From Rheinheimera nanhaiensis E407-8 (GTDB taxonomy: Bacteria > Pseudomonadota > Gammaproteobacteria > Enterobacterales > Alteromonadaceae), in NCBI RefSeq assembly GCF_000296695.1, contig NZ_BAFK01000009.1, positions 62,001 to 126,000 of the forward strand: 64,000 bases of DNA. The letters run 5' to 3'. Under the pieces are notes generated by a model, which saw only the letters and a program-made list of their open reading frames with translations, made no database searches and was not told the origin of the DNA. Both the position numbers and the translations under genes were made by a program. This document shows, in pieces, positions 1-64,000 of the stretch (its first letter is position 1; the number at the start of each line of letters is the position of its first letter).

Positions 1-1596
1 CTGGTTACCCAGGCCAATTTCACTGCACAGCTCATCAAGCGATTTTTGTTTAGTGTTTTGCAGCACCTGCTCAATGCGCTCGGGCGCGATATCTTCCAGC
101 TTCACTTCGCCCAGCGCCGAGCCCAGCAATCGGCGGCCTAAACTGACCGACTCGTTTTGCTGCTGCTTTTTCAGGTAGTTGCGTATACCTAAAATCGCCC
201 GGCTGGTTACCACATAGTTCAGCCAGTTAGCATTGGGTTTACCGCCCGGGCTGGTGACAATTTCTACCGTCTGGCCGGTTTCCAGTGGCTTATTTAACGG
301 GTAAGGCCGGCGGTCTACCTTGGCGCCGACGCAGCGGTTACCAATGTCGGTATGTACGGCGTAGGCAAAATCGACAGCGGTGGCGCCAATCGGCAGCTCG
401 ACAATTTTGCCCTTGGGCGAGAACACATACAGCTCGTCGGGATATAGCTCCGATTTTACATTCTCGACAAACTCGGTGCTGTTGCCGGCATTTTGCTGCA
501 GCTCCAGCAGGCTTTGCATCCAGCGCCTGGCGCGAATTTGTGCAGTGGTATCCTGATGCTGGCCATTGGCTTTATACAGCCAGTGTGCGGCGATACCCTT
601 GTCGGCCATTTCGTCCATTTCGCGGGTACGCATTTGAATTTCGACCGGTATGCCGTGCGGCCCCACCAAAGAGGTATGCAGCGACTGATAACCATTTTGC
701 TTGGGGATAGCAATATAGTCTTTAAAGCGGATCTCAATCGGTTTATACAGGTTATGCACCACACCCAGGGTGCGGTAGCAATTATCTATGCTGTCTACCA
801 CCACGCGAAAGGCATAGATGTCCATCACGTCATTGAACATCAGCTCTTTGTTTTTCATTTTGCGGTAGATGCTGTACAGGTGTTTTTCGCGGCCGCTCAC
901 TTCGGCGGCAATACCGGCCTGCTCGAGCCGGCCTAAAATTTCGTGGCGGATTTTTTCCAGCAGCTCATGGCGGTTGCCGCGCGCCTGTTTTACCGCTGTT
1001 GACAGCGCACGGTAGCGCATCGGGTACAGCGCCTGAAAGCCCCAGTCTTCCAGCTCGTTTTTAATATTGTGAATACCCAGGCGGTTGGCGATAGGGGCGT
1101 ACAGCTCTAGGGTTTCTTTGGCAATGCGGCGGCGTTTTTCTGGCCTAAGGGCACCCAGGGTGCGCATATTGTGGGTGCGGTCGGCCAGCTTAATGAGAAT
1201 AACGCGGATATCCTGCGTCATCGCCATAAACATTTTTTGCAGGTTGGTAACTTCAAATTCCTGATAGTCTTTGAACTTTACCTTATCAAGTTTACTCACA
1301 CCCTGCACCAGCTCGGCGACGGTATCGCCAAACTGATTGGCTAAATCTTCTTTGCTGACCGGTGTGTCTTCTATCACGTCATGCAGCAGGGCGGCCATCA
1401 GGGTTTCATGGTCCAAGTGCATGTCAGCCAGTATGCTGCTTACTGCCACCGGGTGGGTAATATACGGCTCGCCACTGGAGCGGGTTTGCGGCGCGTGCGC
1501 GTCTCTCGCCACGATATAAGCCTGTTGCACTAAAGCAACCTGCTCGGGTGGCAAGTAAGCGCTAATCTGATTTTTCAGACCTTCAAATAAATACAC
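1..1596 (-). CDS. spoT: SpoT, bifunctional (p)ppGpp synthetase/hydrolase (3' end outside window)
   Basis: Makes and degrades the alarmone (p)ppGpp in the cytoplasm. Only the first 532 codons are present; the family is about 700 residues, so the C-terminal ACT region lies beyond the left edge. The start is GTG, chosen because the protein then begins MYLFEGL like E. coli SpoT and a GGGAG ribosome site lies just upstream. The hydrolase HD domain (residues about 45-150) has the intact HDVIEDT motif and the LADRTHNMRTLG segment. The synthetase domain (about 230-340) has YSIYRKM and GYQSLHT, and a TGS domain starts near residue 390. It is the last visible gene of a gmk-rpoZ-spoT operon, the usual gammaproteobacterial order. 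Confidence 0.97.
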   Translation of the reverse strand, partial: MYLFEGLKNQISAYLPPEQVALVQQAYIVARDAHAPQTRSSGEPYITHPVAVSSILADMHLDHETLMAALLHDVIEDTPVSKEDLANQFGDTVAELVQGVSKLDKVKFKDYQEFEVTNLQKMFMAMTQDIRVILIKLADRTHNMRTLGALRPEKRRRIAKETLELYAPIANRLGIHNIKNELEDWGFQALYPMRYRALSTAVKQARGNRHELLEKIRHEILGRLEQAGIAAEVSGREKHLYSIYRKMKNKELMFNDVMDIYAFRVVVDSIDNCYRTLGVVHNLYKPIEIRFKDYIAIPKQNGYQSLHTSLVGPHGIPVEIQMRTREMDEMADKGIAAHWLYKANGQHQDTTAQIRARRWMQSLLELQQNAGNSTEFVENVKSELYPDELYVFSPKGKIVELPIGATAVDFAYAVHTDIGNRCVGAKVDRRPYPLNKPLETGQTVEIVTSPGGKPNANWLNYVVTSRAILGIRNYLKKQQQNESVSLGRRLLGSALGEVKLEDIAPERIEQVLQNTKQKSLDELCSEIGLGNQ

Positions 1597-1722
1597 CGGT
1601 GCTCCCAAACTGCGACAGCAAACAACACACGCCGTTAAGCGCGGGATTTATTATGAATATACGTCTATTTATTGCAGTTGCCAACGGCTAATACGCCGCT
1701 GGCCTGCAGATGGCGGGGCTTT

Positions 1723-1998
1723 TTAGTGGTCTGAACCGATAATCGCAGCAACAGCGGCCATTTCTGACGCTTCCTGTTGCATCTGGTCGCGGCGCTCTTG
1801 CTCGTCCAGTACCGAGTTGGTGATCAGGCCTTTTTCAATTTCACGCAGGGCCACCACCGTAGGTTTATCGTTTTCAATATCGACCAGTGGCTCTTTGCCT
1901 TCTACGGCTAACTGACGGGCACGGCGTGCAGCCACCAGAATTAAATCAAAACGGTTACCAATTTTATCTACTGCATCTTGAACAGTTACGCGTGCCAT
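1723..1998 (-). CDS. rpoZ: RNA polymerase omega subunit
   Basis: Small subunit of RNA polymerase that helps fold and hold beta-prime and forms part of a ppGpp-binding site. The 91-residue length and the start [19 protein letters not shown] match E. coli omega, and the RRARQL helix is intact. It lies between gmk (46 bp upstream) and spoT (about 126 bp downstream) on the same strand. This pairs a ppGpp target with a ppGpp enzyme, as in enterobacteria. Confidence 0.98.
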
Positions 1999-2044
1999 CT
2001 ATTGCTCCGAATGTGCGGGTATTCACCAGACCGCATAGTTTACG

Positions 2045-2677
2045 CTAGTTTGCTGTTTTCGCCAACAGTTGCGTCAGTAGCGCCTGATGTTTGCTGGCCT
2101 GGCTGCCAAAGCTGTTGCGCTGTGCCAGTACGATGCGTTCAAATTCGTTTAGCGCGTTGTCAAAGTTATCGTTAATAATCAGATACTCGTACTCATCGGC
2201 ATGGCTCATCTCGCTTTGTGCCTGCGCCATGCGCTTGGCGATTACGTCGTTTGAGTCCTGGCCGCGTTTGGTCAGGCGCTGCTCCAGCTCAGCTAAACTG
2301 GGCGGCAGGATAAAAATGCCTTTGGCCGAGCTTTCCTGCGTCTTTATTTGCCGGGCACCCTGCCAGTCGATATCTAAAAACACGTCAATGCCACGGCTTA
2401 AGCTATCGCGTATGGTACTTTTTGACGTGCCGTAGTAATTGCCAAACACTTCTGCCCATTCAAAAAACTCGTCTTTGGCAATTAAGGCTTTAAATTCAGC
2501 AACACTGATAAAGTGGTAATGCACGCCGTCCTGCTCGCCCGGGCGCGGTGCGCGCGTGGTGTGTGATACACTGACCTGCATATCGCTGTGGCGCTTCAGC
2601 AGGGCTTGGATCAGGCTGGATTTTCCCGCACCGCTGGGCGCAGAGACGATAAACAAATTGCCGGCTAAGTGTTGCAT
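2045..2677 (-). CDS. gmk: Guanylate kinase
   Basis: Phosphorylates GMP to GDP with ATP, in the cytoplasm. At 210 residues it is close to E. coli Gmk (207). The P-loop [11 protein letters not shown] is at about residues 11-21. The GMP-binding region around [16 protein letters not shown] (about 39-54) and [11 protein letters not shown] (about 102-112) are intact. It is the first gene of the gmk-rpoZ-spoT unit, and the roughly 210 bp upstream must hold the promoter. No strong ribosome site is visible before the ATG. Confidence 0.98.
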
Positions 2678-2785
2678 AAAAGTCAGGCTCGCTTGGGCGT
2701 AAGGCGTAAAGACTGCGGATTTTAGTCGTTGTTGGCTATAGCTGCAAATATGATACGAACTTAGTAAGGATTCGGTATACCCTAA

Positions 2786-2861
2786 GGCAACCGTTGCAGG
2801 CCAGGATGGCCGAATCGAGCCCCCATGGATGGGTTCACGGCGTGTTGATGTGGGTATGCCG
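2786..2861. repeat. Structured intergenic element with consecutive small palindromes
   Basis: Between gmk and the DUF4442 gene, four inverted repeats follow one another: GCAAC/GTTGC near 2787-2797, GGCC-AGGAT-GGCC at 2799-2811, CCCAT-GG-ATGGG at 2822-2833, and CGGCGTG/TATGCCG at 2838-2861 (7 pairs allowing two G-U). Such a string of stems suggests a dispersed intergenic repeat or a structured leader or terminator. Only one copy is in the window, so its repetitive nature is a guess. Confidence 0.35.
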
Positions 2862-2888
2862 TCTCCTGCGGTAATGCGACGAAATGAG

Positions 2889-3374
2889 CTAGCTTTTTTT
2901 CTTTTTGGCTTTAACCGACAAGGTTAGCGTAAAGGTAGCCATGGGCTCATCGCCATGCAGGCTGGGGCAGGTTACCACCACCGAAACCGGCTTGTTAATG
3001 CGCTCGCCCGTGGCCAGAGATGCATCAATCATCGCATCGATAATATCGCCATCATGGCTGGTAAAGTGCACTGTGGCTTCCGGCCGTTTTAAAAAGTGGC
3101 CTGTAACATCTTTAAAAGCAAAATTGGCATTTACGCCGCGGGCTTTGGCTTTGCTAAACACTAAAAACGCGCCGGCAAGGTCGGCACCGATGGCCAGGGC
3201 GCCAAAGTAAATACTGCCCAAATGATTTTTGGTGCGCCAGCTGTGCGGCATGGTGACTTCCAGCGTTTTGCTGTCCATCCGCACGATGTTCGGTGAGCAA
3301 AAACCAATTAGCGGAATATAGCGCCAGGCGAAAAGTTTTAAGCCCCAGTTAGCTTTACGCAGCGAAGTGGCCAT
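2889..3374 (-). CDS. DUF4442 hotdog-fold (PaaI-like thioesterase) protein
   Basis: A 161-residue protein resembling DUF4442 proteins, which adopt the hotdog fold of PaaI-type acyl-CoA thioesterases; a substrate cannot be deduced. The centre has the typical [20 protein letters not shown] helix-strand block (near residues 71-90), with an N-terminal segment [20 protein letters not shown]. The longer reading frame to 3434 is rejected: the ATG at 3374 has an AGGA ribosome site and starts the conserved sequence. The C-terminus ends in a lysine-rich tail (KAKKKKS). It is monocistronic and divergent from the diguanylate cyclase gene. Confidence 0.75.
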
Positions 3375-3547
3375 TAAAAAAATCCTGCAATACAAGGTGT
3401 CCAGCAGCTTACACTGGTAAGACCATTGCCGCAAGCTGACCGCTCAGGCGGTTAAAAATACCACTCGTCCGGCTTCCGCTGTTGTTGGTAAAACAGGCTA
3501 TAGTAAAGTCACATCATATTTACGTTTTTTGTAAAGGATGCTGCATT

Positions 3548-6484
3548 TTGCTCAGGCTTGGTACTTATATCATCACGCTGTGCTGGCTTTGCCTGGTGCC
3601 ACTGCGAAGTGCCCAGGCCTTGGTGTTAAGCCAACAGGATTATTTGTACCGGGTGTGGTCGGTGGAAGCCGGTTTGCCACAAATTTCGGTGACGGCCATC
3701 GTGCAGGATCAGCAGGGGTTCCTCTGGCTGGGCAGCCAAAATGGCCTGGCCCGCTTTGATGGCCTGCAATTTGACGTGTTTAACACGGCGAATATGCCAG
3801 AAATGTCGTCTAATTTAATTACCGCCTTGCATTTTGACCAGCAAGGCCGGCTGTGGATTGGCAGTGTGAATGGTTTAATGCGTTACCAGGATGGTCAATT
3901 TAGCCGGCTGGACAAAGACGCGCCGCTACAAGGCGCTATTACAGGTTTTGCCGAACTGACCGACGGCACTATGTATATTGGTGGTAGCCGCTTATACCGC
4001 TGGCAACAACAGCAGTTGCAACAGGTGCCGGCGCATCAGGGCCCGGTTTTTCAGCTGTTTCAGCACCACGACATTCTTACATATATCGGTGCGCAGGACG
4101 GTTTTGCCTCGCTAGATCAGGGCCATTATCAATGGCATGGCAAACCCGATGCGTTGCCAACGATGCAAATCAGTGAGCTGGCATGGCAGGACGGCCAATT
4201 ATATCTGGGCAGCACGGCCGGTTTATACCGCTGGGCTAATCAGAGCTGGCAGCCAGTCGCGCTGCCTGAGCAGGGCAGCGAAGCGCGCATAGAGCTGCTG
4301 TATACCGACACCCAGCAGCGGCTGTGGGTGAGTAATTACAGTAACACCTATTTAATTGAGCGTGGCCAGGTGCAGCGGACTGATTATGTGAAAGGCAAGC
4401 ACCAGGACTTTGTCTGGGTAGAAAGCATGCTGCAGGATAAACACCAGAACCTGTGGTTTGGCAGTCGCTCGCACGGCTTAAAGCGTTTACGTCAGCCGCC
4501 AACCCAACGCTTTAGCAAAGCGCAGGGCATACCCGATCCTTATGTCTGGGCGCTGGAGGCCTGGCAACAGCATGTGCTGGTGGGCACCAGCGCGGGGTTG
4601 TCGCTGTTACAATATGGCAAGTTTCAGCCGCTTAGCGCCAATCAGTATCTGCCTAATCCGTTTATCTATAGTTTACTGACCGATGGCGATGATCTCTGGG
4701 TGGGTACCCGTGCCGGCCTAAGCCGGCTGGACCGGCAAACGCTGGCCTGGCAGCGCAATTATGACAGTATCAGCCATTTACTGGTGACCACTATGGCACG
4801 CCAGGGAGAGCGGTTATGGGTGGGCACCAATGGCGGCTTGTATTATCTGCAGCATGACGAGCTGCGCCAAGACGCCTTGCCGGCGCTACTGCAAACGGCC
4901 AAAGTGAGAATAGTGCTGCCAGATCAGCAAAACCGCTTGTGGATAGGCACAGAAAATGGCCTGTATCTGGGCGACAATAGCGGCTTTGCGCCGGTGCTGG
5001 ATACGCCCTTGTCCGGCAGTTTTATCAGTGTGATTAAACAGTTTGCTGATGGCAACTTACTGATAGGCAGTTTTGATCAGGGTTTTATTTATGGCCAGCC
5101 CGGTGCCTGGCACTGGTTTAATCAGCGCAGCGGCCTGCCCGGCAATGGCGTAATGCATGTTGAAAAAATTGATAACCAACTGCTGATCAGTAACTTTCAG
5201 GGCTTTTACCGGCTAAGTTATCCGGCGCTGGCGCAGGGCAAAATAGACCAGCTATATATGCTGGTAGACGATCGCCGGCCCGAGGCTGAAACCGACTCAC
5301 ACCGCTGCTGCAATGGTGCCGGCAGTAGCAAGGGTTTAGTGCATCAGGGCCGGGTGTGGTACCCCACTTTAGATGGCGTGGTATCGCTGCCACTGCAGCA
5401 GCTTATTCATCACAGCGCAGTGCCAGAGCCTGTGGTTAGCGCTGTTATTGCTGGCGGCCAGCAATACCTGGAGTCGCAAATCAGCCTGCCACCTGAAGCG
5501 CGTGACTGGCGCATCCGTTTTACCGCGCCGTTTTTTCTGCAGGCTTCATCACTGGAATTTCGTTATCAGTTGCAAGGTTATGACGAGGACTGGATTTACG
5601 CCCTTAACCGGCGCGAAGCGTTTTATACCAACCTGCCGGCTGGCGCCTACCGCTTTTTGCTGCAGGTGCGGGTGGCCGGTGATTACCGCTGGAGCGACAC
5701 TGTCGAGCTGTCGGTGCAGTTAACCCCCTACTGGTATCAAACCTGGCTGGCGCGTAGCCTGTTTATGCTGCTGGTGGTTCTGGCGCTGTGGGGGCTGTAT
5801 CGCTGGCGCTTATCGGCCCTGGCCAATGCGCAGCTGCGGTTAGAGTGGCAAGTGGCAGAGCGCACTCAGGCGCTGCATGAGGCAAACCAGAAGTTACAGC
5901 AACTGAGTATGCAGGATGCGTTAACCGGCTTGTATAACCGGCACTATGTTGACAGCAATATCCGCCAAATTCTGGCACGGGCCGAGCGCGCTCATGAGCC
6001 GCTAACCCTGGCGCTGCTGGACCTGGACCATTTTAAACGTATTAACGATAAGCTGGGCCATCAGATCGGTGACGCAATACTGCGTCAGGTGGCCGACATA
6101 GTGCGGCAAAATTGTCGCAGTACCGATCATCTGGTGCGTTGGGGCGGCGAAGAGTTTTTACTGATCCTCGAGCACAGCGCCGATGTGCCGCAGTTGCTGC
6201 AGCGGCTGCTGGCCGCCATGCGCAGCCAGCCCTGGCCTTACAGCCAGGTGTTTAGCCGGTTAACCGGTTCGGTCGGCGCGGTAAGTTTTGCGCCGGCGGC
6301 CGACTGGCAGCAGCAACTGCAACTGGCGGATCAGGCACTGTACTGGGTCAAACAGCATGGCCGGGATGGCTATTTGCTGCTGGAACACGGCGAGCAGGCC
6401 CCTGTTGATGCCGACTTCAGCAGCCTGTTACAACAGCTGCCGGTACATAGCAACAAAACCGCTGAACTATCACCATACTGCTGA
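3548..6484 (+). CDS. Periplasmic-propeller sensor diguanylate cyclase (Reg_prop - Y_Y_Y - TM - GGDEF)
   Basis: Likely makes cyclic di-GMP in response to an extracytoplasmic signal. The frame is open from 3482, but the TTG at 3548 is preferred: it has AAAGGA upstream and opens directly into a signal peptide (MLRLGTYIITLCWLCLV, cut after AQA). Residues about 25-640 are beta-propeller repeats of the form LWIGTxxGL, followed by a Y_Y_Y domain with the FRYQLQGYDEDW motif. One membrane helix (LFMLLVVLALWGLYRW) and a short coiled coil lead to a GGDEF domain with active GGEEF and an intact RSTD inhibitory site five residues upstream. Sensor-domain organisation matches BvgS-like one-component hybrids; the ligand is unknown. 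Confidence 0.88.
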   Translation: MLRLGTYIITLCWLCLVPLRSAQALVLSQQDYLYRVWSVEAGLPQISVTAIVQDQQGFLWLGSQNGLARFDGLQFDVFNTANMPEMSSNLITALHFDQQGRLWIGSVNGLMRYQDGQFSRLDKDAPLQGAITGFAELTDGTMYIGGSRLYRWQQQQLQQVPAHQGPVFQLFQHHDILTYIGAQDGFASLDQGHYQWHGKPDALPTMQISELAWQDGQLYLGSTAGLYRWANQSWQPVALPEQGSEARIELLYTDTQQRLWVSNYSNTYLIERGQVQRTDYVKGKHQDFVWVESMLQDKHQNLWFGSRSHGLKRLRQPPTQRFSKAQGIPDPYVWALEAWQQHVLVGTSAGLSLLQYGKFQPLSANQYLPNPFIYSLLTDGDDLWVGTRAGLSRLDRQTLAWQRNYDSISHLLVTTMARQGERLWVGTNGGLYYLQHDELRQDALPALLQTAKVRIVLPDQQNRLWIGTENGLYLGDNSGFAPVLDTPLSGSFISVIKQFADGNLLIGSFDQGFIYGQPGAWHWFNQRSGLPGNGVMHVEKIDNQLLISNFQGFYRLSYPALAQGKIDQLYMLVDDRRPEAETDSHRCCNGAGSSKGLVHQGRVWYPTLDGVVSLPLQQLIHHSAVPEPVVSAVIAGGQQYLESQISLPPEARDWRIRFTAPFFLQASSLEFRYQLQGYDEDWIYALNRREAFYTNLPAGAYRFLLQVRVAGDYRWSDTVELSVQLTPYWYQTWLARSLFMLLVVLALWGLYRWRLSALANAQLRLEWQVAERTQALHEANQKLQQLSMQDALTGLYNRHYVDSNIRQILARAERAHEPLTLALLDLDHFKRINDKLGHQIGDAILRQVADIVRQNCRSTDHLVRWGGEEFLLILEHSADVPQLLQRLLAAMRSQPWPYSQVFSRLTGSVGAVSFAPAADWQQQLQLADQALYWVKQHGRDGYLLLEHGEQAPVDADFSSLLQQLPVHSNKTAELSPYC

Positions 6485-6499
6485 ACTATCACCATACGG
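6462..6499 (+). repeat. 19-bp tandem duplication across the stop codon of the diguanylate cyclase gene
   Basis: Two adjacent 19-bp copies beginning CTGAACTATCACCATAC differ at only one base (TG versus GG at the end). The first copy encodes the last residues, and the TGA stop lies at the start of the second. It looks like a slippage duplication that has set the present C-terminus. Confidence 0.8.
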
Positions 6500-6596
6500 A
6501 AGCCACAATAACACATCGCTTAACCGAAAGCGTTTTGCGGCTACTGGCGGTTTTGGGTATAGTCCTGCCATATCTTAACAGCGCCGGAGGCAAAAG

Positions 6597-8642
6597 ATGG
6601 ATACACTGGGTGCCGTAACCCTGGTTAGAAGTGTGTCAGAGCAGCGCTGCGCCGTTAGTCTGCTTACCAGCCTGGTGAACTGGCTTAGCTACAACGGCCT
6701 GGGCGTAGACCACGCTCAGCGGCCACATAAACTATGCGATGCGCTGCAAACCAACCCGAAACATGCTGCAGCTATTAGCGAGGTGTTGTTTAACTGGCTG
6801 GGCGAGGTGAATATTTACCCGGCTCTGGTCAACTTAGGCCTGTTTTCCCGCCGCGGCTTTTTCCGTGAAACTGCCTCCCGCCTGTACGAGCGGCTTAACC
6901 CGGCACCGCGCGACCAAAACGATTTTAAAGACGTGCTGGTGCAAATGTTTAACGGCAAACCCGAAGCCTTGTGGCTGCAGCAGGGCGGCGCTGAGGCCAT
7001 GCTAGGCTGCTTTGATGCCTTAGCGGCCCAGTGCAGCGAGGCCACCCTAGCTAAAATGCACGGCCATTTTCGTGAAGAGTGCCTGTACGCGCTGGAAATG
7101 CTGGCCATTTGGGTCGCGGCCGAAGAGATAGAACCTGATTTGATGCGCTTAGACCGGCGCCTGGCCAGTGTCGACTCGCCTTTTATTGCCCTTAGCCGTG
7201 AGATGAACCTGTTTGTCGAAAGCGGCAAGCAGCAACTGCTAAACCCTGAACTGCCATTATTAGATACCGCGCATTTAGACGTAATGATGGCCCAGTCACG
7301 CGAGCAGGTAGAGCGGCTGCGCCGCCGTGGTGCCGGTGTCGGCAGCTCGGTCGCTGTGGCGCATTTACTGGAGCGGTTAGAGCAAACGCTGGATCGGATA
7401 GCCTTACTGGTCGATTTACTCATCAGTGAGCCTGCGGTACAGCGGCAAAAACTGTTTAGTTTGTTCAGCACCTTAATTGAAGCCAGCACCGAGCAAAATA
7501 GTATCAGTGCGCTGTGGCGCTCCAGCACTCAGATGCTGTCAAAAAGTATCACGGTGAATAAAAGTGGCCATGGCGAGCACTACATTACCCGTGACCGCGC
7601 CGGCTTTTTTGCCCTGATGCGCTCGGCCGCCGGTGCCGGTGTGATTATTGCGCTGATGGCGCTGAGTAAAATTTTTATTGAAAGCCAGGGCTTTAGCCCG
7701 TTTAACAATGCGTTACTGGTAAGCCTGAATTACGGCCTGGGCTTTGTGCTTATACATATGCTGCACTTTACCATTGCCACCAAGCAGCCGGCGATGACAG
7801 CGGCCAGCTTTGCCCAGGAGGTAGAGCGCGGTGAAAACGGCCGCGCGGTAAACCGTAAACTGGCCAGCCTGCTGATTGACGTAAACCGCTCACAGTGGGC
7901 CGCCGTGTGGGGCAACGTCAGTGTGGCTATTGTGCTGGCCAGCAGCATAGCGCTGGCTACGGTGCTGCTGCGTGGTACACCACTGCTGGATGCGGCTCAG
8001 GTAAGTTATCAGTTGGGTGCTATTTCTCCAGTGACCAGCTTAGCGCTGTTATATGCCGCTATTGCCGGTGTCTGGTTGTTTTGTGCCGGTATTATTGCCG
8101 GCTTTTTTGATAACCGCGCCAATTGCCTGGAGCTGCGCCTGCGGCTGTTTCACCACCCGCTGTTAAAAAAGCTGCTGCGTGATGGCCCACGGCAGAAGCT
8201 GGCGGATTATCTGCATGATAATTACGGCGCCCTGGCCGGCAACTTTTTCTTTGGTGTACTGCTGGGCATGACCGGTTATCTGGGTTATGTCAGCGGCCTG
8301 CCGTTGGATATCCGCCACGTGGCGTTTTCGTCGGCCAATTTGGGCTACAGTGCGGTCAGTGGTGAAATTGGCCTGCTTAGCTTTTTGCTGCACTTGCTGT
8401 TTGTGCTGCTGATTGGTTTTGTTAACTTATGGGTCAGTTTTACCCTGGCGCTAACCGTGGCACTGCGCGCCCGTGGCACCCGTATCAGCCGTTTGCCCCT
8501 GCTGTTAAAGAGTATTTGGGAACAGGCGCGGCAGCAACCGCTGAATGTGTTCTTTCCGGTCAATGCCATTAAGCAAACGCTGGCAGAAAATGACGTAAAA
8601 GCGGAAACAAAAGCTGACAAGCCGCTGACGCAGGACAAGTAA
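6597..8642 (+). CDS. Gcr-family protein ('site-specific recombinase', PF10136), integral membrane protein
   Basis: A 681-residue protein of the family historically annotated as site-specific recombinase Gcr. A GGAGG site sits six bases before the ATG. The N-terminal half (about 1-330) is soluble and helical. From about residue 340 there are several hydrophobic segments (for example AGAGVIIALMALSKIFI, VSVAIVLASSIALATVLL, LLYAAIAGVWLFCAGIIAGFF, LLFVLLIGFVNLWVSFTLAL). No tyrosine- or serine-recombinase catalytic motif is visible, so a membrane function is more credible than recombination. The role is unknown. It stands alone between the cyclase and pepD genes. Confidence 0.75.
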   Translation: MDTLGAVTLVRSVSEQRCAVSLLTSLVNWLSYNGLGVDHAQRPHKLCDALQTNPKHAAAISEVLFNWLGEVNIYPALVNLGLFSRRGFFRETASRLYERLNPAPRDQNDFKDVLVQMFNGKPEALWLQQGGAEAMLGCFDALAAQCSEATLAKMHGHFREECLYALEMLAIWVAAEEIEPDLMRLDRRLASVDSPFIALSREMNLFVESGKQQLLNPELPLLDTAHLDVMMAQSREQVERLRRRGAGVGSSVAVAHLLERLEQTLDRIALLVDLLISEPAVQRQKLFSLFSTLIEASTEQNSISALWRSSTQMLSKSITVNKSGHGEHYITRDRAGFFALMRSAAGAGVIIALMALSKIFIESQGFSPFNNALLVSLNYGLGFVLIHMLHFTIATKQPAMTAASFAQEVERGENGRAVNRKLASLLIDVNRSQWAAVWGNVSVAIVLASSIALATVLLRGTPLLDAAQVSYQLGAISPVTSLALLYAAIAGVWLFCAGIIAGFFDNRANCLELRLRLFHHPLLKKLLRDGPRQKLADYLHDNYGALAGNFFFGVLLGMTGYLGYVSGLPLDIRHVAFSSANLGYSAVSGEIGLLSFLLHLLFVLLIGFVNLWVSFTLALTVALRARGTRISRLPLLLKSIWEQARQQPLNVFFPVNAIKQTLAENDVKAETKADKPLTQDK

Positions 8643-8726
8643 CGGCAGGCGGTAGGCTGCAAAGCGCCGGCTGTGTTAAAATGCCGGCCTTTGTTTTTGC
8701 CTTATATCAAGCCGCAGGAGCCTGTA

Positions 8727-10193
8727 GTGTCAGCATTAGCCACCCTTTACCCCCAGCCGTTATGGCAATGGTTCGGCCAAATTTGTGCCATTCCTCACCC
8801 GTCAAAATACGAGCAGGCATTAAGCCAGCATATTCAGGCCTGGGCGCGTGATAAAGGCTTAACCGTGCAGGAAGACAAGGTCGGCAACCTGATCATTAAA
8901 AAGCCGGCCACGGCGGGCTTTGAAAACCGCAAAACGGTGGTTATTCAGGCGCACCTGGATATGGTGCCGCAAAAAAATGCCGATAAAGTGCATGATTTTA
9001 CCAAAGATCCTATCGAAGCCTATGTCGATGGCGACTGGGTAAAAGCCAACGGCACTACCTTAGGCGCCGACAACGGCATTGGTATGGCCTCAGCCCTGGC
9101 CATTTTAGGCAGCGATGACATTAAGCACGGCCCGCTGGAAGTGCTTTTAACCATCGACGAAGAAGCGGGCATGACCGGTGCCTTTGGCGTTGAGCCCGGT
9201 ATGCTGGAAGCGGAAATCTTAATTAACACCGACTCCGAGCAGGAAGGTGAAATTTATATGGGCTGCGCCGGCGGTGTAGATGCCGAATTTACCGTGCCGG
9301 CACAGTGGCAGGCGCCGGCTGCGGGTGTCACGGCGCTGACCTTAAGCCTGACGGGGTTAAAAGGCGGCCACTCCGGCGTGAATATTCATTTAGGCCGCGG
9401 CAATGCCAATAAATTACTGGCGCGCTTTTTAGCCGATAATGCCAGCCGCCTTGAGCTTAGCGTTGCCGCGTTTAACGGCGGCTCGCTACGTAACGCCATT
9501 CCGCGTGAAGCCAGCGTAACCCTTACCGTGCCGGCCGCCAAACTGAGCCAGTTACAGCAGCAGGTAGCGGATTATCAGGCACTGTTACAACAAGAGTTAG
9601 CCGCCGTAGAGCCAGCGTTAAAGTTAAGCCTGGCAGAAACCACGCTGCCGGCGCAGGTATTAACCGCAGAGGTGCAGGCGCGGTTGGTTAATCTGTTAAA
9701 CGTCTGCCCCAACGGCGTAATGCGCATGAGCGACGACATTGCCGGTGTGGTAGAAACCTCGCTGAATATGGGCGTCATTACCACCACAGAGGGCAGCGTG
9801 CAGCTGCTGTGTTTAATCCGCTCGTTAATTGACAGCGGCCGTGAGCAGGTTGAGGGCATGTTAAGCTCATTAGCGCAGCTGGCCGGTGTGCCGGTAAAGT
9901 TCAGTGGCGCTTATCCGGGCTGGAAGCCCGATCCGGCCTCGCCGGTGATGGCGATTGTGAAAGACACCTATCAGGCCATTTACAACAAAGCACCGGTGAT
10001 TATGGTGATCCACGCCGGTTTAGAGTGCGGCCTGTTTAAAAAGCCGTACCCGGACATGGATATGGTGTCCATTGGCCCCACCATCCGTTTCCCACACGGG
10101 CCGGATGAAATGGTCAATATCACCACCGTTGGCCAGTACTGGGAATTGCTGTTAGCCGTGCTGGAGCGTATTCCTGAGCGGGAAGCCGCTTAA
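8727..10193 (+). CDS. pepD: Aminoacyl-histidine dipeptidase (cytosol non-specific dipeptidase, M20)
   Basis: Hydrolyses dipeptides such as Xaa-His in the cytoplasm, supplying amino acids from peptides. The GTG at 8727 is preferred to the upstream frame: a GCAGGAG site precedes it and the product then begins MSALATLYPQPLW, aligning with E. coli PepD. Length is 488 residues (E. coli 485). Metal-binding segments VIQAHLDMVPQ (about residue 75), GADNGIGMA, the catalytic DEEAG, NTDSEQEGEIYMGC and the C-terminal HAGLECGLF are all present. A dimerisation domain lies between (GLKGGHSGVNIHLG). It appears to be a single-gene unit. Confidence 0.95.
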   Translation: MSALATLYPQPLWQWFGQICAIPHPSKYEQALSQHIQAWARDKGLTVQEDKVGNLIIKKPATAGFENRKTVVIQAHLDMVPQKNADKVHDFTKDPIEAYVDGDWVKANGTTLGADNGIGMASALAILGSDDIKHGPLEVLLTIDEEAGMTGAFGVEPGMLEAEILINTDSEQEGEIYMGCAGGVDAEFTVPAQWQAPAAGVTALTLSLTGLKGGHSGVNIHLGRGNANKLLARFLADNASRLELSVAAFNGGSLRNAIPREASVTLTVPAAKLSQLQQQVADYQALLQQELAAVEPALKLSLAETTLPAQVLTAEVQARLVNLLNVCPNGVMRMSDDIAGVVETSLNMGVITTTEGSVQLLCLIRSLIDSGREQVEGMLSSLAQLAGVPVKFSGAYPGWKPDPASPVMAIVKDTYQAIYNKAPVIMVIHAGLECGLFKKPYPDMDMVSIGPTIRFPHGPDEMVNITTVGQYWELLLAVLERIPEREAA

Positions 10194-10298
10194 AACAAGT
10201 CAAAGCCGTAACCCTGATGTGCTCGCCGCAGCAACGCCCTCGCTGCTGGCGCGCTCAGTCAGACAATTGCTAAGTAAGCACTTGCCTAACGAGAATTT

Positions 10299-10363
10299 AC
10301 TTGTGCTATTTTCTGTACAAGTCTCGCTGCTACACCTATACTTGTGCTGTTTAACGTACATGT
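10299..10363 (+). promoter_or_regulatory. Duplicated operator-like palindrome upstream of yefM-yoeB (copy 1)
   Basis: Two 24-bp imperfect palindromes of the form ACTTGTGCTRTTT-N3-GTACAWGT lie at 10299-10322 and 10340-10363, 41 bp apart (about four helical turns). The second ends nine bases before the antitoxin ATG. YefM-type antitoxins bind palindromes with a GTAC core, so these are probable autoregulatory sites bound by the YefM-YoeB complex. An AGG ribosome site follows (TTGAGGTGCT). Confidence 0.65.
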
Positions 10364-10372
10364 TGAGGTGCT

Positions 10373-10627
10373 ATGAAAGTTGTCTCTTTTACCGAAGCCA
10401 GAAATAGCTTAAAAGCGGTGCTGGACGCTGTGGTGAATGACGCTGACACCACCGTCATTACACGGCGTGACGCCGAAGATGCGGTAGTGATGTCACTGGA
10501 CTATTACAACAGCCTTATGGAAACCGTGCATTTACTGCGCTCACCGGCCAATGCCGAGCATTTGCAGCGCTCTATCGGCCAGTACCACGCTGGCAAAGTC
10601 ACAGCGCGAGAGTTGGTGGGTGACTAG
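10373..10627 (+). CDS. yefM: YefM-type antitoxin (Phd/YefM family)
   Basis: An 84-residue antitoxin that should neutralise the adjacent YoeB-type RNase and repress its own promoter. It has the family N-terminus (MKVVSFTEARNSLKAVLD), the VMSLDYYNSLMET strand-helix block near residues 43-55, and a C-terminal toxin-wrapping tail (LLRSPANAEHLQRSI). Its stop overlaps the toxin start by eight bases, giving translational coupling. A second, diverged copy lies at 40658-40927. Confidence 0.93.
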   Translation: MKVVSFTEARNSLKAVLDAVVNDADTTVITRRDAEDAVVMSLDYYNSLMETVHLLRSPANAEHLQRSIGQYHAGKVTARELVGD

Positions 10628-10883
10628 TCGCTTACTGTGTTGGACCGATGAAGCCTGGCAAGATTATTTGTACTGGCAAAGCCAGGATAAAAAAACGCTA
10701 AAACGCATCAATAAACTGATTACAGAAACTAAGCGCAGCCCGTTTGACGGCATTGGCAAACCTGAGCCGTTAAAGGAGAATCTATCCGGCTTCTGGTCGC
10801 GCCGTATTGATGACACCAACCGGCTGGTATATGCGGTTGATGATGCTGCGCTAACTATTATTTCCTGCCGTTATCACTATTGA
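10620..10883 (+). CDS. yoeB: YoeB-type mRNA interferase toxin (Txe/YoeB)
   Basis: Ribosome-dependent RNase that cleaves mRNA in the A site when released from YefM. The GTG at 10620 overlaps the antitoxin stop and gives an 87-residue product. It matches E. coli YoeB across its length: WTDEAWQDYLYW, GKPEPLKENLSGFWSRRI, NRLVYAV and the C-terminal CRYHY. The residues corresponding to the catalytic Glu46, Arg65, His83 and Tyr84 of YoeB are all present, so the toxin should be active. A longer frame begins at 10551 inside the antitoxin gene and is not supported. Confidence 0.93.
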   Translation: MTSRLLCWTDEAWQDYLYWQSQDKKTLKRINKLITETKRSPFDGIGKPEPLKENLSGFWSRRIDDTNRLVYAVDDAALTIISCRYHY

Positions 10884-10911
10884 GCACATCAAAGTTCGTA
10901 ACTCTGGATCA

Positions 10912-11025
10912 GCAAGAGGCGACCAGAACCCTTTTGCGCACAGCCACAGAGTGTCTGAGTCGGCACGACAGTGCCGGCGAGTTGCTGTGGCGAGCACAAA
11001 AGGTGTTGTGGTGAAAGCCTCTTGC
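10912..11025. repeat. 114-bp nested palindrome (long hairpin-forming element)
   Basis: Both arms pair through most of their length: GCAAGAGGC with GCCTCTTGC (outer 9 bp), ACCA/TGGT and AAC/GTT, CCTTTTG with CAAAAGG, GCCACAG with CTGTGGC, and CGGCAC-GACA-GTGCCG at the tip. There is no U-run, so it is not an ordinary terminator. It lies between the toxin gene and a convergent M14 hydrolase gene. It could be a small mobile repeat (MITE or REP type) or a structured RNA. Confidence 0.6.
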
Positions 11026-11048
11026 GGTGTCGTTAACGCCGGCTCAAA

Positions 11049-11972
11049 TCAGTTATTAGCCAGCAAATAATCCAACGCCCCGACCACTGCCGCGACTTGC
11101 GCCTGAATACACTGCTCTGGTGTCGCGCTTGGGCTGTCAGGGTATACCTCGGTGGTGCTCACCAGCGGCGCATCGGTTACGCTGCCGCATAACCCCAGGC
11201 TCGCTTTGGCGTAGTTAATCACACCAAACTGCGCAATTTTCTCGCCAATCAGCTCGCCGTTTTCATCGGCTTCAGCAATGTGCGTCACCTTGGCGACACT
11301 GTCGATAATGGCTTTTTGCAGCGCCGGGCAGGGGTGTTCGCTGTCATCTACGGTGTAAAAGCCATCCGGGATATTCCAGTTTTTATTCACCGTACCATCG
11401 CGCGCCGCTTTGGCCGGGCGAAACTCGCTGTTGTCCGAGTCAGTGGTTTCGTGCAGATCAATATGCAGTGCAAAGGAGGTGTTCAGGCTGGCCAGATACT
11501 GGCGCACTAACTGCGCCTCGGCGGCCTTACCGTCGGTAGCAAAGCTGCGGTTCGGATCTACCGCGTCGGGTGTCCAGCGGTTAATGGTTTCATAACCCCA
11601 GGGGCTAATGCAGGGCAACACCAGTATGTTCAATTTAGCGCTGTACGCTTTGGCCTGAGTTTGCAAAAAGCGCAGCGCGCCATGCACGCCACTGGTTTCA
11701 TAACCGTGCACACCACCGGTCACTAAAACAGTGGGTTTATCGCTTTGCCAGTTGCGGCTTTTCACGGCAAACAGCGGATAGGTTTTGCCGCTGACATGGC
11801 GGTAATCCAGCTCGCCGTATTGTTCAAGGGTAAAATCGGTTGTTAACGCTTCTATTGCCGGTAAAACTTCCGCAAAAAAGCTACGCTTTACGGTTTGCTC
11901 GCTTAACCACTGCGCGGTTTCTGCTGCGCCCCATGCCTGGCCGACAGTGCCAATATGATAGATTTTATCCAT
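11049..11972 (-). CDS. M14-family zinc hydrolase (succinylglutamate desuccinylase/carboxypeptidase type)
   Basis: A 307-residue cytoplasmic metallohydrolase; no signal peptide is seen. Zinc ligands are visible as the HGYE pair in VTGGVHGYETSG (about residues 87-98) and the histidine of ALHIDLHETTDS (about residue 170), with an NRWTPDAVDPNR arginine-bearing segment between them. The family removes C-terminal amino acids or acyl groups; the substrate here is unknown. The ATG at 11972 is chosen over the in-frame ATG at 11996 because GGAGTG lies just before it and the shorter start fits the fold. It is convergent with the toxin-antitoxin module. Confidence 0.75.
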   Translation of the reverse strand: MDKIYHIGTVGQAWGAAETAQWLSEQTVKRSFFAEVLPAIEALTTDFTLEQYGELDYRHVSGKTYPLFAVKSRNWQSDKPTVLVTGGVHGYETSGVHGALRFLQTQAKAYSAKLNILVLPCISPWGYETINRWTPDAVDPNRSFATDGKAAEAQLVRQYLASLNTSFALHIDLHETTDSDNSEFRPAKAARDGTVNKNWNIPDGFYTVDDSEHPCPALQKAIIDSVAKVTHIAEADENGELIGEKIAQFGVINYAKASLGLCGSVTDAPLVSTTEVYPDSPSATPEQCIQAQVAAVVGALDYLLANN

Positions 11973-12180
11973 GCTCACTCCGCTGATTAATCGCAAAATC
12001 TCAGCTGCCGGCGGCAGCCTTCTCAGTGGCGCGACTTTAGCATTTATTGGTCATGGCTGGCTATTGGCGCTGGGCGTGGTATAGGCGCAGGTCGGCGAAT
12101 TGCGCTTTATCAGCCCGACAGGATAGCATTAGTTTTTGGCGTTTATTGATGTTCGGCTGCTGCCAGCTTGAAACTGCATG

Positions 12181-13272
12181 CTATTGAATATGTTTGGACA
12201 CACTTTTACTCCACATGTAGTTCCTAGCCACAATTTCTGAGCCTCTTGTAACATTTTCTGAGTAACGCTCGTCATCGACACTTTTTATTAACGATTCAAC
12301 TTTATCAATCTCGTCATAGAAAAGGATACCGCTTCCTGGTTTAAATTGCTCTTTGAGATAATCGTTTCCGGCCGCTAAGACCATGGTTCTGTGCAGAAGC
12401 GGGTATGTAATCCGCTCATGTAAGCCGAGGTTGAAACCTGGTGAGTGGTGCAGTACGAACCGGCTTCTGACCATCCTTTGAATCAACTCGTTAAAAGGTT
12501 CTGGCTCATAATAGCGATGTGTGTCTAATTTAGTCGAAGCACTCCATCCGCTGCCTATAATGTTTAGGCTTACGCCGCATTGCGCAAAGTCCTGTATTAT
12601 CTGAAGTCTTCTGCGTGCTCTCAAATATAAATCGCATTGGATTAAAACACCGATAGAATTTTTGTTGAGCTGTATCATCGGGGTTCTGCGGTTGTCCATA
12701 AACCCAAGCTTTAGTAAAAAATCGTTTATATTTTCTACGATACCGTCATTGAGTAGCTCGAAACCCTGTGGAAAGAATTTGATGATTTTTTCCTTAATAG
12801 CATCAACGTTAAAAAAACTGGCTGGAAATAAAATGCCATCTTTACTCTCAAAGCTTTTATCGAGATAACTATTGCTTTTTACCCGTGCTGCATGTGGAAA
12901 GAATTCTGCGTTCATGCCAACGAGTCTCGCAAAATTTACATGGTCTTTATCTACACACAGCAGTCGCATATTTGTTCCATAGAAACGGGTCATCGAATGC
13001 AGTGGATGGTCAAGAAGCAAAGAAAAAAATGGGATCTTGTTCATCACCGGAAAATGCGGAATGAGATCGGAGCCTAATGCATTTACTGAGACAATAAACT
13101 TCACATTATCGAACAAACTAGCTGTCAAAATACTTGCCAAGTTACTTTTATCAGACAGATTTACTTGAACAATCTGGTATTTCTCACCTATACCATCAAC
13201 TATCCCTTCTATGAAGTCATCAACGACCCCGTACTGGAAATTGCCACTGAAAATCAATACCTTGTAATCCAT
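12181..13272 (-). CDS. Putative GT-B type glycosyltransferase (hypothetical)
   Basis: A 363-residue protein that I do not recognise with certainty. The layout suggests a two-domain GT-B glycosyltransferase of the kind that decorates flagellin or surface polymers. The N-terminal half has alternating strands (KVLIFSGNFQYG, KFIVSVNALG). The C-terminal half has GVLIQCDLYLRARRRLQII, LNIIGSGW, FVLHHSPGFNLGLHERITYPLLHRTMVLA and GILFYDEID, the order expected of a sugar-nucleotide-binding domain. The start has AGGAAG upstream. Base composition is clearly more AT-rich than its neighbours, suggesting recent acquisition. No other surface-polysaccharide gene is nearby. Confidence 0.5.
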   Translation of the reverse strand: MDYKVLIFSGNFQYGVVDDFIEGIVDGIGEKYQIVQVNLSDKSNLASILTASLFDNVKFIVSVNALGSDLIPHFPVMNKIPFFSLLLDHPLHSMTRFYGTNMRLLCVDKDHVNFARLVGMNAEFFPHAARVKSNSYLDKSFESKDGILFPASFFNVDAIKEKIIKFFPQGFELLNDGIVENINDFLLKLGFMDNRRTPMIQLNKNSIGVLIQCDLYLRARRRLQIIQDFAQCGVSLNIIGSGWSASTKLDTHRYYEPEPFNELIQRMVRSRFVLHHSPGFNLGLHERITYPLLHRTMVLAAGNDYLKEQFKPGSGILFYDEIDKVESLIKSVDDERYSENVTRGSEIVARNYMWSKSVSKHIQ

Positions 13273-13385
13273 GATGCTTCCTGTTTAAGATAACCCGAGC
13301 TTCAAGAAAATGAGGCCTCATGAACTGCTGATAACGGCCGCAGGATCAATCGTCATTTCCTGTAGCATGTTCGACTTATCGCAGA

Positions 13386-14945
13386 TTAGCCTTTGCAAGG
13401 CAAAAGATGCAACTGCGTATCTATACCTAACTCAGAGATAAAGTCCGGATCGTGGCTTACTACAACAAAACCCGCCGGATATTGCTGTAATGCTTGAGCC
13501 AGCAACTGCTTACTGGCCAAATCCAGATGGTTATCCGGCTCGTCCAACAGCAGCAGGCTGTCGCTGTGCTGGCTAACCATCAGCATGGCAAGTTTCATTC
13601 TTTCACCGCCGCTTAGCTGTCCGGCAGGGGTTAAGGCTTTATCACCACGCAAGCCAACGCTGGCAAGCAGTGTTCTGGCGTTGGTTTCACTCAGGGCTGA
13701 ACAATAGTTTTGTAGGTTGTCGAGCGCATTGCCAGCGGGGTGTAGCAGACTAAAATGCTGATCCAGATACTGCACGGCACAGTTCAGCTGTAGCTCACCG
13801 CTAGCGGGTTGTAATGTGCCGGCCAGTGTTTTGAGCAAACTGGATTTACCGCAGCCATTGGCGCCCTGTAACTGGATACGCTGCTGGCTGCGCCAGCTAA
13901 AATTAAGTGCTGCGTTAGTGCCACGTGCCAGGCGTAAAGCAACGGCATTCACCAGCAGTTTATTACTGGCGCTGAGCGGTGTTCGCAGATAAAACTGCTG
14001 AGGCTTAATGACTTCCTGCTGTGCTTTTAGTCGCTGTAACTGTTGCTGAGTTTGCTGCAGTTGTTGCTGCTCCTGGCCCCGCCGTGCAGCTACCGCCTGT
14101 TGTGCGCGGTTTTTCTGGTAATCCAGCAGCACACTGGCCTGGCTGCCGCGCTGTTTTTCACCCTGTTGCCGGCGTTTGGCGGCGCGCTCTGTGGCATTCT
14201 GGGCCGCGCGTTGCTGCTGGGCAAGCTTGTGCTCAGCCTGTTGACGTTGTTGTTGCAGCGCACTTTGCTGAAACTGGTGTTGCTGCTGATAAAACGCATA
14301 ATTACCACCATACCGGCGCAGCCCTAAACTGTTTAACTCATAGATCACGCTGACCTGCTGCAGTAGCTGACGGTCGTGGCTGATTAGCAGTATCGCAGTG
14401 TTGCGTCTGCTGAGAAAGCGACCAAGCTGCTGGCACAGCCATTGCCGCGCCGTACCATCAAGATGGTTGGACGGCTCGTCCAGTATCAGCAAACGCTTGG
14501 GCTGATAAAATGCCCACCATAGCCTGAGCTGGCTTAGCTGGCCACCACTTAACTGACTGCAGGGTTGCCAGATATCTGTGTCGGCGTTAAGCCGGGCTAA
14601 CTCAGTGCGTAAATCATCTGCCAGAGTCCAGTGCTGGTCGATCAGCGCCAGGGTGGCATCGCTGTAATCGCCTTCAGCAATGTGCTGCAGCGCTGTAAGC
14701 GTGGTGCTAATACCCAATAACTCGGCAATAGTTTGCTGCTGCCAATGCGCGGGCGGAAGTTGTGTTAACAAATAGCCATCTGCCGGATACTGATTGGCCA
14801 GTTGCGCGGCCAGTACCGATTTACCGGCGCCATTGCGGCCAATCAAGGCAGTTAAACCGGCATCAAGTTGAAGCTGAATATTGCTGTACAGTTCATCACC
14901 GTTGGCCAGGCTGAAACTGCAGGAAGAGAAAGTAAATAGCGCCAT
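13386..14945 (-). CDS. ABC-F family ATPase (Uup/YheS-like)
   Basis: Soluble protein with two ABC ATPase domains and no membrane segments, as in ABC-F factors that act on ribosomes (some protect against antibiotics). Domain 1: Walker A GRNGAGKS (about residue 35), signature LSGGQLSQ, Walker B LLILDEPSNHLD. Domain 2: Walker A GANGCGKSS, signature LSGGERMKL, Walker B LLLLDEPDNHLD. The linker (about 205-310) is very rich in Gln, Arg and Lys and probably a coiled coil. The ATG at 14945 follows GGGAGG and gives 519 residues. An upstream ATG at 14978 is less likely. The precise subfamily cannot be set by eye. Confidence 0.85.
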   Translation of the reverse strand: MALFTFSSCSFSLANGDELYSNIQLQLDAGLTALIGRNGAGKSVLAAQLANQYPADGYLLTQLPPAHWQQQTIAELLGISTTLTALQHIAEGDYSDATLALIDQHWTLADDLRTELARLNADTDIWQPCSQLSGGQLSQLRLWWAFYQPKRLLILDEPSNHLDGTARQWLCQQLGRFLSRRNTAILLISHDRQLLQQVSVIYELNSLGLRRYGGNYAFYQQQHQFQQSALQQQRQQAEHKLAQQQRAAQNATERAAKRRQQGEKQRGSQASVLLDYQKNRAQQAVAARRGQEQQQLQQTQQQLQRLKAQQEVIKPQQFYLRTPLSASNKLLVNAVALRLARGTNAALNFSWRSQQRIQLQGANGCGKSSLLKTLAGTLQPASGELQLNCAVQYLDQHFSLLHPAGNALDNLQNYCSALSETNARTLLASVGLRGDKALTPAGQLSGGERMKLAMLMVSQHSDSLLLLDEPDNHLDLASKQLLAQALQQYPAGFVVVSHDPDFISELGIDTQLHLLPCKG

Positions 14946-15102
14946 AATGCCTCCCGATTGCTCAGGGACGGGCGGCAAAGTAAGGCAATGCTAACGACAG
15001 CCTAACTAAAACGAAGCCACTAACCCTGATAAGTCCAAGAAAAAACACGGATAATCAGGATTTAGTTGTTCATTTCAGTTATCAGCTCCAAAGCTAAGAA
15101 AG

Positions 15103-15128
15103 CGGCGAAATTATAACCACTTTCGCCG
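15103..15128 (-). terminator. Hairpin downstream of cti
   Basis: On the minus strand CGGCGAAA and TTTCGCCG form a perfect 8-bp stem with a 10-base loop, followed by CTTTCTT. It lies just beyond the cti stop and is a probable rho-independent terminator with a poor U-tract. Confidence 0.5.
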
Positions 15129-15145
15129 TGGTTGCAAGGGCTCTA

Positions 15146-17515
15146 TTAGCGGTTTTCCAACCGGTTGTAATCCAGCCAGCCGCTGTCTACCGGGTGGTTA
15201 TGCATAAACTGCCGGTTGAGTTTATCGCTAAAGGCCCAAAAGCTGGGGTTACTGCGCCTTACGCCAAAGTTATCCAGCAGTCTGGCGTAATCCTGCTCGC
15301 TGTTAATTTGCTGTGCCTGCGCTATCAGTTTGGCTAAATCGGCTTCTTTTACCCGCCAGAAGGCATTGGGGTAGCTGCCCAGCAGGCCATACACCAGCGT
15401 CATGTTATCTTCGGCCGGGTTGCGGTTATCCGCCTCGCTGAACAGGCTGTTGACATTATAATGCGCACTGTTGCGAATAAGGGTAAATAGCTGCACTTCG
15501 CCGTCATCTGCAGGTTCTACCATAATCATCGTTAGCTCGGGCAAAATCGACGCCGTGGTGCCGTGCAGTTTGCCCAGCTCTGCCAGTAAAGCGCGGCTAT
15601 TGTCGCTTAAACTTGCCTGGCTTAGCTGATGGCGTGTCGGCTGTACCTTCGCTAAATGCGCAGCAAAACGCTGATACAACTCGGCTTTGGGTTTGTCGGT
15701 GCTAAAGCTTAAGCCACTGGGCTGGGCAAAAGAGTTAATGTCATCGCGGATAAAGGCGGTCAGCTCGACACCGGATTTTTGATACCAGTTGTTAAACTCG
15801 CGCCGGCGCTCTTCGGGCGGTAAAAACGTCAGAAAGTTCGACTCACCCTCCATGCGCAGAAAATCCATATACAGCCGCGTCATCAGCTGATGGCCGTAGT
15901 TACCGTACACATCAAAACCGGCGACCAGCAGGTAGTGAATGCGCTCCAGTAGCGCATAATCTATTACCCAGGCGGTTTTCGGCGGCTGCCCCAGCAGGCC
16001 TTTTACCACCGTAGCGTTATCAAAATGGCGGAACACCGTCAGGCTGGCGTTGTCGTTAGCGCCATCGCCATGCCACAGGCCTTGCTCGGTTAAGTGGCGG
16101 CCATCTTGTAATACCCGGTTTAAAAAGGCACTGCGCGCCCGCACATACTTGCCCTGGCGTTTAGCAAAGGCGACCCAGCTCAGCGCCAGGGTGCTGCTGT
16201 CTTTTTCGGCCGGTAAGCGCAGGTTGTCGCGCTGCGATAAATAGAATTCTTCTACATCTTTGCTGCTGGCCATCTCGGGCGCAACGAAATATACCCAGAA
16301 GTGATCGTTAATCACATTCAGCGCCACCTGGCCACGGCATACCGGGCCTTTGATATAACCCATAATGGTGTTTTCGGCCCGCTCCAGCATAAAGCGGTAC
16401 CGCGCATTAACCGGCAACTGCACAAAGGCCGTCAGCGGGTTAGCGGCCACCTCGGGTTCATAGCCGGGCAGTTCGCTTACCTGGTAATCGGCATCAACAA
16501 ACCACTGCTGCCACTTGGCCAGTAAATCGGCATTAATGTCATACGGCTGGTGGGTTTTATTGACAATAGTCGCACTTAGCGCAAGCAGCCGGTAATAAGG
16601 CCGCGTCACGCCCGGGTCGTCAAAGGGCCGGCGGGTACTAATGACGTCTATCGGCGTGCCGGGCGGCGTTTTTGAGCGTACCAGCTGATAAAACTGTGGT
16701 GTCTGGTGCTGGGTATGCAAGGCACTGAAATACAGCTGCGAGGTAAACAGGTGCTCGTAAATATAGCGCGCACTGAGCTGCCTATTCAGATCATCGGCAT
16801 TTAGCCACTGCTCCAGCTTAGCCACTTCGGCCTGCTGCTGTGCACTAAGCGGCGCGCTGGCTGGCATGGCCGCGCCTTGCGCCAGCCAGCTGATCAAAAG
16901 CTGATGCTCGTCACGGCTTAGTGCCGGTAAGCCATAAGGCATACCCGCTAACGGCTCACGGCGGGCAAAGTGGTCAAACTCTTCAATGGTGGGGCAGCTT
17001 TGCTCGCGGTTCAGGCTAAAATCAAACGCCTTGGGCAAAATGGTGCTGTCGGGCAATGGCTGTTGCTGTTTAAGCTCAAGCATTCTGGCCAGTACCGAAG
17101 CCTGGGTGTTGGCAGTGGGGTTTTGGCTGCGCTCGTTAAGTACCGGAAAAAAGCCGCGTTCACGCCACTGCGTGATGCTGTGTGCATCCAGTGTCAGCCG
17201 GTTAGGGGTAGCGGCCAGTAAGCGGGTGCCGTCATACACTTTTTCTTTATGGGCACCGCGTGCTATGCCGTCGGTGGAGGCCATATTCAGCTGGCACGGC
17301 GAGTCGTAACAGGCGTGGCATACCACGCAGCGCGCATCGATAAGTGGCTTAATTTGTTGGTTAAAATGCTCATCTGCATCGCTGCTGATGGCGGCGCGGT
17401 TATCTGGTGTAGCGCGGCCGTACTGTTTGTCCAGCTCCAGGCCGGCCAGTGCAGCGCAGCCGGCGCAGACTACCACCGCTAACATTAACCAGATTTTCCA
17501 TTTTCCTGCCCGCAT
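15146..17515 (-). CDS. cti: Fatty acid cis/trans isomerase (haem-binding, periplasmic)
   Basis: Converts cis unsaturated acyl chains of membrane phospholipids to trans, stiffening the membrane under solvent, heat or salt stress. The 789 residues match the length of the Pseudomonas enzyme. An N-terminal hydrophobic export segment (IWLMLAVVVCAGCAALAG, about residues 8-25) places it in the periplasm. The single c-type haem motif is CVVCH (Cys63, Cys66, His67), a hallmark of the family. Further conserved blocks include GIARGAHKEKVYDGTRL and YIKGPVCRGQVALNVI. It is divergent from recC. Confidence 0.9.
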   Translation of the reverse strand: MRAGKWKIWLMLAVVVCAGCAALAGLELDKQYGRATPDNRAAISSDADEHFNQQIKPLIDARCVVCHACYDSPCQLNMASTDGIARGAHKEKVYDGTRLLAATPNRLTLDAHSITQWRERGFFPVLNERSQNPTANTQASVLARMLELKQQQPLPDSTILPKAFDFSLNREQSCPTIEEFDHFARREPLAGMPYGLPALSRDEHQLLISWLAQGAAMPASAPLSAQQQAEVAKLEQWLNADDLNRQLSARYIYEHLFTSQLYFSALHTQHQTPQFYQLVRSKTPPGTPIDVISTRRPFDDPGVTRPYYRLLALSATIVNKTHQPYDINADLLAKWQQWFVDADYQVSELPGYEPEVAANPLTAFVQLPVNARYRFMLERAENTIMGYIKGPVCRGQVALNVINDHFWVYFVAPEMASSKDVEEFYLSQRDNLRLPAEKDSSTLALSWVAFAKRQGKYVRARSAFLNRVLQDGRHLTEQGLWHGDGANDNASLTVFRHFDNATVVKGLLGQPPKTAWVIDYALLERIHYLLVAGFDVYGNYGHQLMTRLYMDFLRMEGESNFLTFLPPEERRREFNNWYQKSGVELTAFIRDDINSFAQPSGLSFSTDKPKAELYQRFAAHLAKVQPTRHQLSQASLSDNSRALLAELGKLHGTTASILPELTMIMVEPADDGEVQLFTLIRNSAHYNVNSLFSEADNRNPAEDNMTLVYGLLGSYPNAFWRVKEADLAKLIAQAQQINSEQDYARLLDNFGVRRSNPSFWAFSDKLNRQFMHNHPVDSGWLDYNRLENR

Positions 17516-17664
17516 AACGGCTCCTGCACTTAAGGTGATGCCTTATGCTAGCGTGTTTATTCCGGCTTGACCAATTTGCCACTGCGCTGGGTGCGGGGCC
17601 GCGCATTCTCAAACGCCAGTGGCTGTGCTAACCTGCCAGCATGTTGTTTTGCCAGAGAATTCGC

Positions 17665-20600
17665 ATGCCAGAGCCCGGTTTTGTTGTTATCCACGCCAAT
17701 CAGCTGGAAAGCCTGCGCGAGCTCTTGGTGCAATGGCTGAGTAAACAGCCGGTGCCGGTGCTGGGTACCGAGCAAATACTGGTGCAAAGCAATGGCATAG
17801 CGCAGTGGCTGAAAATGGCGCTGGCCGAAACCGCCAATGGCCACCCCGGCATTGCCGCCGGCTTAAAGGTCGAGCTGCCGAATCAGTTTGTCTGGCAGCT
17901 GTACCGCGCGGTGTTGGGCGATAGCATCCCGAAAAGCCTGCCGTATGACAAACTGAACCTCAGCTGGCGTCTGCTTGGCCTGTTGCCCAGGCTTACCGAC
18001 AGCGTGTATCAGCCGCTTAAGCGTTATTTGCAGGATGACAGCGATGGCCGTAAAAGCTATCAGCTGGCACAACGCTTAGCTGACTTATTTGACCAGTATC
18101 AGGTGTACCGCGCCGACTGGCTGCAAAGCTGGCGTGATGGCGCCAATGCCCTGCCTGGCAGCACGCAACTGCAGGTGCCGGACGACCAGCTATGGCAGCC
18201 GGCGCTGTGGCGTTTGCTGCAAAGCCAGATGAGTAACGTGCTGGGTGACCTGGCCTTTTCCAGCCGGGCTGATGTGCACAACAAGGCGCTCTGTGCATTG
18301 CAGCAAGGCCAGCTGGCGCGGCCCGATTTACTGCCCGATCGCATCGTGGTGTTTGGTGTATCGTCCTTGCCGCAGCAAACGGTAGAACTGCTGGCGGCGC
18401 TGGGCGCTCAGCGTCAGGTACTGCTGACGGTGTTAAACCCGTGCCGGCATTTTTGGGGCGATATCACTAACGCTAAAGATGAAGTGCGCAGCGCACAAAA
18501 ACGCCACGGCCGCAAACCCGGCCTGCCGCCGGTGCTGGATAGCGATGCGCTGTATTTACATGCGCCTGTGCTGCTGGCCAGTTTAGGCAAGCAGGGGCGT
18601 GACTATATCAGCCTGCTGGATGGTTTTGATCACAGCGAGCAATACCGGCACTGGTTTAATGGCCGCATTGATTTATTCGCCGAGCCGGTGGCCGATATCA
18701 GCACCTTGCCGCTATTGGCGCAGCTACAGCAGGATATGCTGGAGCTTAACCCCACACCCAATCCGCCGCGGATGCTGAGTGCAGATGACAACAGCATCAG
18801 CTTTCATCTGGCACACAGCCGTCAGCGCGAAGTGGAAATTTTGCAGGATAATCTGATCGCCGCCTTTGCCGCCGACCCTGAGTTAAAACCGCGCGATGTG
18901 ATCATTATGACGCCGGATATCAGCCTGTACCAAAGCCATGTGCATGCGGTGTTTGGCCGGCTGGCGCAGGACGATGCCCGCTTTTTGCCCTATACCCTGG
19001 CAGATCAGAGCCTGCGCGGCAGCCAGCCACTGATGCTGGCGCTGGAATACCTGCTGGATTTACCGCAGCAGCGCTTTAGTTTAAGCGAAGTGTGTGATCT
19101 GCTGGACGTACCGGCCATTCAGCGCCGTTTTGGTATCAGCAGCGAGGCGCTGCCGCAGTTGCGGTTATGGTTGACTGAAGCCGGTGCCCGTTGGGGGCTG
19201 GATGCACAGCAGCGCGCCAGTTTAGATTTAGCCGCGCCCGGCAGTCAGTACAGCTGGATGTTTGCCATCGAACGTATGCTGCTCGGTTTTGCCATCGGCG
19301 AGGTCGACAGCTGGCAAGGCTGCGCGCCTTACACTGAGGTGGCCGGCTTAGCCGCGGCTGAGCTTGGGCCGGTGCTGCAGTTTGTACAGCAGTTAAAACG
19401 CTGGCAGCAGTGCTTTAGTGCCGATAACAGCCTGCGCAGTTTGCTGCAGTGGCAGCAATTATTAGTGGCCGAAGATGGCCTGCTGCCCAGCCTGTTTGAT
19501 TTTAGCGAAGCGCAGGATCAGCAAATATACGCCCGCCTCAGCGATGGCATGACGACCTTGGTACAGGCTGCCCAAAGCGGTGATTTTAGCGGCGACATTA
19601 GCCTGGCGGTACTGCGTGAAGCCTGGCTGGCGCAAGCCGACAGCACGGGTTTAAGCCAGCGCTTTTTAGCCGGTAGCCTGACCTTTTCTACCTTAATGCC
19701 AATGCGCGCTATTCCGTTTAAACGCATTTACCTGTTGGGGCTTAATGACGGCGACTACCCGCGCGCACGCATGCGCGATGACTTTGACTTAATGGCGCAT
19801 GACTACCGCGCCGGCGATCGCTCGCGGCGCGATGATGACCGCTACCTGTTTTTAGAGGCGCTGCTAAGTGCGCGCGATGCATTGTATTTAAGCTGGGTAG
19901 GGCGGGATATCCGCAACAACAGCGAGCTGCCGCCCAGTGTGCTGCTAAGCCAGTTAATGGATCTGCTCGACAGCGGCTGGCAGCACCCCTCAGGCCAGCC
20001 AGTGTCACAAGCCTTGTGTCACAGTTATCCGCTGCAGCCGTTTTCACCACAGTATTTTAACGGCACGCTGCCCACTTATGCCCATGAATGGCAGGCGGCG
20101 CATCAGTTGGCCCCCATGCCTGATGCACTCAGCCAACCCAGCGCTGAGCTGCCGCCGCTAAGCCTGCGCCTGCTGGATGATTTTTTGGCCAACCCGTGCC
20201 GGCATTACTTACAGCAGCGCTTTAAAACCCGCTTTTATCAGGCAGAGCTTACCAGTGCTGACAGCGAGCCCTTTGTGCTTAATACGCTGGAGCTGTATCA
20301 GCTGAAGCAGCAACTGCTGTTACAGCTGCTCGCCGAGCCAGCGTTAGATATCGACCAGGCCGTCGCCAGGCTGGCTGCTCAGGCCAAATTGCCGCTGGCG
20401 CTATTTGGCCTGTTAAGCGCGGCCGAGATTAGCCGCGAGGCCAAAGTGGTGTTCGCCCGCTACCAAAGCTGCGGTATTGCCTGGCAGCGGCGCAGCACAC
20501 CCTTACCGCTGGCGCTGCAGCCAGCCGGCATAGCGCTTAATGACAGCCTGAGCAATCTGTTTGCAGCGCCCAGCGGCCAGCAGGCCTTGCTGCAGCTTAG

Positions 20601-21060
20601 GCCCAGCGCCATTCGCAATAAAGGCGAGCTGCGCTGGCATACGCTGCGCAGCAGTTATTTACAGCAGTTGGCCGCCAATGCGCAGGGCGAAGCCGTCAGT
20701 ACCTATCAGTTTGGCCTGGACGATGCGGTGCATCTGTTACCCTTAACGCAACCCCATGCCAGCGCGCAGCTGGATAACCTGGTCAGCTATTGGCAGCAAG
20801 GGCTGATAAAGCCGCTGCCGGTAATGCCGAAAACCGCGCTCTGTTATCTGCAAAGCGGCGATCTGGCTAAATGCCGCGAGCAATACGAGGGCGGTTACAG
20901 CCTAAGCGGTGAGCTGGACGATGCGCCTGAGCTGGCGCGCTATTACCCGGATTTTGCCAGCCTGCTCGATGCCGGTTTTACCGACTGGGCCGATAAACTG
21001 TACGGCCCTATGCTGCAAGTGGCGGTGGCCGGGCTCACCCGGCAGGAGGCTGACGCATGA
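17665..21060 (+). CDS. recC: Exodeoxyribonuclease V subunit gamma
   Basis: RecC holds the RecBCD complex together and scans for Chi during double-strand break repair. The product is about 1130 residues (E. coli 1122). The helicase-like fold is recognisable from QILVQSNGIAQWLKMAL, ADLFDQYQVYRADW, VVFGVSSLPQQTVELL, SFHLAHSRQREVEILQD, TLMPMRAIPFKRIYLLGLNDGDYP and RSRRDDDRYLFLEALLSARDALYLSW, all close to E. coli RecC. An in-frame ATG at 17641 is possible, but the ATG at 17665, starting MPEPGFVVIHANQLE, fits the family N-terminus better. It overlaps recB by four bases (ATGA). Confidence 0.95.
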   Translation: MPEPGFVVIHANQLESLRELLVQWLSKQPVPVLGTEQILVQSNGIAQWLKMALAETANGHPGIAAGLKVELPNQFVWQLYRAVLGDSIPKSLPYDKLNLSWRLLGLLPRLTDSVYQPLKRYLQDDSDGRKSYQLAQRLADLFDQYQVYRADWLQSWRDGANALPGSTQLQVPDDQLWQPALWRLLQSQMSNVLGDLAFSSRADVHNKALCALQQGQLARPDLLPDRIVVFGVSSLPQQTVELLAALGAQRQVLLTVLNPCRHFWGDITNAKDEVRSAQKRHGRKPGLPPVLDSDALYLHAPVLLASLGKQGRDYISLLDGFDHSEQYRHWFNGRIDLFAEPVADISTLPLLAQLQQDMLELNPTPNPPRMLSADDNSISFHLAHSRQREVEILQDNLIAAFAADPELKPRDVIIMTPDISLYQSHVHAVFGRLAQDDARFLPYTLADQSLRGSQPLMLALEYLLDLPQQRFSLSEVCDLLDVPAIQRRFGISSEALPQLRLWLTEAGARWGLDAQQRASLDLAAPGSQYSWMFAIERMLLGFAIGEVDSWQGCAPYTEVAGLAAAELGPVLQFVQQLKRWQQCFSADNSLRSLLQWQQLLVAEDGLLPSLFDFSEAQDQQIYARLSDGMTTLVQAAQSGDFSGDISLAVLREAWLAQADSTGLSQRFLAGSLTFSTLMPMRAIPFKRIYLLGLNDGDYPRARMRDDFDLMAHDYRAGDRSRRDDDRYLFLEALLSARDALYLSWVGRDIRNNSELPPSVLLSQLMDLLDSGWQHPSGQPVSQALCHSYPLQPFSPQYFNGTLPTYAHEWQAAHQLAPMPDALSQPSAELPPLSLRLLDDFLANPCRHYLQQRFKTRFYQAELTSADSEPFVLNTLELYQLKQQLLLQLLAEPALDIDQAVARLAAQAKLPLALFGLLSAAEISREAKVVFARYQSCGIAWQRRSTPLPLALQPAGIALNDSLSNLFAAPSGQQALLQLRPSAIRNKGELRWHTLRSSYLQQLAANAQGEAVSTYQFGLDDAVHLLPLTQPHASAQLDNLVSYWQQGLIKPLPVMPKTALCYLQSGDLAKCREQYEGGYSLSGELDDAPELARYYPDFASLLDAGFTDWADKLYGPMLQVAVAGLTRQEADA

Positions 21061-24000
21061 GCGATGTCACCTTACTTAACCCACTTAATTTTGCCCTGCA
21101 CGGCAGCCGCTTAATTGAGGCCAGCGCCGGTACCGGCAAAACCTATACTCTGGCGGCGCTGTATTTACGTCTGGTGCTGGGCCATGGCGATGACAGCAGC
21201 CGTTTTAACCAGCCGCTGTTACCGCCGCAAATTCTGGTGGTGACCTTTACCCGCGCCGCCACCGCCGAGCTTAGAGATCGTATTCGTGCCCGGCTGGTAC
21301 AGGCGGCCAATGCCTTTCGTCAGGGCGAGAGCGACGATGACTATTTAGCGGCCTTGTTAACGTCGTACCCACCAGCGCAGCATGCGGCCTGTGCCAGCCG
21401 GCTTAGCATAGCGGCAGAGTGGATGGACGAAGCCGCCATTTTCACTATTCACAGCTGGTGTCAGCGTATGCTGGCCGAGCATGCGTTCGACTCAGGCATG
21501 CGCTTTGGCGAAACACTCTCTGATGACAACCAGACACTGCTACATACCCTGGCCTGTGATTACTGGCGCCGTTTTCTTTATCCGCTGGATGAACCCGCGC
21601 TGTTAAAAGCACTGGGTAATGTGGCTAGCTCACCTGAAGCCCTGCTAAGCGATGTGCGGCCCTGGCTGCAAGCCGATGCGGCCAATATCTGTTTTAATGC
21701 CGGCGGTGTCGCGCTGCCGGCGCCGCTTAGTCCGGCAGAGGCCGCCGCGCCCTTGTTGCAGTGGCAAGATCAAATGGATGCGCATTGTCGCGATCTGCAA
21801 CAGGCGCTAAGCCCGGACGCCCTGCAGCTGCTGGACGATGCTTACGCCAACGGCTGGCTAAACGGTAATAAATACCGCGCCGCCAGTTGGAGCAGCGAAC
21901 GGCAGTGGTGGCAGCGTATGCTGGCTGAGCCTGAGCTGTTGCACAGCAGCGAGCCGGACTTTGCCGCCATGGTAGAAAAATTCAGTGCTGATAAGCTCAG
22001 CGCCGGGCAGAAAAAGGGCCAGCCATTGGTTAGCCACCCGTTGTTTGAGCTGTTTAACCAAAGCGTCGCGTTACTTAGCAGCAAGCCTGAGCTGGCGCTG
22101 GCAGTGCGCCACCATGCGGCGCTGTATTTACAGGGTGAATTTGAGCGGCAAAAGCGCGAGCGCGCCGAGCTGGACTTTAACGACTTACTGCTAAAGCTGC
22201 ATGCGGCACTGAGCGCCGATGCCGGTGCCGTGCTGGCCGCCAGGATCAGGGCGCAGTATCCGCTGGCGATGGTAGACGAGTTTCAGGATACCGATCCGCT
22301 GCAATTTGCTATTTTTCGTGCCATTTACCCCGACGTTAACAGCCGTGATAGTGGCCTTATTATGGTCGGCGACCCCAAGCAGGCGATCTACAGCTTTCGC
22401 GGCGCCGACTTACATACCTATTTACAGGCGCGGCAGCTTACCCGCGGCCGCCATTACAGTCTGGCGACTAACTTTCGCTCTACTGCTGAATTGGTTGCAG
22501 GCGTAAACCAGCTGTTTAACGGCGCTGAGCAGCAGCGCGGCGCCTTTGGCTTTGGCAACGCCTCCGATACCGCTTTGCCGTTTTTGCCGGTTAAGGCCAG
22601 GGGCAAGGACGAGCAGCTTGAGCGTAACGGTAAGGCTGTCCCTGCGGTGAATTATTACCTGGCCCCTAATGAAGCTGCTGAGCTGAAAAAAGGCGCCTAT
22701 CAGGCCCTGATGGCCCAGGCCTGCGCCGATGAAATTGCCGGCCTGCTGCAGCAGGCACAGCAAGGCGCTGCCGGTTTTAGCGGAGCTAACGGTTTAACGG
22801 CGCTGCAACCGGCCGATATTGCCATTTTGGTGCGCGATAAAAACGAAGCGGCGCTGGTTCGCCGTGAGCTGAGCGCGCGCAATGTGCGCTCGGTGTATAT
22901 GTCTGACAACGAGTCGATTTTTCAAAGCGCCGAGGCGCAGGCGGTGCTTTACTGGCTACGCGCCTGTCAGCAGGTAGAAGATGAAAGCCTGCTGCGCGCC
23001 GCACTGGCGTTGCCACTTAGTAGCAACAGCGACACCCAACTAAGCCAGTGGTATAACGATGAACAGGCCTGGGAGCAACTTACCGAGCAAGTGCGGCAAT
23101 TTCGCCATATTTGGCGCACTAAGGGCGTGCTGGCGATGCTCAGTAGCTGGCTGCATTATTTTCAGTTACCCAGCAAATGGCTGGCAGCCGAACAAGGCGA
23201 GCGGCGGCTGACTAATGTGCTGCACGTCGCCGAGCTGTTGCAAAGCGAAAGCCAGCAGCGCGATGGTGAAAGCGGCTTACTGCGCTGGTTTAGCGAGCAG
23301 CTGGCCAGCCCGAAAAGTGCTGATGAGCAGCAGCTGCGGCTGGAGAGCGATCAGCAGCTGGTGCAGGTGGTCACCATTCATAAAAGTAAGGGCCTGCAAT
23401 ATAACCTGGTGTTTTTACCCTTTATTTGCGGCGTTAAAAGTGTGAAAAAAGGCCAGCCGCAGCGCTACTTTAACGGCACTGAAATGGTGCTGGACTTAAC
23501 CCCTGATGATAAAGCGCTGCAATTGGCCGAGCGCGAGCGCCTGCTGGAAGATATCCGTCTGCTGTATGTGGCACTGACCCGGCCGGTGTATGCCTGCTAT
23601 CTTGGTCTGGGGCTGTTCAGTGAAGGCGCCGGCAAAAGCAGCAAACTCAGCCAGAGTGCGCTGGGCTATTTACTGGGTATATCAGACGAACCTACTCTGG
23701 CTGAATTAAACAGTTTACTGGCCACCTTGCCCTGGCAGGCGCAGCCGCTGCCGCCGTTTTGCCGTTACACACCCGCTAAGGTGCAGGCAGAACTGACACC
23801 AGCGCTTAGCCTACACCAGCCAGTGCAACGCGAACACTGGTGGATCGCCAGTTATTCGGCGTTAAAAACTGCTGAGCGGCAAACACAGTCTGAACCGTTG
23901 CTACAACCTGAGCAGAGCGCTGCCGATACGCCGCTATTGGCACTGCTGCAGGAAGAAGCGTTAGAGCAGAGTGCCTACAGCGAGCAGCAGGCATCTATTC

Positions 24001-24722
24001 ACGATTTTCCGCGCGGCGCCCTGCCGGGCACTTTTTTACACCAACTGCTGGAAGATGCGCAGCAACACGGCTTTGCCCGCTGTGACGACAGCGCCATTGC
24101 CAGCTTGTTGGCGCCGCAGTTGGCGCGGCATAACTGGCAAAGCTGGCAAGGGGTATTAAGCCAGTGGCTACCGCAGATGTTGCACACGCCCCTTCAGGCG
24201 GTGGGCAGCAGCCTGGCCGGGCTTCAGCAGGTGCGCGCCGAGCTGGAGTTCTGGCTGCAAAGCCAGCAGGTAAATGTCGTTAAACTGGATAAACTGATTA
24301 GCCGGGCGATATTGCCAGCGGCGGCGCGCCCGGCGCTACTGCCCGATACGCTAAACGGTATGCTAAAAGGCTTTATCGATTTAACGCTGCAGGGCAGCGA
24401 TGGCCGCTACTGGGTACTGGATTATAAATCGAACTGGCTGGGGCCGGATAACAGCCATTACAACGCTGAGCAGATGCAGCAGGCGCTGTTGGATAAACGC
24501 TACGATATACAGGCCGCGTTGTACTTACTGGCACTGCACCGGTTGTTAAAGCTGCGTCAACCCGGTTATGCCAGCGCCCCCGAGCGTTATCTTGGCGGCG
24601 CCCTGTACTGGTTTATCCGTGCGCCCGAGCAGGGCCAGTTAGCGCTTGCAGCCGATATGCCACTGTTGTGGCAGCTTGATGCCCTGTTTGCCGGCGAGGA
24701 GGTCGTTGATGTCACAGCGTGA
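21057..24722 (+). CDS. recB: Exodeoxyribonuclease V subunit beta (helicase-nuclease)
   Basis: 3'-5' helicase and the nuclease of RecBCD. It has 1221 residues (E. coli 1180). The UvrD-type helicase starts with Walker A EASAGTGKT (residues 21-29), followed by LVVTFTRAATAELRDRIRARL, the DEFQDTDP Walker B motif, VGDPKQAIYSFRGAD, VVTIHKSKGLQYNLVFLPF and LLYVALTRPVYACYLG. The C-terminal nuclease domain has the catalytic LDYKSNWLG motif (Asp1122, Lys1124) and an RYDIQAALYLLALHR block. The start overlaps the end of recC, and the end overlaps the start of recD by 14 bases, so the three subunits are co-translated. Confidence 0.97.
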   Translation: MSDVTLLNPLNFALHGSRLIEASAGTGKTYTLAALYLRLVLGHGDDSSRFNQPLLPPQILVVTFTRAATAELRDRIRARLVQAANAFRQGESDDDYLAALLTSYPPAQHAACASRLSIAAEWMDEAAIFTIHSWCQRMLAEHAFDSGMRFGETLSDDNQTLLHTLACDYWRRFLYPLDEPALLKALGNVASSPEALLSDVRPWLQADAANICFNAGGVALPAPLSPAEAAAPLLQWQDQMDAHCRDLQQALSPDALQLLDDAYANGWLNGNKYRAASWSSERQWWQRMLAEPELLHSSEPDFAAMVEKFSADKLSAGQKKGQPLVSHPLFELFNQSVALLSSKPELALAVRHHAALYLQGEFERQKRERAELDFNDLLLKLHAALSADAGAVLAARIRAQYPLAMVDEFQDTDPLQFAIFRAIYPDVNSRDSGLIMVGDPKQAIYSFRGADLHTYLQARQLTRGRHYSLATNFRSTAELVAGVNQLFNGAEQQRGAFGFGNASDTALPFLPVKARGKDEQLERNGKAVPAVNYYLAPNEAAELKKGAYQALMAQACADEIAGLLQQAQQGAAGFSGANGLTALQPADIAILVRDKNEAALVRRELSARNVRSVYMSDNESIFQSAEAQAVLYWLRACQQVEDESLLRAALALPLSSNSDTQLSQWYNDEQAWEQLTEQVRQFRHIWRTKGVLAMLSSWLHYFQLPSKWLAAEQGERRLTNVLHVAELLQSESQQRDGESGLLRWFSEQLASPKSADEQQLRLESDQQLVQVVTIHKSKGLQYNLVFLPFICGVKSVKKGQPQRYFNGTEMVLDLTPDDKALQLAERERLLEDIRLLYVALTRPVYACYLGLGLFSEGAGKSSKLSQSALGYLLGISDEPTLAELNSLLATLPWQAQPLPPFCRYTPAKVQAELTPALSLHQPVQREHWWIASYSALKTAERQTQSEPLLQPEQSAADTPLLALLQEEALEQSAYSEQQASIHDFPRGALPGTFLHQLLEDAQQHGFARCDDSAIASLLAPQLARHNWQSWQGVLSQWLPQMLHTPLQAVGSSLAGLQQVRAELEFWLQSQQVNVVKLDKLISRAILPAAARPALLPDTLNGMLKGFIDLTLQGSDGRYWVLDYKSNWLGPDNSHYNAEQMQQALLDKRYDIQAALYLLALHRLLKLRQPGYASAPERYLGGALYWFIRAPEQGQLALAADMPLLWQLDALFAGEEVVDVTA

Positions 24723-26661
24723 ACAGCTGGATTTATTTGCCAGCCAGACTGCAGTTAACAGCACAGCCGGCGCCAGTCCGCTTAACGATTTAAGCCAAAT
24801 GCAAGCCTTGCTGCAACGCTGGGTAGAGCGGCGCTGGCTGCGCGCCTTAGATGCACAGCTGCCGCAAACGCTGCATCAGTTAAGCGACGAGCCTAACCCG
24901 CTGCTGTGGCTTTTGTGTGCGCTGCTGTGTCATCAATATGGCCGTGGCCACAGCTGTATTTTGCTCAGTGATTTAGTTGATGACCCCGACGGCCTGCTCA
25001 GCCTGCCGCCACAAAACCAGTTTTTACAGCGCTTTAGCGACAGGCCCTCGGCCATATTACACGGCCTGACATTGCAGCAGTATCAGCAGGCGCTGACGCA
25101 AAGCCGCTGGCTGACACAGGATGCCGGTAGTGCCGCCCCCTTAGTGCTCAGTGACAACCGGTTGTATTTGCACCGGCTGTATCAGGCTGAGCAATCAGTG
25201 AAACAGCAGCTCAGTGCACGGCTGTCGCAGCAGTTGCCGTTAGCCGCTGCTGTGGCGGCAAAGCTGGCAGAGCTGTTTGCGCCAGTGCCGACGCCCGCTA
25301 CCGCCATCGACTGGCAAAAACTGGCCTGTGCTATGGCGCTGCAGCGGCGCTTTAGCATTATTACCGGCGGCCCCGGCACCGGTAAAACCACCACAGTCGT
25401 CAAGCTGTTAGCGCTGCTGCAATATGGCGCCCGCCTTAAACAGCAGGCGTTAACGATCAAATTGGCGGCACCGACCGGTAAAGCTGCAGTGCGCTTAACC
25501 GAGTCGATTAGCGGCGCTTTAAGCCGTTTACCGGCGGAGCTCAGCGCTGGCATTCCAACAGAAGTGACCACCTTGCACCGCTTATTGGGCGCACTGCCCA
25601 ACCGGCGTAGCTTTAAACACAACGGGCAAAACCCGCTGCAGCTGGATGTGCTGGTGGTGGATGAAGCCTCGATGATCGATCTGGAAATGATGGCGGCGCT
25701 GTTAGACGCCTTACCGGCACAGGCACAACTGGTGCTGCTGGGCGATAAAGATCAGCTCTCGTCGGTAGAGGCCGGCTCAGTGCTGGGCGATCTCTGCCGC
25801 GGCGCCGAGCTGGGCGCTTACCGCGCTGATACGCTTAAGCTGTTAGCACCCTTTAGCGACGTAGCACTGACTGAGTTTGCCGGTGAGGGCAGTGCGCTGA
25901 ATCAGGCCACGGTGATGCTGCGGCACAGCCACCGCTTTGATGCCAAATCCGGTATCGGTATGCTGGCCGCTGCGGTTAACCGCGGCGACAGCAGCGCGCC
26001 GGCGCTGTTTGGCCAATTTGCCGATATCAGCTTACTGCCGGGCCAAAGCCTCAGCGCATTAAAACCGCTGGTGCTGGCCGGTTTTAGCCAGTATCTGGCG
26101 CTGCTGCAGCAACATGACGCCGATGCCGATAGCTGGGCTCATCGCATACTGCAGCGCTACAGCCAGTTTCAGCTGCTGTGCGCGCTGCGCAGTGGCGACT
26201 GGGGTGTGGAGGGTATTAACACTCAGGTGGGCCAGTGGTTAACCGAGGCCGGTTTTATTGATGGCCGCCGGCAGTGGTATGCCGGGCGGCCAGTGATGAT
26301 GCAGCGTAACAATTACAGCTTAGGCTTAATGAACGGCGATATTGGCATCACGCTACCCCAGCCACACAGTGGCCAGCTGAGGGTGGTATTTCAACTGGCC
26401 GATGGCAGCCTTAAATGGGTACTGCCCAGCCGCTTAACCGAAGTAGCAACGGCTTTTGCCATTACCGTGCATAAATCGCAGGGCTCGGAGTTTAACCACT
26501 GCTGTTTAGTGCTGCCGCCGGACAACAGCCCACTGTTAAGCCGTGAGCTGCTGTACACCGGCATTACCCGGGCGAAGCAGCAATTTAGCCTGTTATGTGC
26601 TAACCCGGCCTTATTACAGCAGGCGATAGCGCGGCGCGTAGCGCGCAGCAGCGGCTTATAG
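24709..26661 (+). CDS. recD: Exodeoxyribonuclease V subunit alpha (5'-3' helicase)
   Basis: Fast 5'-3' helicase of RecBCD. The start is the ATG at 24709, inside the end of recB, because GAGGAGGT lies six bases before it and the protein begins MSQREQLDLF. It has 650 residues (E. coli 608). The N-terminal RecB-binding domain is about 1-170. The SF1B helicase core has Walker A TGGPGTGKTTT (about residue 218), Walker B VVDEASMIDLEMM, GDKDQLSSVEAG and the C-terminal ITVHKSQGSEFNH and LLYTGITRAKQQ motifs. It is the last gene of recCBD; gabD follows after 24 bp with its own ribosome site. Confidence 0.96.
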   Translation: MSQREQLDLFASQTAVNSTAGASPLNDLSQMQALLQRWVERRWLRALDAQLPQTLHQLSDEPNPLLWLLCALLCHQYGRGHSCILLSDLVDDPDGLLSLPPQNQFLQRFSDRPSAILHGLTLQQYQQALTQSRWLTQDAGSAAPLVLSDNRLYLHRLYQAEQSVKQQLSARLSQQLPLAAAVAAKLAELFAPVPTPATAIDWQKLACAMALQRRFSIITGGPGTGKTTTVVKLLALLQYGARLKQQALTIKLAAPTGKAAVRLTESISGALSRLPAELSAGIPTEVTTLHRLLGALPNRRSFKHNGQNPLQLDVLVVDEASMIDLEMMAALLDALPAQAQLVLLGDKDQLSSVEAGSVLGDLCRGAELGAYRADTLKLLAPFSDVALTEFAGEGSALNQATVMLRHSHRFDAKSGIGMLAAAVNRGDSSAPALFGQFADISLLPGQSLSALKPLVLAGFSQYLALLQQHDADADSWAHRILQRYSQFQLLCALRSGDWGVEGINTQVGQWLTEAGFIDGRRQWYAGRPVMMQRNNYSLGLMNGDIGITLPQPHSGQLRVVFQLADGSLKWVLPSRLTEVATAFAITVHKSQGSEFNHCCLVLPPDNSPLLSRELLYTGITRAKQQFSLLCANPALLQQAIARRVARSSGL

Positions 26662-26685
26662 TATTAGCGTACGGAGGAAACCGCC

Positions 26686-28137
26686 ATGTTGCAGCAAATA
26701 GCAGATGAACTGATTAAAACCAGCAGTTATATCAATGGCCGCTGGTGCGACATGCCAGCAAAGTTTGCCGTAGTCAACCCGGCGAACCAGCAGCTGTTGG
26801 CTCAGGTCAGCGATGCCGGTGCGGCTGAAGCCGAACAAGCGGTACAGGCTGCCAGTACCGCCTTTGCTGGTTGGGCGGCGTTGCCGGCAGCCAAACGTAG
26901 CGAGCTGCTACAGCGCTGGTATCAGTTGGTGCTACAACATCAGGATGAACTGGCCCGCTTGCTGACGCTGGAGCAGGGCAAACCGCTTTCCGAGGCCAAA
27001 GGTGAAATTGCCTATGGCGCGTCATATCTGCAGTGGTTTGCCGAAGAAGCTAAACGGCTGTATGGCGATACCATACCGGCGCCTGCCAACGATAAGCGCA
27101 TCATTGTGCAGCGTCAGCCGGTCGGCGTGGTAACGGCGATAACGCCGTGGAATTTCCCCAATGCGATGATTGCGCGTAAAGCCGCTGCGGCACTGGCAGC
27201 CGGCTGCAGCTTTGTGGTCAAACCGGCGCAGCAAACGCCATTGTCGGCGCTGGCCCTGGCAGAACTTGCCGACCAGGCCGGCATTCCGCCTGGCGTATTT
27301 AATGTGGTGGTGGGCAGTGATGCCAAAGCCATCGGCGCGGTGCTGACCCAGCACCCTCTGGTGGCCAAATTCAGCTTTACCGGCTCTACGGCAGTGGGGA
27401 AGCAGCTGCTGAAGCAATGCGCCGACGGGGTCAAACGGGTCACGATGGAGCTGGGTGGCAATGCGCCCTTTATCGTGTTTGACGATGCCGATTTAGACGC
27501 TGCCATACAGGGGTTGCTGGCATCCAAGTTTCGTAATGCCGGCCAAACCTGTGTCTGTGCTAACCGCATTTTGGTGCAGCGCGGTGTGTATCAGGCCTTT
27601 GCCGATAAACTGGCGATTGCCATTACCCAGCTGAAAGTGGGCGATGGCTTAAACGGCGACAGCCAAATCGGGCCGCTAATTGATGCCAACGCGCTGGAAA
27701 AAGTCAGCAACTTAGTGCAAAGCGCGGTGGCGGATGGCGCCCGCTTATTGCTCGGCGGTAAAGCCGACAGCGCCGGTAAACAGTTTTACCAGCCTACTTT
27801 GCTGTGCGATGTGCGCGCTGATATGGCGATAAGCCGCGCGGAAATTTTTGGCCCGGTGGCACCACTGATGATGTTTGACACCGAGCAGGATGCCATTGCG
27901 CTGGCGAACAGCACTGAGTACGGCCTGGCCGCTTACTTTTACAGCCGCGATATTGGCCGGGTGTTTCGTGTGGCTCAACAACTCCAGTTTGGCATGGTAG
28001 GTATTAACGAGGGCATTATCTCCAATGCGGCCGCGCCCTTTGGCGGCGTGAAGCAATCTGGCTTTGGCCGCGAAGGCTCTCAATACGGCCTGGACGATTA
28101 CACCGAGCTTAAATACCTGTGTTTAGGTGGGCTTTAA
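26686..28137 (+). CDS. gabD: Succinate-semialdehyde dehydrogenase (NADP+)
   Basis: Oxidises succinic semialdehyde to succinate in 4-aminobutyrate breakdown. At 483 residues (E. coli GabD 482) it is strongly similar throughout: [14 protein letters not shown], the cofactor-binding [14 protein letters not shown], catalytic Glu in [15 protein letters not shown], catalytic Cys in [13 protein letters not shown], and the [16 protein letters not shown] substrate segment. GGAGG precedes the ATG. No gabT or gabP is nearby. Transcription may continue from recD, only 24 bp upstream, though no functional link is evident. Confidence 0.92.
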
Positions 28138-28206
28138 ATAAACCAAAGTTCCTGCTGCAAAGAACGCCGGTAGTGCAGCGCGACTTTTCGCGCTGGAGGT
28201 TGGGCG

Positions 28207-29127
28207 TTAAAGTGACGACGGCAGCGCCCGGCGACGCTGTAACAGCGGTTTAATGCGCTCAAAGGGCGTTAACACCAGCACATTCCCCAGCAGTACCAGC
28301 GCAAAACCACTTAGGGTATACAGGCTCCAGACAAAGCCTTCAAATAAGGTGCTCAGCAGCACCGCCACCAACGGAAACAGTACTATGGTGTAACTGGCTT
28401 GCTGTGGGCCAATTTTTTTCAGCAGGGCAAAGTAGCTGGCAAAGGCGATAACCGAGCCAAACACCGCCAGATACAGCAACGACAGAATATAAGACGGCTG
28501 GGTACTGAAGGTAAAACTATCACCTTTTAGCCAGGCGGCCAGCCCCAGCACGATGCTGCCATATAGCATACCCCAGGCATTTACCTGCATAATCGGCATG
28601 TTTTCACGCGAGTTACGTACGCTGACCATATTGCCAAACGACGCCGACAAGGCACCGGCCAAAATCAATATCAGGCCGATTAAACTGGCGTTACTAAAAT
28701 CGATGCCGTCCAGATCGGGCCAGAACAGCACTACTATGCCGGCGATACCAAACAGGGCACCAAAATAGATGCGCTTGGCCACTGGCGAGCCAAAAAACAG
28801 CCGGGTGTTAATAATGTTCATCAGCAGCATGGTGGTAAAGGCAATGGCGGTCATGGCCGAGGACAAATACTGCTGCGCCTGATAGATCAGCAGAAAATTC
28901 AGCGCAAAATTTAAACTGGCCAGCAGCAAAATAAAACCATGCTGCTTCAGGCTAAAGCGCATATCCAGCCGGCGCCACAGGCAAAACAGCCACATCAGTA
29001 CGGCAGCGATAACAAAACGGTAAAACAGTGACACTTCGATGGCAACTTCACCCAGTTGGAACTCGATAGCAAACCAGGTAGAGCCCCAAATTAACACGGT
29101 AACCAGATACAACAGGACGTTTTGCAT
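28207..29127 (-). CDS. EamA/DMT-family transporter
   Basis: A 306-residue inner-membrane protein with about ten hydrophobic helices arranged as two EamA repeats, typical of drug/metabolite exporters. The N-terminus MQNVLLYLVTVLIWGSTWF carries the WGSTWF motif of the family. The second half repeats as ILSLLYLAVFGSVIAFASYFALLKKIGPQQASYTIVLFPLVAVLLS. The tail is basic (RIKPLLQRRRALPSSL), so the C-terminus is probably cytoplasmic. The substrate is unknown. It is convergent with gabD and lies just downstream of, and in the same direction as, the tetR gene. Confidence 0.85.
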   Translation of the reverse strand: MQNVLLYLVTVLIWGSTWFAIEFQLGEVAIEVSLFYRFVIAAVLMWLFCLWRRLDMRFSLKQHGFILLLASLNFALNFLLIYQAQQYLSSAMTAIAFTTMLLMNIINTRLFFGSPVAKRIYFGALFGIAGIVVLFWPDLDGIDFSNASLIGLILILAGALSASFGNMVSVRNSRENMPIMQVNAWGMLYGSIVLGLAAWLKGDSFTFSTQPSYILSLLYLAVFGSVIAFASYFALLKKIGPQQASYTIVLFPLVAVLLSTLFEGFVWSLYTLSGFALVLLGNVLVLTPFERIKPLLQRRRALPSSL

Positions 29128-29221
29128 AACAGCGCCGCAGCAGGGTTGGCAGAGGCGCCGATCTTAAAGTGTTCTGCTGGTCAAAAACAGGGGCCTAAGC
29201 AGATATATTTGCCACCAAGGC

Positions 29222-29830
29222 TTAGCGTGGAAACGCGAGCAGAGTCATTTCAGCTACTTTTCGCAACTGCTCAGACGTGGCGCCGTTATTGGCTTGAATG
29301 GCCATGCCTTGCAGCACAGTGCCAAGGTACTGCGCCAGGGTCTCGGCATCCACTGAAGCGGGCAGATCGCCCTCAGTTTTGGCGCGTTCAAAACGCTCAA
29401 GTAGTTTTTGCTGGCCTTCCAGCCGGCGGTTAATCAAAGCTTCTTTTACCACGGCGGCGGCCTCCGAGCAGGACAGTGCGCCTTGCACCACCACGCAGCC
29501 TTGTGGATGAGCTTGATCTGCCATAGTCATCGCCGCGCCGTACAGCATATGTTCGGCTACCTGATAAGCGGTAGGCTTTTCCAGCGCCGGCAGAAAAAAC
29601 GCGCAGGGGCGGCTTTCGTACAGCTCGATCGCTTTTAAAAATAATTGCTCTTTATTGCCAAAAGCGGCATACAAACTGGGTTTATTAATCCCCATCGCTT
29701 CAGTTAAATCCGACAACGAGGTACCGTCATAACCTTTACGCCAAAACACCTCTAACGCTTTTTCCAGCGCCGTGTCCATATCAAAAGCGCGTGGCCGGCC
29801 GACATGCGAAGAGCTACCTACTGCTGACAT
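29222..29830 (-). CDS. TetR/AcrR-family repressor of the adjacent RND efflux operon
   Basis: A 202-residue regulator with the typical N-terminal HTH (residues about 20-65: ALEKALEVFWRKGYDGTSLSDLTEAMGINKPSLYAAFGNKEQ, with the YAAFGNKEQLF recognition helix end) and a variable helical ligand domain. The ATG at 29830 has AGGAG eight bases upstream; the longer frame to 29893 is not needed. It is transcribed away from an RND efflux operon. Three similar palindromes in the shared upstream region are its probable operators, so efflux should be induced when the ligand releases the repressor. Confidence 0.88.
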   Translation of the reverse strand: MSAVGSSSHVGRPRAFDMDTALEKALEVFWRKGYDGTSLSDLTEAMGINKPSLYAAFGNKEQLFLKAIELYESRPCAFFLPALEKPTAYQVAEHMLYGAAMTMADQAHPQGCVVVQGALSCSEAAAVVKEALINRRLEGQQKLLERFERAKTEGDLPASVDAETLAQYLGTVLQGMAIQANNGATSEQLRKVAEMTLLAFPR

Positions 29831-29901
29831 TGTCCAGCTCCTGTATTCAAAGATGCTCATATAGTAAACAGCAAAGTAGCCCTTGTCCAGCAAGGGTTAC
29901 T

Positions 29902-29914
29902 TACCAATTAGTAC
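29902..29914. promoter_or_regulatory. TetR operator-like site 1
   Basis: TACCAATTAGTAC, one of three copies of TACC-N4-RGTAC in the tetR/efflux intergenic region. This copy is about 70 bp upstream of the tetR start, placed to autoregulate tetR. Confidence 0.6.
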
Positions 29915-29995
29915 ATATTCGGCGTGCCAGCGGCCCATTCCCGGCCCTAAACAGCCAGTTAGAACAAAATCATCTTAGTTAGAAGTAAATTAATA

Positions 29996-30008
29996 TACCA
30001 CTCGGTAC
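29996..30008. promoter_or_regulatory. TetR operator-like site 2
   Basis: TACCACTCGGTAC, the most symmetrical of the three copies (TACC-N4-GGTA). It ends ten bases before the -35 hexamer of the efflux promoter. Confidence 0.65.
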
Positions 30009-30017
30009 AAAAATAAA

Positions 30018-30045
30018 TTGACTGTTACGGCGAGTGCTATATATT
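30018..30045 (+). promoter_or_regulatory. Promoter of the RND efflux operon
   Basis: TTGACT at 30018-30023 and TATATT at 30040-30045 are separated by 16 bp. The pair is bracketed by operator-like sites on both sides, an arrangement expected of a TetR-repressed promoter. The predicted transcript has a leader of about 75 bases before the adaptor gene. Confidence 0.6.
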
Positions 30046-30058
30046 TACCGACCAGTAC
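30046..30058. promoter_or_regulatory. TetR operator-like site 3
   Basis: TACCGACCAGTAC, directly after the -10 hexamer and covering the likely transcription start. A repressor bound here would block RNA polymerase. Confidence 0.65.
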
Positions 30059-30125
30059 AAAACTAGCAAGTTCAATTTAAGTTTATTTTTCAGGCGTGCA
30101 CCGCTTTCAGTGTGGAGAGAATGTC

Positions 30126-31394
30126 ATGAACAAAACAAACACCGTAAGAAGTTTTATGTTAGCCAGCGTTGCGGCCGTGGTTTTGGCCGCTTGTGGCAAC
30201 CCCGAGGCGGCCAGTCAGGCGCAGGCGCCTGCTGCACCGCAGGTCAGTGTGGCACAGGTGGTGGTTGAGCGCATAACCGAGTGGGACGAATTTAGCGGCC
30301 GCTTGCAGGCGCCGCAAACGGTAACGCTGATGCCACGTGTGTCCGGCTATGTGGAGCAGGTCCTGTTTGACGAAGGTGCGCTGGTGCAGGAGGGGGATGT
30401 GCTGCTGACCATTGATGCCAAACCGTTCGCGGCCGACGTGGCGCGGTTAAAGGCTGAGCTGTTAAGCGCACAAAGCGCGGCAGAGTTGGCGCTTGCCGAA
30501 TACGAGCGCGCCCAGCGTTTGCTGGCGCAGCGGGCTATCTCGGTTGAAGTGCTGGATAATCGCCAGGCACGCAAAAAACAAACTGCCGCGACAGTGGCTG
30601 CCGTTAAGGCGGCGCTGGCGCGCGCCGAGCTGGATTTAAGCTATACCCGCGTAACCGCGCCCATCAGTGGCCGGGTGTCTAACGCCATGGTCACAGTAGG
30701 TAATTATGTTACTGCCGGCCAAACCCAGCTGACCAGCCTGGTGTCGACCGAAAAAATGTATGCCTACTTTGATGTTGATGAGCAAACCTATCTGAAGTAC
30801 GCCCGCCTGGCGCAGGACGGTAAACGCGCTGATACGCGCGAAGCCCGGGCCAACCCGGTGTATCTGGCACTGGCCGACGATAAGGATTTTAGCCATATCG
30901 GCCATATCGACTTTGTTGATAACCGCATTGATGCGCAAACCGGCACTATCCGTTTGCGTGCCAGCTTCGCCAATAACGACAACCAGTTAATACCGGGCTT
31001 GTATGCCAAACTGCGGCTGGCTGGCAGCGCCTCCTATGACGGCGTGCTGATTGACGAAAAAGCCATAGGTACCGACTTAAACAACAAGTTTGTGCTGCTG
31101 GTGAATGACAGTAATCAGCTGGAGTACCGCGCCATTGAACTGGGCCAGAAGCTTGACGGCCTGCGCATTGTCAACAAAGGCCTAAGCGGCGCTGACCGCA
31201 TAGTGGTAAACGGCCTGCAGCGGGTACGGCCCAGCATGCAAATTGAACCCAAACTGGTTGATATGGCGTCCAGCGCACAGTTGGCGGCGCTAAAAGATGC
31301 GCAGCAGCTGCTGGATCAGGCCGCCGCGTCGTTCGCAGCAACGTCTGATATCGCAGCAACAGCTAATGCCGGCAAAACACCTGGACGGGGTTAA
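30126..31394 (+). CDS. RND efflux periplasmic adaptor (MexA/AcrA type lipoprotein)
   Basis: Membrane fusion protein linking the inner-membrane pump to the outer-membrane channel. The ATG at 30126 is preceded by GGAGAG; the upstream frame is not needed. It has a lipoprotein signal (VVLAAC, lipid on the Cys at about residue 23). The product is 422 residues, with the family blocks VSGYVEQVLFDEGALVQEGDVLLTID, a helical hairpin (about 100-160), the lipoyl half YTRVTAPISGRVSNAMVTVGNYV and the barrel segment QTGTIRLRASFAN. It is the first gene of a three-gene operon; the pump gene begins 10 bp after it. Confidence 0.93.
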   Translation: MNKTNTVRSFMLASVAAVVLAACGNPEAASQAQAPAAPQVSVAQVVVERITEWDEFSGRLQAPQTVTLMPRVSGYVEQVLFDEGALVQEGDVLLTIDAKPFAADVARLKAELLSAQSAAELALAEYERAQRLLAQRAISVEVLDNRQARKKQTAATVAAVKAALARAELDLSYTRVTAPISGRVSNAMVTVGNYVTAGQTQLTSLVSTEKMYAYFDVDEQTYLKYARLAQDGKRADTREARANPVYLALADDKDFSHIGHIDFVDNRIDAQTGTIRLRASFANNDNQLIPGLYAKLRLAGSASYDGVLIDEKAIGTDLNNKFVLLVNDSNQLEYRAIELGQKLDGLRIVNKGLSGADRIVVNGLQRVRPSMQIEPKLVDMASSAQLAALKDAQQLLDQAAASFAATSDIAATANAGKTPGRG

Positions 31395-31404
31395 GGAACA
31401 CATT

Positions 31405-34400
31405 ATGTTTTCGCAATTTTTTATTAACAGGCCAATTTTTGCTGCGGTCATCTCCTTGTTGTTTTTTATCACCGGCGCTATCGCGGTGTGGCAGCTGCCC
31501 ATTACCGAATACCCGGAAGTGGTGCCACCAACCGTAGTAGTCACTGCCAACTACCCGGGCGCCAACCCGAAAGTGATTGCACAAACGGTGGCCTCGCCAC
31601 TGGAGCAGGAAATTAACGGCGTGGAAAACATGCTGTATATGTCATCGCAGGCCACCTCCGATGGCCGCATGACGTTAACCGTGACTTTTGCCATTGGTAC
31701 CGATGTCGATTTAGCCCAAACCCAGGTGCAAAGCCGGGTAGAGCGCGCCAAACCGCGTCTGCCGCAGGAAGTGCAGCGCTTAGGTGTGGTGACCGAGAAA
31801 TCCTCACCGGATTTAACCATGGTGGTGCATTTAACCTCACCGGACGAGCGTTACGACATGCTGTACCTGTCAAACTACGCCGCGCTTAATGTAAAAGATG
31901 AGCTGGCGCGCATTGAAGGTGTAGGCTCAGTGCAGCTGTTTGGCGCTGGTGACTACAGCATGCGTATCTGGCTGGACCCGAACAAAGTGGCGGCGCTGGG
32001 CTTGTCGCCGGCGCAAATCACACAGGCGATTCGTGAGCAAAACCAGCAGGCCGCCGCCGGGAGTTTAGGCGCGCAGCCAAGTGGTGAGGCCGAGTTTCAG
32101 CTGCTGATTAACGTTAAAGGCCGCTTAGCGGCGGTGGAAGAGTTTGAAAATATCATTATTAACGTCGGCGCCAACGGTGAAATCAGCCGCTTAAAAGATG
32201 TGGCCCGGGTTGAACTGGGTGCCTCAACCTATGCGCTGCGCTCCTTGTTAAATAACAAAGAAGCGGTAGCGATCCCGATCTTTCAGGCGTCAGGTTCAAA
32301 CGCCATTCAAATCTCCGATGATGTGCGCGCCAAAATGGCCGAGCTGGCAAAAAGCTTCCCGGATGGCTTAACCTACGACATCGTATACGACCCAACGGTA
32401 TTCGTGCGCGGTTCTATCGAAGCGGTAGTCAAAACCCTGCTTGAAGCGGTGTTGCTGGTGGTGCTGGTGGTGGTGCTGTTTTTACAAACCTGGCGCGCCT
32501 CTATTATCCCGCTGGTGGCGGTGCCGGTATCCTTAGTCGGTACCTTTGCCTTTATGCAGCTGATGGGCTTTTCGCTAAATGCGTTATCCTTATTTGGCCT
32601 GGTACTGGCCATCGGTATCGTGGTCGATGACGCCATCGTGGTGGTAGAAAACGTCGAGCGCAATATCAGCGACGGTTTATCACCGGTGGCCGCAACGCAA
32701 AAAGCGATGAAAGAAGTCACCGGCCCTATCGTTGCAACTACTTTAGTACTGGCAGCGGTATTTATTCCTACCGCCTTTATGTCGGGCTTAACCGGGCAGT
32801 TTTATAAGCAGTTTGCCTTAACCATTACTATTTCTACCTTTATCTCGGCCATTAACTCGTTAACGCTAAGCCCGGCATTGTCGGCCCTGCTGTTAAAAGG
32901 CCATGGTGAGAAAAAAGACAGCTTAACCCGTGTTATGGATAAACTGTTAGGCGGCTGGTTATTTACCCCGTTTAACCGCTTTTTCGGCAAATTATCCCAG
33001 GGGTACGGCTATCTGGTGCGTAAGGTGATCCGCTTTGGCGCCATTGTCGGTGTGCTTTATATCGCTTTGGTCGGCTTAACCGGCCTGCAGTTTGCCAGCA
33101 CGCCCACCGGTTATGTACCGGGGCAGGATAAACAGTACCTGGTGGCCTTTGCCCAGCTGCCGGATGCCTCGTCACTGGAGCGCACCGATGCGGTGGTAAA
33201 GCGGATGTCTGATATTGCCCTTAAGCACCCCGGCGTGGCCAATGCCATTGCCTTCCCGGGCCTGAGCATTAACGGCTTTACCAATAGCCCGAACAGCGCG
33301 GTATTGTTTGTCGGTTTGGACAGCTTTGAGGCACGCGACAGCGCCGCCTTATCGGCCAATGCCATTGCCGGTGCGCTAAACCAGCAGTTTGCCGGTATTG
33401 AAGATGCCTTTATTGCTATCTTCCCGCCGCCGCCGGTGCAGGGGCTGGGCACCATTGGTGGCTTTAGGCTGCAAATTCAGGACCGCGGCAACCACGGCTA
33501 CGAAGAGCTGTATAACGTCACCATGCAGGTGATGATGAAGGCCTGGCAAACGCCAGAGCTGGCCGGTGTGTTCTCCAGCTATCAGGTCAATGTGCCGCAG
33601 CTGGATCTGGATATCGACCGCACTAAAGCCAAACAGCAGGGCGTGGCACTGGATGAAGTGTTCCAAACGCTGCAGGCCTATATGGGCTCGGTGTATGTGA
33701 ATGACTTTAACCAGTTTGGCCGCACCTATCAGGTGAATATGCAGGCCGATGAACAGTTCCGCCAAACGCCAGAGCAAATTGGCCAGTTAAAGGTGCGCAA
33801 CAACCAGGGCGAGATGATCCCGCTGGCGTCCTTTATTAACGTGACCAATAGTGCCGGCCCAGACCGCGTTATGCACTACAACGGCTTTACCACCGCTGAA
33901 ATTAACGGTGGCCCGGCGCCGGGTTACAGCAGTGGCGAAGCGCAGGCGGCGATTGAGAAAATCCTGGCGGAAACCCTGCCCAACGGCATGACGTACGAAT
34001 GGACCGAGCTAACCTACCAGCAAATTCTGGCCGGTAACGCCGGTATCTTTATCTACCCGCTGGTGATCCTGCTGGTGTTTATGGTGCTGGCGGCGCAGTA
34101 CGAAAGCTTGCGCTTACCGCTGGCGATTATTCTGATCATCCCGATGACGCTGTTATCGGCATTAAGCGGCGTACTGATCTACGGTGGTGACAACAATATC
34201 TTCACCCAGATTGGCTTAATAGTACTGGTCGGCCTGGCCACCAAGAACGCTATCTTAATTGTCGAGTTTGCCAAAGAGCTGCAAGACTATGGCATGACCG
34301 CAATGGAAGCGATTCTGGAAGCCGGCCGCTTACGCTTACGGCCAATTTTAATGACCTCTATCGCCTTTATTATGGGCGTGGTGCCGATGGTGTTTTCCTC

Positions 34401-34608
34401 AGGTGCCGGCGCCGAAATGCGCCAGGCCATGGGGGTGGCGGTATTCGCTGGCATGATAGGCGTAACCATTTTCGGCCTGATTTTAACGCCGCTGTTCTAT
34501 TACATGCTGGCCAAACGTAGTGATGCGAAAAGTCGTGGTGACAACAAAGCCAAACAGCCTGCAGAGCAGCAAGCAACAACAGATACTGCGGAGGTGACTC
34601 ATGCGTAA
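31405..34608 (+). CDS. RND multidrug efflux pump, inner-membrane transporter (HAE1 family)
   Basis: Proton-driven drug exporter of the AcrB/MexB family, 1067 residues. The ATG at 31405 follows AAGGAA and starts MFSQFFINRPIFAAVIS, the canonical HAE1 N-terminus. It has twelve expected membrane helices, with the proton-relay Asp pair in TM4 (GIVVDDAIVVVENVER) and the relay Lys region in VGLATKNAILIVEFAKEL. Large periplasmic loops follow TM1 and TM7. The C-terminal tail is hydrophilic and Gln/Ala/Thr-rich. The substrate range cannot be predicted. It overlaps the channel gene by eight bases. Confidence 0.95.
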   Translation: MFSQFFINRPIFAAVISLLFFITGAIAVWQLPITEYPEVVPPTVVVTANYPGANPKVIAQTVASPLEQEINGVENMLYMSSQATSDGRMTLTVTFAIGTDVDLAQTQVQSRVERAKPRLPQEVQRLGVVTEKSSPDLTMVVHLTSPDERYDMLYLSNYAALNVKDELARIEGVGSVQLFGAGDYSMRIWLDPNKVAALGLSPAQITQAIREQNQQAAAGSLGAQPSGEAEFQLLINVKGRLAAVEEFENIIINVGANGEISRLKDVARVELGASTYALRSLLNNKEAVAIPIFQASGSNAIQISDDVRAKMAELAKSFPDGLTYDIVYDPTVFVRGSIEAVVKTLLEAVLLVVLVVVLFLQTWRASIIPLVAVPVSLVGTFAFMQLMGFSLNALSLFGLVLAIGIVVDDAIVVVENVERNISDGLSPVAATQKAMKEVTGPIVATTLVLAAVFIPTAFMSGLTGQFYKQFALTITISTFISAINSLTLSPALSALLLKGHGEKKDSLTRVMDKLLGGWLFTPFNRFFGKLSQGYGYLVRKVIRFGAIVGVLYIALVGLTGLQFASTPTGYVPGQDKQYLVAFAQLPDASSLERTDAVVKRMSDIALKHPGVANAIAFPGLSINGFTNSPNSAVLFVGLDSFEARDSAALSANAIAGALNQQFAGIEDAFIAIFPPPPVQGLGTIGGFRLQIQDRGNHGYEELYNVTMQVMMKAWQTPELAGVFSSYQVNVPQLDLDIDRTKAKQQGVALDEVFQTLQAYMGSVYVNDFNQFGRTYQVNMQADEQFRQTPEQIGQLKVRNNQGEMIPLASFINVTNSAGPDRVMHYNGFTTAEINGGPAPGYSSGEAQAAIEKILAETLPNGMTYEWTELTYQQILAGNAGIFIYPLVILLVFMVLAAQYESLRLPLAIILIIPMTLLSALSGVLIYGGDNNIFTQIGLIVLVGLATKNAILIVEFAKELQDYGMTAMEAILEAGRLRLRPILMTSIAFIMGVVPMVFSSGAGAEMRQAMGVAVFAGMIGVTIFGLILTPLFYYMLAKRSDAKSRGDNKAKQPAEQQATTDTAEVTHA

Positions 34609-35983
34609 TACGATCAAACTGTCGGCCATCGCTGTACTGGTGGCGTCACTTAGTGCCTGTGCCGTCGGGCCGGATTATCAGGCACCGGTAAAGGTGGCTG
34701 ATATCCGTATCGACGCGCCTTATCAGCGGGCAGCACAGCTGCAAAACTGGTGGCAGGCGTTTGACGACGCCGCGCTAAACCAGCTGATCAGCCGGGCCCT
34801 GGTTGAAAACCGCAACCTGGCCGCGGCCAGAGCCAATGTCGAGCGGGCCTATGCGGTGTTTCGCGATGCCAATAACGACTTACTGCCCAAAGGCAGCTTA
34901 AACACCGGCTATCAGGCCAGTGAAAACGGCACTGTAGCCGCTGTGGATGACGGCGTGATCAGCCGAGGTTACAGCAGCGGCGCAAACCTGAGCTGGGATT
35001 TAGATCTGTTCGGTAAAATCCGCCGCGCTACTGAAGCGTTTGATGCACAGGCGCAGCAGGCCGATATTTTATGGCATGACGCCCAGGTGCAGTTAATCAG
35101 CCAGGTGGCTACCAGTTATGGTGAATACCGCGGTGCCCAGCTGCGGCTGCTGGTGGCAGAGCAAAACCTGCAAAACCTAGAGCAAAGCCGCGCCATCGTA
35201 CTGGCGCGGTTAGAGGCCGGCATGGCCTCTGAGCTGGAGCTGTCGCAAATAGAGGTGCAGCTGCATCAGGTGCAATCGATGGTGCCGGCGTACCGGGTGG
35301 CGTTGTTAACGGCCGATGCCACCTTGTCAGCCTTGCTGGCACAAAAGCCCGGTACATTAAACCTCGGTGCGGTACCGCACTTGCCGGAGCTGAAACAGCC
35401 GGTGGCGGTGGTTGAAGGGGAGAACTACCTGCGTTACCGCGCTGATGTGGCAAGTTCTGAGCGCTTATTAGCCGCCCGCACCGCCGAAATTGGTATCGCC
35501 ACGGCCGATTTATACCCCAACCTGTCGGTGCGCGGCTTTTTAGGCTTTATCTCCGGCCCCGGCCTGGCGCTTAATGGCGATACGCAAAGCTGGTCAGTGG
35601 CACCAACGCTTAGCTGGCAAGCCGCCGATTTAGGCTCGGTAAAAGCCCGTATCCGCCAGGCGCAGGCCAGCAGCCAAATCGCACTGGCGCAGTTTGAGCA
35701 GCAGGTGTTTAATGCTATCAACGAGATGCAGTTAGCGCTTAACAGCTATAACTTAAGCCGTGAGCAGCAACTTAGCACCGAGCAGCAATGGCAGGCCAGT
35801 AACAAAGCGGTGCAAATTGCCCGCAATCGCTATAACGCTGGCAGCGGTGATTTCTTGTCCTTGCTCGACGCCGAGCGCGAACTACTACGCAGCCGCGATC
35901 AACTGGCAGTAGTGCAACAGCAAAGCTTTAACCGCTTAGTTGGCATCTACCGCAGTTTTGGTGGTGGGATACAGTTGATTTAG
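34601..35983 (+). CDS. Outer-membrane efflux channel lipoprotein (NodT/OprM family)
   Basis: Outer-membrane factor completing the tripartite pump, 460 residues. The N-terminus has a lipoprotein signal (LVASLSACAVGPDYQAP, lipidated Cys near residue 21, with the CAVGPDY motif of NodT proteins). Two repeated coiled-coil halves give the alpha barrel; recognisable pieces are LISRALVENRNLAAARANVERA, LSWDLDLFGKIRRATEAF and LNSYNLSREQQLSTEQQWQASNKAVQIARNRYNAGSGDFLSLLDAERELL. It starts within the end of the pump gene and is followed by a terminator. Confidence 0.93.
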   Translation: MRNTIKLSAIAVLVASLSACAVGPDYQAPVKVADIRIDAPYQRAAQLQNWWQAFDDAALNQLISRALVENRNLAAARANVERAYAVFRDANNDLLPKGSLNTGYQASENGTVAAVDDGVISRGYSSGANLSWDLDLFGKIRRATEAFDAQAQQADILWHDAQVQLISQVATSYGEYRGAQLRLLVAEQNLQNLEQSRAIVLARLEAGMASELELSQIEVQLHQVQSMVPAYRVALLTADATLSALLAQKPGTLNLGAVPHLPELKQPVAVVEGENYLRYRADVASSERLLAARTAEIGIATADLYPNLSVRGFLGFISGPGLALNGDTQSWSVAPTLSWQAADLGSVKARIRQAQASSQIALAQFEQQVFNAINEMQLALNSYNLSREQQLSTEQQWQASNKAVQIARNRYNAGSGDFLSLLDAERELLRSRDQLAVVQQQSFNRLVGIYRSFGGGIQLI

Positions 35984-36002
35984 TGTTTGTTTTGAATAAT
36001 AA

Positions 36003-36025
36003 GCCGGGTTTGTCCCGGCTTTTTC
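36003..36025 (+). terminator. Rho-independent terminator of the efflux operon
   Basis: GCCGGG-TTTGT-CCCGGC stem-loop followed by TTTTTC, 20 bp after the channel gene stop. Confidence 0.85.
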
Positions 36026-36062
36026 ATGGTCTGCTAAGAGCGAAAACCGGACGTTAACGTGG

Positions 36063-36135
36063 CTAAAACGCGCAGCTTTGTAGTGGAGGCGAAGCCGCAA
36101 CGAAAAAACTGTCGCAGTGCTAGGCTGTGTTATAA
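36063..36135 (-). other. Putative attC site of integron cassette 3 (distal end of array)
   Basis: On the minus strand the site runs from TTATAAC (containing the TAA stop of the preceding gene) to GTTTTAG, 73 bp. The inner arms share CAGC/GCTG and TAG/CTA pairing with unpaired bases, and the loop holds a small GGC-TTC-GCC hairpin. Length and stop-codon placement match the two sites upstream, but arm pairing is weaker than at 38361-38433. Confidence 0.45.
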
Positions 36136-37125
36136 GCCATAAACTACTTTGCTCTTACAATAAACATTTTCATAAGACTGATAGACTACATTTTTATTGT
36201 ATCGGGACAAAATTTCTAGATTGTTTTCACAAAAATGAATTTTTAATTCAGAAGGTTTCTTTGATTGCATCCTCAAGATGCTCTTCATAACGTCTTCACC
36301 TAGCTGATTGACACCTGCCTTTTTTATGTCTGTAAAAATGTAACTTATGAAAGCATTGCAAGTTAAATTAAACTCATACGCAAGATGTGCTTCCAGATCA
36401 GTTAAAAGCGTGAAACCCCGATCAGACAATAGTGAGTGCTTTCCCTCTTCAACACCTGAATAGATGTGAACATACACATTTATAAATTGATCTGTATTTT
36501 CGAAGAATTCCTTTATCATCATGTCAACGAGGTTTATACCTTGCGTATCTTTAGGCACCAATAGCATAAAGAGCGATTTCATCCACTTTCTGTATTGCTC
36601 TTCCGTTACCGAGAAGTTGTTGGCAAATTCCTTTATTGAAGCTTGATTGCCGCTGTCTATTTTTTTGTAAATATCTTTAAGTTTTTCGTCCGAAGGAGAG
36701 TAGTTAGCCAGATTACCAATTGTATTTAGTGTCTTTTCAATACAAAATGGGTTCCTAAAACTGTTGATAAGCTTCATTGCGAAAATATTCAGTATTTCTG
36801 TTTTAAGATCCTGATTGCCAGACTTGAGTTTGAGCAAAAGGGATTGAGTTAAAATGCTCACATCTTGTTCATAACTGCTGAAAAAGTCCTCTAAATTAAC
36901 TCTTAGGCGGTCATCTAGAATATCAATTGTAAACAAATCATCGAAACTCAACGTTTCTTTAATTTTTGTTCCAGTTGGTGTTTCTAGGGAAATCTGATAG
37001 TTTTCTCTATCCGTGATCGAAAACGCATATATTCTCTGATTCTTTTTAGAGACCGAAGAATCGATGGCATTAAGCCGCTGCTCAGCCTGAGACACAAAAT
37101 GATGATTTCGTTTTTCATTAATCAT
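36130..37125 (-). CDS. Hypothetical cassette protein with DUF4238-like N-terminus
   Basis: A 331-residue soluble protein I cannot assign. It starts MINEKRNHHFVSQAEQRLNAID, resembling the HH(Y/F)VPQ opening of DUF4238 proteins, an uncharacterised group often found in mobile regions. The rest is mostly helical, rich in Lys, Asn and Ile, without a visible catalytic motif or membrane helix. The gene is clearly AT-rich next to the efflux operon. Its ATG is about 20 bases after the core of one attC-like site, and its TAA lies inside the next, as in integron cassettes. No promoter of its own is obvious. Confidence 0.6.
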   Translation of the reverse strand: MINEKRNHHFVSQAEQRLNAIDSSVSKKNQRIYAFSITDRENYQISLETPTGTKIKETLSFDDLFTIDILDDRLRVNLEDFFSSYEQDVSILTQSLLLKLKSGNQDLKTEILNIFAMKLINSFRNPFCIEKTLNTIGNLANYSPSDEKLKDIYKKIDSGNQASIKEFANNFSVTEEQYRKWMKSLFMLLVPKDTQGINLVDMMIKEFFENTDQFINVYVHIYSGVEEGKHSLLSDRGFTLLTDLEAHLAYEFNLTCNAFISYIFTDIKKAGVNQLGEDVMKSILRMQSKKPSELKIHFCENNLEILSRYNKNVVYQSYENVYCKSKVVYGL

Positions 37126-37145
37126 GGCTATTGACCTGCTCGGGC

Positions 37146-37217
37146 TTATAACGCTGCACTTTGCAGAAATTTGCTAGCGATAGCGAGTATATTTTCCGTA
37201 GCAGTGCTTTGTAATGT
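37146..37217 (-). other. Putative attC site of integron cassette 2
   Basis: On the minus strand it runs from ACATTAC to GTTATAA, 72 bp. The inner arms pair as GCACT-GC with GC-AA-AGTGC, leaving unpaired bases in one arm. It begins seven bases after the stop of the PIN gene, and the next gene starts 20 bases after its GTTATAA core. Same orientation and length as the other two sites. Confidence 0.55.
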
Positions 37218-37223
37218 ACCACT

Positions 37224-38345
37224 CTAGTAATCTTCACCATAATCTGGCTCAATAGTTCCGAAGTTAATTGAGCGGATCGGACTCACTACTTCAACATCCT
37301 CAACCTTCAATTCGTCGATTGGTCCGTTTAAGTCGCCTGATACTGTAATTAAGATTTCTGATTCAAAATCTTCAATGGTGGTTGCAGTGATACCCCCCAT
37401 ATACACATGATCTCTGTCGATTGAGTCATAAACCGAAAGAGAGAACTCTCCTTCCGCTTCAATAGTAATTTTTGCCATAGCCTCTAAGACAATCCTATCA
37501 TCATCTTTATCAACTAATCTGAATTCATTCTCCAGTAGCTCAAATTCTTTGAACCAAGCATGACAACCTTCTGGCTCCCAATAGAGATGTGAATCAGCAT
37601 CTTGATCTGGCGTTATTCCATTTAATGCAGATTCTAACCCTGCTCCAACTTCTGAAAGAAAATCTTCCGCATTGTTTTCATGCAACGCTTTTTCCAAGTT
37701 AACCAGTAATGCATACGGCGCATTAGCTCTATTAAAGACAGCAAGTCCCTTTGAGAGATCTTCTTGGTAGTCAATGCGTTTAGATTTTGCGCAATAATTT
37801 TCCCAATCCCCATCTTTTGCGATGGCTAGCACATTTAAATTATTTTGCTCAGCCCAAGTCTCGACGGCCATTAAAACAATTGCGTCTGGAAACTCACTCT
37901 TTTTCTTTCCAGTTTCTGCAAATGGAGGGTTGCTAGAAAAGTATCCTGCAAGAAGCTCAGATACAGACACGTAATCACCGCAATCTAGAACCAGAGCGCC
38001 GGTTACCTCTATAAAATTATTTACTCTACTATCAGCTAAACCATCAACCTCTTTGCTAGCTATTAATGTCTGTTTGGCATCATTTAACTCACTGCTTTCA
38101 AAAAATAGATGGTCTCCGGCATCGTTAAGCGCTTTCTCTAACGCAGCTCTTGAAACTTTGATTTTGCTTTCTAAATGACTTAAGACCTCGTTTTTAATCA
38201 CATCAGGAAAGATGTACACGATTGGGCTTTGTTTGAACTGCGACAGTTTACCAAGTAACCCTTTTTCAAGCCGGAGACCATTGCCATCAAAAATTGATGT
38301 GTCTATTAAGATTGCTCCGTATCCCTTTTCTTCTTCATCTGTCAT
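37224..38345 (-). CDS. PIN-like domain protein (DUF4935 type), cassette-borne
   Basis: Probable metal-dependent ribonuclease. The N-terminal PIN-like domain has acidic residues at the expected places: Asp15 in ILIDTSIF, Glu53 in IKNEVLSHL, Asp154 in EFPDAIVLMAVETWA and Asp178/Asp180 in LAIAKDGDWENY. The C-terminal half (about 240-373) is acidic and strand-rich, of unknown role. The ATG at 38345 is preferred to that at 38357 because GGAG lies six bases before it. No small antitoxin-like gene is adjacent, unlike VapC modules. The gene lies between two attC-like sites and is AT-rich. A role in stress or phage defence is only a suggestion. Confidence 0.7.
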   Translation of the reverse strand: MTDEEEKGYGAILIDTSIFDGNGLRLEKGLLGKLSQFKQSPIVYIFPDVIKNEVLSHLESKIKVSRAALEKALNDAGDHLFFESSELNDAKQTLIASKEVDGLADSRVNNFIEVTGALVLDCGDYVSVSELLAGYFSSNPPFAETGKKKSEFPDAIVLMAVETWAEQNNLNVLAIAKDGDWENYCAKSKRIDYQEDLSKGLAVFNRANAPYALLVNLEKALHENNAEDFLSEVGAGLESALNGITPDQDADSHLYWEPEGCHAWFKEFELLENEFRLVDKDDDRIVLEAMAKITIEAEGEFSLSVYDSIDRDHVYMGGITATTIEDFESEILITVSGDLNGPIDELKVEDVEVVSPIRSINFGTIEPDYGEDY

Positions 38346-38360
38346 TGATAGCTCCATGGC

Positions 38361-38433
38361 AAATAACGCCTCAAACAGTGGCGCTCGTTAGCGCGTCCCG
38401 GTCGCAGACCCTTGCTGCTTTGACTTGTTAGGC
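38361..38433 (-). other. attC recombination site of integron cassette 1 (best-supported copy)
   Basis: On the minus strand it runs from GCCTAAC to GTTATTT, 73 bp. The inner arms TCAAA-G-CAG and CTG-TTTGA pair perfectly except for one extrahelical G, the diagnostic feature that orients attC recombination. The TAA stop of the preceding gene lies inside GCCTAAC, typical of cassettes. The variable middle holds two small hairpins (GGTC/GACC, GCGCT/AGCGC). The next gene starts within 20 bases of the core. Confidence 0.75.
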
Positions 38434-38715
38434 ATTGCGTAACCTACCCGTTGCTTTAGCAAAGCTAACCAAATCATCGAAGAGTTGACCGTAGTATGTA
38501 GATTCTTCAATGAGTTCCTGTTGATCACCGTATGAGGCATATTTACGCATTATATCGTCTCGGAGCTCTTCACCTGATACATGCCTGCGACCATAACGAA
38601 TAAATGTATCCACAAATTCAAAAAAACGTTTTTTGTCAAAATGGTGATGGCTTAACCAAGAATGCTGATTAATCCAGCATTCGTATGCTTTCAATGGTTT
38701 CTTTGATAAACGCAT
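38428..38715 (-). CDS. Hypothetical cassette protein, 95 aa
   Basis: A small soluble protein I do not recognise: basic N-terminus (MRLSKKPLKAYECWINQH), aromatic and histidine-rich middle (WLSHHHFDKKRFFEFVDTFIRYGRR), then an acidic helical part. No catalytic motif is visible. The ATG is only eight bases after a perfect integron core site (GTTAGGC), leaving no room for a Shine-Dalgarno sequence, and the stop overlaps the attC site. This makes it the first cassette visible in the array. Confidence 0.6.
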   Translation of the reverse strand: MRLSKKPLKAYECWINQHSWLSHHHFDKKRFFEFVDTFIRYGRRHVSGEELRDDIMRKYASYGDQQELIEESTYYGQLFDDLVSFAKATGRLRNA

Positions 38716-38722
38716 GAGTGAT

Positions 38723-38868
38723 GCCTAACAGTAATTATGTAGACTTCTCAGTAACTCCTGATACGTTAACTGAGAAATAACTACACATCGTACCTAATTT
38801 CAACAAATTACCGTGTGTACACGCCTTTTACAATAGGATGTTACTGAAAACTCTCAGTAACTCTGTTG
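38723..38868. repeat. Integron core site GTTAGGC with four CTCAGT(T)AAC repeats (attI or attC candidate)
   Basis: The minus-strand core GTTAGGC at 38723-38729 fits the GTTRRRY consensus. Beyond it on the plus strand are TCTCAGTAACTC, then GTTAACTGAGAA as its inverse, and about 75 bp further GTTACTGA-AAACTC-TCAGTAAC, a perfect 8-bp palindrome containing a second TCTCAGTAACTC-like copy. The spacing to the core (well over 100 bp) is unlike the 72-73-bp sites, so this may be an attI region, a larger attC or an unrelated repeat. Confidence 0.45.
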
Positions 38869-39022
38869 ATGCTCCTAAAGTTCGGGAAGTAGCGATAGAA
38901 CTGATATGCAATTTCTTGCTGCAACGACCGCTTATGGCACAAAGCGGCCAGCTCGTTATAACCCTAATGGCAGCAATGAGTAAATAAAGATCGTTGACAC
39001 CCAAAACAATAGTCTTTGTATG

Positions 39023-39436
39023 TCAGGCCCGTAAAAAACCGAATAATCCAGCAGCGGTCACGCCTAATGCAAAGCTAAAGACTAGAATAGTGATGAGCCG
39101 GCCTCTCCAGATCTTTGCGGATTCGCGAGCCTTCCAAGATGATCCTGGTTTATTACGTAGCACATCAGCCCAGCGCTTATAAAATATGGCGTCCATTGCC
39201 CAAGCGAGAAGCCCTGCCCAAACTGCAATCACCATAAAGACAATTGTGATCCAAAGAACAAGTTTTTCCGCTTCATCGAAATGTTGTGAATCCCTTGTCA
39301 TCATGGCAAAGAACACGCCAACTCCTCCACTAGCCAAGCTTACCGTTGTCTTTAGTAGATCGAACCCGGCGGCACGACTTCTGTTTCTGATATCCGCTGG
39401 ATTCACATTGTCTTTTTTACCATCGGGTGTGGACAT
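39023..39436 (-). CDS. Hypothetical small membrane protein, three TM segments
   Basis: A 137-residue protein with a charged N-terminus (MSTPDGKKDNVNPADIRNRSRA) and three hydrophobic segments: about 30-47 (TVSLASGGVGVFFAMMT), 57-85 (KLVLWITIVFMVIAVWAGLL...) and 113-136 (RLITILVFSFALGVTAAGLFGF). Function unknown. AGGA precedes the ATG. It lies on the same strand as the cassette genes, just beyond the repeat-rich core region, so it could be a further cassette, but no convincing attC follows its stop. Confidence 0.6.
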   Translation of the reverse strand: MSTPDGKKDNVNPADIRNRSRAAGFDLLKTTVSLASGGVGVFFAMMTRDSQHFDEAEKLVLWITIVFMVIAVWAGLLAWAMDAIFYKRWADVLRNKPGSSWKARESAKIWRGRLITILVFSFALGVTAAGLFGFLRA

Positions 39437-39666
39437 GAGTGCGTCCTTTCACTTTAATAAACGGGTGGCAGATCAAAATTAACAAATTCTGCTGTCGCAA
39501 AGTGGCATCCCTTTCTTGTTATTTTGGCCAACAAAGAACTATTTTCAAAAGTAATTGAAGTTCTTAATATTTATCAGGTTGTACCGAATACCCAATCTAG
39601 AACATAACAAGTCGAAGTGCAAACTTTAGGGAAAGTCCAGAGAGTTAGGGCAATGCCTGATACTCA

Positions 39667-40212
39667 TCAGCGATACTGCGCCAACTCTTCCTGAATTTGC
39701 ATAAACTCCTGGCGGGTGTCGGGTTGTAGCTCGCTTAGTGCTCTGGCGATATTGACTTGCATGGTTACCTGCGCCACTTCCGCAACTTCAGGCGCAACTG
39801 CTTTATTTTGTTGTTGGCTAAACCAGTTAAGCACCTTGGCCAAATGCCAGATACTGCTGCCACCGCTGTGCAGCGGGGCGGGGAAGCTTTGCGTGTGGTT
39901 TAACATAAGTTTGCGCATATTCTGCCGGCTAAAGCCGAGTAAATCAGCGATATCGCTTAAACCCACCAAGTCAGGTGTGGCTTCAGTAAGTTTGGCTTGT
40001 GGAATGGCAGTTTTAACGTCTTTAATGGCAGAGGTGATTGCTGCAAAAGCGCTGTTGGCGTCGCGGCTGAACTGCAGTGCTATGCGGCCTGGCTGGCCGA
40101 TACCAATAAGGGCGTCATCACAGCCTGCCTGCGCCAGGGCGGCAATGTACGCTTCGGCGTTTTGCTTCGCATCTGGCAAAGTAAACTTTAAGGTAAACTC
40201 GTATAGTGTCAT
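39667..40212 (-). CDS. Putative DNA-binding protein with AlpA/MerR-like HTH
   Basis: A 181-residue protein. Residues about 1-75 form an unassigned alpha/beta region. Then VGLSDIADLLGFSRQNMRKLMLNHTQSFPAPLHSGGSSIWHLAKVLNWF (about 83-132) looks like the winged HTH of AlpA/excisionase-type proteins, where a helix-turn-helix is followed by a 'P-x-W-x-L-xx-V-xx-W' wing. The target is unknown. The ATG at 40212 follows GAGGGTT; a TTG-initiated extension to 40227 is less likely. It sits alone, upstream of nothing obvious, in the accessory region. Confidence 0.6.
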   Translation of the reverse strand: MTLYEFTLKFTLPDAKQNAEAYIAALAQAGCDDALIGIGQPGRIALQFSRDANSAFAAITSAIKDVKTAIPQAKLTEATPDLVGLSDIADLLGFSRQNMRKLMLNHTQSFPAPLHSGGSSIWHLAKVLNWFSQQQNKAVAPEVAEVAQVTMQVNIARALSELQPDTRQEFMQIQEELAQYR

Positions 40213-40401
40213 CAGGTTAACCCTCAAAGTTATGGTTTCGTAATGCCGTGCAATTGTCTACAACCCGTTTGATCTGCCTGGCATGTGCAGTCCTTATCGA
40301 TCCTAGTTGGACAAACAAAGGTTGTCAAATGACAACCTTTGTTTGTGGAAAATGGAGTCGCACTTTTTGGCTAAAGTTAGCCCAGACCCGTTTCCCGTTT
40401 T

Positions 40402-40677
40402 TTAATAGTGAAACCGACACTGCGCTATTACCAGATAACCGTCGATGTAGGTGTAAACCAGGCGGTGCTCGCGGTCTATCCGGCGTGAGTAAAAGCCGGC
40501 GAAGTCGCCGACTAACCGTTCTGGTTTGCCTTTACCTTCCAGCGGTGAGCGCATGGCTTCTTTGATCAGCTCATCAATACGGACACTGAGCTTTTTGTTG
40601 TACTGCTTAAAATATTGATAGTCATCCCATGCATTGGCGTCAAAGGCCACGCCGGGTTTAGTTAGTTTCTTGCTCAT
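40402..40677 (-). CDS. yoeB: YoeB-type mRNA interferase toxin (second copy)
   Basis: A 91-residue toxin of the Txe/YoeB family, diverged from the copy at 10620-10883. It retains GKPERLVGDFAGFYSRRIDREHRLVY and the C-terminal CRFHY, including the Glu, Arg, His and Tyr active-site positions. It begins inside the antitoxin gene (20-base overlap). An N-terminal extension (MSKKLTKPGVAFDANAWDDYQYF) is a few residues longer than in E. coli YoeB. Confidence 0.92.
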   Translation of the reverse strand: MSKKLTKPGVAFDANAWDDYQYFKQYNKKLSVRIDELIKEAMRSPLEGKGKPERLVGDFAGFYSRRIDREHRLVYTYIDGYLVIAQCRFHY

Positions 40678-40927
40678 CTAAAAAGGGTTCCTTCACCTCG
40701 AAGGTGCCGGCTTTAATGCGAGCTACCGATTCCCGTAAACGGTTTGCATTATTCGGTGTACTGAGTAAGTACAGCGTTTCCTGCATGGCGTTGTAATCTT
40801 CCTGAGAAATCATCACAACATTACCAGACCGTTGGTTTGTCACTAACGTAGGTTCGTGAGTATCCAGTACAGTATCGATAACCGCCTTAAAGTTAGCCCG
40901 TGCTTCGCTAACAGTAAGAATGTTCAT
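40658..40927 (-). CDS. yefM: YefM-type antitoxin (second copy)
   Basis: An 89-residue Phd/YefM antitoxin: MNILTVSEARANFKAVIDTV, then VVMISQEDYNAMQETLYLL and a tail ending FLDEQETN. It should bind and inactivate the overlapping YoeB and repress the operon. It is clearly distinct in sequence from the antitoxin at 10373, so the two modules were probably acquired separately and may not cross-neutralise. Confidence 0.92.
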   Translation of the reverse strand: MNILTVSEARANFKAVIDTVLDTHEPTLVTNQRSGNVVMISQEDYNAMQETLYLLSTPNNANRLRESVARIKAGTFEVKEPFLDEQETN

Positions 40928-40993
40928 ATTCGCTTTAGCTCCTATTTTTCAACATACCGCTCTTTAACTGTTACATCTAAAACGGAATAAATG

Positions 40994-41017
40994 GATAGTA
41001 CCAATGTTTGTACTATC
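40994..41017. promoter_or_regulatory. Operator palindrome upstream of the second yefM-yoeB
   Basis: GATAGTAC and GTACTATC form a perfect 8-bp inverted repeat separated by 8 bp, about 70 bp upstream of the antitoxin start. GTAC-centred palindromes are the known target type for YefM, so this is a likely autoregulatory operator. Confidence 0.6.
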
Positions 41018-41137
41018 AGGCAATGAAAACGTACAAACTTGAGTACTAAGTTCTGTAATATGGTCAAGGCGGATGCAGGGGAGCTACCGGCCAAACATCT
41101 GGCCGGCTAAGGTGTGGCTGGCTTATACAGACGCGCG

Positions 41138-41590
41138 TTACGCTTGATCCGGAATCTCCGGCTCAGTCAAAAGCGCCAGCAGTTGCAAGGACTCTTGCCA
41201 GCCGGCATAACAAAACTCCAGTGGTATCGCCTCGGGTATACCGCTTTGTTCTATCGTCAGCTCAGTGCCGCATAACACTGGTTTTAGCTTAATGGTTACC
41301 AGCATCTGGCCCGGCAGGTTAGGGTCATCAAACTGGTCGTTATAGCGGATTAGCTCGTTCGGTTTTAGCTCCAGATAAGTGCCACCAAAGCTGTGGCTCT
41401 GGCCGGTATTAAAATTGGTAAACGACATTTTATAGCCACCACCGACACGGGCGTCCATGCTGTGTACTTTGCCGGTAAATCCATGCGGCGGGCACCATTT
41501 GGCTAAGGCATCGGCATCTAAAAAAGCGCGGTATAACCGCTCTGGTGTGGCTTTTATTACCCGGTGCAGGGTTACGGTATTGCCTGACAT
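41138..41590 (-). CDS. SRPBCC (AHSA1-like) family protein
   Basis: A 150-residue ligand-binding-fold protein. The opening VTLHRVIKATPERLYRAFLDADALAKWCPPHGFTGKVHSMDARVGGGYKMSF is characteristic of the AHSA1 (activator of Hsp90 ATPase-like) branch, as is the closing FCYAGWQESLQLLALL. Members bind hydrophobic ligands; the role here is unknown. It is a single gene with no partner, between the toxin-antitoxin module and the Sel1 gene, and its composition resembles the chromosome rather than the cassettes. Confidence 0.85.
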   Translation of the reverse strand: MSGNTVTLHRVIKATPERLYRAFLDADALAKWCPPHGFTGKVHSMDARVGGGYKMSFTNFNTGQSHSFGGTYLELKPNELIRYNDQFDDPNLPGQMLVTIKLKPVLCGTELTIEQSGIPEAIPLEFCYAGWQESLQLLALLTEPEIPDQA

Positions 41591-41762
41591 TTTGATTCTC
41601 CTGTGTAAAACGCATTAGTTTGACGTATCACAGCTTAGTCGAAGTAGCGGGGCTGGATTCGACAGCTCGGTAGAAATTTACTTTTCTCATGGCGATTAAT
41701 GAATGAATTGTTTACTATTGGTTAAATATTTTTCTGGAAAAATGCCTGTCGGGCAAAGAACA

Positions 41763-42464
41763 ATGATCAAATCTGTGTTTCTTATCTTTAGTTTATTTAC
41801 AGCCAGCTTGGCCGTAGCTGAGAACAGCGAAGCTGTTAACGCTGCGCAGCATGCTTTTTATAATGGTGATTATACAAAAGCTAAAGCCGGTTTTTTGCTG
41901 GCGGCAGAGCAGGGCTCTGTTGAAGCGGAATATTATCTTGGCTTAATTGCTAAAAATGAGCCCAAAAATGCAGACTATCAGGCGGCACTGTCTCATTTCA
42001 CAAACGCAGCCGCGCTTAATCATGCTCAGGCTATGTGGGAGCTGGGTGTGTTGTATGAAAACGGGGAAGGTGTAAACCAAAACCAGTTTACTGCGCTGGA
42101 CTGGTTTCGAAAATCTGAATTCGCGTCAGCTATTGAAGCGCCAGACAGCTTTTACGTTACCGGCAACAATGGTGAACTGAACGAAGTTTCAGTATCGCAA
42201 TATATTCAACACCTGACTCAGCAAGCACAAAGCGGACTTACCGATGCTAAATTTGCGTTGGCCAAAATTTATGATGCCGGAGTGATTGTTAAAGCGGATT
42301 TACCACAAGCTTTCAATTGGTATCTCAGCGCGGCAACAGACGGGCATACTAAAGCCGCACAGCTGGTCAGTTATTTTTATTGCCGTGGAATTAGTGTTCC
42401 GCGTAGCCCTGAAAAAGCCAATGCTTGGCTGGAAATCAGCGGATATTCGACAGAGTGTGACTAA
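41763..42464 (+). CDS. Secreted Sel1-repeat protein
   Basis: A 233-residue protein with a signal peptide (MIKSVFLIFSLFTASLAVA). Several Sel1/TPR-like helical repeats follow: YTKAKAGFLLAAEQGSVEAEYYLGLIA, AALSHFTNAAALNHAQAMWELGVLYENGEGV, LTDAKFALAKIYDAGVIV and AFNWYLSAATDGHTKAAQLVSYFYCRGI. These usually mediate protein binding in the periplasm. The internal ATG at 41763 is chosen because it begins the signal peptide; the frame is open from 41703. It lies 14 bp before the pore-former-like gene, so the two are probably co-transcribed. Confidence 0.75.
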   Translation: MIKSVFLIFSLFTASLAVAENSEAVNAAQHAFYNGDYTKAKAGFLLAAEQGSVEAEYYLGLIAKNEPKNADYQAALSHFTNAAALNHAQAMWELGVLYENGEGVNQNQFTALDWFRKSEFASAIEAPDSFYVTGNNGELNEVSVSQYIQHLTQQAQSGLTDAKFALAKIYDAGVIVKADLPQAFNWYLSAATDGHTKAAQLVSYFYCRGISVPRSPEKANAWLEISGYSTECD

Positions 42465-42478
42465 AAAGGACGACTGAG

Positions 42479-43258
42479 ATGACAAACAGACAACAGGATC
42501 TTGTACGTGAATTGCAGCACAATGAACACATACTGCATGTAGTGCCTGCTGAAGATCTGCAAAAAGAACACCTTGAGTTAAAAAGTAATACCAAGCTGGT
42601 AGCTCAACAGGTTATCCCAGTGTTAGACGCCGTAAAAGCGGCAAAGCTGATACATGAAGTGGGTGGCTTTAAACCAGGTCAGGTAGTGCTTAAAAAATAT
42701 GGCAATAAGCAGTATGTTATTTTTAAAGGCAAAGCCGGTGAGCGACGTGTACTGAAAGGAACTAAATATTTGGCGGACAATCCGACCGTTGTCAGAATGG
42801 CTGTTGGGCCAAAGGGAATTGTGAAATCTGCCAAAGGAGGCTTTGTAGTTACTGCTGTTTTATCTGTCGGTATAGAGATTTTTGATTACGTAATTAGAGA
42901 TACCGCATTGTTGTCTGAGATGTTGGGCGTTATCACCACTGACTTGGTTAAAATTGGTTTAAGCACGCTTGCTGGCGCAGCAGCCGGATTAGCTGTTGGC
43001 TCAGCAGCTGTGATCGGAAGTGTTGCAGCGGCGCCTTTTGTCGTTGCAATTGCGGTTGGCGTGTTAGCAGGTTTTGTTCTCGATAAAATAGATCAGCGTC
43101 TGGGTGCGACGCAGGCTCTGATTAAAGCTTATGCCCGGATGGGTATAATGCTGGACGAAATTAAGTATGAAACAAGCCGTAATTTGAGATACCTTGAGGA
43201 CAATCCTCAGTTGATTCCGTGTTTATTTGGCCCCTGTCATGGGATCAGAGGTTATTAA
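42479..43258 (+). CDS. Glycine-zipper membrane protein resembling pore-forming effector domains (YafU-like)
   Basis: A 259-residue protein. The N-terminal 60 residues are polar, followed by KYGNKQYVIFKGKAGERRVLKGTKYL. Then come a hydrophobic helix (GGFVVTAVLSVGIEIFDYVI) and a long glycine/alanine-rich hydrophobic hairpin (LAGAAAGLAVGSAAVIG and VAIAVGVLAGFVLDKID). This layout recalls the C-terminal toxin domains of PAAR-type T6SS effectors and E. coli YafU; the likeness is from memory and is not proven. No PAAR, VgrG or signal peptide is present. Ribosome site AAGGA. Its stop overlaps the next start (TAATG). Confidence 0.5.
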   Translation: MTNRQQDLVRELQHNEHILHVVPAEDLQKEHLELKSNTKLVAQQVIPVLDAVKAAKLIHEVGGFKPGQVVLKKYGNKQYVIFKGKAGERRVLKGTKYLADNPTVVRMAVGPKGIVKSAKGGFVVTAVLSVGIEIFDYVIRDTALLSEMLGVITTDLVKIGLSTLAGAAAGLAVGSAAVIGSVAAAPFVVAIAVGVLAGFVLDKIDQRLGATQALIKAYARMGIMLDEIKYETSRNLRYLEDNPQLIPCLFGPCHGIRGY

Positions 43259-43740
43259 TGTCTCCGAAAGTTGCACAGAGGGTTTTTCTGCTATTTAACC
43301 TGGTTGCAGTTTTGGTGGTAGCCTATGTTGTGCGTGATATTGTGAATGTTACATCTGAGCTTGCTGGTAAGCAGCCCGTGATCCCCTTGGATACCGGCAT
43401 CGGCTATTTGCTGCTGATGTCGGTGTTCTGGCTATTGAGTTTGGTACAGTTTGTCGGGCGCAGAAACAAACAACATTTTGTTATCAGGTGGAGCAACCAA
43501 CTGGTTATTGGTTGGTTTATGGCGACCTTGCTACTGGCGTATTTTATTCCTGCGTTATTACAAGAGCGTTTACAGCAAGCTGGTTATATACCCTGTGACG
43601 ACCCGCAGGTCGTTTCAAGAATATCCAGAGGAGCAAGTCTGATTTTTTTACATGGCCAAGCTTTCTCCGCGTCTGACTCTCAACCCAGTACGCATTCAGC
43701 AGTATGCGAGCTTTTTGCGTCAAGCCTATCAACGCAATAG
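43258..43740 (+). CDS. Small membrane protein, candidate immunity protein (DUF1240-like)
   Basis: About 160 residues with three or four membrane helices (VFLLFNLVAVLVVAYVV, IGYLLLMSVFWLLSLVQFV, QLVIGWFMATLLLAYFIPALL), then a GYIPCDD motif reminiscent of DUF1240 proteins. The start overlaps the previous stop by one base, so translation is coupled. That, and its membrane topology, suit an immunity protein for the pore-former-like neighbour. The last 30 residues (after SRISRGAS) look non-native, so a frameshift near the 3' end is possible. The track-like upstream start at 43219 is rejected. Confidence 0.5.
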   Translation: MSPKVAQRVFLLFNLVAVLVVAYVVRDIVNVTSELAGKQPVIPLDTGIGYLLLMSVFWLLSLVQFVGRRNKQHFVIRWSNQLVIGWFMATLLLAYFIPALLQERLQQAGYIPCDDPQVVSRISRGASLIFLHGQAFSASDSQPSTHSAVCELFASSLSTQ

Positions 43741-43771
43741 CCGCTGTCGCGGCCGATCTTTGTTGAGTTAG
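43652..43771 (+). pseudogene. 39-codon remnant reading frame at the end of the accessory region
   Basis: In another frame than the preceding gene, an ATG at 43652 opens a 39-residue sequence (MAKLSPRLTLNPVRIQQYAS...) that looks protein-like and ends at 43771. It has no ribosome site of its own. It may be the displaced C-terminus of a decayed gene. The rest of 43772-44039 shows no gene; only a weak hairpin GCC..GGC near 43818-43840 is visible. Confidence 0.25.
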
Positions 43772-44039
43772 CCTCGCTATTAGGTGCAACTATATTGGGG
43801 GGCTGGTCGGCGCTATAGCCTCGGTGAGTAACATCGGGGCTTTTCGCCTTTCTGACGTTTGGTAAACTTTGATAAAACCTCTTCAAATGGCGTTCCTACT
43901 TTTCTTGCTTACCATCGCAATAAAACCGCTTTGTAAATAATGTTGCCACTGCGCCTGGTTGACTAAAAACCCCGCTTAAAGCCCTTGCTGGCGCTGCTGC
44001 AACCGGCCAAAATAGCGCCAGTTTGCTGCTGAGGTGGTT

Positions 44040-44663
44040 ATGGTTAATCTGGCGTTGCTGGGCGCGTTTATTCCAACGTTTTTGTTTGTCTCGGTGACAC
44101 CGGGCATGTGCATGACACTGGCGATGACGCTGGGCATGAGCCAGGGCGTGCGCCGCACCTTGTGGATGATGTGGGGCGAAATGCTGGGCGTGGCGCTGGT
44201 AGCGATACTGGCGGTGTGCGGTGTGGCGGCGATAATGCTGCAGTTTCCGACGTTGTTTCAGTGGTTTAAGTTAGTAGGTGCCGCCTATTTAGCCTGGATT
44301 GGCTGGCAAATGTGGCGTGCTAAGGGCAAGCTGGCCCTGCCACAGCCGGGTGCACTGCCCGCCAGGCTGGCGCGGCGTACCTTGTTTAGCCAGGGTTTTA
44401 TTACCGCGGTGTCTAACCCTAAAGGCTGGGCCTTTCATATGGCGCTGTTGCCGCCTTTTATTGATAGCCAGCTGGCGTTCTGGCCGCAGCTGTTGGTGTT
44501 AGTGACAGTTATTTTGCTGCTGGAATTTGGTTCTATGTTGCTGTATGCCAGTGGCGGCAAAGCCTTAGCGTTGTTTTTTAGTAAAACCAACCGGGTGCAG
44601 TATTTAAACCGCATCGGCGCCAGCCTGATGTTTGGCGTGGCGCTGTGGATGTTGCTCGGCTAG
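44040..44663 (+). CDS. LysE/RhtB-family amino-acid exporter
   Basis: A 207-residue inner-membrane protein with about six hydrophobic helices and the family blocks SVTPGMCMTLAMTLGMSQGVRR, VGAAYLAWIGWQMWRAK and FSQGFITAVSNPKGWAFHMALLPPFI. Such proteins export amino acids or homoserine lactones; the substrate is unknown. GAGG lies before the ATG at 44040. The gene runs toward, and is convergent with, the DUF502 gene eight bases away. Confidence 0.88.
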   Translation: MVNLALLGAFIPTFLFVSVTPGMCMTLAMTLGMSQGVRRTLWMMWGEMLGVALVAILAVCGVAAIMLQFPTLFQWFKLVGAAYLAWIGWQMWRAKGKLALPQPGALPARLARRTLFSQGFITAVSNPKGWAFHMALLPPFIDSQLAFWPQLLVLVTVILLLEFGSMLLYASGGKALALFFSKTNRVQYLNRIGASLMFGVALWMLLG

Positions 44664-44670
44664 CCGTAAC

Positions 44671-45285
44671 TTACTGCTGGTGGCGATGGCCCGGGGCTTT
44701 GTTGCTGCCTAAGCCACCACTTAATACCAGTTGCAGCGCTTCGGCAGGCTTCATATCAATATTGCGGGTGCAGCTGCGCGGCACTATCACGGTATAACCG
44801 CCAACGTTGTAAGCCATTGGAATAAACACCGCGATTTGGTCGTCCTGCATTAGCGCTGACATCCGATCATCACTCTGGCCGCCTTGTTTGGTAATAATGC
44901 CAATCAGCTCAATATCTGAGGGTGGCAGTTTTACCATCACCACTGAGCCATCGGCGAAGTTTTTGCCGGCCATTAAATCAATAATATCCTGCAGCATGCC
45001 GTAAATTTGTTTGGTACCGGGCAGTTTTAGTAATACCTGGCCTGGCAGTTGCCACAACCAATTAAACCCCCGCCAGCGCGAACTGTAACCAATAGCAACA
45101 CACAGCAGCATAAAGCTGAGGATCGCCATGCCCGGCAGATACCAGTGGCTGGGCAGTACCCACTGCAGCGCCGGGGCCAGGCTGCTTTCTACCAGGTTCA
45201 GCAGCCAGCGTGCTAATTCAATGGTGATAATCAGTGGCAGCACTATGGCCAGGCCGGTGAGTAAGCTTCGTACAACAATTTTCAT
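44671..45285 (-). CDS. DUF502 membrane protein
   Basis: A 204-residue protein of the DUF502 family: two membrane helices (LLTGLAIVLPLIITIELARWLLNL and GMAILSFMLLCVAIGY), then the conserved PGTKQIYGMLQDIIDL and DDQIAVFIPMAYNVGGYTVIVPRS blocks on the cytoplasmic or periplasmic side. The function is unknown; relatives are linked to envelope or trafficking roles. It follows the GAF-PAS gene after 28 bp on the same strand, so the two may be co-transcribed. Confidence 0.85.
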   Translation of the reverse strand: MKIVVRSLLTGLAIVLPLIITIELARWLLNLVESSLAPALQWVLPSHWYLPGMAILSFMLLCVAIGYSSRWRGFNWLWQLPGQVLLKLPGTKQIYGMLQDIIDLMAGKNFADGSVVMVKLPPSDIELIGIITKQGGQSDDRMSALMQDDQIAVFIPMAYNVGGYTVIVPRSCTRNIDMKPAEALQLVLSGGLGSNKAPGHRHQQ

Positions 45286-45313
45286 GCAGGTTCCTACAAC
45301 AAAAGTGCGCCTG

Positions 45314-46312
45314 TTAACGGCTATTCAGGTGACTAATATCCAAGCCGGCATTGCGGCACACGCGCTGCAATAAGCTGAACGCTTCGGTAATGGCTTCTTC
45401 ATTGGCTTTACGCTCGGTAATGTCCTGATGGGTGCCGGCCATAATGCGTGGCGCGCCATGCTCGGTGCGGCTGATGACTTTGCCCTGGGTTAAAATCCAT
45501 ACCCAATGTCCGGCCTTGTGCTGCATACGGCATTCCAGTTCGTAAAATGGCAGCTCTCCATCAAAATGGCGCTGCAGTAGCCGCTCAGAGCGGGCTTTAT
45601 CTGCCGGGTGGACCAGTTTTAGCCAGGTTTCAACGCTAAGCGGCATCAATTCGTGCAGCTCATAACCAATAATTTCGGCCCAACGCCCGTTAAACATGGC
45701 GTCACCGGTTTGCACATTCCACTCCCAGGTAGCCAGCCGTGAGCCTTCAATAAAAGCAGATAACCGCTGGCGTTGATGCTCCAACACCTCTTTATCCTGC
45801 GCCAGCTGCTGTGCTTGTTTTTGTAAACTGCTGCGGGCAATTTCTGCCTCGGCCAGCGCTGCGAGATCTTGCAGTAGCGTAAGTTGTAACTGATTCAACT
45901 CGCGCGGTATGTCATCAATAATACACAGCGTACCCAGCGGCAGCCCTTCGACCGAATGCAGCGGCACGCCGGCATACAAGCGGATTGCCGGTTGGCCGGT
46001 CACCAGTGGGTTATCGGCAAAACGTGCATCCGCTCTGGCGTCAGGCACATACAACACCTTGTCATCAAACACGGCGTGGGCGCAGAACGACACATCACGT
46101 GGCGTTTCCTTTAACGCGATACCCTGGCGTGACATAAACCATTGCCGGTTTTCATCAACCAGGGTAAACAGCGAAATTTTACAACCAAACAGCGCCTGCG
46201 CCAGACGGGTAAAACGATCAAATTCAGCACTGTCCGGGCTATCCAGCAGCCCGGTGGCATACAGCGCTTGCAAGCGCTCAGCTTCGTTTAACGGCAGTTC
46301 AGGTGACAGCAT
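45314..46312 (-). CDS. GAF-PAS sensor protein lacking an output domain
   Basis: A 332-residue cytoplasmic protein. The GAF domain is about residues 25-165 (LFTLVDENRQWFMSRQGIALKETPRDVSFCAHAVFDDKVLYVPDARADARFADNPLVTG), followed by a Gln-rich coiled coil (164-188). A PAS domain with PAC motif covers about 190-310 (GRWAEIIGYELHELMPLSVETWLKLVHPADKARSERLL, ending GTHQDITERKANEEAI). Such halves usually precede a GGDEF or kinase domain, but the gene ends 25 residues after the PAC. It may be truncated or act through a partner. The signal is unknown. Confidence 0.85.
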   Translation of the reverse strand: MLSPELPLNEAERLQALYATGLLDSPDSAEFDRFTRLAQALFGCKISLFTLVDENRQWFMSRQGIALKETPRDVSFCAHAVFDDKVLYVPDARADARFADNPLVTGQPAIRLYAGVPLHSVEGLPLGTLCIIDDIPRELNQLQLTLLQDLAALAEAEIARSSLQKQAQQLAQDKEVLEHQRQRLSAFIEGSRLATWEWNVQTGDAMFNGRWAEIIGYELHELMPLSVETWLKLVHPADKARSERLLQRHFDGELPFYELECRMQHKAGHWVWILTQGKVISRTEHGAPRIMAGTHQDITERKANEEAITEAFSLLQRVCRNAGLDISHLNSR

Positions 46313-46429
46313 AATAAACGGTAATCACAACTAAGACAGGACGTGTTCCAGTGTAAGCCAAAGCATAGGGCAGTGCTAACAGCGTTTTAGAAAATTTTTC
46401 AAAAGACAGGATGGTTGGTAAGTATGAAA

Positions 46430-47064
46430 TGGTGGCCCCAGCTGGGTGAAGCGAGCACAGTGGCAAAACATCGTTTTGCGCGAGTTGAACGCGCAGCAGC
46501 TTTAGCTGCAAGAGGGAATAGTCCGCTGAGGGAGAGCATGAAAGCGAAGCTTGAAATGGTGGCCCCAGCTGGGTGAAACGAGCGCTGTGGCAAAACATCG
46601 TTTTGCGCGAGTTGAACGCGCAGCAGCTTTAGCTGCAAGAGGGAATAGTCCGCTGAGGGAGAGCATGAAAGCGAAGCTTGAAATGGTGGCCCCAGCTGGG
46701 TGAAACGAGCGCTGTGGCAAAACATCGTTTTGCGCGAGTTGAACGCGCAGCAGCTTTAGCTGCAAGAGGGAATAGTCCGCTGAGGGAGAGCATGAAAGCG
46801 AAGCTTGAAATGGTGGCCCCAGCTGGGTGAAACGAGCGCTGTGGCAAAACATCGTTTTGCGCGAGTTGAACGCGCAGCAGCTTTAGCTGCAAGAGGGAAT
46901 AGTCCGCTGAGGGAGAGCATGAAAGCGAAGCTTGAAATGGTGGCCCCAGCTGGGTGAAACGAGCGCTGTGGCAAAACATCGTTTTGCGCGAGTTGAACGC
47001 GCAGCAGCTTTAGCTGCAAGAGGGAATAGTCCGCTGAGGGAGAGCATGAAAGCGAAGCTTGAAA
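46430..47064 (-). repeat. Five 127-bp tandem repeats downstream of tRNA-Ile2, each carrying the tRNA 3' end
   Basis: Units start at 46430, 46557, 46684, 46811 and 46938, and the sixth period begins at the tRNA itself (47065). Each begins with TGGTGGCCCCAGCTGG, the complement of the last 16 nt of the tRNA including CCA. Units two to five look identical; the unit farthest from the tRNA has about three differences near its start. Each unit holds three adjacent perfect inverted repeats: GCAAAAC/GTTTTGC, GCGCG/CGCGC and GCAGCT/AGCTGC. 127 is not a multiple of three, so no reading frame persists as a repeat protein without cycling through frames. Confidence 0.95.
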
Positions 47065-47141
47065 TGGTGGCCCCAGCTGGACTCGAACCAGCGACCGATC
47101 GATTATGAGTCGAGCGCTCTAACCAACTGAGCTATGGGGCC
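47065..47141 (-). tRNA. tRNA-Ile2 (anticodon CAU)
   Basis: A 77-nt tRNA with encoded CCA. The acceptor GGCCCCA pairs with TGGGGCC, the D arm is AGCTCAGTTGGTTAGAGC, the anticodon loop is CTCATAA and the T arm has GGTTCGAGTCC. CAU could mean Met, but the whole sequence closely follows E. coli ileX/ileY, where C34 becomes lysidine to read AUA. No tRNA-Ile2 is otherwise in the window. It is followed directly by the 127-bp repeats and preceded by a strong promoter. Confidence 0.93.
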
Positions 47142-47162
47142 ATTCGCTTGAAAGCGGCAGGC

Positions 47163-47191
47163 AGTATAAAAACTTTTACCGGCTTTGTCAT
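47163..47191 (-). promoter_or_regulatory. Promoter of tRNA-Ile2
   Basis: On the minus strand ATGACA (47186-47191) and TATACT (47163-47168) are separated by 17 bp, followed by a GC-rich discriminator (GCCTGCCGC). This is the pattern of stringently controlled stable-RNA promoters. The transcript would start about 15 bases before the tRNA and run into the repeat array. Confidence 0.75.
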
Positions 47192-47253
47192 CCGGCTTCT
47201 TGAGCTTATGCCGCTTAACTGCTGTTTTTTTAAACTTATCCGCACAGAAATAA

Positions 47254-47278
47254 TAAAGGCGCCACAAAGGCGCCTTTA
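47254..47278 (-). terminator. Terminator downstream of rpoD
   Basis: TAAAGGCGCC-ACAAA-GGCGCCTTTA, a perfect 10-bp stem 15 bp after the rpoD stop; the minus strand continues with TTATTATTTC. It is nearly symmetrical, so it may work both ways. Confidence 0.85.
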
Positions 47279-47293
47279 TACTGCCGGTGTACT

Positions 47294-49138
47294 TTACTCG
47301 TCGAGGAAGCTTTTTAACACTTCTGAACGTGACGGGTGGCGCAGCTTACGCAGGGCTTTGGCTTCAATTTGACGGATACGCTCACGCGTTACGTCAAACT
47401 GTTTACCGACCTCTTCCAGCGTGTGGTCGGTATTCATATCAATACCAAAACGCATGCGCAGTACTTTAGCTTCGCGGGCAGTTAAGCCTGCCAGCACTTC
47501 GTTGGTGGCGTTTTTCAGGCTTTCCATGGTGGCTGAGTCCAGCGGTGACTCACCACTGCTGTCTTCGATAAAGTCGCCCAGATGCGAGTCTTCATCATCA
47601 CCAATCGGCGTCTCCATTGAGATTGGCTCTTTGGCGATTTTCAGCACCTTGCGAATTTTATCTTCTGGCATTTGCATGCGTTCTGATAACTCTTCCGGTG
47701 ACGGCTCACGGCCCATTTCTTGTAGCATCTGCCGTGAAATACGGTTTAGCTTGTTAATGGTTTCAATCATATGCACCGGAATACGGATGGTGCGGGCCTG
47801 GTCGGCGATTGAGCGGGTAATGGCCTGCCGGATCCACCAGGTGGCATAGGTTGAAAACTTATAACCACGGCGGTATTCAAATTTATCTACCGCTTTCATC
47901 AGGCCGATGTTACCTTCCTGAATTAAATCGAGGAACTGTAAGCCACGGTTGGTGTACTTTTTCGCAATAGAGATAACCAGACGTAAGTTGGCTTCCACCA
48001 TCTCTTTTTTCGCCCGGCGGGCTTTGGCCTCACCAATCGACATACGACGGTTAATATCTTTAATTTTAAAGATGCTTAAACCGGTTTCTTCTTCAATTTT
48101 CTTCAGCTTTTCAATGCTGCGTACCAGCTCGTCTTTATGCTCGTCCAGTTTTTCCGAATACGGCTTTTTCGCCGCAATTTCGGCATCTAACCAGGCGGTG
48201 GAGGTTTCGAAGCCAGTGAAAGCTTTAACGAAGTTTTTCTTCGGCATTTTGGCGTATTCAACGCAATGCTTCATCACGATGCGTTCCTGCACCCGTACCC
48301 GATCCATCATTTCGCGCATGTTTTTAACCAGGCGGTCGAACTGCTTGGGTACCAGACGGAAACAGCGGAACACTTCGCTTAATTTTTCAATTTCCGTTTT
48401 CGTGGTGGCATGCTCACGGCCGTTTTGCACAATAGAGTTGCGGGTAATGTCGTACTGGGTGCGCAGCTCAGCAAACTTTTGCCGCGCCATTTCCGGATCC
48501 GGGCCGCTGTCGCCGTCGTCAGAATCACCGTCGCTGTCGTCATCATCATCGCTGTCGTCATCATCGTCCAGCTGATCTTCCGGCACGTCTGAACCGATGT
48601 GGCTGCCGGCAATAGGCGCTTCGTCAATGTCGTTCGGGTCGATAAAGGCCGTAACAATGTCGCTTAAGCGAATTTCTTCCGCTTCGTATTTGTCCCACTG
48701 TTCTAATAAGTAGGTAATGGCTTCCGGGTATTCGGCCACTGAGCTTTGTACGGTGTTAATACCGTCTTCAATGCGTTTGGCAATGTCAATTTCGCCTTCG
48801 CGGGTCAGAAGCTCAACGGTACCCATTTCACGCATGTACATCCGCACCGGATCGGTGGTGCGGCCCAGCTCTTTATCTACGCTGACCAAGGCTTGGGCGG
48901 CTTCTTCAACCGCGTCTTCGTCGGTGGTGGCATCAGACATAATCAGGTCATCGGCATCAGGGGCGCTTTCAAACACCTGGATACCCATATCATTGATCAT
49001 GCGGATAATGTCTTCTATCTGATCTGAATCGATAATGTCTTGCGGCAGGTGGTCATTCACCTCGGCAAAAGTCAGATAACCTTGCTCTTTACCTTTCAGG
49101 ATCAGGAGTTTTAACTGCGACTGAGGATTTTGCTCCAT
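47294..49138 (-). CDS. rpoD: RNA polymerase sigma-70 factor RpoD
   Basis: Primary sigma factor, 614 residues (E. coli 613). Region 1.1 is at the N-terminus. The non-conserved region carries a striking Asp/Ser/Gly acidic run (about 188-213). Regions 2.1-2.4 contain [56 protein letters not shown]. Region 4 ends [35 protein letters not shown]. It is the last gene of rpsU-dnaG-rpoD and is followed by a strong terminator. Confidence 0.99.
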
Positions 49139-49223
49139 AGAGACTTATCTTCCACCAATGTTGATTAATGTAAAATTGCGAACTAGCGATTATAACAAAG
49201 CGCGGCTTTTCTAGCCAGCCGCA

Positions 49224-50978
49224 TTAGGTCGCAAGCTTTGGTTTTTTGCTTTTCAGCGCCTGCAGTAGCAGGTTGTATTTGTGCCATTCGGCTTTGCTCA
49301 GCTGATTCAGTTTTGCCCGTATTGCCAGCTCGTCCAGTTGCTTTTGCAGGTACTGATCTTCAATAAAATGGAAGGTATCAATAAATTCCTGCGACAGTTG
49401 CTCCGGCTCTATCTGATGCTCCCAGCTGGCCAGTGTCATTAAAAAACTGTGCTCGGGTAAATCGCGCCACTGTTCAATCAGCTGGGCGGTCGTCAGCTGC
49501 GGGTTGTGCTGCAGTCGCTGCTGTAAACTCAGTAGTAATGCCATACCCGGAATGTCGGCATCGGCTAACTCGGGCGCGTCGGGCATAACATTGACTAAGT
49601 TGGGGTTTTGCAGCAATAAACCAATAGCCCGGCGCATCGGCGTTATTTTAATCGCTGCCGGCTTAACCCGGTTGGGTGCCCGCGTAGCCGCTGTTTTAGT
49701 ACGTTCGCGGCTTTTACCCAGCAGGTTAGCCAGTTTATCGCTTAAGCTGTCGCGGTAATATTCACTGGGAATTTGTTTAATCAGCTCGGCCGCTTTCACC
49801 GATAAGGCCGACTTACCGGCATCGGTGGCCGGATCATGTTCTTGCAGCAGGTGCTCGAAAAAATATTGGTTCAGCGGCATCGCCTTGGCTATGCGCTGCA
49901 AAAAGGCGTCTTTGCCTTCTTGTTGTACTAACGAGTCCGGGTCTTCACCGTCGGGTAAAAACACAAAGTTCAGCTCTACGCCGTCTTTTAACTGCGGCAG
50001 GGCGCTTTGCAGCGCGCGCCAGGCCGCATCGCGCCCGGCGCGGTCACCGTCATAACAGCACACCACTTTGGGCGTGTAGCGAAACAGCGTATGCATATGG
50101 TCTGAAGTGGTAGCGGTGCCCAAACAGGCCACGGCAAAGCGGATGTCATGCTCGGCCAGTGCCACTACGTCCATATAGCCTTCGACTACCAGTATTTGTT
50201 CAACATGGCCCGGCTGCTGGCGCACTTCATACAAGCCGTACAGCTCACGGCCTTTATGAAACAGGCGGCTTTCCGGCGAGTTTAAATATTTGGGTGTGCC
50301 ATCGCCCAGCACCCGGCCACCAAACGCGATGACCCGGCCGCGTTTGTCGCGAATAGGGAACATTAAGCGGTCACGGAAAAAATCATACTCGCGGCCATTA
50401 TCGTTGCGGTTAATCAGCCGAAGTTCTACCAATTGGTCGCGCAGCGCACGCTGGTTTACCGGGCTTAATTGCTTTAGCAGGCCATCCCAACTCTCTGGCG
50501 CATAGCCTAAGGCAAAGTCGGCTACGGTTTTGTCGCTTAGGCCGCGTTTGGCAATGTAATCGCGCACTTTCGGGCTGTCGGGGTGTTGTTGTAATTGCTG
50601 CTGGTAGTAGCTGGCTGCCTGTTGCATTAACTGGTAATCATCAGCCTGCGCGGCAGGGCGGGCACGGCCGCTGCCTTTTTCGCGCGGTACTTCAAGGTGA
50701 TGCAGCTGGGCCAGCTCTTCAATGGCTTCGACAAATTCCAGCTGCTCAAACTCCATCATAAAACTGATGGCGTTGCCATGGGCGCCACAGCCGAAGCAAT
50801 GGTAGAACTGCTTATCCGGGCTGACGGTAAAAGACGGTGATTTTTCACTATGAAACGGGCAGCAGGCGGCGTAATTTCTACCGGCTTTTTTCAGCGGTAC
50901 GCGTTGGTCAATCAGTTCGACGATGTCGGTGCGGGCCAGCAACTCGTCGATAAACTGTTTTGGAATTTGTCCTGCCAC
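49224..50978 (-). CDS. dnaG: DNA primase
   Basis: Makes RNA primers at the replication fork. The CHC2 zinc finger has CPFH and CFGC (about residues 39 to 64), then the toprim domain (LVVEGYMDVVALAEHD and CYDGDRAGRDAAW) and a C-terminal DnaB-binding domain. The GTG at 50978 is chosen: AAGGA lies just before it and the product starts MAGQIPKQF like E. coli MAGRIPRVF, giving 584 residues (E. coli 581). A frame reaching 51029 is rejected. It is the middle gene of the macromolecular synthesis operon. Confidence 0.97.
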   Translation of the reverse strand: MAGQIPKQFIDELLARTDIVELIDQRVPLKKAGRNYAACCPFHSEKSPSFTVSPDKQFYHCFGCGAHGNAISFMMEFEQLEFVEAIEELAQLHHLEVPREKGSGRARPAAQADDYQLMQQAASYYQQQLQQHPDSPKVRDYIAKRGLSDKTVADFALGYAPESWDGLLKQLSPVNQRALRDQLVELRLINRNDNGREYDFFRDRLMFPIRDKRGRVIAFGGRVLGDGTPKYLNSPESRLFHKGRELYGLYEVRQQPGHVEQILVVEGYMDVVALAEHDIRFAVACLGTATTSDHMHTLFRYTPKVVCCYDGDRAGRDAAWRALQSALPQLKDGVELNFVFLPDGEDPDSLVQQEGKDAFLQRIAKAMPLNQYFFEHLLQEHDPATDAGKSALSVKAAELIKQIPSEYYRDSLSDKLANLLGKSRERTKTAATRAPNRVKPAAIKITPMRRAIGLLLQNPNLVNVMPDAPELADADIPGMALLLSLQQRLQHNPQLTTAQLIEQWRDLPEHSFLMTLASWEHQIEPEQLSQEFIDTFHFIEDQYLQKQLDELAIRAKLNQLSKAEWHKYNLLLQALKSKKPKLAT

Positions 50979-51011
50979 CTTTTTCCTTCGGCGTAATTCA
51001 GAAAAAGACAA

Positions 51012-51032
51012 ACCGTGCCTTGCGGGCACGGT
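51012..51032 (-). terminator. Internal attenuating terminator between rpsU and dnaG
   Basis: ACCGTGCC / GGCACGGT stem, on the minus strand followed by TTTGTCTTTTTC. A terminator here is a known feature of the rpsU-dnaG-rpoD operon, lowering primase relative to S21. Confidence 0.8.
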
Positions 51033-51131
51033 ATGCAGATATCAACTTTATAATATCAGTACGGCTTTTAGCTGCTGGCAGACCAGCGGGCAGTGCCGTA
51101 GTCGTAAAGCGGGTACGCTAAGCGGTATAGC

Positions 51132-51347
51132 TTAGTACAGCTTGATACGACGTGCGTTTTCGCGAGACAGCTTCTTAGCGTGGCGCTTAACAGCTGCTGC
51201 TTTTTTACGCTTACGGATCCAGGTTGGCTTCTCGTAGAATTCTTTCGCGCGAACGTCAGCTAATACACCCGCTTTCTCGCATGAGCGCTTGAAACGACGT
51301 AAAGCTACGTCAAAGGGTTCGTTTTCTTTTACTTTAACAACAGGCAT
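51132..51347 (-). CDS. rpsU: 30S ribosomal protein S21
   Basis: A 71-residue, highly basic protein with the standard sequence ([27 protein letters not shown] ... ARRIKLY), needed for efficient translation initiation. GAGGTGAG precedes the ATG. First gene of the macromolecular synthesis operon, divergent from tsaD as in E. coli. The leader carries a 7-bp hairpin (ATTGGTT/AACCAAT at 51370-51390) of unknown use. Confidence 0.99.
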
Positions 51348-51410
51348 TAAATTCTCACCTCAGGGCCAAATTGGTTATCTCGAAACCAATACGATTAAAA
51401 ATGGTGCGGC

Positions 51411-51440
51411 ATTTTACGCAAAAAGCCGGGGCGATGTAAA
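51411..51440 (-). promoter_or_regulatory. Promoter of rpsU-dnaG-rpoD
   Basis: Minus-strand TTTACA (51435-51440) and TAAAAT (51411-51416), 18 bp apart, giving a leader of roughly 57 bases. This is the only good match upstream of rpsU. Confidence 0.65.
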
Positions 51441-51469
51441 GCAATTCTGCGATCTAAATCCGATCCTCT

Positions 51470-51489
51470 GGCTCTGCAGGTACAGAGCC
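51470..51489. promoter_or_regulatory. Perfect palindrome upstream of tsaD
   Basis: GGCTCTG-CAGGTA-CAGAGCC (7-bp arms) lies immediately before TACAAT (51492-51497), a possible -10 for tsaD. It occupies the -35 region, so it may be an operator or part of the bidirectional control of tsaD and rpsU; no known binding protein fits. Confidence 0.4.
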
Positions 51490-51527
51490 GCTACAATGGC
51501 CGCCATTTTAGCGGACTTGAGGCCCAG

Positions 51528-52541
51528 ATGCGAGTTTTAGGTATAGAAACCTCCTGCGATGAAACCGGTATTGCCATCTATGACGACCAGCAGGGTTTAC
51601 TTAGCCATGTGCTGTATAGCCAAATCCCGCTGCATGCCGACTATGGCGGTGTGGTGCCGGAGCTGGCCTCGCGTGATCATATCCGTAAAACTATCCCGCT
51701 GATTAAACAAGCGCTGCGTGAAGCCAATTGCGACGCGGCCAGTATTGATGGCGTGGCCTATACTGCCGGCCCGGGTTTGGCCGGTGCCCTGCTAGTGGGG
51801 GCGGCCATCGGCCGCTCACTGGCGCTGGCCTGGGGTAAACCGGCGCTGGCGGTGCACCATATGGAAGGCCATTTACTGGCCCCGATGCTGGAAGACAACC
51901 CGCCGCCGTTTCCGTTTTTGGCGCTGCTGGTGTCCGGTGGCCACACGCAGTTAGTCGGCGTAGAAGGTATTGGCCGTTATACGCTGCTGGGCGAGTCTAT
52001 CGACGATGCGGCCGGCGAAGCCTTTGATAAGACCGCGAAATTAATGGGGCTGGATTATCCGGGCGGGCCACTGCTGGCCAAACTGGCCACGCAGGGCGAC
52101 AGCAAAAAGTACAAGTTTCCGCGGCCGATGACCGACCGGCCCGGGCTGGATTTTAGCTTTAGTGGCTTAAAAACCGCGGCAGCGAATGTGATTGCCAAAG
52201 AGGGCAACAGTAGCCAGGTGCAGGCGGACATTGCTGCTTCATTTCAGCAGGCGGTGGTAGACACCCTGGTCATTAAATGTGAGCGGGCGCTGGCGCAAAC
52301 CGGTTATAACCGGCTGGTGATTGCCGGTGGCGTCAGTGCCAATACCTCGCTACGTGAGCAATTAGCCAAGCTGCTTAAGCGTCATGGTGGCGAGGTGTTT
52401 TACCCACGCAAAGAGTTTTGCACCGATAACGGCGCCATGATCGCACTGGCGGGCTACTACCGCTTAGCGGCCGGTCAGCAGCAGGATTTAACCATTGGGG
52501 TTACGCCGCGCTGGCCAATGCAGGAATTGCCGGCGGTTTAA
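51528..52541 (+). CDS. tsaD: tRNA N6-adenosine threonylcarbamoyltransferase TsaD
   Basis: Transfers threonylcarbamoyl to A37 of ANN-decoding tRNAs (t6A), with TsaB and TsaE. It has 337 residues (E. coli 337) and the ASKHA-type fold: [19 protein letters not shown], the metal ligands in [43 protein letters not shown] and the C-terminal [19 protein letters not shown] precedes the ATG. It is divergent from rpsU, as in E. coli; tRNA-Ile2 in this window is one of its substrates. Confidence 0.98.
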
Positions 52542-52567
52542 ACCGAAAGCTCATACTGAGCTGACGT

Positions 52568-53173
52568 TTACTCCCGAATGCGCTTGGTTTTATCCCAGAC
52601 TTTGCTCTCTTTGCCTTGATATAGCCGCACGATATTTTCGCGGTGGCGTAAAATAATCAGCACGCTAAGCATTAACACCGGCAGGGTGTACAGCGGTTTA
52701 ATAAACCAGGTAAATAGCGGCGCCAGGCTGACGGTTAAAATAGCGGCCAGTGATGAGTAGCCACTTAGCGCCACGATAATCAGCCAGCTGCCAATGAGTA
52801 AACCGGCTAAATCCAGCCCAATCGGCATCATGGCGCCAAAGGCGGTGGCAACGGCTTTGCCGCCTTTAAAACCAAAAAATAGCGGGAAGATATGGCCCAG
52901 GCAAGCGCAAATGGCAATCAGGCCCAGATACAGCGGTTCTATCTGTAAAAAGTACGAGCCCCACACCGGGATAGTGCCCTTTAAAATATCAAACACCAGC
53001 ACCAGCACGGCAGGTAATTTACCGCCTAAACGCAGTACGTTGGTAGCACCGGGGTTGCCCGAGCCATGTAAGCGGGGGTCGGGTAAGCGAAACAGCTTGC
53101 TGACCAGCACTGCCGACGAAATGGAGCCACAAAGATAGGCTGCCAGCATCATAATTCCAATCAGCGGGGTCAT
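52568..53173 (-). CDS. plsY: Glycerol-3-phosphate acyltransferase PlsY
   Basis: Acylates glycerol-3-phosphate from acyl-phosphate, the first step of phospholipid synthesis in the inner membrane. It has 201 residues and five or six membrane helices, with the conserved motifs [54 protein letters not shown] and [14 protein letters not shown]. It is convergent with tsaD and divergent from folB, the same neighbourhood as E. coli ygiH. Confidence 0.97.
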
Positions 53174-53311
53174 TAAGGCGGTTCCTCAGCACCAGTTTTT
53201 ACGTTAAGATTGCATCCCGGCGAAACGCCAGCAGAATATAGGGTTTTCACGGTTTTGCCTATCCGACCAGCCTACCTGAAACGAGAAATAACGCAATGCG
53301 GATGTAACTGA

Positions 53312-53665
53312 ATGGACATAGTTTTTATAAAACAGCTACAAGTAGACACCGTAATCGGCGTTTACGACTGGGAGAAAACCATTCAGCAGCGTCTGGTTCT
53401 GGATTTGGTGCTGCATACCGATGTGCGCGCGGCGGCGGCTAACGATGATATTCGCCTGACGCTGGATTATGCCGTTATTGCCGGCAAAGTTACTGCGCTG
53501 ATTACGGCGCAGCCGATCGAGCTGATAGAAACCGTGGCTGAGCGGGTGGCTGGCATGCTGCTGACTGAGTTTGCCACCAGTAAGGTTGATGTTACGGTAA
53601 CTAAACCCGGCGCTGTACCGCAGGCGCAAACGGTGGGCGTGCAAATAGTGCGGAGCCGCAGTTAA
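53312..53665 (+). CDS. folB: Dihydroneopterin aldolase
   Basis: Cleaves 7,8-dihydroneopterin in tetrahydrofolate synthesis. It has 117 residues, with MDIVFIKQLQVDTVIGVYDWEK, the catalytic Glu and Tyr region (IGVYDWEKTIQQRLVLDL, and LDYAVIAGKV), and TVAERVAGMLLTEF and VTKPGAVPQAQTVGVQI. Its stop overlaps the folK start (last base shared), so FolB and FolK, consecutive enzymes of the pathway, are co-translated. Confidence 0.96.
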   Translation: MDIVFIKQLQVDTVIGVYDWEKTIQQRLVLDLVLHTDVRAAAANDDIRLTLDYAVIAGKVTALITAQPIELIETVAERVAGMLLTEFATSKVDVTVTKPGAVPQAQTVGVQIVRSRS

Positions 53666-54153
53666 TGGCGCGTATTTACATCAGTATTGGTAGCAATACC
53701 CGTCGTGATTATCATGTGCGCTCGGCGGTAAAGGCCCTGAAGCAGCAGTTTGGCGCCGTGCAGTTATCGTCGGTGTACGAAAGTGAAGCGGTCGGCTTTG
53801 TCGGTGAGCCATTTTATAATCTGGTTGCTGCTGCAGACACGCTGTTGTCGGTGGCAGAGTGCGTTGCGCTGTTTAAGCAGATTGAAGATCAGTTTGGTCG
53901 CGATCGCAGCGCGGCCAAATTCAGTGGCCGCACGCTGGATCTGGATTTACTGACCTATGATGAGCTGATTTGTCAGCAACCGGTGGAGCTGCCGCGTGCT
54001 GAAATTACCGAAAATGCCTTTGTATTGTGGCCACTGGCGGAACTTGCCCCCGATGCGCTACATCCAGGCAGCGGGCAAACCTACGCCAACTTGTGGCAGA
54101 ACTACAGCAAACAACAAAAATTATGGCCGGTGCCATTTAACTGGAGCGAGTAA
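53665..54153 (+). CDS. folK: 2-amino-4-hydroxy-6-hydroxymethyldihydropteridine pyrophosphokinase
   Basis: Transfers pyrophosphate from ATP to hydroxymethyldihydropterin, the step after FolB. It has 162 residues: [38 protein letters not shown], then the metal-binding [11 protein letters not shown] with RTLDLD, and [21 protein letters not shown]. It starts at the end of folB and is followed by uppP after only two bases, giving a folB-folK-uppP unit. Confidence 0.95.
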
Positions 54154-54155
54154 CC

Positions 54156-54959
54156 GTGAGTACAATGGAAGTGATTATTCTGGCCATTATTCAGGGCCTG
54201 ACTGAATTTTTACCTATTTCTTCTTCTGCGCACCTTATTTTGCCGTCAGCCATGTTTGGCTGGCAGGATCAGGGCCTGGTTTTTGATGTAGCGGTGCATG
54301 TGGGCACCCTATTGGCGGTGATGCTGTATTTTCGCCGTGATATCGGCCAATTGACGGTGGGGTGGCTGCAATCGCTGGCTGGTAAACACAGTACCGACAG
54401 TAAACTGGCCTGGTGGGTGATCCTGGCCACTATTCCGGCCGGGCTGGCTGGCTTATTCGGTGCCGGTTTAATTGAAAACTTTTTACGCTCGCCCTATGTC
54501 ATTGCCATTACCACTATCGTATTTGGTTTGGCGCTGTGGCTGGCGGATGCTACCGCTAAGCAAGTGCAAAGTATGGCGCAGCTGAGCTGGAAACAGGCGC
54601 TGCTGATTGGTATCGCCCAGGCGGTGGCACTTATTCCGGGGACGTCGCGCTCGGGTATTACCATGACGGCTGCGCTGATGCTGGGGCTGGATCGGGTGAG
54701 TGCCGCGCGTTTCTCGTTCTTGTTGTCTATCCCTATTATTATCCTTAGCGGTGGTTATCAGGGCGCTAAGCTATTGGCCGAACCCACGCAGTACGATGTC
54801 GGTGCTATTTTGCTTGGCACCGGCTTGTCCTTTATCAGTGCTTTTGTCTGTATTCACCTGTTTTTAAAAGTGATAGAGCGGATGGGGATGTTGCCTTTTG
54901 TCATTTACCGGCTGATTCTGGGTGTGGTGTTGCTGTTGGTGCTTAACAGCGCAGCCTGA
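54156..54959 (+). CDS. uppP: Undecaprenyl-diphosphate phosphatase (BacA/UppP)
   Basis: Recycles the undecaprenyl carrier of peptidoglycan and O-antigen synthesis in the inner membrane. It has 267 residues and about eight hydrophobic helices. Catalytic motifs are [15 protein letters not shown] (about residues 17-31) and [17 protein letters not shown] (about 166-182). The GTG at 54156 or the ATG nine bases later may be used; the difference is three residues. Gene order folK-uppP-cca is conserved. Confidence 0.96.
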
Positions 54960-54980
54960 TTAGCGCGCAGCCTGATTAGC
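54949..54980 (+). repeat. 16-bp tandem duplication across the uppP stop codon, with CTTAAG palindromes after it
   Basis: GCGCAGCCTGATTAGC occurs at 54949-54964 and again at 54965-54980, and a partial third copy begins at 54981. The TGA of uppP lies in the first copy. Three GCTTAAGC-like palindromes follow before the convergent cca gene (near 54986, 55002 and 55018), possibly a shared terminator region. Confidence 0.8.
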
Positions 54981-55026
54981 GCGCAGCTTAAGCAATACAT
55001 AGCTTAAGCCGCGCTATGCTTAAGCC

Positions 55027-56253
55027 TTACACAGCCAGCCACTGCTGTTTAGCGGCCTGAATGGCTGCTAAACGGGCGCGCTGTAAGCCCTGTTTTATCG
55101 CTTCGCCTTGCAGACCCTGAGCGACCATATCTTTTGCCGAAACCTGCTGCGCCGCGCCGGCCAGCGCCTGCAGGTAGTCTGCCTGCCGGTATTCTGCCTG
55201 CTCAAAGCCGGTGCGGCCGCGTAAATCGGCGGTGCAGCACAGCAGGATGGCATCCAGCCGGGCCGGTTTACGCCATAAGTCGATAGCGTCAAACAGTTTT
55301 AACACAGTGGCACTTTTCAGCTCAAGGGCGCGGTGCACCAGCTGATGGTACTCACATACTAACAGCGCCAGTTCACGGCAATCATTTGGTACTTTCAGCC
55401 GGTCACACAGCTGGTTTATCAGCGGCAGCCCGGTATGTTCATGGCCATGATGCGACGGCCAAAGCTCAGGTTTAGTGACGCCTTTACCCAAATCATGCAC
55501 CAGCGCAGCAAAGCGGATATCGCTACGCGCTGATAACATGGCGGCCTGTTCCAGTACCAGCAGTGTATGCACGCCGGTATCAATTTCCGGGTGCCACTGG
55601 GGTGGTTGCGGCACACCCCATAAGGCGGCCAGCTCAGGCATTAATACCTGCAAGGCGCCGGTATCGTACAGCAATTGAAAGTAAGCTTGTGGTGTGCGCT
55701 CGCCAAGCGCTTTGGCGGTTTCCTGCCATACCCGCTCCGGTGTTAACGTCACAAGCTCGTCTGCCAGTGTGCGCATCAGCTGTTGGGTTTCGGTCGCTAC
55801 GCTAAAGCCCAAATGCGCATAGCGGGCATAAAAGCGGGCTACCCGCAGCACGCGCAGCGGATCTTCGGCAAAGGCATCAGACACATGGCGCAGCACCTTA
55901 TGCTTCAGATCGGCCACGCCGCCAAAGGGGTCAATCAGCTGGCCGTCGTCAGCTTGCGCGATGGCGTTAATGGTTAAATCACGCCGTTGTAAATCCTGCT
56001 CCAGGGTGACATCCGGTGCGGCATACACGCTAAAGCCGGTATAACCGCGGCCGCTTTTACGCTCGGTGCGCGCCAGTGCGTGCTCTTCTTTGGTTTTAGG
56101 GTGTAAAAAGACCGGAAAGTCTTTACCGACCTGCTGATAGCCCAAATCCAGCATTTGCTGCGGCGTGGCCCCTACCACCACCCAGTCGCGTTCATGAAAC
56201 GGATAACCTAAAAGGGTGTCGCGAACGGCACCGCCCACCAGATAACGTTGCAC
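55027..56253 (-). CDS. cca: CCA-adding enzyme (tRNA nucleotidyltransferase with HD domain)
   Basis: Adds and repairs the CCA end of tRNAs. It has 408 residues (E. coli 412). The GTG at 56253 is chosen because AGGA lies seven bases before it and the product starts [16 protein letters not shown]; longer frames to 56283 or 56337 are not supported. The polymerase core has [14 protein letters not shown], and [11 protein letters not shown]; the central block is [19 protein letters not shown]. The C-terminal HD phosphohydrolase domain has [23 protein letters not shown]. It is convergent with folB-folK-uppP. Confidence 0.97.
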
Positions 56254-56352
56254 CGGCTTTCCTGTTGCGTGATTTTTTGCCATTATACCCGCCGAGTTGC
56301 AAAATGCACGGCTGCACCAGGGTGCAGTACACTTCAATCAGCAGGATGCCGT

Positions 56353-57282
56353 ATGTATACCGGATTTTTTGGCTTAAGCAGTGCGCCATTTTCCATTGCG
56401 CCCAACCCGGATTTTATGTACCTGAGCCCACGCCATGCCGAGGCCTTAGCGCATTTACGTTTTGGTTTAGGTGAGGCCGGCGGCTTTGTGCTGCTCACCG
56501 GTGAAGTGGGCACCGGTAAAACCACCGTTTCGCGCTGTTTGCTACAGGAGCTGGACGATAAGGCCGAGGTCGCCTTTATTCTAAACCCAACCCTCTCAGA
56601 GCTGGAGTTGTTAGCGGCCATTTGTGATGAGCTGAAAATTCGCTATAAGAAAGCCGATGCCAGCCTGAAGCTGCTGGGCGACAAAATTAAAGCGCGCTTG
56701 CTGAAAAACCACGAAGCCGGCAAACACACTTTGCTGATCATTGATGAAGCACAGCATTTACAGCCAGCGGTGCTGGAGCAGCTCAGGCTGCTGACGAATC
56801 TGGAAACCAATACCCGTAAATTGCTGCAGGTGATTTTAATCGGCCAGCCTGAGCTGCAGCAACTGCTAAAACGTAATGATTTACGCCAGTTAGCCCAGCG
56901 CATCACCGCACGCTACCACTTACTGCCGTTAACGCCGGATGAGGTCAGGCACTACCTGAAGTTTCGCTTGCAGGTGGCTGGCTGCAGCCGGCCGGTGTTT
57001 AGTGAGGCGGCAATAAAACGCTTGTACCAGTTATCCGGCGGTATACCGCGGCTGCTGAATTTAATGGCCGACAGGGCCTTGCTGGGCGCTTACAGCCAGC
57101 AGCAGGCGATGGTGAGCGACAAGCTGGTGCGCCAGGCCGCCGGCGAAATTTTGCCACTGTCACAGCAAAGCAAGGCTGTGGCGCTGCCACGCTGGTTCTG
57201 GCCTGTGGTAGGCCTTTGCGCTATAGTGCTGGGCTTCGGCTTAGCCATGTTGGTGCTACCCTGGCTCGCCACCCAGTCATGA
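56353..57282 (+). CDS. ExeA/GspA-like AAA ATPase, short form
   Basis: A 309-residue P-loop ATPase of the ExeA/GspA type that helps assemble the type II secretin. Walker A is GEVGTGKTT (residues 50-58), Walker B LLIIDEAQH (about 133), and there is a sensor region LGQPELQQLLKR. A single C-terminal membrane helix (WFWPVVGLCAIVLGFGLAMLVL) ends the protein; the peptidoglycan-binding domain of full-length ExeA (about 547 residues) is absent. The ATG at 56353 follows AGGA. It is the first of a two-gene unit with the GspB-like gene, with the cca gene divergent. Confidence 0.85.
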   Translation: MYTGFFGLSSAPFSIAPNPDFMYLSPRHAEALAHLRFGLGEAGGFVLLTGEVGTGKTTVSRCLLQELDDKAEVAFILNPTLSELELLAAICDELKIRYKKADASLKLLGDKIKARLLKNHEAGKHTLLIIDEAQHLQPAVLEQLRLLTNLETNTRKLLQVILIGQPELQQLLKRNDLRQLAQRITARYHLLPLTPDEVRHYLKFRLQVAGCSRPVFSEAAIKRLYQLSGGIPRLLNLMADRALLGAYSQQQAMVSDKLVRQAAGEILPLSQQSKAVALPRWFWPVVGLCAIVLGFGLAMLVLPWLATQS

Positions 57283-57302
57283 CAAGGTGTAGAACAGACT
57301 AG

Positions 57303-58088
57303 ATGTCAATTTTAATGGATGCGCTAAAACAACAGCAGCAACAAACACTACCGCAGCCCAATGACAGCTCGGCCTTCTGGCGCAAGTTGGCGCTGGCGTT
57401 AGCCCTGTTGTTAGCGCTGTGTCTGGGGGCTTTGCTGGCCTATTGGTTTACGCCGGCTGCCACTGTGCCCGGCCAAGCCAGTAACAGCACCGTGCCCGCC
57501 GCAGTGGCTGAGCCTGCCAGCAGCGCGCAAATTATTGCGGCATTAACGCTAAACCCTGATACCGCCTCACCGACACAGCTACCACAACAGTTGGAGCAAA
57601 GCCTGAACCCGCCGCCGGCGCCGGTACAAGAGCAGTTTGTTACCCCGCCACCGGTGGCGACCATGACTGCCGGTACTGCCGCCGCCGAGCCACAGCCATT
57701 GCAGGCCAGCAGTAAAGCCACTGCCGAGCCGATCGCCAGCAGCACTGAAGTGTCGGCCGAGCTCAGAGATAAATTTGCCTCGGCGCTGGAAGCCACTGCG
57801 CAGAATGTGCGCCCAAGCGCTGTGCCCAGCCATACTGCGCCAGCGGTTGATATCGCCAGCCTGGAGCGGACATTACAGCTGCAGATCCCGCCGCTTAAAT
57901 TTGAGGCTCACGTCTATGCCACCAGCACTAATCAGCGCTGGGTCAAGGTGAATGGCAAAACGCTGCAGGAAGGCCAGTGGGTAACGGCCGATATCCGTAT
58001 CAAAGAAATTACGCCGCAGTTTGTGCTGCTGCAGCTGGGTAATCAGTTATTCAGCATGGCGGCGCTAAGCGAATGGCAGGGCATCTGA
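57303..58088 (+). CDS. GspB/ExeB-like type II secretion assembly protein
   Basis: A 261-residue protein with the GspB layout: a short cytoplasmic tail MSILMDALKQQQQQ, one membrane helix (LALALALLLALCLGALLAYWF, about 29-49), a long Pro/Ala/Ser-rich linker (about 55-175), and a C-terminal domain (about 180-261) of the T2SSB type (LQIPPLKFEAHVYATS, RWVKVNGKTLQEGQWV). It would act with the GspA-like ATPase in the inner membrane. No other type II secretion gene is near, so the main gsp cluster must lie elsewhere. Confidence 0.85.
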   Translation: MSILMDALKQQQQQTLPQPNDSSAFWRKLALALALLLALCLGALLAYWFTPAATVPGQASNSTVPAAVAEPASSAQIIAALTLNPDTASPTQLPQQLEQSLNPPPAPVQEQFVTPPPVATMTAGTAAAEPQPLQASSKATAEPIASSTEVSAELRDKFASALEATAQNVRPSAVPSHTAPAVDIASLERTLQLQIPPLKFEAHVYATSTNQRWVKVNGKTLQEGQWVTADIRIKEITPQFVLLQLGNQLFSMAALSEWQGI

Positions 58089-58098
58089 CTAGCTACGG

Positions 58099-59235
58099 CT
58101 AGATATAGTTACGCACATCCAGACCGTATTTTTTCAGCTCCACACAGCTGTCTATCTGCTCTTCCTGCTGGCGGGCTAGATCCAGTACCTTAGGTGTAAC
58201 ATGGTGCTGGTGCACACTGTGGTAAAACACCTTCACTTTAGGTAATAACGGCTTTTTGGCGTTATTTTCCAATACCAGCGCCAGTTTGCCACTCGTCAGT
58301 TTTACCACTGAGCCTGGCGGATAAATACCAATACATTTAATAAACTGCTGCAGCAGTTCGGCATCCAGCTTGTGTGGTGTGCGTTCGAGCAGCAAGCGCG
58401 ACGCTGCCAGCGGCCCCAGTTTGCTGGTTTGTGGCGAGGTGAGTTTTTCATAGCTGTTGACAATAGCCAGCATGCGGCTGGCTTTTTCGATTTGACCGGC
58501 GCTGATCTTCGGTGAGCCGCTGCCATCAAGGTGGGCGCAGTGCTGGCTGATCCACAGCGAGACTTCACCGGACAGATTAGCGGTTTTTTGCAGCGCATTT
58601 AAGCTGGCCGGTATCGCTTTGTGATCTTCGGCTTGCAGCAGATCAGGGTTTATCGCTTTGCCAATATCATGCAGCAGTGCCGCGGTAATAAGGGCCTGCA
58701 CCTTGTGTGGCGGCAAATTCAGGTAACGGCCAAAGGCCGCCATATAAACAGCACAATTAATACTGTGCTGCAGCAGGCTGTCGCTTTGCTCGGCAATGCG
58801 GCTTAAGCATAACAGCACATCCTGATTGCGGCTAATCGACTCGGCCAGGCCGGCACTGACTTCGTAAACCAGGGTGAGATCAATTTGCTGCTGCTGGCGC
58901 GCCGCGTCCAGTAGCTGGCGCTGGGCTTTTTGCGTATTTAGCAGGGCGCGTTCGGCCTTGGGCCACTCATCACTAAATAAACTGCGTGCTGCGGCCTCAT
59001 CGCTGCGAGCGGTTGGGGTGGTGCTATCAGTAAGGCCTTCTGCCGGCTCGGGTTTCAGGGCTTTGGCCGGATCGACCAGCACCACCTGCACGCCTTTACG
59101 GCGCAGCATATCGACGGCCTGGGCATTACGTACCCAACCGGCATGCTTAACGATCACTTCGCCGCTTTGTTGTAGCACCTGCACCACGTAGCTTCCCGGC
59201 TGCAGATCAGCGATGCGGACTTCCTGATACGGCAT
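58099..59235 (-). CDS. HD-GYP-like domain protein with degenerate signature
   Basis: A 378-residue protein. The N-terminal part (1-120) resembles DUF3391, commonly joined to HD-GYP cyclic di-GMP phosphodiesterases. The HD motif is kept (AALLHDIGKAINPDLL, about residue 200), but the metal-binding HHE...DGSGYP motif reads HCAHLDGSGSP, so the second His, the Glu and the Tyr are changed. This predicts weak or no phosphodiesterase activity and perhaps a binding role. AAAGGTG precedes the ATG. It is separated from putA by a terminator. Confidence 0.85.
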   Translation of the reverse strand: MPYQEVRIADLQPGSYVVQVLQQSGEVIVKHAGWVRNAQAVDMLRRKGVQVVLVDPAKALKPEPAEGLTDSTTPTARSDEAAARSLFSDEWPKAERALLNTQKAQRQLLDAARQQQQIDLTLVYEVSAGLAESISRNQDVLLCLSRIAEQSDSLLQHSINCAVYMAAFGRYLNLPPHKVQALITAALLHDIGKAINPDLLQAEDHKAIPASLNALQKTANLSGEVSLWISQHCAHLDGSGSPKISAGQIEKASRMLAIVNSYEKLTSPQTSKLGPLAASRLLLERTPHKLDAELLQQFIKCIGIYPPGSVVKLTSGKLALVLENNAKKPLLPKVKVFYHSVHQHHVTPKVLDLARQQEEQIDSCVELKKYGLDVRNYI

Positions 59236-59353
59236 CTATTACACCTTTGCCAAACGCTTTGTTAGCGGCTCAGTATACCTGAAGCACCTTAACTATAAAT
59301 TAACAAAAAGATGATTTGTCGTTGCGCTGCGACAATATGAGTTAAAACATAGC

Positions 59354-59379
59354 ATAAAGCCCGTAAAAACGGGCTTTAT
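59354..59379 (-). terminator. Terminator downstream of putA
   Basis: ATAAAGCCCGT-AAAA-ACGGGCTTTAT, a perfect 11-bp stem. The minus strand continues with poorer T-rich sequence. It separates putA from the HD-GYP gene. Confidence 0.85.
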
Positions 59380-59400
59380 CATAGGGCTGGCGGCGAAATA

Positions 59401-62400
59401 TTAACCGAGGTTGTCTGCCATCGTCATCAACGACGCATTACCACCAGCAGCGGTGGTGTTGATGGTGATGGTTTTTTCTGTCACCAGACGCTGCAGTAAC
59501 TGTGGGCCGGCCGGTGCGGTAATGAGCGGCAATATTGCCCCTGGGCGCGCGGCAATCAGCTCGGCGCACAGCGGTTTTACCGCACTGCTCACGTCCACCA
59601 TGGCACCGGCCAGATCAGCATGCGCCAGTAAGGTAGTCAGGCAGTCCAGCCGCACCACCGCCAGCAAATGCTGTGGCATGCCGGCTTGTTGTAAGGCTTT
59701 AATGCAGGCTTCGGCTTCAGCAAAATCCTGCTCTTCTACCGCCGTGATCACCGCATTACCAGCGGCCAGTGCGGTAATAATAGCGACCAGCCAGTAGCTA
59801 AAGCTGCTGCTATCGTCACGTACCAGTGCCAGCACGCCGCGTGGGTCCAGCACCAGCATATTGCTTTCACCGGTGGGGCCGGGCAGGCTCACGGGCTGTT
59901 GCAGTTCGCGCTCAACCCGCTGCAGTTTTTGCTGCGCCAGGGTCAGTACCTGCTCTAAATCCGGCTCCTGCTTGTTTACTACGCTGTTAGCGGCCAGCGA
60001 GGCCAAGAACTGCCGCAGTACCGAGGTGCGCTGGTTAATCGGCAGCATGGCCCAGGCCTGTTGGGCGCTGGCAGCTACCGGCATGGCGTAGGCCACGGCG
60101 TTGCTGGTGGTTTCACTTAGCAGGCTATGGCGTTTTTGCTCGCTCAGCTCCGGGCAGCTGACATCCAGATTATCTTTTACCAGCCGGGTTAAATAAAGCG
60201 GACCGCCGGCTTTAGGGCCGGTGCCTGACAAACCGCGGCCGCCAAACGGCTGCACGCCGACCACAGCGCCAATCATATTACGGTTAACATAAATATTGCC
60301 GGCTTTAATGTCGCGGGCAATACGACGGGTAAACTGCTCAATACGGCTGTGGACGCCCATGGTTAAACCATAACCGGTGGCATTGATCTGGTTGATAATG
60401 CTATCAAGCTCATCGGCCTTAAAGCGGATAATGTGCACCACAGGGCCAAATACCTCACGCTCCAGCACGGTTAAATCGCTGATTTCGTACAGGCGCGGGG
60501 CAAAGAAGTAGTGTTTACCTTCCTGCGGAATGGCGCACTCATAATGCAAGGTGGCTTTATCGGCCAGATACTGCACATGGGCGCTTAAACGCTCATGGGC
60601 TTTGGCGTCGATGACCGGGCCTAAGTCGGTGCTAAGCCATTGCGGGTCGCCGACATGCAGCTGGGCCATAGCGCCTTTTAACATGGTGATAATTTTATCG
60701 GCCACGTCTTCTTGTAAAAACAGTACCCGAAGCGCTGAGCAGCGCTGGCCGGCACTTTGGAAACCTGAGGAGATCACATCGTCCACCACCTGCTCCGGCA
60801 GGGCGGTAGAGTCGACAATCATACAGTTTTGGCCACCGGTTTCAGCAATCAGCGGCACCGGCTCGCCACCACGCTCGGCCAGCTTACGGGCGATCCAGCA
60901 GCCGGTTTCGGTAGAGCCGGTAAACATCACGCCCTGAATGCGGCTGTCCGGTACTATGTGCTCGCCTACCTGACGGCCAGGGGCAATCACCAATTGCACC
61001 ACATGCTCGGGCATACCGCAGTCGCGCATAATCTCGACGGTGCGAATGGCGATTAAACTGGTTTGCTCGGCCGGTTTGGCGACCACAGTGTTACCGGTAA
61101 CAATGGCTGCTGCCACCTGGCCCAGGAAAATGGCCAGCGGGAAGTTCCACGGGCTGATACATAAAAACACCCCGCGCGCCTGCTGCGGCTTGGCAAACAG
61201 CTCTTCGGCACGGGCGGCATAATAGCGGCAAAAGTCGATGGCTTCGCGCACTTCAGCCACGCTGTCACCCAGGGTTTTGCCGGCTTCTTTTACGCACAGC
61301 GCCAACAGCTCATTGCGGTGCACTTCTAATGCATCGCCAATGCGGCGCAGCAGCGCAGAGCGCTCGCTGACGTCGGTCTGAGACCAACTGGCAAAGGCGC
61401 TATCAGCATTGGCCAGGATCTGCTGCATTTGGTTTTCGTCGGCATAGTGCAGGTAGCCAATAATCTCGTCCAGATTGGCCGGGTTGGTTACCGGCACCGC
61501 ATCGTGTTGCACTGGTAGCTGTTTAATGCTGTCAAACCACAGCGACATCACTTTTTTAACCTGCTCTAACTGGTCAATGTCGGTCAGGTCCAGGCCATTG
61601 GAATTGAGCCGCTCGCTACCGTATAAATTGGCCGGCAGCGGAATTTGCCGGTTGCGCACACTTTGCCAGCCGCGTACCGTTTCTACCGGATCAGACAGCA
61701 GCGATTCAACCGGTATGGTTTCATCAACGATGTTGTTAACAAAGGAGCTGTTGGCGCCGTTTTCCAGCAAGCGGCGCACCAAGTATGCCAGCAGGTCGGA
61801 GTGTTCGCCCACCGGCGCATAAATGCGGCAGGGGATCTTGTCTTTAATGACGATTTCATCATACAGCGCATCGCCCATACCGTGCAGGCGCTGAAACTCA
61901 AAACCGCTGTAATCGCTGGTCATTTCCATAATGGTAGCGACAGTGTACGCATTATGGGTGGCAAATTGCGGGTAAATGCTGTCGCGGTAGCTGAGCATTT
62001 TCTTGGCACAGGCCTGATACGACACATCGGTTGACGGCTTGCGGCTAAATACCGGGAAGTCGCTAAAGCCTTCTAACTGGCTTAGTTTAATTTCGGTATC
62101 CCAATAGGCACCTTTTACCAGCCGTACCATCATTTTACGGCCAACTTTCAGTGCTAACTCGCGCAGCCACTCGATCACATGGATGCCACGCTTTTGGTAC
62201 GCCTGTACCGCTAAACCAAAACCTTCCCAGCCCTCCAGCGCCGGATCGCTAAACACCGCCTCAATAATATCCAGTGACAAGTCCAGCCGGTCGGCTTCTT
62301 CAGCGTCAATAGTAAAGCCAATGTCATAGGCTTTCGCAGCCAGTGCCAGCTGTTTTACCCTGGGCACCAGCTCGTTTATTACGCGGTCGCGGTGGCTAAA

Positions 62401-63177
62401 TTCGTAGCGTGGGTGAATGGCCGACAGCTTGACGGAAATGCCCGGGCTGTTAAAGGGGCCACGGCCATTGGCGGCTTTACCTATGGTGTCGATGGCGCGC
62501 ATATAGCTGTCAAAGTAGCGATCGGCATCGGCCATGGTACGGGCGCCTTCGCCCAGCATGTCGTAGGAATAACGAAAGCCTTTGGCTTCCATCTCGGTCG
62601 CGCGCTCAAGCGCCGCATCAATAGTGGTGCCCATCACAAACTGGGCGCCCATAATTTGCATGGCATAACGCACTGCCTGACGGATCACCGGCTCGCCTAA
62701 GCGGCCACAGGTGCGTTTTAACAGGCCAAATTGTTGTTTCTTTTGCTCATCTGAATAGTTGACCAGCTTACCGGTTAACAGCAGGCCCCAGGCTGAGGCA
62801 TTCACAAACAGCGAGCTGCTGTTGCCCAGGTGCGAACTCCAGTCGCCCTGCGACAGCTTGTCGCGGATTAAGCGGTCGGCCGTGGTTTTATCCGGCACCC
62901 GCAGCAGGGCTTCGGCCAGACACATCAACACCAGGCCTTCTTCGGTCGACAAGGAGAATTCATTTAATAAGGCATCAACGCCACCTTTGCCCACCTGGGC
63001 CTGGCGGATAGTCAGCACTAACTGGCGGGCACGTTCCCAGGCACGGCTGCGGGCATTAACGCCAATATCGGCCAGTGGCAACAGGTAACTTAATACCTTG
63101 TCTTCATCAGCGCGGTAGAAATCTCGGATAGTTTGACGCAGCGGTTGGGTGGCAACCAGGGAACCGTGATACAGCAT
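59401..63177 (-). CDS. putA: Bifunctional proline dehydrogenase / L-glutamate gamma-semialdehyde dehydrogenase (no DNA-binding domain)
   Basis: Oxidises proline to glutamate in two coupled steps, passing electrons to quinone through FAD. It has 1258 residues. The proline dehydrogenase barrel is about 190-480 (MLGEGARTMADADRYFDSY, GISVKLSAIHPRYEFSHRDRV, MVRLVKGAYWDTEIKLSQ). The aldehyde dehydrogenase domain is about 570-1030, with GEPVPLIAETGGQNCMIVDST and the catalytic Cys in SAGQRCSALRVLF. Unlike E. coli PutA (1320) it begins directly in the alpha domain without the ribbon-helix-helix repressor, so its control must come from elsewhere, probably the adjacent Lrp-type gene. A C-terminal ALDH-like domain is present. 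Confidence 0.96.
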   Translation of the reverse strand: MLYHGSLVATQPLRQTIRDFYRADEDKVLSYLLPLADIGVNARSRAWERARQLVLTIRQAQVGKGGVDALLNEFSLSTEEGLVLMCLAEALLRVPDKTTADRLIRDKLSQGDWSSHLGNSSSLFVNASAWGLLLTGKLVNYSDEQKKQQFGLLKRTCGRLGEPVIRQAVRYAMQIMGAQFVMGTTIDAALERATEMEAKGFRYSYDMLGEGARTMADADRYFDSYMRAIDTIGKAANGRGPFNSPGISVKLSAIHPRYEFSHRDRVINELVPRVKQLALAAKAYDIGFTIDAEEADRLDLSLDIIEAVFSDPALEGWEGFGLAVQAYQKRGIHVIEWLRELALKVGRKMMVRLVKGAYWDTEIKLSQLEGFSDFPVFSRKPSTDVSYQACAKKMLSYRDSIYPQFATHNAYTVATIMEMTSDYSGFEFQRLHGMGDALYDEIVIKDKIPCRIYAPVGEHSDLLAYLVRRLLENGANSSFVNNIVDETIPVESLLSDPVETVRGWQSVRNRQIPLPANLYGSERLNSNGLDLTDIDQLEQVKKVMSLWFDSIKQLPVQHDAVPVTNPANLDEIIGYLHYADENQMQQILANADSAFASWSQTDVSERSALLRRIGDALEVHRNELLALCVKEAGKTLGDSVAEVREAIDFCRYYAARAEELFAKPQQARGVFLCISPWNFPLAIFLGQVAAAIVTGNTVVAKPAEQTSLIAIRTVEIMRDCGMPEHVVQLVIAPGRQVGEHIVPDSRIQGVMFTGSTETGCWIARKLAERGGEPVPLIAETGGQNCMIVDSTALPEQVVDDVISSGFQSAGQRCSALRVLFLQEDVADKIITMLKGAMAQLHVGDPQWLSTDLGPVIDAKAHERLSAHVQYLADKATLHYECAIPQEGKHYFFAPRLYEISDLTVLEREVFGPVVHIIRFKADELDSIINQINATGYGLTMGVHSRIEQFTRRIARDIKAGNIYVNRNMIGAVVGVQPFGGRGLSGTGPKAGGPLYLTRLVKDNLDVSCPELSEQKRHSLLSETTSNAVAYAMPVAASAQQAWAMLPINQRTSVLRQFLASLAANSVVNKQEPDLEQVLTLAQQKLQRVERELQQPVSLPGPTGESNMLVLDPRGVLALVRDDSSSFSYWLVAIITALAAGNAVITAVEEQDFAEAEACIKALQQAGMPQHLLAVVRLDCLTTLLAHADLAGAMVDVSSAVKPLCAELIAARPGAILPLITAPAGPQLLQRLVTEKTITINTTAAGGNASLMTMADNLG

Positions 63178-63308
63178 TGCAGTTAGCTTCCTGACAAGAA
63201 TAAGAATGCGGCATTTTAGTAAAATGTCCGCAGCATAGGGTGGTTATTTTTGCGTTTTAACCCTATATAATTCTGTCTTAATTCAGTAAAACCAGAAAAA
63301 TTACTGCC

Positions 63309-63815
63309 ATGAATACACCTGCAAAAAGTAAAGGCTTAGACCGGATCGACTTAAGTATTCTCGACACCCTGCAACGCGACGGCCGTATTGCCAATGTTGA
63401 TCTGGCAAAAAAGGTGAATTTAAGTGCCAGCCCCTGCATTGACCGGGTAAAGCGGCTGGAGAAAGAAGGCTATATCGATGGCTTTGGCGCACGGTTAAAT
63501 GCCGCTAAGCTGGGTTTTGGCACCGCAGCCTTTATTCAGGTGACGCTGGACAGGACGACCAGTGAGGTATTTGATAAATTCCGCGATGCGGTGGTGCAAA
63601 TTCCGCAGGTGGCAGAATGCCATATGGTCGCCGGCGGCTTTGACTACTTGCTAAAACTGCGGCTGCCGAATATGGACGCCTACCGCAGTATACTGGCATT
63701 AATTGTCGATTTGCCCGGCGTAGCACAAACCCATACTTATGTGGTGATTGAACAGGTGAAAAACGATGCGGGTTTGCCGATTAAGCCGACCGAAAGCCCG
63801 CCGGCAGCGGGCTAA
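63309..63815 (+). CDS. Lrp/AsnC-family transcriptional regulator, probable activator of putA
   Basis: A 168-residue regulator: N-terminal HTH (GLDRIDLSILDTLQRDGRIANVDLAKKVNLSASPCIDRVKRLEKEGYIDGF, about 10-65), then the RAM ligand-binding domain with the GGFDYLLKLRL and LPGVAQTHTYVVIEQVK blocks. Divergently placed next to putA, it probably senses proline and activates putA, as Lrp-type PutR proteins do in other Proteobacteria. This fits the lack of a DNA-binding domain in PutA here. A TATAAT at 63266-63271 is the likely -10 of its own promoter. Confidence 0.9.
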   Translation: MNTPAKSKGLDRIDLSILDTLQRDGRIANVDLAKKVNLSASPCIDRVKRLEKEGYIDGFGARLNAAKLGFGTAAFIQVTLDRTTSEVFDKFRDAVVQIPQVAECHMVAGGFDYLLKLRLPNMDAYRSILALIVDLPGVAQTHTYVVIEQVKNDAGLPIKPTESPPAAG

Positions 63816-63825
63816 CGCGGGCAGG

Positions 63826-64000
63826 TTACATCCAACGCTCGCTGTTGCGGCGCTTAGGGATCAGCAGCGGTAACACTAAACCAAAGATCAGGCCAGCCAG
63901 CAAAATTAACGAGCCCAGTACCATGGGTTTTTCCCAAATCGAACTTTGGGTGTTTTCCAACTGCACTTTTAACTGCTCGTAAGCGCGGTTGGCTTGCTGC
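63826..64000 (-). CDS. SH3-domain membrane protein, YgiM-like (5' end outside window)
   Basis: Only the last 57 residues are present. They hold the end of a coiled coil (QQANRAYEQLKVQLENTQSS), one membrane helix (MVLGSLILLAGLIFGLVLPLL) and the basic tail IPKRRNSERWM, the characteristic C-terminus of the periplasmic SH3 domain protein family (TIGR04211, E. coli YgiM). In E. coli ygiM is next to cca; here the GspA/B, HD-GYP and putA/lrp genes lie between them. Convergent with the Lrp gene. Confidence 0.75.
   Translation of the reverse strand, partial: QQANRAYEQLKVQLENTQSSIWEKPMVLGSLILLAGLIFGLVLPLLIPKRRNSERWM

Follow-up and report, generated by a model that had tools for sequence, protein, structure and literature searches.

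The array of five 127-bp units behind tRNA-Ile2 in Rheinheimera nanhaiensis E407-8 (genome G000) probably arose by tandem amplification of a small non-coding insertion that duplicated its target in the end of the tRNA gene. Insertion followed by tandem growth explains the tRNA tails carried by the units, the differences in copy number among relatives, the decay of individual copies, and the recurrence of the arrangement at other tRNAs. Here, the window is the whole 64,000-nucleotide stretch of DNA that was analyzed, and positions refer to it.

Results

Architecture of the tRNA-Ile2 array

The array spans positions 46430 to 47064 on the minus strand, 3' of a tRNA gene with a CAT anticodon at 47065 to 47141 (minus strand). 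ARAGORN named this gene tRNA-Met(cat), and Rfam scored it as a tRNA with 71.8 bits. Based on its sequence and the known E. coli tRNA-Ile2, we take it to be tRNA-Ile2, the putative insertion target. The order on the minus strand is dnaG, rpoD (47294 to 49138, minus strand; NCBIfam RpoD, 898 bits), a promoter-like site, tRNA-Ile2, and the array, with a PAS-domain gene downstream. The promoter-like site for the tRNA transcript (ATGACA-17-TATACT, 47163 to 47191, minus strand) has similar sequence upstream in genus relatives. The promoter scan gave two sites of this kind here, where shuffles averaged 0.9 ± 0.9, and the scan alone is no evidence for a promoter.

Tandem Repeats Finder reported 46425 to 47080 with a period of 127, 5.2 copies, and 99% match. 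When the unit was used to search the whole genome at E ≤ 0.001, all five matches fell inside the array. Unit 1, next to the tRNA (46938 to 47064), is identical to units 2 (46811 to 46937), 3 (46684 to 46810), and 4 (46557 to 46683), which matched at 100%, while the tRNA-distal unit 5 (46430 to 46556) matched at 98%; all five are on the minus strand. These searches confirmed the tandem 127-bp repeats, four of them identical, that the initial annotation had described, and they answered its proposal to look for the unit elsewhere in the genome. Open reading frames in the ORF list overlap the array, and the 127-bp period shifts the reading frame between units. Since the assembly is a 55-contig draft (the window is in contig C47), the number of five units is uncertain. 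A pure assembly artifact is disfavored because unit 5 carries differences and the relative G007 has three units.

In transcript sense, each unit opens with the native trailer, TTTCAAGCTTCGCTTTCATG, part of which is also present in some unit-free relatives, and closes with CCAGCTGGGGCCACCA, the last 16 nt of tRNA-Ile2. The tail search and flank alignment place this copy, the putative target duplication, at 46938 to 46953 in unit 1 (minus strand), and the other copies start at 46811, 46684, 46557, and 46430. Searching with 15 nt of the tail and allowing up to two mismatches gave six matches, all exact (the tRNA and the five units), against an average of 0.2 in shuffles. The initial annotation had each unit starting with the complement of the tRNA end, which is the plus-strand view of the same copy. 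The tail common to tRNA and unit is 16 nt, and the direct repeat continues into the trailer for a total of 21 nt in G000. Between trailer copy and tRNA copy lies a core which, in its own orientation, reads GGGTGAAACGAGCG...TCCGCTGAGGGAGAGC and is antisense to the tRNA. Alignment with short-form cores of other families puts the unit 1 core at 46952 to 47043 (plus strand, ends approximate), and it recurs every 127 bp. A single unit folds mildly better than chance (z of −1.98, with 8 of 200 shuffles equally good).

Copy number and decay in relatives

Searching 31 genus genomes at the DNA level gave 12 matches, 11 of which were counted as holding units of the window type, termed A units. The remaining match, 22 nt in G014, lies in another context and was left out as chance. 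Repeat number, which the initial annotation had proposed to compare, varies: there are five units in G000, three in G007, one plus a partial one in G017, and one elsewhere, with truncated units in G026 and G027 and a remnant in G021 that matches over only the first 41 nt of the unit. In the nine genomes with full units, the tRNA copy is exact in five and differs at 2 or 3 of its 16 positions in four. Mean pairwise identity in these genomes is 0.866 for the tRNA copy, 0.838 for the core, and 0.917 for the trailer copy, and so the tRNA copy is not specially conserved. The three perfect hairpins per unit noted initially are present in G000. Relatives retain the first (GCAGC-TAAA-GCTGC) and the third (CAAAAC-GAT-GTTTTG) but not the middle one (GCGCG/CGCGC); in the two retained hairpins, 4 of 12 pairs show compensatory change.

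Across the family, the A pattern was found in 7 of 395 genomes, in two genera. A-like cores lie behind tRNA-Ile2 in the genus and in G278 and behind tRNA-Leu in G294. An A-like unit in another genus (L085) has a near-exact tRNA-Leu tail in a repeated context interrupted by an assembly gap.

Larger elements occur at the same tRNA in some relatives. Those in G009, G025, and G027 (L050, L056, and L057) split tRNA-Ile2 after position 40 and bring their own complete tRNA-Ile2 ~50 nt inside, with the displaced tRNA half (33-77) ~12 to 13 kb away. In G006 (L055), the displaced half (26-77) is 7 kb from the intact tRNA and adjoins a reading frame that, by eye, resembles an integrase gene.

A probable insertion with target duplication

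In G006, which has a single unit, a 35-bp direct repeat (one mismatch) of the tRNA end and trailer encloses ~92 bp. After removal of its five units, G000 aligns with the unit-free G018, and this alignment, gapped in the trailer, extends into the downstream gene. The repeats of both G000 and G006 end at CAGCTGG before GTGAA, and the core thus follows a GG and adjoins a direct repeat of its target. The flanking repeat is largely decayed in G030, G015, and G005, too much so to be measured.

We propose that a mobile, structured element of ~92 bp landed in the T-arm end of tRNA-Ile2, just behind ...CAGCTGG in its own orientation. The landing site, made up of the last 16 nt of the tRNA and the trailer, would have been duplicated on both sides. 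Such a duplication would keep the tRNA whole, presumably leaving the event neutral for the tRNA, and would thereby allow insertions of this kind to persist. The unit (repeat plus core) may then have grown to five copies through exchange or slippage involving the two flanking repeats. By this mechanism the CCA tails would be fossil target duplications and not maturation signals.

Upstream units and cores at other tRNAs

Whole or partial units of ~154 bp lie 5' of tRNA-Ile2 in 16 of 30 genus loci, and each whole unit starts with the tRNA 5' end. These structured units (L022, L029, L033, L038, L047, L049, and others) fall into two sequence types, B1 and B2, with compensatory changes. A hammerhead-like reading of them (GAUGAG-stem-CGAAA) was rejected; the motif is not kept among units, and the Rfam scan had no hammerhead. 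The model of these upstream units, R2, which includes tRNA 5' sequence and is therefore biased toward tRNA sites, matched 43 of 295 family genomes, representing 16 of 52 genera, and many of them more than once. It had no match in G000 at E ≤ 0.01.

At other tRNAs, most clearly those for Arg, Ser, Gly, Val, and Lys, the unit consists of the local tRNA 5' end up to the D-loop GG, followed by a core starting GGGTGAA. The same core appears reversed at the 3' ends of tRNA-Gly in L101 and tRNA-Lys in L128 (86.6 bits), where tandem units finish in the tRNA-Lys tail. L101 and L128 thus have the window layout with unmistakable cores. The core is sense to the tRNA at 5' ends and antisense at 3' ends.

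Several further arrangements were seen. Ahead of tRNA-Met in G413 (L157) is a seven-core array (G413:C1:1015893-1016861) whose units hold part of tRNA-Met, with two reversed cores behind. In two loci (L125 in G092 and L126 in G284), tRNA-Lys genes stand in a row, and many of the gaps between them contain cores that include the tRNA 5' end. In L155 (G534), a same-strand core precedes the tmRNA gene by ~30 nt.

A class-wide family of structured cores

Cores of ~90 to 110 bp with the pattern GGGTGA...CAnGGA and covarying structure are found at tRNA 5' and 3' ends and elsewhere. We built a covariance model, R3, from 26 cores; unlike R2, it is free of tRNA sequence. For searches spanning more than 40 genomes, filters were stricter and genomes were drawn evenly from the larger groups. 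At E ≤ 1e-4, R3 matched 35 of 369 genomes of the class, in 32 of 272 genera, and had no match in G000. A tRNA or tmRNA was within the 1.8- to 3.1-kb stretch at 12 of the 20 loci that were then scanned. In the core structure, which was derived from the same alignment on which covariation was tested, 93.8% of cells are paired and 117 cells are double changes; none of 500 shuffles reached as high, and slides were far lower. Further pair types in the alignment are less clear (20 of 500 shuffles as high).

Direct repeats ending at the core start are common. Repeats of at least 20 nt were found at 48 of 85 cores against 5 of 425 swapped controls, and repeats of at least 25 nt at 36 of 85 against 0 of 425. 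The 85 cores come from a motif pattern over the fetched loci, leaving out cores near locus ends or with N, and include several units per array, some double registers, and some RtT-like stretches. Counted by locus, repeats of at least 20 nt occur in 32 of 54 loci and of at least 25 nt in 22 of 54. Target duplication is therefore not universal, as 32 of 54 loci are without a direct repeat of 25 nt. Survival is a likely reason for the difference, in that a tRNA would work only if the insertion duplicates the part that it cuts off.

Some cores lie at gene ends. In 6 of 88 cores, a frame of 80 codons or more terminates at the stop codon of the core; because the other two frames give 4 and 2, we count only the three cases with family-named genes, namely, dksA in L100, L108 with the same ending, and L166 with a XerD/XerC-like gene. 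In L100 and L108, the core sits exactly at the dksA stop codon and supplies the stop.

At gathering score, Rfam 15 found only tRNA, tmRNA, and 5S in the window and in 6 + 20 + 12 loci. Rows below gathering include RtT at two units of L071 and L098. We found no paper on these repeats in the open-licence PMC literature.

Relationship of the window core to the core family

On the four identical window units, R3 found the right register and orientation (46952-47030, plus strand, in unit 1) at a non-significant 6.3 bits (E = 3.5), and a chance match at an unrelated position in the window reached 11.9 bits. A units of relatives reached up to 9.0 bits, and L085 reached 11.1 bits (E = 0.09). Short forms, which have one hairpin fewer, are numerous among the class-level cores. 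After the resemblance had been noticed, we compared the A units with an HMM built from 20 short-form cores, of which a single locus contributed 7. Shuffles scored as well in 0 of 2,000 trials for the A consensus and for G025, 2 of 2,000 for L085, 9 of 2,000 for G006, and 11 of 2,000 for the window unit. With a long-form HMM, the counts were 14 of 2,000 for the A consensus and 149 of 2,000 for the window unit, the latter not significant. G015, G005, and L084 likewise did no better than shuffles against the long-form HMM (353 to 503 of 1,000 as good). Judged by the HMM shuffle test and the shared layout, kinship of the window core with the class-wide family is likely, short of proof.

RtT-like loci

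At E. coli tyrT, three rtT units lie behind the second tRNA and a similar one lies between both tRNAs. The initial annotation had drawn a parallel with rtT. It holds for the layout of tandem units, each with the tRNA 3' end, and fails for family membership, as Rfam RtT (RF00391) had no match in 46000-47400 at E ≤ 10. Among 59 family genomes, 17 gave an RtT match at E ≤ 0.1, with three above the cut-off. Of 15 RtT loci examined in the bacterial family of the window, 14 follow a same-strand tRNA (Lys, Glu, Arg, or Ser), and 9 finish with the last 17 nt of that tRNA with at most one mismatch. G000 has an RtT-like unit of its own behind tRNA-Arg (L135, G000:C43:72604-72735), which ends in the tRNA-Arg tail and scores 33.8 bits against a cut-off of 45.

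Discussion

Weighing the origins of the array

One alternative is an rtT-like functional RNA, in which the array would be cotranscribed with the tRNA and processed to small RNAs that have CCA-like ends and influence the enzymes of tRNA maturation or the stringent response. We regard this as unlikely. The layout is that of E. coli tyrT/rttR, yet the RtT model finds nothing here; units 1 to 4 are identical and the two persistent hairpins show compensatory change (4 of 12 pairs), whereas 4 of 9 genomes have a decayed tRNA copy, G026 and G027 have a truncated unit and G021 only a remnant, and the orientation of related cores relative to the tRNA varies. By readthrough, the array would be transcribed as core antisense and the upstream units as sense, which counts against a fixed RNA role at tRNAs. 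On these grounds, the processed small RNAs or enzyme titration suggested in the initial annotation are unsupported, and its remaining suggestion, in which events at the tRNA end leave the repeats as a by-product, comes nearest to the evidence.

The tRNA end and trailer could also have been duplicated locally and amplified by slippage with no inserted element at all, which we consider improbable. The native trailer at the unit start, partly present in unit-free relatives, fits such an origin, as does the weak tie of the window core to the dispersed family, and amplification by repeat exchange is required under any reading. However, the 35-bp repeat of G006 encloses ~92 bp that are absent from the unit-free G018, and an A-like core is also found behind tRNA-Leu in another genus. 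We give very little credence to site-specific integration, by which the tRNA tails would be att copies of a phage or ICE integrase and the units remnants of tandem integration. Elements of 7 to 13 kb do split the same tRNA in G006, G009, G025, and G027, and G023 has a displaced half on another contig, but these halves start at tRNA position 33 (G009, G023, G025, and G027) or 26 (G006), outside the tail. An A unit follows the displaced half in three of these five genomes, so the unit predates the element, and 127 bp is too small for an integrase gene. Integrase att remnants were rejected on the same comparison: the repeat does not coincide with the crossover, since the displaced halves comprise tRNA 33-77 in four of the genomes and tRNA 26-77 in the fifth. 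Insertion with target duplication has a difficulty of its own, as some direct repeats exceed 50 nt, which is long for any known transposase; DNA transposases leave shorter target duplications.

A wider and more tentative proposal

We suggest, with more doubt than for the array itself, that Gammaproteobacteria may carry uncatalogued, structured, protein-free mobile elements of ~90 to 110 nt. Their sites, on either strand, would be tRNA genes (after a GG), the neighborhood of tmRNA, and gene ends, and they would leave target duplications of 20 to 60 bp, as a bacterial analogue of SINEs. The duplication would restore the tRNA, tandem growth would have made the window array, and E. coli rtT might have arisen likewise. 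The covarying structured repeats thus brought up are class-wide and outside Rfam 15 at gathering score in the 38 loci scanned.

Comparison with known systems

ERIC, REP/BIME, and Rickettsia palindromic elements are short, non-coding, and hairpin-forming and occupy many sites per genome, much like the cores described here. They are not known to be flanked by 20- to 60-bp duplications carrying tRNA ends. Eukaryotic SINEs are short, non-coding, structured elements with variable flanking target duplications, like these cores. SINEs are characterized by a link to reverse transcriptase, a tail, and an RNA intermediate; if the elements described here likewise move through RNA, bacteria have SINE-like elements.

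E. coli rtT is mostly discussed as a functional RNA. Van der Gulik et al. (2023, PMC9897764) explain partial tRNA copies beside a complete tRNA, an arrangement also seen in the window, by ICE/phage-type integrated elements (~9 to 23 kb in their data set) or by CRISPR spacers; the window insert differs in being ~92 bp and gene-free. In a published table, rtT RNA is described as a 175-bp VNTR with variable copy number in Salmonella, and a tRNA-Gly with a 220-bp variable tandem repeat is also tabulated (PMC2658671). RtT is also reported to contain a tandem GA motif (PMC7657543), and most cores of the class-wide family have a tandem GA motif in their first helix.

The rtT/RttR units and the window array are alike in being tandem units behind a tRNA, each with the local tRNA 3' end last. 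They differ in that the window array fails the RtT model and its core, antisense to the tRNA, resembles the other core family. Furthermore, the RtT tail can pair with an in-unit complement, while the only such partner in the window unit is the non-conserved CCUCAGC/GCUGGGG. From these sequence comparisons, rtT appears to be one instance of a broader pattern, any common descent with the core family being hypothetical. Insertion with target duplication offers one testable origin for tandem partial tRNA copies beside tRNA genes, E. coli rtT included.
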